Source: Ferrovaceae bacterium
GTDB taxonomy: Bacteria > Pseudomonadota > Gammaproteobacteria > Burkholderiales > Ferrovaceae
NCBI GenBank assembly: GCA_027311025.1
Contig: DAICZS010000012.1
Coordinates: 1-45,536, forward strand
DNA length: 45,536 nucleotides
Direction of reading: 5' to 3'
Numbering within the stretch: position 1 is the first letter of the stretch; every line of letters begins with the position of its first letter. Shown here one piece after another: positions 1-45,536 of this stretch. Under the pieces are notes generated by a model, which was not told the DNA's origin, ran no database searches, and saw only the letters and a list, made by a program, of their open reading frames with translations. The translations under genes were made by a program, and so were the position numbers.

Positions 1-939
1 GGCTAACGGGTTGACCGCTGCCCGGTCGACGGGAGCAAGCGGTTCTTTGGCCCCGAGGTGCGCAAAGTAGGCGGCAAGTGCCATGGTGCCCACACCAATC
101 AGCAGCAGGGGAGGCGTCGTGAGGACAAGATAGGCGGGGTTGAGCAGGGCTACCAGCAGCAACAGGCGCAGGTACATCATGCCGGAAGCGGCAAGGACGG
201 CCCCTTGCATGGTGCGGTTGGGGACGGGATTGGTGCGGTCCACGCGGACCAGCACGAGGGTGGTGGCCGTACTGGAGTACAGGCCACCCAGAATGCCCGT
301 GATGAGATAACCGCGATGTGGAAATACATAGCGCCGCAGGATGTACCCCGCGTAGGAAATGGAAGAAATGACCACGACCGCCATCCAGATATGGAAGGGC
401 GTTGCGGGAATTTCAGGGCGCAGCATTTCCTGTGGCAACAGCGGCAGAATGACTGCAGAGAGCAACAGGAATTTGGCCAGGGTGATCAACTCCTGCTGGT
501 CCAGGTGTTCCAGAAGCCGATGCGCCAGGGGTTTGGCGCTCAGGACAAATATGTTGGCGACGAACAGCAGCACAAAAAACCACAAGGGCATGGTCAGGGC
601 GACCGGACCGAAGGTATAGACGATGGTGCCGATCAGGAGTTGCAGGATGCCCAGCTGACCCGTTTGCAGCTTATGCTGGTAGAACAGGCCGAACAGCACC
701 ACAAGCAGGAAAAAGCCGCTGATATAGAGTCGAAAGCTGGGGTCCAGGCTGTACAGCACAAAACCCAGGATCGCCACAAAGGTGTAGGTTCGGGCAGAGC
801 CGATGGCAAGATGATCCGTCCGATTGGCAAGATACTCCCGAAACTCCAGGCCCACGATGAAAGCGAAGAGGGCGACCAGGAGAAATTTCATCCACAGCTG
901 GGTGGCAATTTCCGCAAAGGAAAAAGCGGCAAGGTTCAT
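1..939 (-). CDS. MgtC/SapB-type DUF4010 membrane protein (partial, C-terminus beyond left edge)
   Basis: An open frame starts at ATG 939 and runs off the left edge with 313 residues visible. It is highly hydrophobic, with about eight to nine predicted membrane segments. An early FIVGLEFREY segment resembles the MgtC-like N-terminus. Further on, GGLYSSTATTLVLVR is the sequence I associate with the DUF4010 half of MgtC/DUF4010 fusion proteins. The family sits in the inner membrane; its transported substrate or partner is not established. A weak leftward promoter (TTGCCA, 16 nt, TAGTAT) can be read near 990-1013. The gene is divergent from the lipoprotein at 1056. A long Gln-rich frame on the opposite strand is only its shadow. 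The family call is fairly secure; function is unknown. Confidence 0.75.
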   Translation of the reverse strand, partial: MNLAAFSFAEIATQLWMKFLLVALFAFIVGLEFREYLANRTDHLAIGSARTYTFVAILGFVLYSLDPSFRLYISGFFLLVVLFGLFYQHKLQTGQLGILQLLIGTIVYTFGPVALTMPLWFFVLLFVANIFVLSAKPLAHRLLEHLDQQELITLAKFLLLSAVILPLLPQEMLRPEIPATPFHIWMAVVVISSISYAGYILRRYVFPHRGYLITGILGGLYSSTATTLVLVRVDRTNPVPNRTMQGAVLAASGMMYLRLLLLVALLNPAYLVLTTPPLLLIGVGTMALAAYFAHLGAKEPLAPVDRAAVNPLA

Positions 940-1055
940 GAAATGCGCTCAGGTAGACTGCCATTATGCATCGGACCATATTCAATATACTATGACACTC
1001 GTTTCAAGTGGCAATGTGTCGATGTCTGTTTTTCCGAACGATGGGGAGTGGGGTA

Positions 1056-1847
1056 ATGACGGAAGTTTTGAAAGGGGTTCTGGTGGCCTTGACCGCTTTG
1101 ACGATGGCGGGTTGCGGTGGCGGTGGCGGGAGCAGCGGAACCACGGGGACGCCTGGCGTATTCCAGGCCCAGGGTGTGGCCCAGGGCACGACGGCGCTGG
1201 GTAATTCCGACCTGGAAATCATTCTGGAGACTGGTGAATTCTATAATTTCGTCACCGCAGCGGGCATTGCCCTGACCGTGGACCATGGCACCCTGCTGGA
1301 ATCGGGAGCAGGCATTGCCGCCAACCTGATGGAATTCAACGTGGCGACCAATGTAGCCAGCAGCGGTGCCATGACGGGATTGTTCATTGCACAAAGTGCC
1401 ATTACTGGCACTATTGTGCTCAATATCAACCAATACTCCCCTTATACCGGCACCAATGTGGTTAGTCCCTATCAATACACCACCTTTTCTGCCAATTATC
1501 TGACGAGTTACAACACCGCTGCCAACCTCGCCACCCTCACCGGAACCTACAGCGGGGTCTACACCTATGGGGGCGCACCCGTGACCCTGACCCTGTCTGC
1601 AACCGGAGCCATTTCAGGCACCTCGACCAACTGCGCCATCAATGGCACGGCCACGCCCAGGGCTTCGGGGAAGAACGTTTTCAACGTCTCATTGACTTTG
1701 ACAGGGGCAAACTGCACGCCGGCCGGTGTGGGAAGTGCCAGCGGCATCGCAGTGCTCAACCCCGAAAACGGACTGACCCGCCTCTATGTGGCGGGACTCA
1801 ATGCGACGGGTTCGAACGGATTTTTCTGGGTCGGTACCCGGCAATAA
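1056..1847 (+). CDS. Putative outer-membrane lipoprotein, beta-rich
   Basis: This 263-residue protein starts at ATG 1056, preceded by GGGGAGTGGGG. An in-frame ATG at 1008 would put extra residues before an ideal signal peptide, so 1056 is preferred. Residues 1-19 form a lipoprotein signal ending in TMAG, with Cys20 as the lipidated residue, followed by a flexible Gly/Ser stretch. The mature part is rich in Thr, Ser, Gly, Ala and Asn. The last ~110 residues contain alternating beta-strand-like segments (GTYSGVYTYGG, VTLTLSATGAISGTS) and two cysteines that could pair. No catalytic motif is visible. I do not recognise a named family; a surface-exposed structural or binding lipoprotein is the likeliest role. 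It lies 17 nt before the RodZ-like gene and may be co-transcribed with it. Confidence 0.7.
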   Translation: MTEVLKGVLVALTALTMAGCGGGGGSSGTTGTPGVFQAQGVAQGTTALGNSDLEIILETGEFYNFVTAAGIALTVDHGTLLESGAGIAANLMEFNVATNVASSGAMTGLFIAQSAITGTIVLNINQYSPYTGTNVVSPYQYTTFSANYLTSYNTAANLATLTGTYSGVYTYGGAPVTLTLSATGAISGTSTNCAINGTATPRASGKNVFNVSLTLTGANCTPAGVGSASGIAVLNPENGLTRLYVAGLNATGSNGFFWVGTRQ

Positions 1848-1864
1848 GGCGTGGGCCCGAAATC

Positions 1865-2683
1865 ATGATGGCGCGCCCGGACATTGAAACGGAACTGGAC
1901 TGCGCACAGCAAATCAGCGCGCAACTGCGGGATGCGCGCCAGGCCCGCGGTTTGAGCCAAAAAGAGGTGGCTTACCAGTTGATGCTCTCTGCCGACCAGA
2001 TCAACTGCCTGGAAACGCGCAGCCTGAAATCTTTCTATAATCCTCAGTACTACGTGCTGGCGGCCAAAAAATATGCCGCTTTCCTTGGGGTGGCGATGGC
2101 ACAACCGCGGGCGCCGGCTGTCGCATCCGCGCCGGATCACGAGGCCCACGCCGAGCCCGGAAGGCCGGAGCGGCCCCGTTTGAGGCTGGGGCGCCCCCTG
2201 TTGTTGTCCCTGGTTGCCCTGTTGAGTGTCATCTTCGGCGTGGGCTACCTGGCGCGTGATGGCTTTCGTGAACACGACGCCACTCCCGGGCCGGCACCCC
2301 TGGCACTGCCGGTAGAGCCTGTGGTTCCGCCGTCCAGTGCCCCGGCTCCTGCTGCTTCGCTACCCGTGACAGCCGCCCCCAAGACACCGCCAGTGCCTGC
2401 TGAAAAGCCGGGGCAGGCGGAACTTCAGTTGCGTTTTTCAGCCCCTACCTGGGTGAGCGTCTATCGCCGTGATGGGTGGCACGAACAAAAAGTCTTTGGC
2501 CCTGACGAAACGCTGAAGCTGGATGCCGGGTCCCTGACCGAGCTGATCATTGGCAACGCGCCAGCAACGCGTGCCACCGTGGGCAATAACGACATCAGTC
2601 TGCAGCGCTTTACCAATCCGGACAACAAGGTGGCGCACCTCGTGGGACAAAACCTGCGTGACCTGACCGCAAGGCGACCTTAA
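1865..2683 (+). CDS. RodZ-like protein: helix-turn-helix, one membrane helix, DUF4115-like tail
   Basis: The 272-residue product has RodZ architecture. Residues ~16-76 are a helix-turn-helix of the HTH_25/XRE type (QARGLSQKEVAYQL, then a segment with the NPQYYVLAAKKYAAFLGV pattern). One membrane helix lies at ~111-130 after a basic stretch. A Pro/Ala-rich linker covers ~138-185, and a C-terminal beta domain from ~187 resembles DUF4115 (APTWVSVYRRDG...KVFGPDETLKLDAG). In RodZ the cytoplasmic HTH contacts MreB and the tail is periplasmic. Here the gene is not beside ispG, where rodZ commonly sits, but between a lipoprotein and an MmgE/PrpD gene. It could be a RodZ paralogue or a membrane-anchored regulator. 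The start is either of two adjacent ATGs (1865 or 1868). Confidence 0.72.
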   Translation: MMARPDIETELDCAQQISAQLRDARQARGLSQKEVAYQLMLSADQINCLETRSLKSFYNPQYYVLAAKKYAAFLGVAMAQPRAPAVASAPDHEAHAEPGRPERPRLRLGRPLLLSLVALLSVIFGVGYLARDGFREHDATPGPAPLALPVEPVVPPSSAPAPAASLPVTAAPKTPPVPAEKPGQAELQLRFSAPTWVSVYRRDGWHEQKVFGPDETLKLDAGSLTELIIGNAPATRATVGNNDISLQRFTNPDNKVAHLVGQNLRDLTARRP

Positions 2684-2709
2684 CCAGGCCTTTTTTCGGA
2701 GGAATTCTC

Positions 2710-4188
2710 ATGTCCTTCACTGACCGCAGATCGGTATTGCGTTTTGCCGCAATGCTTCCTGTCATTGCGGCATCTGCTGCCGAAACGGGCCCAAACCCAA
2801 TGGCCGCGGACGGCAACGCAACGCCGGCTCAGGGGGCCGGTGCGGCGCCAGGTGAAGTGACGCGCATCCTGGCGCGTTATGTGGTGGCAGCCCGTTACGA
2901 AGACCTTCCTGAGGGTGTGCGCAAAGAAGGCGTGAGAACCCTGCTGAACTGGGTCGGGGTGACGGTGGGGGGCTCACATCATCAAACGGTGGATATAGCG
3001 GTGTCGGCACTGCAGCCTTTCTCAGGCCCTCCCCAGGCCGCAATTCTGGGGCGTCGCGAACGGTTCGACATCATGAATGCCGCTTTCATCAATGGGGTCT
3101 CAAGCCATATTTTCGATTACGATGACACCCACCTCAAAACCATCATCCATCCAGCGGGCCCCGTGGCTTCCGCCATTCTGGCCCTGTCAGAAATGCATCC
3201 CGTCTCAGGCATGGATTTTCTCAATGCCATGATCCTTGGCATCGAGGTGGCGTGCAGGATTGGCAACGCGGTCTACCCCAACCATTTTGATACGGGCTGG
3301 CACATCACGGGCACCGCTGGGGTTTTTGGGGCGGCCGCGGCGACCGGAAAGCTGCTGGGCCTGAACGAACAACAGATGGTGTGGGCGCTTGGGCTGGCAG
3401 CCTCACAGCCTGTGGGGTTGCGCGAATCCTTTGGCTCGATGAACAAGAGCTTCAATCCGGGTCGCGCTGCCAGCAACGGCATCTTTTCCGCCTTGCTCGC
3501 AGCGAAAAATTTCACGAGTTCCAATGGCATGATCGAGGCCAAGCGGGGCTGGGCCCATACCATCAGTACGAAACAGGACTTCAGGGAAATCACACAGGGG
3601 TTGGGGCAGCACTACGAGGCAGCGCTGAATTCATACAAGCCGTTTGCCTGCGGCATCGTGTTGCACCCGGCCATCGATGCTGCCATCCAGTTGCGCAATG
3701 AACACCACCTCAAAGCCGATCAGATCGAACGCGTGGAGATCAAGGTCAATCCCCTGGTACTGGAGCTTACCGGCAAAAGAAACCCGCAAGTCGGGCTCGA
3801 AGGGAAGTTCAGCGTTTACCATGCCGTTGCAGTGGCCCTGGTGGAAGGGGCTGCCGGTGAAAAACAGTTTAGCGCCCGTGCCCTGTCCGACCCCACCGTC
3901 ATGGCACTGCGCAAAAAGATCATCCCGGTGAGCACCCCGGGGATCGCCACTTCCCAGGTGGACATGGTGATCGTGCTCAAGAACGGACAATTGCTACAGC
4001 GCCATATCGAGCATGCTGTGGGAAGCCTGGAAGCGCCGATGAGTGATCAAGCCCTGGAAGCCAAGTTTACCGATCTGGCCGAAGGGATCTTGCCCGACCC
4101 CACCATCCGCCGGGTCATGGATCTTTGCTGGAACGTGGAAAAACTGGGGAATGCAGCAGAAATCGCCAGGCTGTGTACGCCCGTCTGA
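2710..4188 (+). CDS. MmgE/PrpD family protein with an apparent twin-arginine signal
   Basis: A 492-residue protein of the MmgE/PrpD superfamily, which includes 2-methylcitrate dehydratase, cis-aconitate decarboxylase and iminodisuccinate epimerase. Family signatures seen are FINGVSSHIFDYDDTH (residues ~122-137), GIEVACRIGNAV, HITGTAGVFGAAAA and a KPFACGIVLHPAIDAA segment around 312-327. Residues 1-25 look like an export signal: Arg6-Arg7 in DRRSVLRF followed by a hydrophobic run and an Ala-rich cleavage region. About 50 residues precede the conserved core. AGGAGG-type ribosome-binding sequence (CGGAGGAA) supports ATG 2710. The substrate cannot be told from sequence. It ends 8 nt from the convergent periplasmic amidohydrolase gene. 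Confidence 0.85.
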   Translation: MSFTDRRSVLRFAAMLPVIAASAAETGPNPMAADGNATPAQGAGAAPGEVTRILARYVVAARYEDLPEGVRKEGVRTLLNWVGVTVGGSHHQTVDIAVSALQPFSGPPQAAILGRRERFDIMNAAFINGVSSHIFDYDDTHLKTIIHPAGPVASAILALSEMHPVSGMDFLNAMILGIEVACRIGNAVYPNHFDTGWHITGTAGVFGAAAATGKLLGLNEQQMVWALGLAASQPVGLRESFGSMNKSFNPGRAASNGIFSALLAAKNFTSSNGMIEAKRGWAHTISTKQDFREITQGLGQHYEAALNSYKPFACGIVLHPAIDAAIQLRNEHHLKADQIERVEIKVNPLVLELTGKRNPQVGLEGKFSVYHAVAVALVEGAAGEKQFSARALSDPTVMALRKKIIPVSTPGIATSQVDMVIVLKNGQLLQRHIEHAVGSLEAPMSDQALEAKFTDLAEGILPDPTIRRVMDLCWNVEKLGNAAEIARLCTPV

Positions 4189-4196
4189 ACATGCAC

Positions 4197-5582
4197 TCAA
4201 TTCCCCTGGGCAGCCCAGCGGGCCTTCAAGGTGTTTCGCGGAATTTCCTCGCCACGCAGGTAAACGCGTGAGATACGACGCGTGTTTGCAATGTCATCCA
4301 GGGGGTTGGCGTCGAGCACGATGAAATCCGCGCTTTTTCCCGGCACCAGGGTGCCCAGCTGGTCCAGCCCCAGGATCGCAGCCGAATTGCGTGTGCCAAT
4401 CAGCAGGGCTTGCATGGGGGTAAGCCCGGCGCGCTTGACGAGTAGCTCCATTTCAACATGCGTGCCCAGGCCGAAGAACTGGCCACCATTCATGCCGCCG
4501 GTATCGGTGCCAAGACCGAGTTGCACCCCGGCAGCCTCAAGCAGGGCCGTATTGTGCAGGCTCATCTGCGCCATGGCGCGCGTCCGCGCCAACGCCTGGG
4601 GTGTGACAGCCGGGTCGGGTTGAAACTGGTCCGCCAGTTCCTTCAGATCTGCTGCCGTGTAGACGTCGCGTAGCATGGGGTCTTCAAGCCATGCTGGCGG
4701 CGACGTGTAGATGCTGCGGCGCTCTCCCCAAAGCGTCTCGAGGAAGAACACGTTCGGATGCGCCTTCAGGAGTTGCAGCAGTTCATCATCGACTTCCTGG
4801 TCCCGCACCATGTGGGCGAAACCATCCACTCCCGCCCTGAGCAGGTCTTTCACGTCGGCAAGGTTGACGATATGTGCCATCACCTTCAGATGGTGTCGGT
4901 GCGCTTCATCGATGATGGCGCGGTAGAGCGCAGGCTTGAGTTTTTCCACCCTGCCATTGCGGTCATCCACCCAGATCTTCACCATGTCGGGTTGATGTGC
5001 TGCAAGCTCGCGTACGTATTGGCGAGCCTGGGTCTCCGTGGTGACGCCATAAATCGAATCGCGCATGGGTCCCCCAGGGCCGGCATCAGGCATGGCGAAG
5101 CCGCTGCCAGTGGTGAGATAGCGCGCGCCCTGCAGGGCTTCCGGGCGGATCGTGAAGGGCAGGTCGCCTCGTCCGGTTCCCGTCTCGAGAATGGCTGCCA
5201 CGCCAAAGAATGCAAAGCGGTCGAGAATGTCCAGCAGGTTTCCCCGGGTGTAGTTGTCGGCCGAGAAGCTGGAGCCTTTGCGATATCCCATATGGACATG
5301 ATCGTCCACCAGTGCGGGCATGACGGTTTTTCCCGTAAGGTTGACTCGCACGGCCCCGGCAGGGAAGGTGAGCACTCCTTGCTTGCCGACACCGGTGATC
5401 ATGCCATTGGTGACTACAAACACGGCATTTTCAATGGGTGGGGTGTTTGTGCCGGTGATGAGTCGGGCCCCTTCAAATACCATGACGGTGTCCGGGGGCA
5501 CGGCTGAAGCCCAAGCGGTGCCGGCCATCAGCAGGGCGGCAAATAAACGCCACGACAGGCGTGTCAGGTGGGATCGGGTCAT
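4197..5582 (-). CDS. Periplasmic metal-dependent amidohydrolase
   Basis: A 461-residue amidohydrolase of the imidazolonepropionase/prolidase-like branch. Residues 1-26 are a Sec signal peptide ending AWA-SA. The metal centre is complete: His95-x-His97 in DDHVHMG, candidate carboxylated Lys202 (MVKIWVDD), His237 (KVMAHI), His257 (GFAHMV) and Asp360 (LGTDTGG). A C-terminal beta segment with GKSADFIVLDANPLDDI closes the small domain. The enzyme should hydrolyse a C-N bond of a cyclic amide, dipeptide or related compound outside the cytoplasm, but the substrate is not readable from sequence. An AAGGAAATGAGGAA ribosome-binding region precedes ATG 5582. It is convergent with the MmgE/PrpD gene and 41 nt downstream of the SDR gene on the same strand, so co-transcription with the SDR is possible. 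Confidence 0.88.
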   Translation of the reverse strand: MTRSHLTRLSWRLFAALLMAGTAWASAVPPDTVMVFEGARLITGTNTPPIENAVFVVTNGMITGVGKQGVLTFPAGAVRVNLTGKTVMPALVDDHVHMGYRKGSSFSADNYTRGNLLDILDRFAFFGVAAILETGTGRGDLPFTIRPEALQGARYLTTGSGFAMPDAGPGGPMRDSIYGVTTETQARQYVRELAAHQPDMVKIWVDDRNGRVEKLKPALYRAIIDEAHRHHLKVMAHIVNLADVKDLLRAGVDGFAHMVRDQEVDDELLQLLKAHPNVFFLETLWGERRSIYTSPPAWLEDPMLRDVYTAADLKELADQFQPDPAVTPQALARTRAMAQMSLHNTALLEAAGVQLGLGTDTGGMNGGQFFGLGTHVEMELLVKRAGLTPMQALLIGTRNSAAILGLDQLGTLVPGKSADFIVLDANPLDDIANTRRISRVYLRGEEIPRNTLKARWAAQGN

Positions 5583-5623
5583 TTCCTCATTTCCTTGCAG
5601 GTGAATGGACGTCAGGGGTGCCG

Positions 5624-6370
5624 CTATCGGCCACCAGAAACGTCAATGAACGCGCCCGTCGTATAGGAGGATTCTTCAGAAAGCAGCCATAGGATGGCTC
5701 TGGCCACCTCGTCAGGCTGTCCGCCGCGCTTCATGGGAATGGCCTCCTTGACGCGATCCACGCGTTGGGGCTCACCACCACTGGCATGGATGTCGGTATA
5801 GATTACGCCGGGGCACACGGCATTCACACGAATGCCTTCCGCAGCAACTTCCTTCGCCAACCCCAGTGTCAGGGTGTCCACCGCCGCCTTGGAAGCGGCA
5901 TAGTCTACATATTCGCCCGGAGAACCCAGCCGGGATGCACGGGATGACACGTTGACAATGCCACCACCGATGCCGCCATGCCGGGTGGACATGCGGCGCA
6001 CCGCTTCACGCGAACACAGGAAGCTGCCCATCACGTTGACGGCCAGTATCCGGCGGATTCGCTCAACATCCATATCCTCGACACGGGACTGCTTCTCCAG
6101 GATACCTGCGTTGTTGACCAGGGCAGTGACGCTACCCCAAGCGGCATCAACCCGTTCAAACAGGGCAATGACCTCGCGCTCCACGGCTACGTCAGCCTGC
6201 ACGGCCATGGCAACGCCGCCCTTTGCGGCAATGGATGAAACGACCGCATCTGCCGCATCCCGGTGGTGCAGGTAATTGACGCATACGGCATATCCCTGTG
6301 CGCCAGCCTGGAGCGCCGTGGCTGCGCCGATGCCTCTGGCGCCGCCGGTGACGATCATCACTTGTTTCAT
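5624..6370 (-). CDS. Short-chain dehydrogenase/reductase (SDR)
   Basis: A 248-residue classical SDR oxidoreductase. The cofactor motif TGGARGIG is at residues 8-15, NNAG at 86-89, and the catalytic set is Ser142/Ser143, Tyr157 and Lys161 (YAASK). The C-terminus has the usual GAFIDVSGGR ending. It resembles glucose-1-dehydrogenase/FabG-type SDRs and should reduce or oxidise a carbonyl/alcohol with NAD(P)(H). The substrate is unknown. AGGAGG lies 11 nt before ATG 6370. It is probably the first gene of a leftward unit with the amidohydrolase and is divergent from the repeat protein at 6489. Confidence 0.9.
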   Translation of the reverse strand: MKQVMIVTGGARGIGAATALQAGAQGYAVCVNYLHHRDAADAVVSSIAAKGGVAMAVQADVAVEREVIALFERVDAAWGSVTALVNNAGILEKQSRVEDMDVERIRRILAVNVMGSFLCSREAVRRMSTRHGGIGGGIVNVSSRASRLGSPGEYVDYAASKAAVDTLTLGLAKEVAAEGIRVNAVCPGVIYTDIHASGGEPQRVDRVKEAIPMKRGGQPDEVARAILWLLSEESSYTTGAFIDVSGGR

Positions 6371-6412
6371 GACCCGCCCATCCTCCTGCTAGATACAGCC
6401 TGATATTGCAAC

Positions 6413-6441
6413 TTGACCTCATGTATGAATATGTGTCAAAT
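6413..6441. promoter_or_regulatory. Divergent promoter region with facing -35-like boxes
   Basis: On the plus strand TTGACC (6413-6418) is followed after 17 nt by TCAAAT (6436-6441). On the minus strand TTGACA occupies 6439-6434. The two hexamers therefore face each other and form a TTGAC...GTCAA dyad across 6413-6439. This could be overlapping promoters for the SDR and the repeat protein, an operator, or both. The -10 boxes are weak, so this is a reading of the sequence only. Confidence 0.35.
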
Positions 6442-6488
6442 TGTAACTAAATGTTCGATTTGCGATTTCCTATTCGGAGAATGCGGTC

Positions 6489-7808
6489 GTGATGGGCTCG
6501 CTGCAGAAATTCTCACGATTGATCACGCAGGTGCTGCTGGCGTTCTCTTTGATCTGTACCGCTTTGTCGGCCAATGGCACAGACACTTACGATCCGGCAA
6601 CCAACATCCTCTCGATTCCCTCGCTGACGATCAACGGTACTGCATATTCCAGCGTCACGATGACGGTGGGCAAGGTGATCAGCATCGGTGGCGGCACGCC
6701 AGTGGGTACCACCGACACCTATTCCACCACATCCGGTCTGCTGACCATTCCCGCTGTCCAGCTGGGAGCCACCACATTCACCAATGTAGTGGCTACCGTG
6801 GGCAACATCATCAGCACCGGCAATGGCGCCATTGCCCCCAATGGCGGCGATACATATGATCCTGCAACCGGTGTTTTGACCGTTCCCCTGGTGCTCGTGG
6901 GCGGCAATGCCTACACCAATGTGCAAGTCACTTTGGGCAGCATCGTCAACATGGGTGGTGGTACCGCAGGGAGCGCTTACGACACTTTCAATACGGCCAC
7001 CAATCAACTGAACATCCCGACAGTACGGGTGGGTAGCACGGTTTATCATAATGTCGTCATTACCGTCGGCGCCATCGTCAGCGTGGGTGGCGGCTCCGTT
7101 CTTCCCGTGACAAAACCGTTGCTGACCCTGAGAAACCCACTGGATTCCGTCACTGTCGGTGACACGGCTTATTCGCAAAATGTCGTGGCGGGCATATGGC
7201 CTACATCCCTATATACATACATGCTCGATTCCTTGAGTAATGGTGTGACCCCCGGCGGAATGACGCTGCACATTGATGGCACGCTCAGTGGCATTCCCAC
7301 CAGCACGGGAAAAACCGATGTCAATGGCAATCAGTTGCCCAATACTTACACGTTTGGCGTCTGCGCCGTGGACACCTTTTCTCGTGTTACCACTTCTCCG
7401 TGCCCACAAACCTCGATTGTCGTGAATCCCCTTGGCGTTGCAGGTACCTGGGTTGGCACATGGAGCAAAACCGGCTCGGGCGACGGCGGCTGCACCTACA
7501 GCGACAGCGGCTCGCTGACGCTCACCCTGTCCACCAGTGGCACTGCGTTATCAGGATCCGTATCCGCCGACGGACTGATGCTGCGCTACGTTCCCAGTTG
7601 CGAATTTGCCTACTACACCTCGTCTTCCGGCACCGTCTCCGGAACGGTTGCAGGATCGAGCCTGAACATTCTCTACAGCCTGTTTATCTCGGAAACGAGT
7701 AAGAATGTTTCCTACAACTGGTCTGCAAAAGTTGCAAACAATGTCATGACTGGCACCCTGGTCAGCAGTTCAGGGGCTACCGGTTCGTTCTCGCTCACGA
7801 AGCAATAG
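6489..7808 (+). CDS. Secreted protein with four ~38-residue beta repeats, an Ig-like domain and a beta-rich tail
   Basis: A 439-residue protein with an N-terminal signal (residues ~1-28). Four tandem repeats follow at residues 32-69, 76-113, 121-158 and 165-202, of the pattern DTYDPATxxLxIPxLxxGxTxYxNVxxTVGxIxSxGGG. Residues ~212-320 look like a putative Ig domain of the He_PIG kind (GTLSGIP...YTFGVCAVD). The last ~115 residues form another beta-rich unit (GTWVGTWSKTG to the end) with paired cysteines. I know similar repeats from uncharacterised betaproteobacterial surface proteins but no assigned function. The start is GTG 6489, 8 nt after GGAGA; ATG 6492 is the alternative. It is a single gene between divergent SDR and downstream chemoreceptor genes. 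Confidence 0.8.
   Translation: MMGSLQKFSRLITQVLLAFSLICTALSANGTDTYDPATNILSIPSLTINGTAYSSVTMTVGKVISIGGGTPVGTTDTYSTTSGLLTIPAVQLGATTFTNVVATVGNIISTGNGAIAPNGGDTYDPATGVLTVPLVLVGGNAYTNVQVTLGSIVNMGGGTAGSAYDTFNTATNQLNIPTVRVGSTVYHNVVITVGAIVSVGGGSVLPVTKPLLTLRNPLDSVTVGDTAYSQNVVAGIWPTSLYTYMLDSLSNGVTPGGMTLHIDGTLSGIPTSTGKTDVNGNQLPNTYTFGVCAVDTFSRVTTSPCPQTSIVVNPLGVAGTWVGTWSKTGSGDGGCTYSDSGSLTLTLSTSGTALSGSVSADGLMLRYVPSCEFAYYTSSSGTVSGTVAGSSLNILYSLFISETSKNVSYNWSAKVANNVMTGTLVSSSGATGSFSLTKQ
6582..7094 (+). repeat. Four in-frame protein repeats (pitch 44-45 codons)
   Basis: The repeat units begin at about 6582, 6714, 6849 and 6981. At protein level each contains an Asp-Thr-aromatic start, a short LxIP or LxVP strand, a Gly turn, an aromatic-x-x-V strand, and TVG or TLG followed by a Gly-rich end. 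The units have diverged in DNA sequence, so recent slippage is unlikely. Confidence 0.75.
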
Positions 7809-7924
7809 GCCTGGGCTGATATATTTTTGTATCCAGGCCAAGGCTTGCCTTCAGAATTCCACGAATCTGCCGTTATCATCGGAGTGACGCTTCGAAGTAT
7901 GGTAATGAGAGAGGAATATCTGTA

Positions 7925-9505
7925 ATGAAATCCATTCTGGCTCCGGCCTGCAAGATCGTGGATGGTTTGAGTTTTTCATCAAAGTTTTTTCTGGTTGGCA
8001 CCTTGTTGCTTCTTTCCCCTGCGGTGCTGGTCTACATTCTGTGCTTTGCCCAGTTGAATCCGGCACTTCAGGGACTCGTACTGATTGCATTGGGTGCTGC
8101 CGTTCTTGGCGCCTATTTCCTGGCTGGTACGTTCTACTCCATCACGGGGACGATTGCGTCCTTTGCATCAGCCATAGCACGCTTCAGCAATGGCGACCTT
8201 GCTGCCCATGTGCAAACATCGTCCAGGGATCAGTTGGGTAGTATTGCTGCCAGCTTCAACGACATGAGAAAAAATCTCAAACGGATGATTGCGCGAATCT
8301 CCGGCGGCGCTGTGATGGTCGCCGAAGCTGCAGCCAAACTCTCCGATACCTCACGCCAGGTCACAAAACTTTCACAGCAGCAAACCGATGCCGCATCCAG
8401 TGTGGCAGCGGCCGTTGAGGAGATGAGCACCAGTATTTCAATGGTTGCCGGCCACGCCACTGATGCAGAAGGTCTGTCCATCAAGGCCAGTGACCTGTCC
8501 GCCGAAGGGGAGAAAGTGGTTCGGGATGCCTCTACAGGGATGACCCGGATTGCAGATTCCTTCAACCAGGCTACGCAGGAAATCACCTCCCTCAGTCATC
8601 GCACCGCCGAAATCAGTTCCATTGTGAAGGTAATCAAGGAGATTGCCGACCAAACCAATTTGCTGGCCCTCAATGCGGCGATCGAGGCTGCGCGTGCCGG
8701 TGAGCAGGGTCGTGGCTTTGCCGTGGTTGCCGATGAGGTGCGCAAGCTTGCAGAGCGCACGGCTGGTGCCACCGAAGAAATCACCACCATGATCAGCACC
8801 ATCCAGGCCAGCATGCGTACTGCCGTGGATACCATGGGTTCGGGTTCTTCCCAAGTAGGGCACGGGGTGGCGCTTGCCTCGCGTGCCGGCAATGCGCTGT
8901 CTGACATCAACAGTGGTTCGAGGGATGTGCTGGACATGGTCCACGATATCGCCAGTGCCGTACAGGAGCAGACGGTGGCAAGCCACCAGATTGCCGAAAA
9001 CATCGAACGCATCTCGCTGATGGCCCAGGACAGCAACGTCAGTATCGGGCAGATGGCCACTGAAGCAGCAACCCTTGGCGATGTCTCAGGAAGGCTCAAG
9101 GAAGCCATCAGCCTGTTCAGCGGGGGCACGGCCAACGATGCACAGCAACTGGTGGACAAGGGCGTTGCCCTTATCGCGGCCAAGGGCGTGCAGAAGGCCT
9201 TCGCCGAGTTTGCCGACCCGGTGGGCGAGTTCATCAAACGCGATCTCTACCTCTTCGTGTACGACATGAATGGAACAGTGCTGGCGCATGGCGGAAATCC
9301 CGCCCTGGTGGGAAAGGCCATGATCGACGCCAAGGATGCCAATGGCAAGCTTTTCATTCGCGAACGCATCGAGATTGCCAATACCCAGGGTAGCGGCTGG
9401 CAGGACTACATGTTCAATAACCCCGAATCTGGCGTCGTGGAAAACAAGACATCCTACATCCGCAAGGTGGACAACATGATCGTCGGGTGTGGGGTCTACA
9501 AGTAG
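7925..9505 (+). CDS. Methyl-accepting chemotaxis protein with C-terminal Cache domain
   Basis: A 526-residue chemoreceptor. Two membrane helices (~20-41 and ~48-70) are separated by only about six residues, so there is no periplasmic sensor. A HAMP-like region follows (~66-118), then the signalling domain with its conserved tip [21 protein letters not shown] (239-259) and helix [18 protein letters not shown]. After the coiled coil, residues ~406-526 form a single-Cache (sCache_2-like) domain: [28 protein letters not shown], and [10 protein letters not shown]. By topology this sensor is cytoplasmic. GAGAGAGGAA lies about 8 nt before ATG 7925. The receptor probably senses an internal metabolite or redox state and signals through CheA/CheW, which are not in this window. 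Confidence 0.92.
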
Positions 9506-9511
9506 CAGAAG

Positions 9512-9599
9512 TGGTGCCCGGGGCCGGAATCGAACCGGCACGGCTGTTTAGGCCGAGGGATTTTAAGTCCCTTGTGTCTACCAATTTCACCACCCGGGC
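9512..9599 (-). tRNA. tRNA-Leu (anticodon UAA), CCA encoded
   Basis: On the minus strand an 88-nt cloverleaf can be drawn. The 7-bp acceptor is GCCCGGG with CCCGGGC, followed by discriminator A and an encoded CCA (9514-9512). The anticodon loop is CTTAAAA, giving UAA; there is a long class II variable arm (TCGGCCTAAACAGCCG region) and a T loop GGTTCGATTCC. It lies 12 nt beyond the recQ stop codon on the same strand. A short plus-strand frame across it is a shadow. Confidence 0.96.
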
Positions 9600-9611
9600 A
9601 GGCCCGTCATT

Positions 9612-10910
9612 TTACCGGGTTCGCCTGATTCCGGGGGTAAATCGATCGGCGGCGAAAGTGATGGCATGGTTGCGATGCCCTGGGCCGCACCAGGCACGAT
9701 AGTCCGGGTTGCAGTTGTCGCAAGTATGGCACCGCCCAGTCGATTCTTCTCCAAAGTAGCGAAGCAGGGTGCGCCGCCGACACGCATCTGACCGGCAATA
9801 GCGGGCCAATGCCTCGAGCTTGTTCAAGTCAGCCACCTGCCTGTCTCGAGATCGGTGTGCTTGCTGGATGCGCAGGCGCAAGGCCATGAGGTCGGCGGGA
9901 TGGAACAGCATCAAGGCTTCAGCCACCCCGCCGTCCCTGCCGGCCCGACCGGTTTCCTGATAATAGCCTTCAAGGTTGCGTGGACTGTCGAGATGGATGA
10001 CAAAGCGTACGTCGGGCTTGTCCACGCCCATGCCAAAGGCCACCGTGGCGACCATGATGACGCCTTTCTCCTGGATGAACCGCTGCTGGTGGCGTTCCCT
10101 CAATGCCATTTCCAGTCCTGCATGGTAAGGCAGGCTGCTCCACCCCCGCGATTGCAACCATAGCGCCGCATGTTCCACCTGGCGCCGCGACTGGCAGTAA
10201 ATGATGCCGCTATCGCGCGCATGCCTTTCCAAAAGAAATGTTTCAATTTGAGCCCCAGGGTTTGACTTGGGACAGATGCCGTAATGCAGGTTGGGGCGGT
10301 CGAAGCTGGCAACATACTGCTGGTCGGCGCGCAACTGCAGTTGCTCCAGGATTTCCTGGCGTGTTTCAGGATCTGCCGTGGCCGTGAGGGCCACACGGGG
10401 TACGCTGGGATAACGGTGGTGAAGCACGCTCAGCTTGCGGTACTCGGGTCGGAAATCATGCCCCCATTGCGCAATGCAATGCGCCTCATCGATGGCAAAC
10501 AGGGACAGCTGCCCACGCGCCTGCAAGTGGTCGAGCAGGGCCAGAAAAGCTGGCTGGGCCAGCCGTTCTGGCGAGACGTACAGCAGCTTGAGACGACCTG
10601 TCAGCAAGTCTTCCTGAAGCTGCCGGTTTTCATGGCTGGCAAGGGTGGCGTTGAGTTGCGCGGCGGGCACGCCACGACGGCGCAGGGACGCCACCTGGTC
10701 CTGCATCAGGGCAATGAGCGGCGATACCACCAGGGTGATTCCGGGCAGCAGCAATGCAGGAATCTGGTAGCACAGTGATTTTCCTCCACCAGTCGGCATT
10801 AGCACGAGGGCGCTTTCGCCGCCCATGAGGTGTGCAATGATCGCTTCCTGGGCGCCGCGAAAGTCGGGATAGCCAAATACGCGTTGCAGCGTGTGAAGGG
10901 CTGTAGGCAT
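9612..10910 (-). CDS. recQ: RecQ-family ATP-dependent DNA helicase, short form
   Basis: A 3'-5' SF2 helicase of 432 residues. Walker A is MPTGGGKS (~39-46); Walker B and motif II are in AIDEAHCIAQWGHDFRPEY, the RecQ signature; motif VI is in YYQETGRAGRDG. A four-cysteine zinc module lies at the end (YCRSDAC...RCHTCDNC). The protein stops about 32 residues after the last cysteine, so the RQC winged helix and the HRDC domain of the ~600-residue E. coli enzyme are missing. Short RecQ proteins exist, so it may be functional with altered DNA specificity. The start is ATG 10910 or the adjacent GTG 10913; no strong ribosome-binding site is seen. tRNA-Leu follows directly. Confidence 0.9.
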   Translation of the reverse strand: MPTALHTLQRVFGYPDFRGAQEAIIAHLMGGESALVLMPTGGGKSLCYQIPALLLPGITLVVSPLIALMQDQVASLRRRGVPAAQLNATLASHENRQLQEDLLTGRLKLLYVSPERLAQPAFLALLDHLQARGQLSLFAIDEAHCIAQWGHDFRPEYRKLSVLHHRYPSVPRVALTATADPETRQEILEQLQLRADQQYVASFDRPNLHYGICPKSNPGAQIETFLLERHARDSGIIYCQSRRQVEHAALWLQSRGWSSLPYHAGLEMALRERHQQRFIQEKGVIMVATVAFGMGVDKPDVRFVIHLDSPRNLEGYYQETGRAGRDGGVAEALMLFHPADLMALRLRIQQAHRSRDRQVADLNKLEALARYCRSDACRRRTLLRYFGEESTGRCHTCDNCNPDYRAWCGPGHRNHAITFAADRFTPGIRRTR

Positions 10911-11030
10911 CACGGTATTGTGATGGGCTCATGGCGGCAAGGTGCTTGCAGTAGCAGCACAATTTGTCAAAATTCAGTCGTGATCGCCGGTGTAGAATTC
11001 ACGCCTCATTCCCTTAGTGCAGGAGACATG

Positions 11031-11726
11031 ATGAACGGTCGGTGGATGGATGTTGCAAGCAGCGATGGGGGTTCATTCCAGGCGTACGTCAGTTTGCCCC
11101 CCACGGGAATGGGCCCTGGGATCGTATTGATCCAGGAAATTTTTGGCGTCAACGAGCATATTCGTGGCGTGGCGGATCAGTACGCCATGGATGGCTTTGT
11201 GGTGCTGGCACCCGATGTCTTCTGGCGCGAAGCGCCCCGGGTTGAACTGGGATATGACGACGCGGCCATGGCGCGCGGCCGCGCCTTGAAGGGCAATCTG
11301 AATTTCGACAGCGCAATTCAGGATCTGGTGGATAGCACGGCAGCATTGAGAAAGCTGCCCCAGGTGGTGGGAAAGGTGGCCAGTCTCGGGTATTGCATGG
11401 GCGGACTGCTCTCCTATCTGCTGGCGGCAAGCGGTCGCGTGGATGCGGGCATCTGCTATTACGGTGCCGGAATTGAAGCCAGGCTGGATCGGGAGGCGCG
11501 CATGACCTGTCCCATGCTGTTCCATTTTGCAGAGCAGGATCAGTTGATTCCGGTCAGCGCTGTCAAAACCGTATCGCGGACCTTTGCTTCACACGCAGAT
11601 GCCTGGGTTCAGACTTACCCGGGTGTGGGGCATGGGTTTAACTGCTGGGCACGCGCTGCTTACAATCAGCCGGCTGCGGCGTTGGCCCGGGGCAGGACGC
11701 TGGAGTTTCTGTCGATCTATTTGTAA
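11031..11726 (+). CDS. Dienelactone hydrolase family protein
   Basis: A 231-residue alpha/beta hydrolase of the dienelactone hydrolase (carboxymethylenebutenolidase) family. The triad is Cys122 (GYCMGG), Asp170 (AEQDQLIP) and His201 (GVGHGFN), with the family Glu36 in QEIFG. Length matches the family. The frame is open further upstream, but GGAG at 11022-11025 and the family N-terminus support ATG 11031 (ATG 11028 is immediately before it). It is cytosolic, without a signal peptide. No other aromatic-degradation genes are adjacent except a LigB-type dioxygenase 5 kb away, so the physiological substrate is uncertain. It is divergent from recQ and convergent with livF. Confidence 0.9.
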   Translation: MNGRWMDVASSDGGSFQAYVSLPPTGMGPGIVLIQEIFGVNEHIRGVADQYAMDGFVVLAPDVFWREAPRVELGYDDAAMARGRALKGNLNFDSAIQDLVDSTAALRKLPQVVGKVASLGYCMGGLLSYLLAASGRVDAGICYYGAGIEARLDREARMTCPMLFHFAEQDQLIPVSAVKTVSRTFASHADAWVQTYPGVGHGFNCWARAAYNQPAAALARGRTLEFLSIYL

Positions 11727-11738
11727 TTGCGGCGGGTT

Positions 11739-12443
11739 TCAGCCGCCCAGGTAGGCAGCAACGATTCTGGGATCGTTGATGAGCTCCTGGGCGCTGCCCC
11801 CCAAAGTGACGCTGCCGGTTTCCATGACATAGGCGCGGTCAGCCAGCTTCAAGGCCTGACGCACGTTCTGTTCCACCAGCAGGATGGTCATGCCCTGTTG
11901 GTGGATTTCGCGCAGAATCGCAAAAATGTCCCGCACGATGAGTGGAGCCAGCCCCATGGAAGGCTCGTCCAGCATCAACAGTCGCGGTTGGGACAGCAAC
12001 GCGCGACCGATGGCCAGCATCTGCTGTTCGCCACCTGACAGGTTGCCTGCCAGCTGGCTGGCGCGTTGCTTGAGGATGGGAAAGCGCTCATAGATGGGCT
12101 TGAGGTTGGCTTGTCCGGGTTGCGTGTAGGCGCCCAATTCCAGGTTTTCCCGCACGCTCAGGGTTTTGAGAATGGCCCGGCCTTCAGCCACCTGCACCAA
12201 TCCCCCCGACACGCGTTGGTGCGGGCTCCAGCGCGTAATGTCCTGGCTTTCCCAGACCACGCGGCCTGATACCGGACGGATCAGCCCGGACAGCGCCAGC
12301 AGCGTGGTGCTTTTTCCTGCGCCGTTGGCGCCCACCAGCGCCACCATTTCGCCGGGGTGCACTTCCAGTGAAATGCCCTTCACGGCCTCCACATGGCCGT
12401 AGGACACGCGCAGATGTTCGAGTTGCAACAGGGGTTTGCTCAC
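11739..12443 (-). CDS. livF: Branched-chain amino-acid-type ABC transporter ATPase (LivF)
   Basis: A 234-residue ABC ATPase with Walker A GANGAGKST (~38-46), signature LSGGEQQMLAIGRAL, Walker B LLMLDEPSMGLAP and a switch His replaced in the usual LivF manner (VEQNV). The SYGHVEAVKGIS start and length identify LivF. It is the last gene of a leftward operon SBP-livH-livM-livG-livF and overlaps livG by 4 nt. With LivG it powers uptake through LivH/LivM. The stop region carries a small GGCGG/CCGCC dyad shared with the convergent hydrolase gene end, too short to call a terminator. Confidence 0.93.
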   Translation of the reverse strand: MSKPLLQLEHLRVSYGHVEAVKGISLEVHPGEMVALVGANGAGKSTTLLALSGLIRPVSGRVVWESQDITRWSPHQRVSGGLVQVAEGRAILKTLSVRENLELGAYTQPGQANLKPIYERFPILKQRASQLAGNLSGGEQQMLAIGRALLSQPRLLMLDEPSMGLAPLIVRDIFAILREIHQQGMTILLVEQNVRQALKLADRAYVMETGSVTLGGSAQELINDPRIVAAYLGG

Positions 12444-13204
12444 GATGCGCTGTCCTCCTGCCCCAAATAGGCTTCAATCACGGCCGGGTTGGACTGAATG
12501 GCTGAGGGAGGGCCTTCGGCTATGATGCGGCCAAAGTTGAGGACGGCTACGGTGTCGCACAATCCCATGACAAAACGCATGTCGTGTTCGATCATGAAGA
12601 CGGTGAGGTGATCCTGGCGCAGGCTCTCGATCAGCGCCATCACTGCATTTTTTTCGGTGGCATTCATGCCGGCCACAGGTTCGTCGAGCAGTAGCAGGCG
12701 TGGTTGCGTGGCCAAAGCTCGCGCGATTTCAAGTTTGCGCTGATTGCCATAGGACAGGTTGCCGGCCAATTCCTGTGACAGGTCGCCCAGCCCCACCCGA
12801 TGCAGCAGTTGATGGGCTTCTGCGCGTGCGTGGCGCTCCAGCCTGCGAAAGCGGGGCGTACGCAACACCGCATCCCAGATGGGATAGTCAAGGTGGGCAT
12901 GCATGCCCACGATGACGTTGTCGATCAGCGACATTTCAGAAAACAGGCGGATGTTCTGGAAGGTGCGAGCGATGCCGCGGGTGGCGATGCGATACGGAGG
13001 CAGTCCGAGCAGGCTCTGCCCCTGAAAGTGCATCTCACCCGAGGAGGGCGGAAACAGCCCGGTAATGAGGTTGAAAACAGTGGTCTTGCCTGCGCCGTTT
13101 GGACCAATCAGGCCAAATACCTGACCACTGGGGACCGTCAGGCTGACTTGTTCGAGGGCCGTGACGCCGCCGAAATGTCGGGAAATGCGCTCAAGCGTCA
13201 GCAT
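12440..13204 (-). CDS. livG: Branched-chain amino-acid-type ABC transporter ATPase (LivG)
   Basis: A 254-residue ABC ATPase. Walker A is GPNGAGKTT (~34-42), the signature is LSYGNQRKLEIARALA, and Walker B is LLLLDEPVAGMN, followed by a switch His in IEHDMRFVM. The Q-loop region GIARTFQNIRLF and the C-terminal EAYLG ending are typical of LivG. It overlaps livM by 14 nt and livF by 4 nt, so translation of the three is likely coupled. Confidence 0.94.
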   Translation of the reverse strand: MLTLERISRHFGGVTALEQVSLTVPSGQVFGLIGPNGAGKTTVFNLITGLFPPSSGEMHFQGQSLLGLPPYRIATRGIARTFQNIRLFSEMSLIDNVIVGMHAHLDYPIWDAVLRTPRFRRLERHARAEAHQLLHRVGLGDLSQELAGNLSYGNQRKLEIARALATQPRLLLLDEPVAGMNATEKNAVMALIESLRQDHLTVFMIEHDMRFVMGLCDTVAVLNFGRIIAEGPPSAIQSNPAVIEAYLGQEDSAS

Positions 13205-14054
13205 GTTTCGATCTTTTCTTCAGCCAGCGCGCCAAGCGACGGGGGTCCCAGATGCCGTGCGGCAGGAACAGGACCACGGCGATCAGGATCACCCCATTGG
13301 CGGCCATGCGAAATTCCTGCAGACCGCGCAGCAGTTCTGGCAGGAGCGTGATGATGGCTCCTCCCAGCAAGGGACCAAGCAGTCCCTGGATGCCGCCCAA
13401 AATGGCCATGGTGAGAATGTCCACCGCATTCTCGAAGCCAAAGTTGCCGGGGCTCAGGGTAAAGGTGTAATGCGCATTGAGTCCCCCTGCCAGCCCTGCA
13501 ATGGCGGCCCCCAGGACAAAGGCCAGCAGCTTGATGCGATGGGTGGCTATCCCCATCAGCCGGGCGGCCGTCTCGTCTTCGCGAATGGCCTCGAAAGCGC
13601 GCCCAATCCGGGAGTGTCGTAGCGCTTGCAGGAGCAGCAACACCACCACCACGGACAGCAGGACATGCCACCATTCCGTGAGAAGCGGAATGCCGTTCAA
13701 CCCCAGCGGGCCACCCGTGATGTCGAGGTTGAGTGCCACGACCCTCACCACCTCACCAAAACCCAGGGTTGCCATGGCAAGGTAGACGCCTGAGAGGCGC
13801 AATACAGGCACGCCGATGAGCAGGGCCACGCTCGAGGGTGCGAGAATGCCCAGCAAGAGGGCGCTGGGAAAGGACAGGCCGTACTGCAGGGTGCTGACGG
13901 CGCTGACGTAAGCGCCAATGCCCATGAAGGCTGCATTGGCGAGAGAGAGCAGGCCGCAGGAGAGCGTGAGGGAGATGGACAGCGCCATGAGCCCGTACAC
14001 GCCGATGCTAAGGACCAGCGTACTATAGGTGGCCCACCAGGAAGACCAGTCCAT
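13191..14054 (-). CDS. livM: Branched-chain amino-acid-type ABC transporter permease (LivM)
   Basis: A 287-residue permease with about eight to nine membrane helices. LivM-type features are LANAAFMGIGAYVSA near the N-terminus, the GxPxLRLSGVYLAMATLGFGE segment, the cytoplasmic loop RIGRAFEAIREDETAARLMGI, and an end GGIQGLLGPLLGGA. It pairs with LivH in the inner membrane. The start overlaps the livH stop at nucleotide 14054. Confidence 0.93.
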   Translation of the reverse strand: MDWSSWWATYSTLVLSIGVYGLMALSISLTLSCGLLSLANAAFMGIGAYVSAVSTLQYGLSFPSALLLGILAPSSVALLIGVPVLRLSGVYLAMATLGFGEVVRVVALNLDITGGPLGLNGIPLLTEWWHVLLSVVVVLLLLQALRHSRIGRAFEAIREDETAARLMGIATHRIKLLAFVLGAAIAGLAGGLNAHYTFTLSPGNFGFENAVDILTMAILGGIQGLLGPLLGGAIITLLPELLRGLQEFRMAANGVILIAVVLFLPHGIWDPRRLARWLKKRSKHADA

Positions 14055-14935
14055 CAGGCGCTCCGGGTGGCCGAGGCGCCGAAGAGTCCCTGCGGTCGCC
14101 AGAGCAACATCAGAAACAACAGGCCAAAGGACAGGGCATCGCGGTATTCGCTGGAGAGAAAGGTGACCGCAAACACTTCCGTGATGCCCAGAAACAGGCC
14201 GCCCAGCACCGCGCCACGCACGTCACCCAATCCACCCAGAATAATGGCGGCAATGCCCTTATGGAGCATGGGTTGGCCCATGAAAGGTGAAATGGCGTTG
14301 AACGACAGACCAATCAGGATGCCGGCAGTGCCGCCCAGGGCTGCAGCGATAAAGCTGGTCAGATGAAACAGGCGCTCTACCGGAATGCCGAGCAGGGCGG
14401 CAGAGCGTGGTGACTCGGCGATGGCCCGCAATGCTTGTCCCAGACGGGTTCGTTTCAGCACCCACATCATCAACACCATGAGCACCAGGGCGAGTGTGGT
14501 GATGCCCGCTTGCAACAAGGGAATGGTGATCGTACCCAGCTTCAGGGTCTCATCATTGAACCACTCCAGGGGAAAGCGCCGGGCCTCAGAGCCGAACACC
14601 CCTTGGGCCAGGCTAGTCATCAGGATGGCCGCGCCGATGGTGGCAATCATGGGCATGAGATGCGGTGCGCCTCGCTGGCGCAGGCGCTTCAGGATCAGGA
14701 CGTCGATCAACAGCCCCACCAGGCCTGAAAAGACCATGGCGGCGGGCAGGGCTATCCACAGGGACAGGTCAAACCAGGTAGTCAGCAGCAAGGCCGCATA
14801 GGCTCCCAGCATGAAAATGCCGCCGTGCGACAGGTTGATGACGCCCAGGATGCCAAACACCAAAGTAAAGCCCAACGCAAACAAGGCATAGACGCTGCCA
14901 AGACTGATCGCGTTGACGATCTGTTGCGCCAGCAT
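14054..14935 (-). CDS. livH: Branched-chain amino-acid-type ABC transporter permease (LivH)
   Basis: A 293-residue permease with about eight membrane helices. It begins with the LivH pattern IVNAISLGSVYALFALGFTLVFG and continues NLSHGGIFMLGAYAA. The cytoplasmic EAA-like loop is RTRLGQALRAIAESPRSAALLGI, and the end carries AIILGGLGDVRGAVLGG. It begins one nucleotide after the stop codon of the binding-protein gene, so the two are clearly co-transcribed. Confidence 0.93.
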   Translation of the reverse strand: MLAQQIVNAISLGSVYALFALGFTLVFGILGVINLSHGGIFMLGAYAALLLTTWFDLSLWIALPAAMVFSGLVGLLIDVLILKRLRQRGAPHLMPMIATIGAAILMTSLAQGVFGSEARRFPLEWFNDETLKLGTITIPLLQAGITTLALVLMVLMMWVLKRTRLGQALRAIAESPRSAALLGIPVERLFHLTSFIAAALGGTAGILIGLSFNAISPFMGQPMLHKGIAAIILGGLGDVRGAVLGGLFLGITEVFAVTFLSSEYRDALSFGLLFLMLLWRPQGLFGASATRSA

Positions 14936-14936
14936 G

Positions 14937-16091
14937 CTACTTCAACAGGACGAACTTGCCGTTCTTGACGATGTAGACAAAAGGCGTCTGGTTGGCGTCA
15001 TAGCCTCCGGGCTTGCCGGCATGCTCCGGTGCAGGGCGAAAGGCAAATTTTCCGGTGGCGCCATCGATCTGGATGTGCGGCAGGGCATCGCGCAGGGCCT
15101 GACGATCCTGCTCCAGCTGCCCCGTCAGTTTGATCTTCTTCAGGGCCTCGGCCACGATAAACAGGGCGTCGTAACCCTGGGCAGAAAACTGGTTGGGATC
15201 CGTGCCGTATTTCTTGCGGTAGGCTGCAATGAAGTGCTGGTTCTGTACCGAGGGGTTGCCGTCAAACCAGGGCGAACCCACGATGGTGCCTTCGGCCGCC
15301 GCCTTGGCAATTTCCACCAGCTTGGGTGAATTGAAGCCGTTGCCGCCGATAAACGACTGCTTGATGCCCAGCGCGCGGGACTGCAACAGGATATTGGAGC
15401 CTTCTTCCGAAAGACAGGGGCAGATGATGGCGTCGGGATCGGCCGCTTTCAGCTTGGTCAGCTGGGCCTTGAAGTCCACGTCGCCCTTGGCATAGGTTTC
15501 GGTGTCCACGACAGGGATGTGCAGTTCCTCCAGGGATTTTTTGAAGACGTCGTAACCGCTCTTGGTGAAAGCGTCGTCGTTGCCGTAGATGATGCCCACC
15601 TTGTGGATGTTGAGGTGTTTGATGGCGGTTCTGAGCGTGACCGGAACCACGTCAGCCTCCATGGGCGAGCTGCGAAAAATATAGGGCCCGATGTCCGTGA
15701 TGCCCGAGGCCGTATTGCTGGTACCAAAGGCCACCACCTTGGCCGAGTTGGCAATGGGGCCGGCGGCAAACATGGAGTTGGACAGGGTGGGCCCGAAAAT
15801 CATCAGTACCTTGTCCTGGAATATGAGTTTTTTGTAGACGTTGATGGCTTCTTCTTTCTTGCCACGCTCATCTTCTTCAATCAGAACAATCTTGTTGCCA
15901 TTGACGCCGCCCTTGGCATTGATTTCATCCTGGGCCAGCAGGAAACCATTCTGGATAGGCACGCCGTACTGCGAGGCCGGGCCGGTCAGCGCCTCGGTCA
16001 GGCCGATCCGGATGTCGCCGGCATGGCTGACAGCCGGAATGAGCAAAGCAGAGAGCAGGGCAACGATGGGGGACAGGGTCTGAAGGCGCAT
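14937..16091 (-). CDS. Periplasmic binding protein of the Liv-type ABC importer
   Basis: A 384-residue type I periplasmic binding protein (Peripla_BP_6). Residues 1-24 are a Sec signal peptide ending SHA-GD. The mature start IRIGLTEALTGPASQYG and segments FGPTLSNSMFAAGPIAN, VGIIYGNDDAFTKSGYDVFKK and FSAQGYDALFIVAEALK fit the family. It is the first gene of the operon. The ligand could be a branched-chain amino acid, but this family also binds amides, urea, aromatic acids and others, and I see no residue set that settles it. Upstream on the minus strand TTGACA (16167-16162) and an ATAAAA-GGG-TTTTAT dyad (16155-16141) may be a promoter and operator. Confidence 0.92.
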   Translation of the reverse strand: MRLQTLSPIVALLSALLIPAVSHAGDIRIGLTEALTGPASQYGVPIQNGFLLAQDEINAKGGVNGNKIVLIEEDERGKKEEAINVYKKLIFQDKVLMIFGPTLSNSMFAAGPIANSAKVVAFGTSNTASGITDIGPYIFRSSPMEADVVPVTLRTAIKHLNIHKVGIIYGNDDAFTKSGYDVFKKSLEELHIPVVDTETYAKGDVDFKAQLTKLKAADPDAIICPCLSEEGSNILLQSRALGIKQSFIGGNGFNSPKLVEIAKAAAEGTIVGSPWFDGNPSVQNQHFIAAYRKKYGTDPNQFSAQGYDALFIVAEALKKIKLTGQLEQDRQALRDALPHIQIDGATGKFAFRPAPEHAGKPGGYDANQTPFVYIVKNGKFVLLK

Positions 16092-16140
16092 GGAGGTTCC
16101 AGTTCGGCAAAAGAAGCATTTTACCCAGTCATTGCCCCGG

Positions 16141-16167
16141 ATAAAACCCTTTTATGGGGGGTGTCAA
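16141..16167 (-). promoter_or_regulatory. Possible promoter/operator of the Liv-type operon
   Basis: Reading leftward, a consensus -35 TTGACA (16167-16162) is followed by C6 and then a perfect 6-bp dyad ATAAAA-GGG-TTTTAT (16155-16141). A -10 would fall in the right half of the dyad (TTTTAT after 15 nt, or TTTATC after 16 nt). The dyad could bind a repressor. The short spacing makes this tentative. Confidence 0.35.
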
Positions 16168-16231
16168 GGGGCCAGACTTGATTTTCGCAAAAGTGGTATC
16201 ATGTAAGGTTCAATTGGAGAGAAATGCCATT

Positions 16232-16678
16232 ATGGTTGTTTATGATCTTGCCTGCCCTCGGGAACATCGGTTTGAAGGCTGGTTCGAATCCGCTTCGAGC
16301 TTTGAAAGCCAGCGTGAAGACGGCCATGTTTCTTGCCCCCTTTGTAACTCCAGGGAAATTACCCGACTGCCTTCCGCGCCCTATGTTCGCGGCAAGGCTG
16401 AAGCCGTTGCGGAAAACAATGAAATGCAGGAACCCATGATGATGGTCGCGGGCGATCTCGTCAACGCCCTGCGCCAGCAAGTGGTCCAGCATATCCTGGC
16501 CCATACCGAGGATGTGGGCGAAAGCTTTGCCGAAGTGGCGCGCGAAGTGCATTTTGGCGAGGCGCCGGTACGCAACATTCGCGGCGTGGCCACTCAGGAA
16601 GAGCTGCAGGAACTGCACGATGAGGGTGTGGATGTCATGGTCCTGGGGATGCCTGATACCCTCGGTTCACGCCACTGA
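16232..16678 (+). CDS. DUF1178 family protein
   Basis: A 148-residue protein starting MVVYDLACPREHRFEGWF, the DUF1178 signature. A probable zinc ribbon is formed by Cys8, His12, Cys35 and Cys38 (SCPLCNSREITRLPSAPYV). The rest is helical and acidic, ending in a conserved GEAPVRNIRGVATQEELQELHDEGV segment. The family is widespread in alpha- and betaproteobacteria; function is unknown. GGAGAG lies 10 nt before ATG 16232, and upstream in-frame codons (to 16154) lack family similarity. It is convergent with the dioxygenase gene, with 1 nt between the stops. Confidence 0.9.
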   Translation: MVVYDLACPREHRFEGWFESASSFESQREDGHVSCPLCNSREITRLPSAPYVRGKAEAVAENNEMQEPMMMVAGDLVNALRQQVVQHILAHTEDVGESFAEVAREVHFGEAPVRNIRGVATQEELQELHDEGVDVMVLGMPDTLGSRH

Positions 16679-16679
16679 G

Positions 16680-17456
16680 TCACCCCATGACTACGGTGGT
16701 CATGCTGATTGATCCCAAATCGATGCCCTCAACCGGAAAACTGACCTGATCCGTGCTGCGCTGCAGGCCCAGCATGTATAGCAGCGGCAGATAGTGTTCG
16801 GGTGTGGGTACCGCAAGGCGCCCGTCCGCATCCAGCGCATCGAGGGCCAGGAGCGCGTCATGGTTTCCTGCGCTAATGGCGAGCCGCGTCTTCTGATCGA
16901 ATCGCACTGCCCAGTCGTAGGGGCTTGCCGATGATTCCCACAACAGTTCCCCCAGGTGATGCACGATGTTGCCACTGCCCAAAACCAGCACACCCTCGTC
17001 GCGCAAGGGGGCCAGCCGGCGCGCAAGCTCATAGTGAAACCTGCCGGTGCCTCGTGAATCCAGGGACAGTTGAATCACCGGGATGTCGGCATCGGGGTAT
17101 AAATGTTTCAATACGGACCAGGTGCCATGGTCCAGACCCCATGCCATGTCCTGACGAACCGGGGTGGGTGAGAGCAGGTCTGCAACGCGTTGCGCCAGCA
17201 GGGGGTTGCCTGGGGCAGGGTATTGCACCTGATAGAGGGCCTTGGGAAAACCGCCAAAATCGTGGATGGTGCGTGGTTGCGCCATGGCAGTTACTGCCGT
17301 TTCAGGCACGAACCAGTGCGCCGAGATCGCGAGGATGGCTTCAGGCCTGGGCAAGGACTGTCCCAAGGCCTCCCAGGCTTTGGCATAGCGGCTGGGCAGG
17401 ATGGCGTTCATGGGGTTGCCGTGACCAACAAACACGGTAGGCATGGTTCTTGTCAT
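16680..17456 (-). CDS. ygiD: LigB-type extradiol dioxygenase (4,5-DOPA dioxygenase family, YgiD-like)
   Basis: A 258-residue class III extradiol dioxygenase of the DODA/YgiD family. Candidate metal and active-site residues are His12 (GHGNPMNA), His47 (AHW), His65 (IHDFGGFP), His110 (GLDHGTW), His166/167 (GNIVHHLG) and His221. The family opens catechol rings such as DOPA with Fe(II) or Zn. The true substrate here is not known. ATG 17456 begins MTRTMPTVF; Met5 is an alternative start. The promoter must lie in the 65 nt shared with lexA, where the LexA box sits. Confidence 0.88.
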   Translation of the reverse strand: MTRTMPTVFVGHGNPMNAILPSRYAKAWEALGQSLPRPEAILAISAHWFVPETAVTAMAQPRTIHDFGGFPKALYQVQYPAPGNPLLAQRVADLLSPTPVRQDMAWGLDHGTWSVLKHLYPDADIPVIQLSLDSRGTGRFHYELARRLAPLRDEGVLVLGSGNIVHHLGELLWESSASPYDWAVRFDQKTRLAISAGNHDALLALDALDADGRLAVPTPEHYLPLLYMLGLQRSTDQVSFPVEGIDLGSISMTTVVMG

Positions 17457-17489
17457 GATCCGATTCTAGAGGGGTTGCATTTTCCATAA

Positions 17490-17509
17490 TACTGTATAAA
17501 AATACAGTC
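17490..17509. promoter_or_regulatory. LexA-binding site (SOS box)
   Basis: TACTGTATAAAAATACAGTC matches the gammaproteobacterial/betaproteobacterial LexA consensus (CTGT-N8-ACAG at 17492-17507, AT-rich centre). It lies 12 nt upstream of the lexA start and implies autoregulation. It is also 34 nt from the divergent dioxygenase start. Confidence 0.93.
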
Positions 17510-17521
17510 ATGGAGGATGTG

Positions 17522-18124
17522 ATGAACCCATTGACCCCAAGACAGCAGCAAATTCTCGATTGGATACGCCAGCACATGGAACAGGAGGGCGTGCCGCCCA
17601 CGCGCGTGGAATTGTGCGCAGCCATGGGTTTTCGCTCTCCCAATGCCGCTGAGGACCACTTGCGTGCCCTGGCCAGGAAAGGCGCCATCGAGCTGGTGGC
17701 GGGTTCCTCTCGCGGCATTCGCCTGCCGGACCATGGCGGGCTTCCGCTGGTGGGCCGGGTGGCTGCAGGAAGCCCGGTTCTTGCCACCGAACACATCGAG
17801 GCCCACTATAAGGTTGATCCCCAGATGTTCCGCCCTCAGGCAGATTACCTGTTGCGGGTGCGTGGCGCGAGCATGCGCGATGTTGGCATTCTGGACAACG
17901 ATCTGCTTGCCGTGCATCAAACGACCGTAGCGCACAATGGCCAGATCGTGGTGGCGCGGCTGGGCGACGAGGTCACGGTCAAGCGCTTCCGGCAGCACGG
18001 CCACCAGGTCGAACTTCTGCCCGAAAACCCCGATTTTGAACCCATCCTGGTGGATTTGCGACATGAGCCGCTGGTCATCGAAGGCTTGGGCGTAGGCATC
18101 ATCCGATCCGACTGGAGCCACTAA
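17522..18124 (+). CDS. lexA: LexA repressor, SOS regulator
   Basis: A 200-residue LexA. The N-terminal winged helix (residues 1-68, [16 protein letters not shown] and [21 protein letters not shown]) binds SOS boxes. The self-cleavage site is Ala82-Gly83 (RVAAGSP), the nucleophile Ser117 (GASMRD) and the base Lys154 (VTVKRF); these sit two residues before their E. coli equivalents. GGAGG at 17512-17516 is 5 nt before ATG 17522, so this start is preferred over ATG 17510, which touches the LexA box. It is followed after 3 nt by the SulA-like gene. Confidence 0.97.
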
Positions 18125-18127
18125 ACC

Positions 18128-18646
18128 ATGTCCCTCGTCATCTCACCCCTGCATCTGCTCGTATGCCAGTTACGCCAACTTGTGGCCAGAATCAACTTAA
18201 AAAAGACAGCTCAATCTCTTGATTCAAATAATATACATTCGCTTCAAACGGCATTGCACATGTGGCCGGTCGGGGTGACCGAGGTGGCTGCTTGCGGCGA
18301 GCAGGAACTCAATGGCCTGTGGCCGTTCCTGGCCAGCATGACCCGCAGGCGCAAGTGGGTTGTGCTGGTGGCCCCCCCTTATGCGCTGCCCATGGCGCGT
18401 TTTCATCGCGCCGGGGTTGATCCGTCCCGGTTCATGGTGGTCCGTGCGACATCTGTCGAAGGAAAGCGATGGGCGGTCCAGCAGGCGCTTCGCAGTCGCG
18501 ACTGTGGTGCCGTGCTGTTTTGGTCCATGCCCCTGGAAGCCTCACAGCGGCTTCGCCTGGAAGCAGCCGCGCTCGAGGGAGAGGCTTCATGCATTGGTTT
18601 CATTGAATCATTTAACCAATTGATTCCTGTGCATAAAGCAGCATAG
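18128..18646 (+). CDS. SulA-like SOS protein (SulA/ImuA family)
   Basis: A 172-residue protein 3 nt after lexA, therefore almost certainly SOS-controlled. The core (residues ~46-165) matches the SulA/ImuA pattern: WPVGVTEVAACGEQELNGLWPFL, RKWVVLVAPPYALPMARFHRAGVD, an RSRDCGAVLFWSMPLEASQRLRLEAAALEG segment and an IGFIESF end. SulA blocks FtsZ assembly during DNA damage; ImuA helps the ImuB/DnaE2 mutasome. No imuB or dnaE2 follows, and the Pseudomonas lexA-sulA arrangement is the same, so a SulA-like inhibitor is favoured. The first ~45 residues are encoded by unusually AT-rich DNA (18190-18255) and do not resemble the family, so the true start may be later. Confidence 0.75.
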   Translation: MSLVISPLHLLVCQLRQLVARINLKKTAQSLDSNNIHSLQTALHMWPVGVTEVAACGEQELNGLWPFLASMTRRRKWVVLVAPPYALPMARFHRAGVDPSRFMVVRATSVEGKRWAVQQALRSRDCGAVLFWSMPLEASQRLRLEAAALEGEASCIGFIESFNQLIPVHKAA

Positions 18647-18680
18647 ACCCATGCTGTTGCAGCAAGCGTGCTGCAGCATG

Positions 18681-18709
18681 AAAAAGCCCCTCTTTGCGAG
18701 GGGCTTTTT
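18681..18709. terminator. Bidirectional intrinsic terminator between sulA-like gene and rne
   Basis: A perfect 12-bp stem (AAAAAGCCCCTC, 18681-18692, with GAGGGGCTTTTT, 18698-18709) has a 5-nt loop TTTGC. U-tracts are available in both directions, fitting two convergent genes. A second, bulged hairpin (ATGCTG-TTG-CAGCA / TGCTGCAGCAT, ~18651-18679) precedes it. Confidence 0.92.
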
Positions 18710-18741
18710 CATGGGCGATCGATCGCCCTTATGACAGAGCC

Positions 18742-21420
18742 TTACGACTCGCTGCGCTGTTGGGTTTCCACCTGAACCAGCGGACCAGCCTCTGCCTTGG
18801 CAGCCGGGCGAGCCCGGGGGGTGCGCCGGCGAGGGGGGCGAGCCTCCTGTTCGGAAGGGGGCGCAACTTCTGCGGCCTTGCGGGTTTGCACCAGAACCAA
18901 TCCGCTCTCCGCTGGGACTTCCAGAGTGGCCGTTGAAAGGGAAGTGGCAGGTGCCGTGATGGGTTGCTGTGCCACCGGCATCGAAACGGGTGCAGGTGTG
19001 GGCACATCGGGAATGGAAACGGCTACAGCTACAGGCGCAGTGGGCGTCTCGACAGGGGCAAACACCGGTGCAGGGGCTGCTACCGCGGCACCCAGGTCGA
19101 ACTCCGCCTGGGGCTGAAGCGGTTCATGGTGCTCCACCGGAGTTTGGACCGATGGGGTCTCGTCATAAGTCTCATTGCGGTTACGGCGACGCTGTCGAGG
19201 GTTGCGCAGGGCACCCTGTTCTTCCGCGATGACGCTGTCTATCACCGTTTCGGCCGGATTTTCATCACCCCGCTCAAAAGAGGGCGCAATGGCGCCGTTG
19301 AAGCCGCGTGCACCGCGGTCGCGACGACCACCACGCCGGCCACGGCGGCTTCTGCCACCCCCCCCTTCGCGTGGGGCCGGTTGGCCTTCGTTGCCCGTCG
19401 TGAGCGACGCTGCAACTGGTGCGGGCACAGCCTGGGTGGGTGCTGCTGCCTGGACCTCATTGCGCTTGGGGTCGCGTTGCTGCTGGCGGGGTTTTTGCTG
19501 TCCTCGGCCCTCGCCACGCTGGGGCCGGTCACCGTTTTCCGGGGCTCCTTCACGCGTTTCATTGCGGCTACCGCGTTCCTGGCGATCTCGTCCCCCGCGT
19601 GAGCGACGGCGATCATTGCCCTGTTCGTTGCGTTCACGGCGTGCCGGCGCTGCTGGGGCCGTTTCGGCTCTGGCGGGCGCAGGTTCCTCGCCAGGCGAGC
19701 CCTTGAACCAGCCCAGAATGGTGCCAAAGAGCGATTTACGCGAGCCTTCCTGGTAGCTGCGCGCAGCAGGGGCTGGTGCGGGGGTGGGTTCGGCACTCAT
19801 GGGCGCAGGCTGAAGCGGGGTAATGCCCCGTACGGCAGCCACCGGTTTGGCCGGGGTCTGTCGCTCGTCGCGCGGCTTGAGGTCGTTTGCCTCCTCAGGA
19901 ACTTCCACCAGCTGGTAGCTGGTTTCCGTCAGTTCCATCTGGTTGGCTTCGTCGTGACGGATGCGCAGCACCGAGTAATTCGGGGTTTCCAGGTGGATGT
20001 TGGGAATCAGCATCACATGGACCTTGAGGCGTGCCTCGATGGCGTAGATGTCGGCGCGCTTCTCGTTGAGCAGGAAGGTGGCCACGTCCACAGGAACCTG
20101 GGCCCGGACGATGGCCGTGTTTTCCTTCATGGCCTCTTCCTGCAGGATGCGCAGGATATGCAGTGCCGAGGACTCGGTATCGCGGATGAAACCGGTGCCG
20201 TGGCAGCGCGGGCAGGCCGTATGGCTGGTTTCTCCCAACGAAGGCTGAAGGCGTTGGCGTGAAAGCTCAAGCAGGCCAAAGCGGGATATTTTTCCGGTTT
20301 GCACGCGCGCACGGTCATAGTGCAGGGCGTCGCGCAAGCGGTTTTCCACGTCTCGCTGGTTGCGCGTGCTCTCCATGTCGATGAAGTCGATGACGATCAA
20401 GCCGCCCAGGTCGCGCAGACGCAGTTGCCGGGCAATTTCATCCGCGGCCTCGAGGTTGGTGTTGAGCGCGGTCTGTTCGATGTCCGCTCCACGCGTGGCA
20501 CGGGCCGAGTTGACATCCACCGAGACCAGGGCCTCGGTATGGTCGATGACGATGGCGCCGCCCGATGGCAGCGTGACTTCACGCCGGTAGGCGGTTTCAA
20601 TCTGATGTTCGATCTGGAAGCGCGAGAACAGCGGCACATCGTCGTGGTAGAGTTTGACCTTGTGGACGTTGGCCGGCATGACATGGCTCATGAACTGCCG
20701 TGCCTGTTCATAGATGGATTCGGTGTCAAACAGGATCTCGCCAATGTCCGGCTGGAACAGATCGCGAATGGCGCGAATCACGAGGCTGCCTTCCTGATAG
20801 ATCAGGAAGGGGCCGTTCTGCCCATGGGAAGCGGCCTCTATGGCATTCCATAATTGCAGCAGGTAGTTGAGATCCCATTGCAACTCTTCCACCGAGCGGC
20901 CAATTCCGGCAGTTCGGGCAATCAGGGACATGCCGGCCGGCACCTCGAGTTGCGCCAGAACGTCGCGCAATTCCGCGCGTTCGTCGCCTTCTACGCGGCG
21001 CGAGACACCACCGCCACGCGGGTTGTTGGGCATCAATACGAGGTAACGGCCCGCCAGGCTGATGAAAGAGGTCAGTGCGGCCCCTTTGTTGCCCCGTTCG
21101 TCCTTGTCCACCTGGACGATGAGTTCCTGGCCTTCCTTGAGCTGGCTGGCGATGCGGCTGCGCGAAAATTCGCCGTCTTCGTTTTGCAGGTAGGCGCGAG
21201 AGATTTCCTTGAAAGGCAGAAATCCGTGGCGATCGGTGCCGTAATCCACGAAAACTGCTTCGAGCGAAGGTTCCACTCGCGTGATGACGGCCTTGTAGAT
21301 ATTGCTCTTGCGTTGTTCCTTGCCGGAATATTCGATGTCGAGGTCAATCAGTTTTTGACCGTCGACGATGGCAACCCGGAGCTCCTCGGAGTGGGTTGCG
21401 TTAAACAGCATGCGCTTCAT
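18742..21420 (-). CDS. rne: Ribonuclease E
   Basis: An 892-residue RNase E starting MKRMLFNATHSEELRVAIVDG. The S1 domain covers ~35-125, then the 5' sensor and RNase H-like parts. The catalytic aspartates are in SVDVNSARATRGADIEQTALNTN and LIVIDFIDM, and the zinc-link is CPRCHGTG. Past residue ~500 the protein is disordered and rich in Pro, Ala, Glu and Arg, with Arg-rich blocks (RRRSRGGRDRQER, RRGRRGGRRDRGARG) likely to bind RNA and degradosome partners. It processes rRNA and tRNA and starts mRNA decay at the inner membrane. ATG 21420 is chosen because the family begins MKRML; an upstream in-frame ATG at 21456 is unlikely. The long leader suggests autoregulation. Confidence 0.96.
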   Translation of the reverse strand: MKRMLFNATHSEELRVAIVDGQKLIDLDIEYSGKEQRKSNIYKAVITRVEPSLEAVFVDYGTDRHGFLPFKEISRAYLQNEDGEFSRSRIASQLKEGQELIVQVDKDERGNKGAALTSFISLAGRYLVLMPNNPRGGGVSRRVEGDERAELRDVLAQLEVPAGMSLIARTAGIGRSVEELQWDLNYLLQLWNAIEAASHGQNGPFLIYQEGSLVIRAIRDLFQPDIGEILFDTESIYEQARQFMSHVMPANVHKVKLYHDDVPLFSRFQIEHQIETAYRREVTLPSGGAIVIDHTEALVSVDVNSARATRGADIEQTALNTNLEAADEIARQLRLRDLGGLIVIDFIDMESTRNQRDVENRLRDALHYDRARVQTGKISRFGLLELSRQRLQPSLGETSHTACPRCHGTGFIRDTESSALHILRILQEEAMKENTAIVRAQVPVDVATFLLNEKRADIYAIEARLKVHVMLIPNIHLETPNYSVLRIRHDEANQMELTETSYQLVEVPEEANDLKPRDERQTPAKPVAAVRGITPLQPAPMSAEPTPAPAPAARSYQEGSRKSLFGTILGWFKGSPGEEPAPARAETAPAAPARRERNEQGNDRRRSRGGRDRQERGSRNETREGAPENGDRPQRGEGRGQQKPRQQQRDPKRNEVQAAAPTQAVPAPVAASLTTGNEGQPAPREGGGGRSRRGRRGGRRDRGARGFNGAIAPSFERGDENPAETVIDSVIAEEQGALRNPRQRRRNRNETYDETPSVQTPVEHHEPLQPQAEFDLGAAVAAPAPVFAPVETPTAPVAVAVSIPDVPTPAPVSMPVAQQPITAPATSLSTATLEVPAESGLVLVQTRKAAEVAPPSEQEARPPRRRTPRARPAAKAEAGPLVQVETQQRSES

Positions 21421-21806
21421 AATGGACCCCCGCGCGCTTGGGCTTCGGGAGGACAAAACCGAGCCACGCTCGCGCCTTGGGCGCGGGTGGGCATAAACTA
21501 TAGGGCCTTCACGTGACTAAAATGTCAGACTCTCTATCAATGGTTCGATCGGTGTTGTCGTCATCACCCTGCTTCAGGCAGAGCGGAAAAATCAGATGAT
21601 GCTTTCAGCGCGCAACTAACTTACCATCGCTACTTTTTGGTGAGCGAAATTAACCGATTGTGACTGTTCGTCGAACGCCCGGAGGTTTGCCGGGAAGGTT
21701 CCCGGGATGTCACCGTTGATCCGGGGTTATCGAGTCTGCTCGGAACGGGTTGAGTTAACCCGGATCTTCAGGCCGCTTGATGAGGCGACCTCTAATAGAC
21801 TCAATA
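21421..21806 (-). promoter_or_regulatory. ~390-nt structured 5' leader of rne
   Basis: No gene is visible in the 405 nt between rne and rluC. From the predicted start near 21807 the rne leader is about 387 nt, close to the 361-nt E. coli leader that RNase E cleaves to control its own mRNA. Stems include CCGGGA-AGGT-TCCCGG (21690-21705), CGGGTT-GAGTT-AACCCG (21746-21762) and a GTTCG-T-CGAAC palindrome (21666-21676). I cannot align it to the known rne 5' element by eye; autoregulation is inferred from length, structure and gene context. Confidence 0.55.
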
Positions 21807-21813
21807 ACTTACG

Positions 21814-21842
21814 ATTATAAATAAAATGTCCTCTTTGCGCAA
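21814..21842 (-). promoter_or_regulatory. Predicted sigma-70 promoter of rne
   Basis: Read leftward: -35 TTGCGC (21842-21837), 17-nt spacer, perfect -10 TATAAT (21819-21814). Transcription would start near 21807. The -35 element lies inside the first codons of rluC, so the rne and rluC control regions overlap. Confidence 0.7.
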
Positions 21843-22791
21843 AACTTCCGTTCTTTGGGAAGAAATCGATGAAGATGCCGATCACCAGCGCATCGACAAT
21901 TTTCTGCTCAATCGCCTCAAAGGGGTACCCAAAAGCCATATTTACCGCATTCTTCGCAGCGGTGAAGTGCGCGTCAACAGTGGCCGGGTGGACGCCACCT
22001 ACCGCTTGAAGATCGGCGACCGGGTGCGCATACCGCCCGTGGAAATGGCTCCGGCCAAGGCCGGCCCCCTCAATGCCCCAAAATGGGGCGCGGCGCCCCT
22101 GTCACAGGCAATCCTGTATGAAGACGAGGGGCTGCTGGCGCTCAACAAGCCTGCCGGCGTGGCAGTGCACGGGGGTAGCGGCATCAGTCTGGGCGTGATT
22201 GAGCAACTGCGCGCAGAGCGGCCCAAGGCGCGTTTTCTGGAGCTGGCTCATCGGCTGGATCGCGATACTTCTGGCATCCTGCTCATCGCCAAAAAGCGCA
22301 GCATGCTGGTGGCGCTGCATGACATGATGCGCACCGGGGCCATGGACAAGCGCTATTTTGCACTGGCGCGGGGCCAGTTCAAGGAAGAAAAGAAAGTGGT
22401 CAGGGAGAGCCTGCACAAGTTTCTGACCGAATCCGGCGAGCGGCGGGTGATGGTACGGGATGACGGCAAGGCTTCGCAAACCGTTTTTCGCCGCAAACAG
22501 CGTTTTGAGGAAGCGACACTGCTGGAAGCCCAACTCATGACCGGGCGCACCCACCAGATTCGCGTGCATCTCGCCCATCTGGGCTGCCCCATCGCCGGCG
22601 ATGACAAGTACGGCGACTTTGCCTGGAACAAGGCGCTGGCGCGCCAGGGCCTCAAGCGGATGTTCCTGCATGCGGCTTCCCTGCGTTTCATCCATCCCGT
22701 GCAGGAGGCACCGCTCAAGCTGGAAGCGGCACTGCCCCAAGAGCTCAAGCAGTTTCTCGAACGCCTGACGCCATTGACGCATGCGCTATGA
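21826..22791 (+). CDS. rluC: 23S rRNA pseudouridine synthase RluC
   Basis: A 321-residue pseudouridine synthase. Residues ~22-75 are an S4 RNA-binding domain (QRIDNFLLNRLKGVPKSHIYRILRSGEVRVN). The catalytic motif HRLDRDTSG is at 142-150 with Asp145 as nucleophile, and GRTHQIRVHLAHLGCPIAGDDKYG follows. RluC converts three uridines of 23S rRNA (955, 2504, 2580 in E. coli). The divergent arrangement with rne is the same as in E. coli, which supports RluC over RluD. ATG 21826 lies in the rne promoter region. The gene overlaps the HAD gene by 11 nt. Confidence 0.94.
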   Translation: MSSLRKTSVLWEEIDEDADHQRIDNFLLNRLKGVPKSHIYRILRSGEVRVNSGRVDATYRLKIGDRVRIPPVEMAPAKAGPLNAPKWGAAPLSQAILYEDEGLLALNKPAGVAVHGGSGISLGVIEQLRAERPKARFLELAHRLDRDTSGILLIAKKRSMLVALHDMMRTGAMDKRYFALARGQFKEEKKVVRESLHKFLTESGERRVMVRDDGKASQTVFRRKQRFEEATLLEAQLMTGRTHQIRVHLAHLGCPIAGDDKYGDFAWNKALARQGLKRMFLHAASLRFIHPVQEAPLKLEAALPQELKQFLERLTPLTHAL

Positions 22792-23431
22792 CCTGATCGT
22801 TTTTGATTGGGATGGTACCCTTCTGGATTCCGCCTCCCTGATTGCCGAAACGCTGCGCATGGCGTGCACGCGCATGGGCATCGCAACGCCCCCCGAAGCA
22901 CACGCGCGCCATGTCATCGGCATGGGAATGATGGCAGCGCTGCAATATGTGGCCCCCGAGCTGCCGCCCGAGCGGTTGCCGGAGCTGTTTGAACATTACC
23001 GTGCGCACTACCTTCCAAGGGAACACCAGTTGCGGCCCTTTGCAGGGGTGGCCGAACTGTTACAGCAACTTGATGCCGACGGCCATCTGTTGGCGGTGGC
23101 CACTGGCAAGCCGCGCGTGGGGCTGGAGCGCGGTTTTACCGCAACCGGATTCAAACCGCATTTCGTGGCCTCGCGGTGCGCTGATGAAAGCCGCCCCAAA
23201 CCCGATCCCGACATGCTGCTGCATTTAATGGCGGTGACGGGCACGACGCCGCAACGCACGCTGATGATCGGCGATACTTCCCACGATCTCATGATGGCGC
23301 ACCATGCAGGGGTCGATGCGGTGGCGGTGAGCTATGGTGCGCATCCCCGGGCTTATCTTGAGCAGCATCCTGCGCTGGTGGTGCTGGACAGCGTGCCGGA
23401 TCTGGCACGCTGGCTGGGTGCACAGGGCTGA
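22781..23431 (+). CDS. HAD-superfamily phosphatase (Gph-like)
   Basis: A 216-residue HAD-IA hydrolase. Motif I is DWDGTLLDS with Asp9 (nucleophile) and Asp11; motif II is in VATGKPR, motif III around RPKPDPDML, and motif IV is GDTSHDLMMAHHAG. A helical cap lies between motifs I and II. It resembles phosphoglycolate phosphatase/PGMB-like enzymes; the substrate is uncertain. Its start overlaps rluC by 11 nt, so the two are translated from one message. Its TGA directly abuts the stop of the convergent adaptor gene. Confidence 0.9.
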   Translation: MRYDLIVFDWDGTLLDSASLIAETLRMACTRMGIATPPEAHARHVIGMGMMAALQYVAPELPPERLPELFEHYRAHYLPREHQLRPFAGVAELLQQLDADGHLLAVATGKPRVGLERGFTATGFKPHFVASRCADESRPKPDPDMLLHLMAVTGTTPQRTLMIGDTSHDLMMAHHAGVDAVAVSYGAHPRAYLEQHPALVVLDSVPDLARWLGAQG

Positions 23432-24616
23432 TCAGTTGGTCTTGGCTGCCACGGGGTTGACGGTGGCGCCATCCCGTACGGAATCCGAAGGATTGGTGAC
23501 GACCTTCTCGTTCTCATTCAACCCCGTAATGATCTCGATGGTCGTGCCAAAATCGCGTCCGGTAGTGACCGGCTTTAACTGGATGTGATTGTTCTGGTCG
23601 ATGACGGCCACCCTGGTGCCGTCTGCACGCACGATCAGCGTATTGGCTGGCAGGATGATGACTGGATTATCGAGCTTCAAGGCAAAATGCGCCTCGGCGT
23701 AACTGCCCGAGGCCAGTTCGTGCCTGTCGTTGGGAATGTGCACTTCCGTGAGCAGCGTCTTGGAACTGGGGTCCAGCGCCCCCGCGCTACGCGCCACGGT
23801 GGCTGTGAAGGTCTTTCCCGGAAACTCGCTCAGTTTGAGTGAGACAGGCATGTCGTCGTGGATGAAACGTGCCTGGCTTTGCGGTACGTTGACGAACAGG
23901 CGCAGCGGGTTGGTGGCCGACAGGCGGTAGAGCCAGCCGTTGGGGTCAGGGCTGTTGGCGGTGACGAGTTGGCCTTTTTCCACGTTGCGATAGGTGATGC
24001 GTCCGGCAAAGGGCGCGGTAACCCGCTCGAAGGCCTGGCTTTCCCGATAACGGCGCACATCGGCTTCGTTGGCATGAACGTCTGCGGCGCGGGCCTGCAT
24101 CTGGGCTTCCTGCTCATCCACGATCTGCTGCGACAGGAATTTTTTGGCCAGCAACTCTTTTGATCGGTTGAGCGTGGTGATGGCAATTTGCAGGTTGGCG
24201 CGCGCGGAAGCCAGCGCGGCTTCCGCATGGGCCAGATTCTGGTCCACCTCGGGACTGTCAATGGTCAGTAACAGTTGGCCTTCATGGACTTCCGCACCAA
24301 TGTCCACGTTCCATTTGCTGACATAGCCGCTGGCGCGGGCGTAGATCTGGGTTTCCCGTGCGGGTTGCAAAGTGCCCGGCAACACCAGTTCTGATTCGGG
24401 TTTGCCGCGGGTGGCCGTGACAAAGGCCACGGTGGGCGCGGGCGTGACCGTTGGGCGCGGGGCGTTGTTGGTAAGACCGTAGCGGTTGATCAGACCCACC
24501 ACGACCAGCACCAGGAGCAGGCCGATGACGATGGCCAGGGGCTTGAAAGCGTGGCTCAGACGATGCCGCGGCGTCGCAGCGGATTGTGGAGGATTCTGGT
24601 TTTCAGAAGGGTTCAT
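23432..24616 (-). CDS. RND efflux periplasmic adaptor subunit
   Basis: A 394-residue membrane fusion protein. Residues ~28-46 form an N-terminal membrane anchor. A biotinyl-lipoyl half-motif is in YASGYVSKWNVDIGAEV...LLTIDSPEVD, followed by a coiled-coil hairpin (~128-200), the second lipoyl half (VTAPFAGRITYRNVEKGQLV), a beta-barrel and a membrane-proximal domain. It connects the RND permease to an outer-membrane channel. It lies 17 nt downstream of the permease gene in the same transcript. No outer-membrane factor is in this operon; the TolC-type gene at 44159 is far away and tied to another unit. Confidence 0.92.
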   Translation of the reverse strand: MNPSENQNPPQSAATPRHRLSHAFKPLAIVIGLLLVLVVVGLINRYGLTNNAPRPTVTPAPTVAFVTATRGKPESELVLPGTLQPARETQIYARASGYVSKWNVDIGAEVHEGQLLLTIDSPEVDQNLAHAEAALASARANLQIAITTLNRSKELLAKKFLSQQIVDEQEAQMQARAADVHANEADVRRYRESQAFERVTAPFAGRITYRNVEKGQLVTANSPDPNGWLYRLSATNPLRLFVNVPQSQARFIHDDMPVSLKLSEFPGKTFTATVARSAGALDPSSKTLLTEVHIPNDRHELASGSYAEAHFALKLDNPVIILPANTLIVRADGTRVAVIDQNNHIQLKPVTTGRDFGTTIEIITGLNENEKVVTNPSDSVRDGATVNPVAAKTN

Positions 24617-24633
24617 AGGCAGACCATGAGTTT

Positions 24634-27600
24634 TCAGATGGGGTCAGCATGGGCGCTGACGGCGTCAAATCGGTAGCCTTTGCGAATCATGACTTCCTTG
24701 ACCCAGGCAAAAACCACCGGCACAAACACCAGTGTGGACAGGGTGGCCACCAGCAACCCGCCGATGACGGCGCGGCCCAGAGGTGCATTCTGCTCGCCTC
24801 CCTCGCCCAGGCCAAGGGCCATGGGGACCATGCCGATGAGCATGGCAGCAGCCGTCATCAGCACCGGACGCAAGCGCGTGAAGCCGGCTTCGAGCGCCGC
24901 CTTGACGGGGTCGGAACCGGCATACATGCAGTCGTTGGCAAAGGTCACCACCAGAATGCTGTTGGCGGTGGCCACGCCAAGACTCATGATGGTGCCCATG
25001 AGCGAGGGGACGCTAAAGGGTGTGGCCGTGACGAACAGCATCCAGACAATGCCGCACAGGGCACCCGGCAGGGCCGTGATGATGATGAAGGGGTCGGTCC
25101 AGGACTGAAAGTTGACCACCATGAGGAAGTAGATCAGTGCGGCGGCAAAGACGATGCCCAGGCCCAGGCGAATGAAGGCCTGGTTCATGCTCTCCACCTG
25201 GCCGCGCATGACCAGACGCGTGCCGGGCGGCAGTTTGGGCGTGATGTCGTTGACCACTTTCTGGATGTCTGAAGCCAGTGCGCCAAGATCCCGATCCTGC
25301 ACGTTGGCATAGATATCGAAGACCGGCTGCACGTCGTAATGGCTGATGACGGCGGGGGTCTCGCGCCGCTCCAGGGTGGCGAGATTGCTCAGCGGTTCAG
25401 TGGCAGCGCCGCCCTTGCCCGGCAGCGGCAGGTTCATGATCTGGTCGATGGAGGCGACTTGTGACTGCGGTGTCTGGATGGCAATGGGATAGCCCACACC
25501 GGTTTTGGGATCAGGCCACAGGTTGTAGGAAATCACCGAACTGGAACTGAGCCCGATCAGCACGTTGTTGGCCACGTCGTGTTGCGTCATGCCCAGATCT
25601 GCGGCGCGGTTTCGGTTGACGTTGACCTGCAATTGCGGGGCGTTGCTGATCTGGTGCCGGTGCACGTCGGCGGCGCCCGGGATGGCGGCAATGCGCGTCT
25701 CGAGCTCCTGGGCAATGGCGGGAATTTTGGGGTCAAAGCCGGCAATCTGCACGTCGATGGGGGCGGGCAGCCCAAAATTGAGGATCTGGCTGACGATGTC
25801 TGCCGGCTGAAAGAAGAAGCTGACGCCGGGAAACTGCCGGGGCAATTCGTTGCGCAGCAGACGCACGTAATCGGGCGTGCGTACCCGATGCTCGGGCTTG
25901 AGGGAAATCAGGATTTCGCCATCTGCAGAACTGATGGTGGGCGTGTCGGTGAAAGCCAGGTTGACCGACTGGGGCAGGCCGATGTTGTCCAGAATCAGAT
26001 CGCGGTCACGGTCAGGGATCAACTGGCGCAGGACGTCCTCCACACGGCCGTATAGGGCCTCGGTTTCTTCCAGCCGGGTCCCCGCAGGCGCGGTCACGTG
26101 AATACGGATCTGGCCCGCGTCCACAGTGGGGAAAAAGTCGCGTCCCACAAACGGGACGAGGGCAAGGGATGCCAGCACCACGAAGCCTGAGGTCAGCATC
26201 ACGTTGCGCCGGTGATTGAGGCAGGCCGTCAGGGCGCCCATGTATACCGTACGCAGGCGCTCGAAGGCCGCCTCAAAACGCTGATGGAACCCTGGGCTCA
26301 CGTGCTCGTGGCCGGCGTCGAGCTCTTTGGGCAGGAGGTATTTCACCATGACCGGCACCAGCGTGCGGGATAGCACCCAGGAGGCCATCATGGCGTACAC
26401 CACGGCGAGCGCCAGCGGCGTGAACAGGTATTTGGCCGGCCCGTTGAGGAACAGCACTGAAACGAACACGATGCAGATGGATAGCGTGGAGACCAGGGTG
26501 GGGACAAAAATCTGGCGCGCACCCATCAGGATGGTCTCTTCCAGGGGCTTGCCCAGCTTGGCATTGCGGTGGACGTTCTCAATTTCCACGGTGGCGTCGT
26601 CCACCAGGATGCCCACCGCGAGGGCCAAGCCGCCCAGCGTCATGATGTTGAGCGTCTCGCCCGTGGCATAGAGGATGATGAGGGAGGTCAGGATCGAGAG
26701 CGGAATGGAGATCACCACGATGAAGGTGCTGCGCAGGCTACCCAGAAACAGCAGGATCATGCCCGCCGTCAGCAGTGCCGCGATGAGCCCTTCACCGACC
26801 ACGCCCTTGATGGCTGCCTTTACGAACAGGGACTGGTCGAACAGTTCAGCAATCTGGATATCGGGATACTGGGCGCGCACCCCGGGCAGGATGTCCTTGA
26901 TGCTCGCCACCACGTCCAGGGTGGACGCCTGGCCGGTCTTGAGCACGGTCAACAGCGCGCCACGGTGCCCTTCGCTGCGCACCACGTTGGTTTGCACGCC
27001 AAAACCGTCGCGGACGTGCGCAACATCGCGGATGTAGATCCAGGTTCCGCCCACTTTCTTGATGGGAACGTCGTTGAGCGCCTCGATGTTGGAAGGGTTC
27101 ATGTTCATGCCGACGATGTAGTCGGTAGCCCCAACCTTGGCGTCTCCCGTGGGCAGGCTCAGGTTCTGGTTGAGCAGGGCGTTGTTGACGTCATCGGCGC
27201 TGACCCCCTTGGCCATCATCGCGGCGGGGTCGAGGTCCACCTGGATTTGTCGCGGCTTGCCGCCATAGGGCAGGGCCAGCCGCGCACCCTTGACCGGGGC
27301 AATCGCAGTACGGATGCGGTAGATGCCGAAATCGTACAGTTGGGATTCCGAAAGCTTGGTGCTGGACAGCGACATTTGCAGGATGGGCACGCTCGAAGCT
27401 TCGTAGCGAAGGATCAGCGGTGGCACGGTGCCGGCAGGCATGCGCCGGATGATGGTCTGTGAGATGGAAACCACCTGGGCCACCGCTTCGGCAATCTTGA
27501 CGTTGGGCTGGAAGAACACCTTGATGACCGCTGCGCCGTTGACCGTCTGCGACTCCATGGCGCGCACGTCATTGACCCCGGAGGACAGCGCATATTCACT

Positions 27601-27798
27601 GAAGGTGGTGATGTACTTCTCCATCTGGGAAGGCGGCAGGCCGCTGTAGTTCCAGATGACACTGACTACGGGGATGTCGATGTTGGGGAAAATGTCGGTG
27701 GGCGTGTTACGAATTGAAACGATGCCCAGCAACAAAATCAGAATCGCGGCAACAACAAAGGTATAAGGGCGTCGTAGCGCCAGTCTTACAATCCACAT
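24634..27798 (-). CDS. RND efflux transporter permease
   Basis: A 1054-residue RND pump with the expected twelve membrane helices and two large periplasmic loops. The N-terminus MWIVRLALRRPYTFVV and the NTPTDIFPNIDIPVVSVIWNYSGL segment are typical. In helix 4 the proton-relay pair is Asp400-Asp401 (GILVDDATVEIENVHRN). In helix 10 the lysine equivalent to AcrB Lys940 is absent (GVATANSILVVTFAND, Ala945), as in some RND subfamilies. It exports hydrophobic drugs or other small molecules in the drug/proton antiport manner; substrate unknown. The methyltransferase gene lies 42 nt upstream on the same strand. Confidence 0.94.
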   Translation of the reverse strand: MWIVRLALRRPYTFVVAAILILLLGIVSIRNTPTDIFPNIDIPVVSVIWNYSGLPPSQMEKYITTFSEYALSSGVNDVRAMESQTVNGAAVIKVFFQPNVKIAEAVAQVVSISQTIIRRMPAGTVPPLILRYEASSVPILQMSLSSTKLSESQLYDFGIYRIRTAIAPVKGARLALPYGGKPRQIQVDLDPAAMMAKGVSADDVNNALLNQNLSLPTGDAKVGATDYIVGMNMNPSNIEALNDVPIKKVGGTWIYIRDVAHVRDGFGVQTNVVRSEGHRGALLTVLKTGQASTLDVVASIKDILPGVRAQYPDIQIAELFDQSLFVKAAIKGVVGEGLIAALLTAGMILLFLGSLRSTFIVVISIPLSILTSLIILYATGETLNIMTLGGLALAVGILVDDATVEIENVHRNAKLGKPLEETILMGARQIFVPTLVSTLSICIVFVSVLFLNGPAKYLFTPLALAVVYAMMASWVLSRTLVPVMVKYLLPKELDAGHEHVSPGFHQRFEAAFERLRTVYMGALTACLNHRRNVMLTSGFVVLASLALVPFVGRDFFPTVDAGQIRIHVTAPAGTRLEETEALYGRVEDVLRQLIPDRDRDLILDNIGLPQSVNLAFTDTPTISSADGEILISLKPEHRVRTPDYVRLLRNELPRQFPGVSFFFQPADIVSQILNFGLPAPIDVQIAGFDPKIPAIAQELETRIAAIPGAADVHRHQISNAPQLQVNVNRNRAADLGMTQHDVANNVLIGLSSSSVISYNLWPDPKTGVGYPIAIQTPQSQVASIDQIMNLPLPGKGGAATEPLSNLATLERRETPAVISHYDVQPVFDIYANVQDRDLGALASDIQKVVNDITPKLPPGTRLVMRGQVESMNQAFIRLGLGIVFAAALIYFLMVVNFQSWTDPFIIITALPGALCGIVWMLFVTATPFSVPSLMGTIMSLGVATANSILVVTFANDCMYAGSDPVKAALEAGFTRLRPVLMTAAAMLIGMVPMALGLGEGGEQNAPLGRAVIGGLLVATLSTLVFVPVVFAWVKEVMIRKGYRFDAVSAHADPI

Positions 27799-27840
27799 GG
27801 GCGTTCAGGGAGGGTCTGCAGGGACGAAGGTTGAATCATT

Positions 27841-28578
27841 CTAGCATGCTGCCAGGAACAAGAATACGGCAGGCGTGCGCTCTGGCAGCATTTGTGGGGC
27901 CTTGCGCCACTGCGCAATGGTCGCGGTACGAATCCTCTGCTGGGGTCCCGTGAGATCGCAGGCCACGCACAACAAGACATCAGGAGACAGGGTGTCCAAC
28001 AGGGCCCCCAACAGCGCGGCATTGCGATAGGGTGTTTCAATGAGGATTTCTGTTTCCCGCGCGCTGCGCGAGCGTTTTTCCAGTTGTTCGATGCGTGCGC
28101 GTCGGGCTGGGGCATCCACGGGCAGGTACCCCTGAAACGCAAAACGCTGGCCCTCCAGCCCCGATGCCATCAAGGCGAGCAGAATCGAAGAGGGTCCCAC
28201 CATGGGAACGACGGTATATCCCTGTTGATGGGCGAGGCGCACCAGCTGGGCGCCAGGGTCGGCGACGGCAGGGCAGCCTGCCTCGGACATCAGGCCCACG
28301 TCGAAGCCCGCGGCCAGAGGCTGGAGCAGGGTGGCCACATCGGCAGGCAGGGTATGTTCGTTGAGGGTGGCCATGTGCAACTGGGCGAGGGGCATGGGGT
28401 GACCCAGCAGCTTGAGGATGCGTCGTGCCGTTTTGGCTTCTTCCACCACGAAATGGTTGAGCACGCTCACCTCTGCCACGACGGCCTGAGGAAGATGGCT
28501 TATTCCAGCGCCCTCGGAGAGTGGTACCGGAATCAGGTAGAGACATCCGCGTTGCGGGGGTTCAGCAGTTCTGGTCAT
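27841..28578 (-). CDS. SAM-dependent methyltransferase, tetrapyrrole-methylase fold (RsmI-related)
   Basis: A 245-residue protein with the tetrapyrrole methylase fold: GCLYLIPVPL at the N-terminus, LMSEAGCPAVADPGAQLVRLAH, VPMVGPSSILLALMASGL and an ETPYRNAALL segment. These match COG0313 (RsmI/YraL), but it is about 40 residues shorter than RsmI (~286), and betaproteobacteria often carry such a short paralogue near maf. RsmI methylates C1402 of 16S rRNA; the target here is uncertain. ATG 28578 is chosen because ATG 28611 would lie at a -10-like TACAAT element. It is divergent from crcB. Confidence 0.83.
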   Translation of the reverse strand: MTRTAEPPQRGCLYLIPVPLSEGAGISHLPQAVVAEVSVLNHFVVEEAKTARRILKLLGHPMPLAQLHMATLNEHTLPADVATLLQPLAAGFDVGLMSEAGCPAVADPGAQLVRLAHQQGYTVVPMVGPSSILLALMASGLEGQRFAFQGYLPVDAPARRARIEQLEKRSRSARETEILIETPYRNAALLGALLDTLSPDVLLCVACDLTGPQQRIRTATIAQWRKAPQMLPERTPAVFLFLAAC

Positions 28579-28620
28579 GGAAGCCTTGCGATCCGCGCAT
28601 AAAATCGTCATTGTAGCGGC

Positions 28621-29010
28621 ATGGCAATCGGTTACGGTTTAGATGCCCTGGCAGTGGGCGTGGGGGGCGCAGTGGGCGCCTGGTTGCGTTGGGGCTTCTC
28701 CACGGCTTTCAATGCCGTGCTGCCGCGCCGGCCGCTGGGTACCCTTGCAGCCAACTTGCTGGGCGGGTTTTTGATGGGGGTGCTCAGTGAAGGCCTGGTG
28801 CTGCACTGGGTGCCCGAGTCGCTACGCCTGTTGCTGTTGACAGGCTTTCTGGGCGGGCTCACCACGTTCTCCACTTTTTCTGCCGAGGTAGTGAACAGTT
28901 TCCGCCATGGCAGGCGCTTTGCAGCCCTCATCGAGGTATTGGTGCATACGGCAGGTTCCCTGGGGCTGACCTGGGCTGGCATTGCCCTGATGCGCGCGCT
29001 TCTGGCCTGA
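28621..29010 (+). CDS. crcB: Fluoride channel/exporter CrcB (Fluc)
   Basis: A 129-residue four-helix membrane protein. Family residues are GGAVGAWLRW (15-24), the conserved Asn45 in GTLAANLLGGF, and GFLGGLTTFSTFSAEV (75-90), the fluoride-path and sodium-site region. It forms a dual-topology dimer that lets fluoride leave the cell. Only a few nucleotides separate it from the divergent gene, so a fluoride riboswitch has no room upstream. Confidence 0.95.
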   Translation: MAIGYGLDALAVGVGGAVGAWLRWGFSTAFNAVLPRRPLGTLAANLLGGFLMGVLSEGLVLHWVPESLRLLLLTGFLGGLTTFSTFSAEVVNSFRHGRRFAALIEVLVHTAGSLGLTWAGIALMRALLA

Positions 29011-29039
29011 AGCGGCGGGGTTGCGTGGGCTTGCGTGGT

Positions 29040-29618
29040 CTAGGGCAGGACGACGCCTTCGTTGAGCAGCATGCTCGTCAGGGAAATCAGGGGTAACCCG
29101 ATCAGTGCCGTAGGGTCGTCGCTTTTGACCCATTCCACCAGGGTGATGCCCAGCGTTTCGATGCGGCCGCTGCCAGCGCAATCGTAGGGTTGGTCCGCTG
29201 CCAGATAGCGTTCGATCTGCTCCGGGTGCAGGTTTCGGTATTGCACGGTGACCACCACCCGGTCCAGTTGCATGCGCCCGGTCTGGGCATTCAGCAGGCA
29301 CAGGGCGGTATGAAACGTCATCTCCTGTCCGCTGGCCCGTTGCAGCTGACGTACGGCATTGGCGTGGTTTCCGGGTTTGCCTACCAGCTCGCCATGCAAC
29401 AGGGCAATCTGGTCGCTGCCAATGATCAAGGCGTGCGGATGGGATGGGGCGATCTTGCGGGCCTTCTCCTGGGCCACGCGCTCGCAGGTGACCATCGGGG
29501 CCTCACCCGCCAGGGGCGATTCGTCAAGATGAGCGGAGACCGTCTCGAAGGGCAGGCCCAGCCGGGAGAGCAATTCCCGGCGGTAGGCTGAGCTGGAGGC
29601 CAAAACCAGGGGGGGCAT
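29040..29618 (-). CDS. maf: Maf-family nucleotide pyrophosphatase (YceF type)
   Basis: A 192-residue Maf protein from ATG 29618 (MPPLVLASSSAYRRELL); 17 upstream in-frame codons lack similarity. Key elements are the LASSSAYRREL phosphate loop, DESPLAGE, IGSDQIALLHGELVGKPG and an end GLPLISLTSMLLNEG. The YRRELL and HCAG-like (YDCAGSGRIE) segments resemble the YceF subgroup, which hydrolyses 7-methyl-GTP. It is divergent from yceD, as in E. coli where yceF faces yceD-rpmF-plsX. Confidence 0.92.
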   Translation of the reverse strand: MPPLVLASSSAYRRELLSRLGLPFETVSAHLDESPLAGEAPMVTCERVAQEKARKIAPSHPHALIIGSDQIALLHGELVGKPGNHANAVRQLQRASGQEMTFHTALCLLNAQTGRMQLDRVVVTVQYRNLHPEQIERYLAADQPYDCAGSGRIETLGITLVEWVKSDDPTALIGLPLISLTSMLLNEGVVLP

Positions 29619-29684
29619 GGGGCAATCTCGCGTTTTTGGACACTGCACACTATAGCAAGCCCTCAACAAAACCTCTTTAAGTCT

Positions 29685-29713
29685 TTGACAATATGGGAAA
29701 GAGGCACTAAAAT
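29685..29713 (+). promoter_or_regulatory. Strong sigma-70 promoter of the yceD-rpmF-plsX-fab cluster
   Basis: Perfect -35 TTGACA (29685-29690), 17-nt spacer, -10 TAAAAT (29708-29713). The expected start (~29720) is only 2-3 nt before the yceD ATG at 29723, so the transcript would be nearly leaderless. Confidence 0.85.
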
Positions 29714-29722
29714 GCCGGCCTT

Positions 29723-30226
29723 ATGTTTGAAGCTCCCAATCTTGATCCCATGCGTTTTGCAGCGCTGGGTGAAGTCGTAGAAGGTCACGGTTTTCCGGGT
29801 GATCTTGAGCGCCTCAAAGGGGTGCTCCATTCAGGTGAGGGCAAATTTCATTATCGCTTCGAGGGTGGAAAGGCGCCCGAGGGCTTGCCCATGGTCACGG
29901 TTCATCTGGACGGCCAGGTCATGTTGACCTGCCAACGCTGTCTCGAGGGGTTTCCCTTCGATCTTGAGATCGATGAACGGATCGTGATGGTCAAGGATGA
30001 AGCGGCATTGCCGGAGCTGGAAGACGAAGTGGCCGGCGTTGACGTGATTGTGCAGCCCGAGCGGCTGGATGTGGCGGCCCTGGTGGAAGATGAAATCCTG
30101 CTTGCACTGCCACTTGCACCAGCCCATGCACAGGGAGTTTGCGGCGCAGGAACGGAAGCCAGCCAGCAAAAACGGGAAACCCCGTTTGCGGCGTTGGCTA
30201 AATTGAAAAAGACATCCGGTCTATAA
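29723..30226 (+). CDS. yceD: YceD family protein (DUF177)
   Basis: A 167-residue DUF177 protein needed in bacteria and plastids for normal 23S rRNA accumulation. Family features are the Cys70-Gln-Arg-Cys73 motif (VMLTCQRCLEGF), an acidic middle region, the LVEDEILLALPLAPAH segment and the C-terminal RETPFAALAKLK. It precedes rpmF as in most proteobacteria. No Shine-Dalgarno sequence precedes ATG 29723 (or the alternative ATG 29750), and the promoter lies immediately upstream, so leaderless translation is possible. Confidence 0.93.
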   Translation: MFEAPNLDPMRFAALGEVVEGHGFPGDLERLKGVLHSGEGKFHYRFEGGKAPEGLPMVTVHLDGQVMLTCQRCLEGFPFDLEIDERIVMVKDEAALPELEDEVAGVDVIVQPERLDVAALVEDEILLALPLAPAHAQGVCGAGTEASQQKRETPFAALAKLKKTSGL

Positions 30227-30227
30227 T
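30222..30227 (+). promoter_or_regulatory. Possible internal promoter (-10 TATAAT) for rpmF-plsX
   Basis: A perfect TATAAT overlaps the yceD stop codon, 44 nt before rpmF. The -35 region is poor (TAAATT at 17 nt spacing), so an activator or an extended contact would be needed. Confidence 0.4.
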
Positions 30228-30270
30228 CGATTAACCGGGTCTTCATGATCCGATTTGAAGGAGTAGCAGC

Positions 30271-30453
30271 ATGGCAGTTCAGCAAAACAAAAAGTCACCA
30301 TCCAAGCGCGGGATGCACCGTTCCCATGATTTTCTGGGCACGCCTCCCCTGGCTACCGAACCCACCACAGGTGAAGTGCATCTGCGCCACCATATCAGCC
30401 CCAACGGTTTTTATCGCGGCAAGAAAGTGGTCCGGACCAAAGGCGACCAGTAA
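30271..30453 (+). CDS. rpmF: Ribosomal protein bL32
   Basis: A 60-residue L32: [22 protein letters not shown], a middle [16 protein letters not shown] and a basic C-terminus. It is the cysteine-free form, so it does not bind zinc. GAAGGAG lies about 8 nt before ATG 30271. It lies between yceD and plsX in the usual order, coupling ribosome and lipid synthesis. Confidence 0.97.
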
Positions 30454-30483
30454 TCCTCTTTTCACTGCCGTCGGTCCCGACGC

Positions 30484-31503
30484 GTGAGCGTGAACATCAC
30501 TGTTGCTGTCGACGCCATGGGCGGGGACCACGGACCTGAAGTGACCGTGCCGGCAGCGCTCGAGCTGCTGGAGCGCGACCCGGGGGTTTCCATCATTCTG
30601 GTGGGGCTGCCTGACCGTATCGAGGCGGTGTTGCGCCGCCAAAAGGCTGTTCCCTCTTCCCGACTGCAGGTTCATGCTGCTACTGAAGTGGTGGCCATGG
30701 ACGAGCCTCCTGCGCAAGCCCTCAAAAGGAAGAAGGATTCTTCCATGCGCGTGGCCATCGAACTGGTCCGGGATGGGCACGCAGCCTGTTGCGTCAGCGC
30801 CGGCAACACCGGCGCACTGATGGCGACGGCACGCTTCGTTCTCAAGATGATGCCTGGCATCGAGCGCCCGGCCATCGCCACCACCCTGCCTGCCATCAAT
30901 GGCCATGTCTATGTGCTGGATCTTGGCGCCAACGTGGATTGCGATGCCGAGCACCTCTACCAGTTCGGCCTGATGGGTGCCATCCTGGCTGCTGCCGTGG
31001 ATGGCAAGGAACGCCCCAGCGTGGGCCTGCTCAATATCGGTCATGAAGCCATCAAGGGCAGTGAGGTTATCAAGCAGGCTGCTGAATTGCTCAGGGCGTC
31101 CCCCATCAATTTTCATGGCAACGTGGAAGGCGACGATATCTACCGGGGTACGGTGGATGTCGTGGTCTGTGACGGCTTTGTGGGCAACGTCGTGCTGAAA
31201 ACCTCCGAAGGACTGGCCTGGATGCTGGGTCAGATGATCCGGCGCGAGTTTCAACGAAATTTCCTCACCCGCCTGGCCGCCCTGGTGGCCATGCCCGTAC
31301 TCAACCGTTTTCGCCGCCAGGTTGACCATCGACAATATAATGGCGCAAGTCTGCTGGGCCTCAAGGGTGTAGTCGTCAAAAGTCATGGTGGCGCTGACGC
31401 CTACGCGTTTCGACATGCCCTGCAATATGCAGCTTCTGAAGTCCGCAACAACGTGCTCGGCCGGATCGAGGTTGCTGTCGCGCAACTGGAACCTTCACTC
31501 TGA
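30484..31503 (+). CDS. plsX: Phosphate acyltransferase PlsX
   Basis: A 339-residue acyl-ACP:phosphate acyltransferase that makes acyl-phosphate for the PlsY step of phospholipid synthesis. Signatures are [16 protein letters not shown] at the N-terminus, [12 protein letters not shown] (~102-113), [15 protein letters not shown] and [17 protein letters not shown]. It is a peripheral membrane enzyme. The start is GTG 30484, with a second GTG at 30490. Its stop codon overlaps the fabH start by one nucleotide. Confidence 0.96.
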
Positions 31504-32462
31504 TGATCTATTCAAAAATTGCAGGTACGGGCAGCTATACCCCCGAACGCATTCTGACCAACCAGGATCTGGAAAAGATCGTTGAAACCAACGATGCCTG
31601 GATCCAGTCACGCACCGGCATTCGCCAGCGGCACGTGCGCGCTGAAAACCAGGCCACCAGTGACCTGGCCCTGATCGCCTCGCAGCGCGCACTGGAAGCG
31701 GCGGGTGTCAACCCGGACGAGGTGGACCTCATCATCGTGGCCACCACCACACCCGACATGGTGTTTCCCAGCACGGCCTGTTTGCTTCAGGCCAAACTGG
31801 GCGTCACGGGCGGGGCCGCCTTCGATGTCCAGGCCGTGTGCACGGGTTTTGTGTACGCGCTGTCCATTGCCGACAAATTCATTCGCAGCGGCAGCGCCCA
31901 ATGTGCCCTGGTCGTGGGTGCCGAAACCTTTACCAATCTGCTGGACTGGAGTGACCGCAACACCTGCGTGCTGTTTGGCGATGGTGCCGGTGCCGTGGTG
32001 CTGCGGCCTGCCGCTGCCCCCGGCATCTATTCCACCCATTTACATTCCGATGGACGGTATGCTGACATGCTTTGCGTACCCGGCACGGTCAGTGGTGGCA
32101 AGGCTACCGGTTCGCCCACGGTCAGGATGGATGGTGGCGCGGTGTTCAAGTTTGCCGTCAAGGTGCTCGACCAGGTCTGTCGCGAAGCCCTTGAGGCCAA
32201 CCATCTTCAGGTAGCCGACGTGGACTGGCTGATTCCCCACCAGGCCAATGTACGCATCATCGAATCCACTGCCCATAAGGTGGGCATTGATAACGCCAGG
32301 GTCATTGTGACAGTGGGTGAACATGGCAATACCTCGGCTGCTTCCATTCCGCTGGCACTGGATCGAGCCGTTCGTGATGGGCGCATCACGGCCGGTCAAC
32401 GCATCCTGCTGGCAGGCGTGGGTGGCGGCTTTACCTGGGGTTCGGCCCTGATAAGGATGTGA
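31503..32462 (+). CDS. fabH: 3-oxoacyl-ACP synthase III (FabH)
   Basis: A 319-residue KAS III that condenses acetyl-CoA with malonyl-ACP to start fatty-acid synthesis. The triad is Cys113 ([10 protein letters not shown]), His246 (WLIPHQAN) and Asn276 ([15 protein letters not shown]). Length and the [17 protein letters not shown] start match the family. It overlaps plsX by one nucleotide and precedes fabD by 13 nt. Confidence 0.97.
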
Positions 32463-32475
32463 GGAGTATTCACCG

Positions 32476-33405
32476 ATGAGTTTCGCATTTGTTTTTCCTG
32501 GGCAGGGATCGCAATCTGTGGGCATGATGCAGGCCTATGGCGACCTGCCCGGTATCAGGTCCACCTTTGACGAGGCTTCGGCCATTCTGGGGCAGGATCT
32601 TTGGGCACTGGTGACGCAAGGCACGGAAGAAACGCTGGCGCTGACCATCCATACGCAACCGGTCATGCTGGCGGCCGGCGTGGCCGTGTACCGGGCCTGG
32701 CTTGCATCAGGGGGCAAGCCTCCGCAATGCGTTGCTGGCCACAGCCTGGGTGAATACACGGCCCTGGTGGCAGCCGGTAGCCTGTCCTTCGCCGATGCGG
32801 TCAGGTTGACGCGGTTTCGCGCAGAAGCCATGCAGCAGGCCGTGCCGCATGGTGTGGGCGGTATGGCGGCGATTCTGGGACTGGATGATGAGGCGGTGCG
32901 CGCGGCCTGCCGTGAAGCGGCCGGAAACGAGGTGCTGGAGCCTGCCAATTTCAATTCGCCAGGACAGGTGGTGATTGCGGGCCACCGCACCGCCATTGAG
33001 CGCGGCGTGGAAGCAGCCAAGGCGCATGGCGCCAAGCGCGCCATACCGCTGGCGATGAGCGTGCCCTCCCATTGCTCGCTGATGAAGCCGGCGGCGGAGC
33101 GTTTGCAGGATTATCTGGCGGACATCACCCTGCAGGTGCCCACCATCCCGGTCATCCACAATGCCACCGTGGGCGAGGCAACGACACCCGAGGCCATCCG
33201 CTCGGCGCTGGTGGAGCAGCTCTACAGTCCGGTGCGCTGGGTGGAAACCATACAGGCCATGGCTGCTCGCGGCATCACCCAGGTGTTCGAGTGCGGCCCG
33301 GGCAAGGTGTTGGCGCCACTGGTCAAGCGCATCCGGCCCGAGGTTCAGGGGCTGGCCCTGAACGATGCTGCAGCCCTCGCTGCAGCACGCGACAATCTGG
33401 CATAA
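32476..33405 (+). CDS. fabD: Malonyl-CoA:ACP transacylase (FabD)
   Basis: A 309-residue malonyl transferase. The nucleophile is Ser90 in GHSLGEYTALVAAG, with His199 (VPSHCSLM) as partner and the FVFPGQGSQ N-terminal oxyanion segment. It charges ACP with malonate for FabH, FabF and the elongation cycle. A GAGGAG ribosome-binding sequence overlaps the fabH stop region. Confidence 0.97.
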   Translation: MSFAFVFPGQGSQSVGMMQAYGDLPGIRSTFDEASAILGQDLWALVTQGTEETLALTIHTQPVMLAAGVAVYRAWLASGGKPPQCVAGHSLGEYTALVAAGSLSFADAVRLTRFRAEAMQQAVPHGVGGMAAILGLDDEAVRAACREAAGNEVLEPANFNSPGQVVIAGHRTAIERGVEAAKAHGAKRAIPLAMSVPSHCSLMKPAAERLQDYLADITLQVPTIPVIHNATVGEATTPEAIRSALVEQLYSPVRWVETIQAMAARGITQVFECGPGKVLAPLVKRIRPEVQGLALNDAAALAAARDNLA

Positions 33406-33416
33406 GGGAGAGCATC

Positions 33417-34157
33417 ATGCTGAAAGGACAAGTGGTACTGGTGACCGGTGCCAGCCGGGGAATCGGCCAGGCCATTGCGCGCGAACTGGCGCGTCAGGGT
33501 GCTGTCGTGGTGGGTACCGCCACTGGCGAGAAGGGGGTGGCAGCCATCGAGGCCACCCTGGCTGAGGTCCAGGGGACGGGTGCCGGCTTGATTCTGGATG
33601 TCAAGGACGCTGCAGGCATTTTGGCCACGGTGGAAGCCGTCAAGTCCCGTTTTGGCGCCATCACGATCCTGGTCAATAATGCCGGCGTGACGCGCGACAT
33701 GTTGGCCATGCGGCTACGCGACGAAGACTGGGATGAGGTGCTGGACACCAATCTCAAGTCGGTTTTTCAACTGTCTCGTGCCGTGATGCGGGATATGATG
33801 AAGGCGCGCGCCGGGCGCATCATCAATATCGGTTCCGTGGTCGGGACGACGGGTAACGTGGGCCAAAGCAATTATGCTGCCGCCAAGGCAGGTCTGCTGG
33901 GCATGACCAAGTCCATGGCACGCGAACTGGGCAGCCGGGGCGTGACGGTCAATTGCGTGGCGCCCGGATTCATTGATACGGACATGACCCGTGGCCTGGA
34001 GGAAGCGCAGCACCAGGCCCTGCTGGCTGCCATTCCCCTGGGGCGCCTGGGAAAACCCGAGGATGTGGCGCACGCCGTGGCGTATCTGGCCTCTCCCGGG
34101 GCCGCCTATGTGACAGGTGCAACGCTTCACGTCAATGGTGGCATGGCAATGGATTGA
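33417..34157 (+). CDS. fabG: 3-oxoacyl-ACP reductase (FabG)
   Basis: A 246-residue SDR reductase of fatty-acid elongation using NADPH. TGASRGIG is at 10-17, NNAG at 87-90, and the catalytic Ser140, Tyr153 and Lys157 are present. The C-terminus GATLHVNGGMAMD is typical of FabG. The open frame extends upstream over fabD, but AAGGGAG just before ATG 33417 and the family start (MLKGQVVLVTGASRGIG) fix the start. Confidence 0.96.
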   Translation: MLKGQVVLVTGASRGIGQAIARELARQGAVVVGTATGEKGVAAIEATLAEVQGTGAGLILDVKDAAGILATVEAVKSRFGAITILVNNAGVTRDMLAMRLRDEDWDEVLDTNLKSVFQLSRAVMRDMMKARAGRIINIGSVVGTTGNVGQSNYAAAKAGLLGMTKSMARELGSRGVTVNCVAPGFIDTDMTRGLEEAQHQALLAAIPLGRLGKPEDVAHAVAYLASPGAAYVTGATLHVNGGMAMD

Positions 34158-34161
34158 AGCC

Positions 34162-34177
34162 CCTGCCTACGGGCAGG
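34162..34177 (+). other. Hairpin with UACG tetraloop after fabG
   Basis: CCTGCC-TACG-GGCAGG, a 6-bp stem closing the extra-stable cUNCGg-type loop, begins 4 nt after the fabG stop. No U-tract follows, so it is more likely an mRNA 3'-end stabiliser or processing boundary than a terminator. Confidence 0.5.
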
Positions 34178-34251
34178 TGATTCGGAGGGCGTGATCTGCT
34201 ACACTACGCCTGTTTTTTTGGTACACCCTATTGGAAGAAGGACCTCATCAA

Positions 34252-34491
34252 ATGTCAAATATTGAACAGCGAGTCAAGAAAATCGTTTCGGAACAACTGG
34301 GCGTCAAGGAAGAAGAAATCCAGAATTCGTCGTCCTTTGTAGACGATCTGGGGGCTGACTCGCTCGATACTGTTGAACTGGTGATGGCTTTGGAAGAAGA
34401 ATTCGAATGCGAAATTCCTGATGAAGAAGCCGAAAAAATCACGACCGTTCAACAGGCCATCGACTACGTCAATGGCCACCTCAAGTCGTAA
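34252..34491 (+). CDS. acpP: Acyl carrier protein
   Basis: A 79-residue, strongly acidic ACP. Ser37 in [18 protein letters not shown] is the phosphopantetheine attachment site. It carries the growing acyl chain between the Fab enzymes. GGAAGAAGG lies about 11 nt before ATG 34252; seven more in-frame codons upstream are not family sequence. The 94-nt gap after fabG holds a UACG-loop hairpin and a weak -10 (TACACT, ~34199-34204), so acpP may have its own promoter. A strong hairpin follows. Confidence 0.98.
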
Positions 34492-34497
34492 TCCGTA

Positions 34498-34547
34498 GTC
34501 AGAACAGGCTTCACGGGCAGACACTTTGTCTGCCCTTCTGACTTTTA
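34498..34547 (+). terminator. Two-tier hairpin with U-run between acpP and fabF (likely partial terminator)
   Basis: Inner stem GGGCAGAC/GTCTGCCC (34515-34522 with 34528-34535, 5-nt loop) is nested in an outer stem GTCAGAA/TTCTGAC (34498-34504 with 34536-34542), followed by TTTTA. It fits an attenuator or a 3' stabiliser that lets acpP mRNA exceed fabF mRNA. Confidence 0.7.
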
Positions 34548-34563
34548 TGGGAGCACCGATCGC

Positions 34564-35805
34564 ATGTCACGCCGTCGCGTAGTGGTTACCGGACTGGGGA
34601 TCGTCTCCCCGGTCGGAAATACCGTTTCGGAAGCCTGGGCCAACATCAGCGCAGGAAAATCCGGAATCGGACGCATCACCCGTTTTGACCCCACCCATTT
34701 CCCCAGTCAGATTGCCGGGGAAGTCAAAAATTTTGATCCAGCCCAGTTTTTGAATCCCAAAGAAGTCCGGCGCATGGATGTGTTCATCCATTTCGGCCTG
34801 GTTGCTGCCATGGAAGCCCTCAAGGATTCAGGCATCGAGGCCCAGCCCCAGGATGCTGAACGCATGGGCGTTTGCATCGGTTCGGGCATCGGTGGCCTGC
34901 CCATGATTGCCGATACCCATGCAGCCTACCTTGAAGGAGGGGTGCGCAAGATATCCCCCTTCTTCATTCCGGGAAGCATCATCAACATGATTTCGGGCAA
35001 CCTCTCCATCATGTACGGCCTCAAGGGTCCCAATCTTGCACTGGTGACCGCCTGCACCACGGGCAACCACAGCATTGGCGAGGCAGCGCGCATCATCGAG
35101 TATGGTGATGCCGACGTCATGGTGGCTGGCGGTGCCGAATCGGCTGTGCATGAATTGGGCATTGGCGGGTTTTGCGCCGCGCGCGCGTTGAGCACGCGCA
35201 ACGACCAGCCCGAAGCGGCCAGCCGTCCATGGGACAAGGATCGCGATGGTTTTGTGATGGGCGAGGGTGCCGGGGTACTGATTCTGGAAGAACTCGAACA
35301 TGCCCGGGCACGCGGTGCAAAGATTTATTGCGAACTGACGGGCTACGGCATGAGTGCAGATGCGCACCACATCACGGCGCCCCCGGAAGATGGCGACGGG
35401 GCCCGGCGCAGCATGATCAACGCCCTGAAAAATGCGCGCTTGAACCCGGATCAGGTGGATTACATCAATGCCCATGGCACTTCCACCCCCCTGGGCGATC
35501 TGGGAGAGACCATTGCCGTGAAGCGTACTTTTGGCGACCATGCCAAAAAGGTGGCGGTGAGCTCGACCAAATCCATGACGGGCCACCTGCTGGGTGCGGC
35601 AGGCGGCATCGAGGCCGTTTTTGCCGTGCTCGCCATCCATCACAATGTGGCGCCGCCTACCATCAACCTGGATGAACCCAGCCCGGAATGCGATCTGGAT
35701 TACGTGCCCAACACGGCACGCGCCATGAAAATTGACGTGGTGCTTTCCAATTCCTTTGGCTTCGGCGGCACCAACGGTACCCTGATCTTCCAGCGTCTGC
35801 GTTAA
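34564..35805 (+). CDS. fabF: 3-oxoacyl-ACP synthase II (FabF)
   Basis: A 413-residue KAS II elongating enzyme. The triad is Cys164 (TACTTGNHSIGEA), His304 (NAHGTSTPLGD) and His341 (SMTGHLLGAAGG). The N-terminus RRVVVTGLGIVSPVGN is standard. GGGAGCACC lies before ATG 34564. It condenses malonyl-ACP with longer acyl-ACP. Next comes mltG directly; the pabC found between them in E. coli is absent. Confidence 0.97.
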   Translation: MSRRRVVVTGLGIVSPVGNTVSEAWANISAGKSGIGRITRFDPTHFPSQIAGEVKNFDPAQFLNPKEVRRMDVFIHFGLVAAMEALKDSGIEAQPQDAERMGVCIGSGIGGLPMIADTHAAYLEGGVRKISPFFIPGSIINMISGNLSIMYGLKGPNLALVTACTTGNHSIGEAARIIEYGDADVMVAGGAESAVHELGIGGFCAARALSTRNDQPEAASRPWDKDRDGFVMGEGAGVLILEELEHARARGAKIYCELTGYGMSADAHHITAPPEDGDGARRSMINALKNARLNPDQVDYINAHGTSTPLGDLGETIAVKRTFGDHAKKVAVSSTKSMTGHLLGAAGGIEAVFAVLAIHHNVAPPTINLDEPSPECDLDYVPNTARAMKIDVVLSNSFGFGGTNGTLIFQRLR

Positions 35806-35814
35806 TCCTGCACC

Positions 35815-36801
35815 GTGCGACATCCGGTCGTCATCGGTATCGTTGCTGCGCTGGCCCTATGGCTGGCAGTCTTTGCCTTGTATCCGCTAAGACTGCCAGC
35901 CATTCCTTTTCAATATGATCTCAAATCCGGCAGCACCCTGCGTTCCGTGGCCCATGAATTGAAGGAGCGGGGTGTGTTGTGGGAGCCCTGGACGTTCACG
36001 CTGGCGGGCCGCCTTCTGGGACAGCAAGGCAAGATCAAGGCGGGCAGCTATGAATGGGACGAGTCCTTGAGTGCGTGGCAGCTGCTCAACCGCATGACGC
36101 GTGGCGATTCCGTGCAAAGCGAGGCCAGACTGATTGAAGGCATGACCTTTGCCCAGTTCAGGGCTGCGCTCGATGAAAACCCGGACCTGCGCCACCTGAC
36201 CTACGGCCTGCCCGAACGGGAGGTCCTGAAACTCCTGGGAGACGACCTGGTCGCTGCCGAAGGAGCGTTTTATCCAGACACTTATTTTTTCAACAAGGGG
36301 GGTACCGACGTCGACCTCCTGAAACGAGCTCACCGGGCCATGATGCAGCGCCTGGACTCGGTCTGGCGCCATCGCGCGCCGGGGCTGCCGTACGATCAGC
36401 CCTATGCAGCCCTGATCATGGCCTCCATCATCGAAAAGGAAACGGGCAAGGCCGATGAGCGTCCGCTGATTGCCGCAGTATTCATCAATCGCCTGCAGCT
36501 GGGCATGAAGCTGCAGACAGACCCTACCGTGATTTATGGCATGGGCCCGCGCTATGAGGGCAACATTCACAAGCGCGACCTGCTTGCCGATACCCCTTAC
36601 AATACCTATACCCGCCCCGGCCTGCCGCCTACGCCCATTGCCATGCCCAGCCTTGCGGCCCTCGAGGCTGCCGTGCACCCGGCAAACTCCAGGGCGCTGT
36701 ACTTCGTCGCCAAGGGGGATGGTACGCACCAGTTTTCAGAGACGCTCGTGCAGCACAACCAGGCCGTCGTAAAATACCAACTCAAACATCGCGGACCATG
36801 A
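35815..36801 (+). CDS. mltG: Endolytic murein transglycosylase MltG
   Basis: A 328-residue YceG/MltG protein. Residues ~5-24 are an N-terminal membrane anchor; a LysM-like part follows (~30-100). The catalytic Glu207 is in MASIIEKETGKADERPLIAAVFINRL, followed by LQTDPTVIYGMG and the YNTYTRPGLPPTPIAMPS end motif. It cuts nascent peptidoglycan strands in the periplasm and sets their length. The start is GTG 35815. It overlaps tmk by 4 nt. Confidence 0.95.
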   Translation: MRHPVVIGIVAALALWLAVFALYPLRLPAIPFQYDLKSGSTLRSVAHELKERGVLWEPWTFTLAGRLLGQQGKIKAGSYEWDESLSAWQLLNRMTRGDSVQSEARLIEGMTFAQFRAALDENPDLRHLTYGLPEREVLKLLGDDLVAAEGAFYPDTYFFNKGGTDVDLLKRAHRAMMQRLDSVWRHRAPGLPYDQPYAALIMASIIEKETGKADERPLIAAVFINRLQLGMKLQTDPTVIYGMGPRYEGNIHKRDLLADTPYNTYTRPGLPPTPIAMPSLAALEAAVHPANSRALYFVAKGDGTHQFSETLVQHNQAVVKYQLKHRGP

Positions 36802-37415
36802 CCACAGGAAAATTCATTTCACTCGAAGGAATCGATGGCGCCGGCAAAAGTACCCACCTCAACCCGATAGCCGAGTGGGTGCGGGCCCGCGGCCATGAGG
36901 TGCTGGTCACCCGTGAGCCGGGAGGAACGCCCCTGGGTGAATCGCTGCGCCAGCTCCTGCTGCACCAGAGCATGGATCCGGATACCGAAGCCCTGGTCAT
37001 GTTTGCCGCGCGCCGGGAACATGTCTTGAAGGTCATCGCGCCCGCACTGCAGCGGGGGGCCTGGGTCATCAGCGACCGCTATACCGACGCAAGCTTTGCC
37101 TATCAGGGTGGTGGGCGCGGGGTGTCGCTTGCACACCTGTCTTACCTCGAGTCCTGGGTGGAAGGTGGGGTCCGTCCCCATCTCACGTTGCTGTTCGACC
37201 TCGACCCCATTGAAGCACGCAAGCGCGTGCTCAAGGGCACCCCGCATCCTGACCGATTCGAGCGCGAACAGGACGCGTTCTTCAATCAGGTACGGGCCGC
37301 CTATCTTGCGCGCGCTGCCGCCGAGCCACGGCGCTTTCACATTCTTGATTCCAGCCAGACGCCCGAAACCATTTTCGCCCAGGTGTGTCTTGCTCTCGAA
37401 GGCCTGACACGATGA
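36798..37415 (+). CDS. tmk: Thymidylate kinase
   Basis: A 205-residue dTMP kinase. The P-loop is GIDGAGKST (11-19), the DR(Y/F) motif is in ISDRYTDASFAYQGGGRG, and REPGGTPLGE is the TMP-binding segment. It makes dTDP for DNA synthesis. The start overlaps the mltG stop and the end overlaps the holB start (ATGA both times), indicating coupled translation. Confidence 0.96.
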   Translation: MTTGKFISLEGIDGAGKSTHLNPIAEWVRARGHEVLVTREPGGTPLGESLRQLLLHQSMDPDTEALVMFAARREHVLKVIAPALQRGAWVISDRYTDASFAYQGGGRGVSLAHLSYLESWVEGGVRPHLTLLFDLDPIEARKRVLKGTPHPDRFEREQDAFFNQVRAAYLARAAAEPRRFHILDSSQTPETIFAQVCLALEGLTR

Positions 37416-38401
37416 TCCACTCCTGGCAGACCGGCTTGTTTACCCGGCTCGCCAGCCGGCGACAGTCCCTGCCGCATGCCCTGTTGCTGCATGGGCGCGC
37501 GGGCCTGGGCAAGACCGACTTTGCCATGGCCCTCGCGCAAAGCCTGCTGTGCGATGCGCCCTTGGAAAACGGCGAGGCCTGCGGCCAATGTCCGGCATGC
37601 GGATGGTTTGCTGCCGGAAATCATCCCGATTTTCGCTGGGTGAGTTTGCAGGAAGAAGACGCCACCGATGAGGATGTGGCCAGCGACGCCAAGGGCAAGA
37701 AGCCCCCGACCCAGATCGGCGTGGATGCGATTCGCGCCTTGTCCGGTTTCATGACCACCAGCACGCATCGACAGGGCATGCGCATCGTGGTGATTGCCCC
37801 TGCCGACGCCCTCAATGTCAATGCGGCCAATGCGCTGCTCAAGACGCTGGAAGAGCCTCTGCCAGGAACGCTCATGATGCTGGTGAGCGACGAGCCGGGT
37901 CGGCTGCCGGCAACAATTCGCAGCCGCTGCCAGAACGTGCGATTCGACCTGCCACCCGCGGCCGAGGCCGAGGCCTGGCTGTCACGGGCAGGCGTTGAAC
38001 AGGCGTCCTTGTTTCTGGCACTGGCCGGAGGCGCTCCCCTGGAGGCCCAGCGCCTGGCAACGCAGGATGCCGGCCTTCGCCCGGCCCTGTTGCGGATGCT
38101 GTCAAACCCGGAAGCATCGTTGGTGCAGTTGTCCGAACAAGCCATCAAAATGGCCACCCCTGAGTGGATAGGCTGGTTGCAGCGCTGGGCGCATGACCTT
38201 GTGGAGCAAAAGCTGGTGGGGCAGATTCGTTACCATCTGGACTTTACCGAGGCCCTGGGACGCATGGCCCAAAAGGCGGACCTCTTTGATCTGCTGTCGT
38301 GGGAACGCCAATTGCGCGAAGCCCGGCGTCTTGCCCAGCATCCGCTCAATGCGCGCTTGTTTGCCGAGAGCTTGCTGCTGCCCGTGCTGGCCATGCGATA
38401 A
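37412..38401 (+). CDS. holB: DNA polymerase III subunit delta-prime
   Basis: A 329-residue clamp-loader subunit. It has HALLLHGRAGLGKTDFAMALAQ (a Walker A-like loop), a zinc module (CGQCPACGWFAAGNHPDF), VVIAPADALNVNAANALLKTLEEP and the LPATIRSRCQ sensor segment. Delta-prime is the stator of the loader in the replisome. ATG 37412 overlaps the tmk stop; the nine extra codons further upstream are inside tmk. No pilZ gene follows, unlike in some relatives. Confidence 0.93.
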   Translation: MIHSWQTGLFTRLASRRQSLPHALLLHGRAGLGKTDFAMALAQSLLCDAPLENGEACGQCPACGWFAAGNHPDFRWVSLQEEDATDEDVASDAKGKKPPTQIGVDAIRALSGFMTTSTHRQGMRIVVIAPADALNVNAANALLKTLEEPLPGTLMMLVSDEPGRLPATIRSRCQNVRFDLPPAAEAEAWLSRAGVEQASLFLALAGGAPLEAQRLATQDAGLRPALLRMLSNPEASLVQLSEQAIKMATPEWIGWLQRWAHDLVEQKLVGQIRYHLDFTEALGRMAQKADLFDLLSWERQLREARRLAQHPLNARLFAESLLLPVLAMR

Positions 38402-38427
38402 TCTTCTTTTTTGCAGGAAATTCATCC

Positions 38428-39195
38428 GTGTTTGTGGATTCACACTGTCATCTGGATTTTCCTGAACTGCGCGCCGATCTCCCCGCCATCGCGGCAGCCA
38501 TGGAAGCCAACAGGGTCACTCATGCGCTGTGCATCTCGGTAGAACTGGCCACCTTGCCCGCCGTTCTTGAAGTGGCAGGTTCTCATCCGCGCTGGTATGC
38601 CACGGCAGGTGTCCACCCCGACTATGAAGCAACCGAGGAACCTGGCATCGACACGCTGGTGGCCTGGGCGAGTCAGCCCAAAGTGGTTGGCATCGGCGAA
38701 ACCGGCCTGGATTACTATCGCCTCACGGGTGACCTGGAATGGCAGCGCGAACGCTTCCGAACGCATATTCGTGCTGCGCGTCAGGTGGGCAAGCCACTCA
38801 TCATCCACACCCGTGCCGCCGCCGAGGATACCCTGCGCATCATGCGCGAAGAAGGCGCCGATGCGGTAGGCGGCGTCATGCACTGCTTTACTGAAACAGA
38901 ATCCGTGGCACGCGCGGCGATGGAAATGGGGTTTCTGATATCATTTTCCGGGATCGTGACGTTCAAAAATGCACTGGCGTTAAAATCCGTGGCTCAGGCC
39001 ATTCCGTTGGACCGCATGTTGATTGAAACGGATTCACCCTACCTGGCACCAACCCCCTACCGGGGAAAAACCAACCAGCCGGCGTATGTCCGGCATGTGG
39101 CCGAGGAGATTGCCAGGCTTCGCGAAGTCGACGTTGCCCGGATAGGCGAAGAGACTTCCAACAATTTTTTTCAACTCTTCAAGGTACCCCGATGA
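38428..39195 (+). CDS. tatD: TatD-family metal-dependent DNase
   Basis: A 255-residue TatD-type hydrolase (YcfH-like by position after holB). The metal ligands include His6 and His8 (VDSHCHLDF), a Glu in GIGETGLDYYR, His residues in LIIHTRAAAEDT and VMHCFTETE, and Asp in IETDSPYLAP. The start is GTG 38428, 7 nt after AGGAAA; the open frame upstream crosses the end of holB and is not family sequence. It overlaps the cytochrome b561 gene by 4 nt. Confidence 0.92.
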   Translation: MFVDSHCHLDFPELRADLPAIAAAMEANRVTHALCISVELATLPAVLEVAGSHPRWYATAGVHPDYEATEEPGIDTLVAWASQPKVVGIGETGLDYYRLTGDLEWQRERFRTHIRAARQVGKPLIIHTRAAAEDTLRIMREEGADAVGGVMHCFTETESVARAAMEMGFLISFSGIVTFKNALALKSVAQAIPLDRMLIETDSPYLAPTPYRGKTNQPAYVRHVAEEIARLREVDVARIGEETSNNFFQLFKVPR

Positions 39196-39719
39196 ACCAG
39201 GAAAAATACAACCCAACAGCCATCACGCTGCATTGGCTGGTTGCCCTGCTGATTGCCATCGCCTTTTCCGTGGGACATTACATGGCAGATCTTGACCTGT
39301 CTCCCTGGAAGCTCAAGGTGTTTGCCTGGCACAAGTGGGTGGGCGTCACCATCTTTGCGCTGGTGGTTTTCAGAGTGCTATGGCGTGCCTCGCATACCCC
39401 TCCCGCCCTGCCTGCAGGAATGAGCAAGTTGATGAAAAACCTTTCAGCATTGGCGCATATGGCCATTTACCTGTTGATGCTGGCCATTCCCCTGACGGGT
39501 TGGCTGCATAGCTCTGCAGCAGGGGTGACGGTGGTCTATTTCAACGTACTGACGTTGCCCGATCTCGTGGGCAAGGACAAGGCACTCGCCAGTCTGTTCA
39601 AGGAAATCCATGAGTCGCTCAACTGGGCATTACTGGGTTTGGTGATTCTGCATGTGGCCGCGGCGCTCAAGCACCAGCTGGTGGATAAGGACAATCTTCT
39701 GAACAGGATGCGTTGGTAA
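39192..39719 (+). CDS. Cytochrome b561 (YceJ-like)
   Basis: A 175-residue membrane protein with four helices. Haem-ligand histidines are expected in ITLHWLVALL, FAWHKWVGV, ALAHMAIYL and LVILHVAAALKH. This bacterial b561 family passes electrons from quinol to periplasmic acceptors. It is directly followed by yceI with a 1-nt overlap; the yceJ-yceI pair is also found in E. coli, so the two products probably act together. Confidence 0.92.
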   Translation: MNQEKYNPTAITLHWLVALLIAIAFSVGHYMADLDLSPWKLKVFAWHKWVGVTIFALVVFRVLWRASHTPPALPAGMSKLMKNLSALAHMAIYLLMLAIPLTGWLHSSAAGVTVVYFNVLTLPDLVGKDKALASLFKEIHESLNWALLGLVILHVAAALKHQLVDKDNLLNRMRW

Positions 39720-40273
39720 TGAAAAACATCACACTTGGCGCGGTCCTGGTGCTTGCGGCCCTATGGACTCTGGGCGAGGCAATCGCGGGCGGCATCATCG
39801 CAGATAAAAGCAGCATCACCTTTGTGGGCAAGCAGATGGGAGCCCCGGTGGAAGGACGGTTCACGCGTTTTGACGCCGACATTGTCTTCACCCCGGTAAA
39901 ACTTGCGCAAAGTCATGCCAGGGTCAGCATCGACCTTGGCAGCATCGACCTCGCTTCTGACGAATCTGAAAGCGAAATCAAGGGCAAGAGCTGGTTTAAC
40001 GTGGCAGCCTTTCCCAAGGCGGTTTTCGAGTCCACGGCCTTCCGCGCCCTCGGAGGAGACCGCTTTGAAGTCAGTGGCCGGCTCAGCATCAAGGGCATCA
40101 CCCGAGACCTCGTGGTTCCCATGCAGTTCCGTACGGTTGCAGGGGTGCAAACGGCTGAAGGCAGCATCGAGCTGCACCGTTCCGATTTCAAAGTGGGCGA
40201 AGGCGTCTGGGCTGATCCGGATTCGGTGGCCGAAGCGGTGCAGGTTCGCTTCAAGATGGCGCTCAAATCCTAA
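39719..40273 (+). CDS. yceI: YceI family periplasmic protein
   Basis: A 184-residue YceI lipocalin-like protein. Residues 1-21 form a Sec signal peptide. The mature part shows the family pattern: DKSSITFVGKQMG near its start, VEGRFTRFDADIVF, SIDLGSIDLASDE, KSWFNVAAFPKAVFES and a LSIKGITRDLVVP strand. YceI binds isoprenoid lipids such as polyprenyl or ubiquinone-type molecules. ATG 39719 overlaps the b561 stop; TTG 39713 is the alternative. Confidence 0.93.
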   Translation: MKNITLGAVLVLAALWTLGEAIAGGIIADKSSITFVGKQMGAPVEGRFTRFDADIVFTPVKLAQSHARVSIDLGSIDLASDESESEIKGKSWFNVAAFPKAVFESTAFRALGGDRFEVSGRLSIKGITRDLVVPMQFRTVAGVQTAEGSIELHRSDFKVGEGVWADPDSVAEAVQVRFKMALKS

Positions 40274-40308
40274 GTTTCAACATGCATCCCTTTCAGGAGT
40301 CTGTTTCG

Positions 40309-41220
40309 ATGGCCGATATTTCCTCCTCCAAAACGGCAGTGGCTTTTCTGGGTCTGGGTGTCATGGGTTTTCCCATGGCTGGGCATCTGCACGGACGCGG
40401 CCATCAGGTGACGGTGTACAACCGTACCGCCGACAAGGCGCAACGGTGGGCTGACAGCCACCAGGGCGGGCGTTGCGCAGCCACCCCGGCCGCTGCTGCT
40501 GCTGCGGCACAAGTGGTGTTCATGTGCGTTGGTAACGACAATGACCTGCGCAGTGTGGTCTATGGTCCCCAGGGCGCGCTGGCGGGATTGCAGTCTGGCA
40601 CCATCCTGGTGGACCACACCACGGCCTCCGCAGAAGTGGCCCGCGAACTGGCACAGGCCTGCGCCCGCCAGGGCGTCCATTTCATCGATGCCCCTGTCTC
40701 CGGAGGCCAGGTGGGCGCTGAAAAAGGGCAGCTCACCATCATGTGTGGTGGTGATGAAGCGGTGTTCAAACAGGCCGAGCCCCTGATGATGGCCTATGCC
40801 AAGGCGGTCACCCTGATGGGTGCGACTGGCTCCGGACAACTGACCAAGATGGTTAACCAGATCTGTATTGCCGGCCTGCTGCAAGGGCTTGCCGAAGCAC
40901 TCAATTTCGCCGATCGTGCCGGGCTTGAAGTGCCGCGCGTGCTCGACGTCATTTCCAAGGGGGCAGCGCAGTCCTGGCAAATGGATAATCGTGGCCGTAC
41001 CATGGCACAGGACCAGTTTGATTTTGGCTTTGCCGTAGACTGGATGCGCAAGGATCTGGGGCTGGTCATTGCCGAAGGCAAAAACAACGGCGCACTATTG
41101 CCCATGACGGCACTGGTGGACCAGTTCTATGCCGAAGTCCAGGGCATGGGGGGAGGGCGCTGGGATACTTCCAGCCTGATCCGGCGTTTCAGACAACGCA
41201 AGGCAGGTACTGCATCATGA
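40309..41220 (+). CDS. NAD(P)-dependent beta-hydroxyacid dehydrogenase (glyoxylate/succinic semialdehyde reductase-like)
   Basis: A 303-residue protein of the 3-hydroxyisobutyrate dehydrogenase family. The Rossmann motif GLGVMG is at 15-20, with VYNRT (36-40) suggesting NADPH. DHTTAS (102-107), DAPVSGGQVGAEKG (127-140) and catalytic Lys180 (GQLTKMVNQ) follow. The FMCVGNDNDLRSVV pattern resembles the glyoxylate reductase branch. CAGGAG 9 nt before ATG 40309 decides the start over ATG 40282. It overlaps the next gene by 4 nt. Confidence 0.9.
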   Translation: MADISSSKTAVAFLGLGVMGFPMAGHLHGRGHQVTVYNRTADKAQRWADSHQGGRCAATPAAAAAAAQVVFMCVGNDNDLRSVVYGPQGALAGLQSGTILVDHTTASAEVARELAQACARQGVHFIDAPVSGGQVGAEKGQLTIMCGGDEAVFKQAEPLMMAYAKAVTLMGATGSGQLTKMVNQICIAGLLQGLAEALNFADRAGLEVPRVLDVISKGAAQSWQMDNRGRTMAQDQFDFGFAVDWMRKDLGLVIAEGKNNGALLPMTALVDQFYAEVQGMGGGRWDTSSLIRRFRQRKAGTAS

Positions 41221-43358
41221 CTCAGACCGTGGATCGACGCGAATTCCTGAAGCTTGTCAGCCTTGCCGGCGGCGGCTTTGCGCTGGGCTATTTTGGCGCC
41301 ACGGAAGCGGCACAGGCATCAACGCAATTGGCCCCCAATCCATGGATTCGCCTGGCGCCTTCGGGCATGGTCACGCTCATCGTGGACAAATCCGAAATGG
41401 GGCAGGGCGTCATGACGGCACTGCCCATGATTCTGGCGGAAGAAATGGATGCGGACTGGTCCCTGGTGCGGGTGGCATTTGCACCGGCAGAGCCTGAGTA
41501 TGCCCACCCCTGGTATCACACCCAGGCCACCGGAGGATCCACTTCCGTGCGTGCCATGTGGCAACCGCTGCGCCGCGCAGGGGCCACGGCACGGCTGATG
41601 TTGCGCATGGCGGCAGCCGAGGCCTGGAAAGTTCCCCTGGAGAAGGTCAAGACAAACAAGGGTATTCTGAGTGCCGGATTGCACCAGGCCACCTATGGCG
41701 CCATGGCCACTGCGGCCGCACGCTTGCCAGTGCCGCAAGCGGTCGAGCTCAAGGATCCCAAAACCTTTCAATTGATCGGCAAGCCCATTCCCCGCCTGGA
41801 CAGCCTCGCCAAGGCCACGGGCACAGCGCATTTCGGGATGGACATGCGCATGGCAGGCCTTCTGACGGCAGTGGTGGCGCGCGCGCCTGTAGTCGGTGGG
41901 AGGGTGCGTCACTACGATGGCAGCGCAGCCCTCAAGCTGCCCGGCGTGCGTTTTGTCTTGCCCGTTGAAACGCCCACCCATTCCGGAGTTGCCGTGTTGG
42001 CCCTGAACACATGGCAGGCCATGAAGGGCAGGGAAGCGCTCGTCATCGAATGGGATACGCCCGCAAACCCAACCCTGGACACTGCCCAACTGCGTCGCGA
42101 CATGGCGCAACGGGCAACCACGGGAGAAGGGGCCCGGACCGCTGTGGCGCGCCAGGCGCCTGAAGCCGTGACGCCAGCAAAGACCCTGCGCTCCGTGTAT
42201 GAAGTGCCCTACCTCGCCCATGCCACCATGGAACCCATGAACTGTACTGCCTGGGTCAAACCCGACGAAGCGGATATCTGGGTGGGCACCCAGGCCCAGG
42301 GCCCCAACCAGGCCATTGCTGCCAAACTGACGGGGCTTCCCCCGGAAAAAATCAGGGTCCACACCCAATATCTCGGGGGAGGGTTTGGCCGGCGTTTTGC
42401 ACCAGACTTTGTGATCGAGGCGGTATCGCTGTCCAAGGCGGTCCAGTCGCCCGTCAAGGTGGTCTACACCCGTGAGGACGACATGCATGCGGCCTACTAC
42501 CGCCCCATGGCGCTATGCGCCCTGGAAGCAGGGCTGGACGGGAAGGGGCGGCCAGTGCTCTGGCGTGGCACCACGGTAACGGATTCCATTGCGGAAGGTA
42601 CCGGATTTGAGGCTGCCATCATCAAGGACGGCATCGATCGTACGGCAGTGGAAGGACTGGCTGACATTGCCTATGACATTCCCCAGTTCCAGGTGGACTG
42701 GGTCCGGTTTCATCCCGGCATTCGCGTGTGGTTCTGGCGTTCCGTAGGGCACACGCAAAATGCCTTCTTTGCCGAAAGCTTCGTGGATGAGCTGGCCCAT
42801 GCGGCGCGCCAGGATCCATTTCAATACCGGCGTGACCTGCTCCACAAGTCGCCGCGCCATCTGGCCGTGCTCGAGCTTGCAGCGCGAGAGGCACAATGGG
42901 GGCAACCCCTTCCGGCGGGCCATGCGCTGGGGATTGCCATCGTCGAATCCTTCGGCAGTGTCGTTGCCGAGGTGGCTGAAGTGTCCTTACAGCAGGGCAA
43001 ACCCCGCGTGCACCGGGTGGTCATTGCGGCAGACGTGGGTACCGTGATCAATCCGGATACGGTGGCGGCCCAGATGGAAGGCGCCATGGTTTTTGGTCTC
43101 AGCGCTGCGCTTTATGGTCAGATCACGCTGGAAGATGGGCGTCCGCGCCAGTCCAATTTCAACGATTACCCCGTGGTGCGCCTGCACGAAATGCCCCAGG
43201 TGTCGGTTCACCTGGTGCCTTCGGGCGAGGCTCCCGGCGGAGTGGGCGAGCCCGGAACGCCGCCCATTGCCCCGGCGGTATGCAATGCCCTGTTTGCCCT
43301 GACCGGGCAACGCGTCTACCGTCTGCCGCTGTCAGAACACACCTTCACCGGAGTCTGA
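41217..43358 (+). CDS. Molybdenum hydroxylase large subunit (isoquinoline 1-oxidoreductase beta-like)
   Basis: A 713-residue xanthine dehydrogenase-family molybdopterin subunit of the IorB type. Residues 1-34 are a twin-arginine signal (DRREFLKLVSLAGGG, Arg7-Arg8). Cofactor-binding parts include GQGVMTALPMILAEEMD, GTQAQGPNQAIAAKL, YLGGGFGRRFAPDFV and the catalytic Glu678 in GEPGTPPIAP. Such enzymes hydroxylate N-heterocycles or aldehydes in the periplasm and normally need a small 2Fe-2S subunit. No such gene is adjacent; the neighbours are a dehydrogenase and panB. It may pair with a partner encoded elsewhere. It starts with a 4-nt overlap with the dehydrogenase. Confidence 0.92.
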   Translation: MTQTVDRREFLKLVSLAGGGFALGYFGATEAAQASTQLAPNPWIRLAPSGMVTLIVDKSEMGQGVMTALPMILAEEMDADWSLVRVAFAPAEPEYAHPWYHTQATGGSTSVRAMWQPLRRAGATARLMLRMAAAEAWKVPLEKVKTNKGILSAGLHQATYGAMATAAARLPVPQAVELKDPKTFQLIGKPIPRLDSLAKATGTAHFGMDMRMAGLLTAVVARAPVVGGRVRHYDGSAALKLPGVRFVLPVETPTHSGVAVLALNTWQAMKGREALVIEWDTPANPTLDTAQLRRDMAQRATTGEGARTAVARQAPEAVTPAKTLRSVYEVPYLAHATMEPMNCTAWVKPDEADIWVGTQAQGPNQAIAAKLTGLPPEKIRVHTQYLGGGFGRRFAPDFVIEAVSLSKAVQSPVKVVYTREDDMHAAYYRPMALCALEAGLDGKGRPVLWRGTTVTDSIAEGTGFEAAIIKDGIDRTAVEGLADIAYDIPQFQVDWVRFHPGIRVWFWRSVGHTQNAFFAESFVDELAHAARQDPFQYRRDLLHKSPRHLAVLELAAREAQWGQPLPAGHALGIAIVESFGSVVAEVAEVSLQQGKPRVHRVVIAADVGTVINPDTVAAQMEGAMVFGLSAALYGQITLEDGRPRQSNFNDYPVVRLHEMPQVSVHLVPSGEAPGGVGEPGTPPIAPAVCNALFALTGQRVYRLPLSEHTFTGV

Positions 43359-43364
43359 TGAACC

Positions 43365-44162
43365 ATGCGTAAATCCATCATCGACCTGCATGCCATGCAT
43401 GCCCGTGGCGAAAAAATTGCCATGCTCACCTGCTACGACTCAAGCTTTGCCCATGTCCTTGAAAAGGCAGGCGTGGAAGTGCTGCTGGTGGGTGATTCCC
43501 TGGGCATGGTGGTGCAGGGACATGATTCGCCGCTGCCCGTCAGCATTGCTGACGTGGCCTACCATACCGCCTGCGTTGCACGCGGCTCCCGCTCGGTGTT
43601 CATTTTGGCCGACATGCCGTTTGGCAGCTCGCAGATAACCCCACAGGAAACCTTTCGCAATGCCACGGAGTTGATGCGGGCCGGGGCCCAGATGGTCAAG
43701 ATCGAAGGTGGCAAGGAAATGGTGCCGACGGTGGAGTTTTTGGTGAGTCGCGGTATCCCGGTGTGCGCCCACGTGGGGCTGACACCGCAATCGGTGCATC
43801 AGGTGGGTGGGTTCAAGGTCCAGGGAAGGGACAACGCAGCTGCCGAGCGCATCATCGAAGCTGCCAAGGCGCTTGAAGCGGGAGGCGCCAGCATGTTGTT
43901 GATGGAGGCCATTCCGCGCGCACTGGCCGATCGCCTGTGCGATGCCATTGCCATCCCCACCATCGGCATCGGTGCAAGTCCCCGCTGCAGCGGTCAGGTG
44001 CTGGTGATCTACGACATGTTGGGACTGGGTGCCTACATCCCGCCGCGTTTCGTGCGCCCCTTCATCAAGGAAACCGGCTCCATCGAGGAAGCCGTCACAC
44101 TTTATGTCACGGAAGTCAAAGCGGGACGGTTTCCCGGCCCTGAACATTGCTATAACTCATGA
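43365..44162 (+). CDS. panB: 3-methyl-2-oxobutanoate hydroxymethyltransferase (PanB)
   Basis: A 265-residue ketopantoate hydroxymethyltransferase, the first step of pantothenate and hence CoA/ACP-cofactor synthesis. Metal and substrate residues are Asp44-Ser45 (GDSLGMV), Asp83 (ADMPFGS), Lys112 and Glu114 (KIEGG), His136 (AHVGLTPQ) and catalytic Glu181. The panC and panD genes are not adjacent. It overlaps the TolC-type gene by 4 nt. Confidence 0.96.
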   Translation: MRKSIIDLHAMHARGEKIAMLTCYDSSFAHVLEKAGVEVLLVGDSLGMVVQGHDSPLPVSIADVAYHTACVARGSRSVFILADMPFGSSQITPQETFRNATELMRAGAQMVKIEGGKEMVPTVEFLVSRGIPVCAHVGLTPQSVHQVGGFKVQGRDNAAAERIIEAAKALEAGGASMLLMEAIPRALADRLCDAIAIPTIGIGASPRCSGQVLVIYDMLGLGAYIPPRFVRPFIKETGSIEEAVTLYVTEVKAGRFPGPEHCYNS

Positions 44163-45499
44163 AATGGCGCGTGCGCGTATTCGGTGTGCTCATGCTGGTG
44201 GGTCTTGCCAGCAGCCTTGCTGCTGCGTTACCGCCCCAGGATGCCGCGTCCAATGAGGTCCTGCGGCTTTCCCTCAAACAGGCCAAGTCCCTGGCCGTCG
44301 AACACCAGGTCACCGTATTGAGCGCACGCGAACAAACCGTAGAGAGCCTGGCGCGCTCGGATGAGGCGCTGGCAAATTTCCGACCGTCTGTGGATTTCAA
44401 GGCTTACCAGACCCGGCAGACGGAAAACCTCATGGCCATGGGTCTTAACCTGCCCGGTTTTCCCACGTTGGTTGGGCCCTTCGACACATTCGATGCACGC
44501 GTACGGTTTACCCAGCGTGTTTTCGATCTTGCCAGAATGCGCGAGCTCGATGCTTCGCGGCATGCCGTGGATGCTGCCCGCCTGCGCGCTGACGCCACGG
44601 CGCAGCAGATGGCAGGCGCCGCCGCGTTGTCCTATGTTGAATCCCAGCGGGCGCAACAGGCTGTGGTGGCGGCGCTGGCCAACCATGCCCTGTCGCAGAG
44701 CCTGCTGCAGCTCGCCCGTGACCAGCAGGCAGCGGGGTTGGCCACCGGCGTGGACGTAGTCAGGGCGCAGACGGTCCTGGCGCGCAATACCTTGCTGTTG
44801 CGCCAGGCCCGCAGCAGTGCCAGCGAGGCGGATACGCGTCTGCACCGGGCCCTGGGCATCGGCATGTCGGTAGCCCTGGAGTTGACCGATGTGTTAAAGG
44901 ATACTGACGTGCCTGTGCCGGCATTGCCCAAGGCCATCGACACCGCGCTGCATAGCCGCCCCGAACTCCAGGCGCTGGAACAGGTCGTGACCCAACGGGA
45001 CACCGAGCGCAAGGCTGCCAATGCGGCAAGCTACCCCGCATTGAGCGTCGGCGGGGATATCGGTCCCAGCGGCGTGACGCCGGCGCATAACGACTATCGC
45101 ACTTATAGTTTTGGTGTCCAGCTCACCATGCCCTTGATGGAGGGCGGGGCCATCACTGCGCGAGAGGACGCTGCGGCAAGCAGAATGCGTCAGGCGGAAT
45201 TGCAGTTACGCGATACCCTGCAGCAGGTGGAGGAGGATGTCCGTCTTGCGGTGATTGCCATCGAAACCAGTGCTGACCAGATGGCCACCGCTGAAATCAG
45301 CCTGACGCTGGCAGAGCGCCTTCTGGAGCAGGCCCGCGACCGTTTCCAGAATGGCGTGGCGGATAATCTGGAAGTGGTGGACGCCCAGGCCACCCTGGCA
45401 AGCGCTCGAAGCGCCCGGATCGACGCCCTGGCTGCTCATGACATGGCGTTGATCAACTACGAACTGGCCGTCGGACGCCTGGATTATGGACAACCCTGA
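44159..45499 (+). CDS. TolC-family outer-membrane efflux channel
   Basis: A 446-residue TolC-type protein. Residues 1-23 are a Sec signal peptide. Two outer-membrane-efflux repeats are visible, each with long heptad-patterned helices (ALSYVESQRAQQAVV, ARDQQAAGLATGVDVVRAQ; then RDRFQNGVADNLEVVDAQATLASAR). Beta-strand parts DFKAYQTRQTEN and FGVQLTMPLMEGG form the barrel. There is no lipobox. It starts inside panB (ATGA) and is followed 17 nt later by another gene, probably the matching membrane-fusion protein. Confidence 0.9.
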   Translation: MKWRVRVFGVLMLVGLASSLAAALPPQDAASNEVLRLSLKQAKSLAVEHQVTVLSAREQTVESLARSDEALANFRPSVDFKAYQTRQTENLMAMGLNLPGFPTLVGPFDTFDARVRFTQRVFDLARMRELDASRHAVDAARLRADATAQQMAGAAALSYVESQRAQQAVVAALANHALSQSLLQLARDQQAAGLATGVDVVRAQTVLARNTLLLRQARSSASEADTRLHRALGIGMSVALELTDVLKDTDVPVPALPKAIDTALHSRPELQALEQVVTQRDTERKAANAASYPALSVGGDIGPSGVTPAHNDYRTYSFGVQLTMPLMEGGAITAREDAAASRMRQAELQLRDTLQQVEEDVRLAVIAIETSADQMATAEISLTLAERLLEQARDRFQNGVADNLEVVDAQATLASARSARIDALAAHDMALINYELAVGRLDYGQP

Positions 45500-45516
45500 G
45501 ATTCTGGAGCAATTGC

Positions 45517-45536
45517 ATGAGTGACACTCCCGCCCC
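45517..45536 (+). CDS. Start of a further gene (partial, runs off right edge)
   Basis: GGAG at 45506-45509 is followed 7 nt later by ATG 45517, reading MSDTPA. Only six codons are visible. Its place after a TolC-type channel suggests an HlyD/EmrA-type membrane-fusion protein, but the sequence is too short to test this. Confidence 0.5.

Follow-up and report, generated by a model that had tools for sequence, protein, structure and literature searches.

The window that we analysed, a 45,536-nucleotide stretch of DNA from a Ferrovaceae bacterium, carries on its forward strand an open frame for a protein with a predicted export signal, an N-terminal module of four repeated units and a downstream region that we call the cargo. 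The features of this gene are as follows.

6489..7808 (+): module gene, an open frame of 439 aa (signal, four-unit N-terminal module and cargo); found at G000:C31 in the search of its own genome
6489..6572 (+): predicted export signal, residues 1-28; 12-residue hydropathy maximum of 2.61, ending 4 residues before unit 1
6579..6695 (+): unit 1, residues 31-69; 39.9 bits with the window-excluded profile
6711..6827 (+): unit 2, residues 75-113; 45.6 bits with the window-excluded profile
6846..6962 (+): unit 3, residues 120-158; 53.0 bits with the window-excluded profile; modelled with unit 4 (pLDDT 82.8)
6978..7094 (+): unit 4, residues 164-202; 57.4 bits with the window-excluded profile; modelled with unit 3
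7095..7805 (+): cargo region, residues 203-439; no Pfam match at E<=1; beta-rich C-terminus with cysteines

The units follow one another at a start-to-start pitch of 44, 45 and 44 residues and share 41-49% identity in pairwise comparisons. The profile used to score them was built from 28 units of other proteins and excluded the window protein, which avoids circularity; among 1000 shuffled versions of the mature window protein, no domain scored above 9.6 bits, compared with 39.9-57.4 bits for the real units. The four regular repeats described in the initial annotation are thereby confirmed, at the pitch that it gave, with unit starts that it had placed one residue late.

Beyond the repeats, the window protein has little resemblance to known families. 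No Pfam family matched any part of the protein at E<=1, and the best matches were at chance level both in NCBIfam (E 0.39) and among the PHROGs (E 0.22 and 0.24). The Ig-like domain that had been proposed to follow the repeats was not borne out by this search; a He_PIG/Ig-like cargo was likewise rejected, both by Pfam and by BLASTP against a He_PIG protein (E 1.0). Of the separate C-terminal beta domain with cysteines, the cysteine-bearing part exists, but it obtained neither a family match nor a confident model, and a relationship of this C-terminal domain to a small secreted protein encoded beside another module gene was rejected (E 1.9). In a comparison of the window protein with 41 genomes, matches elsewhere were mostly confined to the repeat region, with two extending to residues 231 and 276. 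The gene downstream (7925-9505, +) encodes a chemoreceptor-type protein in which HAMP (73-119) and MCP signal (187-364) domains precede a C-terminal Cache domain (402-525), the inverse of the usual order.

Five module genes, each with a cargo of its own, are present in the window genome; the window protein carries four units, and two are found in each of the other four proteins. These four proteins, together with relatives from other genomes, are listed below.

L002 (window genome): two units and a cargo with no assigned family
L003 (window genome): two units and a DUF3443 cargo
L004 (window genome): two units and an NHL/SGL propeller
L005 (window genome): two units in a 473-aa protein with no Pfam match
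L018 and L020 (relatives): DUF3443 cargo
L019 (relative): M23-like match, below the cut-off
L022 (relative): GH130/GH32-like cargo, above the cut-off
L025 (relative): 792-aa ORF with NHL repeats

L005 is 42% identical across almost its whole length to L023, which itself has a weak Lactonase match (17.9 bits, under the cut-off of 21.7). L018 and L024 are the identical protein; the distinct bacterial proteins number 12. The DUF3443 cargo occurs in three of them (363-422 bits in Pfam), while the window protein has no match to this family (PF11925). The Pfam DUF3443 model lacks the module and begins only past it (at residue 120 in L003); therefore, the module is an addition to the DUF3443 family. 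The DUF3443 cargos of L003 (1489-2970) and L018 contain, as read by eye, two DTGS/DSGS-type motifs, which we take to be reminiscent of aspartic proteases. Some 4.4 kb upstream of a module gene, L084:463-1238 (+) encodes a pair that resembles by eye an AbrB-type antitoxin and a PIN-type toxin.

A two-unit profile matches 4 of 32 genomes in the family and 8 of 399 in the order, of which the six outside the family are weaker (best-match E of 1.8e-10 to 1.5e-4); counting the window genome, it matches 2 of 369 genomes at the level of the class and 2 of 398 at that of the phylum. A broader single-unit profile finds 5 of 250 genomes within the order and 5 of 299 within the phylum (window genome counted), some of these at E ~0.01, and no module match was found in plasmids. 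Outside the family, the strongest hits are to small exported proteins in which a single unit is followed by another small domain, together with some diverged pairs of units. In six such small proteins from other families of the order (L039, L040, L041, L042, L044 and L047; ORFs of 137-169 aa), the domain behind the single unit resembles BamE/BLIP-type folds by eye. The records of two relatives are metagenome assemblies, one from Betaproteobacteria and one from Lac Pavin; the former, the record title of L024, supports the earlier statement that the repeat occurs in uncharacterised betaproteobacterial proteins.

The module is also present in viral contigs. Scans of IMG/VR yielded 11 contigs and then 23 distinct contigs, and a third scan added no contig names; the annotated phage collection gave no match with the bacterial module, the phage module or the phage protein as the query. 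In the set of confident matches, the number of units is fixed across bacteria and viruses: exactly two units are found in 11 of the 12 distinct bacterial proteins, with the window protein having four, and in 21 of the 23 viral contigs, the remaining two being truncated (L061 by an early stop inside unit 2, L077 by ending within unit 2). Because the unit number is fixed at two, this survey makes the window repeats look like a two-unit domain that was duplicated, and not like a solenoid; the phylogeny of the units is not the basis of this reading. Indeed, a clean pairwise duplication of units 1-2 into units 3-4 was rejected, since the window units fail to sort as alternating first and second units: unit 1 favours the second-unit profile and units 2, 3 and 4 favour the first-unit profile, where leave-one-protein-out sorting with such profiles was correct for 23 of the 28 units elsewhere. 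A solenoid of variable copy number is not what the profile survey of relatives shows.

The predicted export signal is followed closely by the module. Of 42 proteins, 41 have a hydrophobic core whose end lies 0-9 residues ahead of unit 1, and by this simple hydropathy measure these proteins carry a Sec-type export signal; in the exception, L036, the core ends 21 residues before unit 1. This survey used stop-to-stop ORFs, with the unit start set by hand for seven distant relatives. We infer that the proteins are actually secreted. The fixed spot at the mature N-terminus, ahead of unrelated cargos, could mean that the module is a routing signal, a folded element that the type II machinery, or some other exporter, would recognise in the periplasm and by which the cargo would be taken out of the cell. 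GspL (PF05134), the sole type II component searched, is present above the cut-off in the window genome (E 3.5e-8) and in three of the four module-bearing genomes, the fourth of which is 65% complete. However, of the 28 genomes of the family that lack the module, 16 also have GspL (P 0.63), and therefore the type II association does not discriminate; moreover, to our knowledge, type II substrates have no common domain. On balance, we regard routing as unlikely.

Structure prediction gave beta-rich repeats, not disorder. The model of a two-unit module (window units 3 and 4) has a pLDDT of 82.8, a pTM of 0.71 and three strands per unit. The model of the full mature protein is poorer (mean pLDDT 53.8), with strands in all four units and with the cargo mostly at pLDDT 25-48, apart from the final ~30 residues at about 72-76. 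Searches with the two-unit model revealed no clear fold, with a best Foldseek E of 1.1 in the PDB and 1.5 among viral models, and a VIA-align Z of at most 2.5; the rows returned for the full model, mostly on residues 361-411, contained no clear match. The module likewise had no match among Pfam, NCBIfam and PHROG families. A weak but recurring resemblance is to the blades of Kelch beta-propellers, as the unit is of similar length (~44 residues) and its YDPxTN...GG motif is in register with the KLHL17 Kelch (phmmer E 0.006 and 0.0014, the latter for the four-unit region). The module differs from these propellers in having only two or four units, and its one confident model is of a two-unit monomer, where a propeller closes four to eight blades into a ring. 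We consider Kelch membership unproven: there is no Pfam Kelch match, hhalign assigned a probability of 5-9% (8.6% in one comparison), and the shuffle control was mixed, with shuffles reaching the real score in 8 of 500 cases for the window, 4 of 500 for L050 and 29-203 of 500 for five other module regions. No match to a characterised repeat family appeared, and the weak Kelch likeness was not consistently upheld by its control.

This resemblance nonetheless bears on the idea that the module binds carbohydrate, in which case the two-unit domain would bind exopolysaccharide or another glycan and so enrich the cargo at that site, with the blade-like units perhaps forming an oligomer. Lectins of the RSL/BambL type have two tandem ~45-residue repeats per chain and trimerise into a six-bladed propeller, an arrangement that the two ~44-residue units per module chain may recall. 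Some cargos are carbohydrate-active or lyase-like, including that of L022 and, below the cut-off, those of L050 and L058, and the KLHL17 match to the four-unit region points in the same direction. In contrast, these lectins stand alone while the module leads a cargo, the DUF3443 and NHL propeller cargos have no evident glycan link, and the Kelch control is weak, its shuffles reaching the real score rarely for two module regions and more often for five others. Among PDB sequences, the module gave no match to such two-repeat propeller lectins. A glycan-binding module is, in our estimate, quite unlikely.

On a 111-kb viral contig, the module gene lies among genes for a tail sheath, a virion structural protein, the head-tail adaptor Ad2, a deoxyribonucleotidase and a deoxynucleoside monophosphate kinase; therefore, this contig, the one of the 23 that was checked in this way, is a true phage. 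Its tail-sheath-like protein is ∼38% identical to proteins of PA5oct-like and Sinorhizobium phages, and it is a T4/PA5oct-like phage. The PA5oct homologue of the upstream gene, gp292, is followed immediately by Ad2 (gp291), and no module gene separates the two; therefore the phage module gene is extra cargo. In L049, an additional gene of 277 aa (L049:6370-7203, +) separates the module gene from that of the head-tail adaptor; it is missing there in L050, and its sole PHROG match, to a group of unknown function, is weak (E 0.0015).

We found that the phage proteins have a constant leader and a variable cargo. Twenty phage module ORFs exceed 400 aa, and 17 of these are distinct. Among the 136 pairs of the 17 proteins, the identity of signal plus module is 69-99% (median 82%), but the identity of the cargo falls to a minimum of 15% (median 21%); for example, L049 and L065 are 92% identical in signal and module and 19% in cargo. 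At the DNA level, all six pairs compared share homology that extends from the upstream gene across the module and breaks off at aa 115-131, close to the end of unit 2 (~118); a homologous block restarts downstream at 71-90% identity. FG-GAP cargo was found above the cut-off in L048, L049, L052, L053 and L055, and the cargos of L050 and L058 match an alginate-lyase profile at 19.6-19.8 bits, under the cut-off of 22.2; the cargos of other viral contigs were classed by identity to these FG-GAP and alginate-lyase members, which left L074 unclassified.

The phage module is under purifying selection, with a median dN/dS for signal plus module of 0.10 (134 usable pairs); values inside the cargo classes are 0.06-0.11. 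Thus, of the maintained solenoid proposed initially, the maintenance is upheld by selection in relatives, but the solenoid is not. The suggestion of a stalk that projects a C-terminal binding module is replaced by that of a leader module ahead of many kinds of cargo, enzymes included. Closest to the stalk would be a passive spacer or folding aid that separates the cargo from the membrane or assists folding after export, as small beta units, glycine-rich ends and the duplication to four units in the window protein might suggest. However, conservation between bacteria and phages is sequence-specific (45-48% identity by tblastn), the dN/dS of the module is 0.10, and the number of units is fixed at two without variation in length. 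We consider such a passive role very unlikely.

A small lipoprotein is encoded close upstream of the module gene in phages. An ORF of 55-59 aa with an LxACGG lipobox was found in 22 of the 23 contigs, the 23rd (L065) starting too late to show it, and it ends 1 nt before the ATG of the module gene in 19 of the 20 loci listed (7 nt in L072). The lipoproteins contain the motifs TDPFAP (22/22) and NPF (21/22) and have a dN/dS of 0.17. In L061, in which the module gene is interrupted, the lipoprotein gene is intact. In the phages, the lipoprotein, signal and module form a constant cassette in which only the cargo is exchanged. The lipoprotein could instead be an outer-membrane spanin-like lysis protein and a mere neighbour of the module gene, given that it is small and proline-rich and that, for one of two lipoproteins, the PHROG ‘Rz-like spanin’ was matched at chance level (E 0.045). 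This explanation seems to us fairly unlikely, as the lipoprotein shares the homology block with signal and module in all six pairs, the neighbouring ORF upstream encodes a 398-aa protein of phrog_11903, a group of unknown function, and no inner-membrane spanin partner was noticed in the course of the other analyses.

Proteins with similar short motifs adjoin module genes in two bacterial genomes. G018 encodes, between module genes, a single-span protein of 140 aa that contains DPFKAFL and DPFQQAM, and in G011 a 123-aa single-span [DN]PF protein is encoded directly 3' of the module gene. In ten bacterial regions, two [DN]PFxxx[LM] motifs, a pattern defined post hoc after its proteins had been seen, occur in 2 of 1654 ORFs, both adjoining module genes, compared with 0 of 33080 shuffled ORFs. 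By profile, no relationship between the phage and bacterial [DN]PF proteins was detectable (E 0.5-2.3). None of the five module genes of the window genome, that of the window included, is adjoined by a [DN]PF protein; the two companion-like genes of this genome (E 7.6e-8 and 3.3e-4) lie away from module genes, in the neighbourhood of genes for a protein kinase and a secreted hydrolase-like protein. Companions co-occur with the module in 3 of 4 genomes versus 1 of 28 that lack it, but two of the three were used to build the companion profile; without these two, the comparison is 1 of 2 versus 1 of 28 and is not significant (P 0.13). At L125:8693-10729 (+), a secreted hydrolase-like protein with a different N-terminal segment (SYAAANYPSLFTG...) is encoded head to head with the gene of a companion-like membrane protein.

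The architecture of these proteins is clear: signal position, a constant module, a variable cargo and, in phages, a neighbouring lipoprotein. Because the module sits behind the export signal of differing proteins, and phages combine it with interchangeable cargo, it probably positions cargo at the envelope. The module would be an N-terminal leader, normally one two-unit beta domain and in the window protein two in tandem, that becomes the front of the mature protein when the export signal is removed. Its task would be the same whatever the cargo, namely to keep exported cargo at, or bring it to, the envelope or surface of the cell; docking on an envelope-anchored partner would be the most likely means. 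The candidate partner is the protein with repeated [DN]PFxxx[LM] motifs, a small lipoprotein or a membrane protein with a single span, that is encoded beside module genes in the phages and in two bacterial genomes. We favour this reading, a docking module that places exported cargo at the envelope, perhaps through [DN]PF partners, at a confidence just short of even; the docking, the identity of the partner and the assumption that the window protein works like the others are all inferred.

Modules that place cargo from one end of a protein are known from PEP-CTERM and type IX sorting domains and from the cohesin-dockerin system. As with the PEP-CTERM and type IX domains, one terminal module is shared by many unrelated exported cargos, but those domains are C-terminal and the module is at the mature N-terminus in every confident protein. 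The proposed docking resembles that of cohesin and dockerin, in which the cargo bears a small module, an anchored protein bears the partner, and the enzymes are exchangeable; it differs in that there is no Pfam match at E<=1 and in that the proposed partner has short [DN]PF motifs, not a folded cohesin. A terminal module that places varied cargo is thus of a known kind, and, as far as our searches reach, this domain, its N-terminal place and the phage cassette appear to be new. In the parts that were available of the literature searched, which excluded subscription papers and preprints, we found no description of the module and no mention of DUF3443.

A broader and more speculative reading, which we consider rather less likely than docking itself, is that bacteria and lytic phages have in common a two-gene surface-display cassette, composed of an anchored [DN]PF protein and an N-terminal docking module with exchangeable cargo. 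T4/PA5oct-like phages would have acquired this cassette, would often swap the cargo at the module boundary, and might thereby decorate or remodel the host cell surface during infection, a role for which polysaccharide lyase-like and FG-GAP propeller cargos may be cited.

A domain that is absent from the Pfam, NCBIfam and PHROG copies thus marks exported proteins in one bacterial family and one phage group, and therefore annotating it would group many ‘hypothetical’ proteins. The pattern of constant leader and variable cargo makes the evolution of phage surface proteins measurable, and the small lipoprotein is a testable candidate for the partner. If docking is true, these phages would possess an exchangeable system by which enzymes and propellers are placed on the host envelope or within it.
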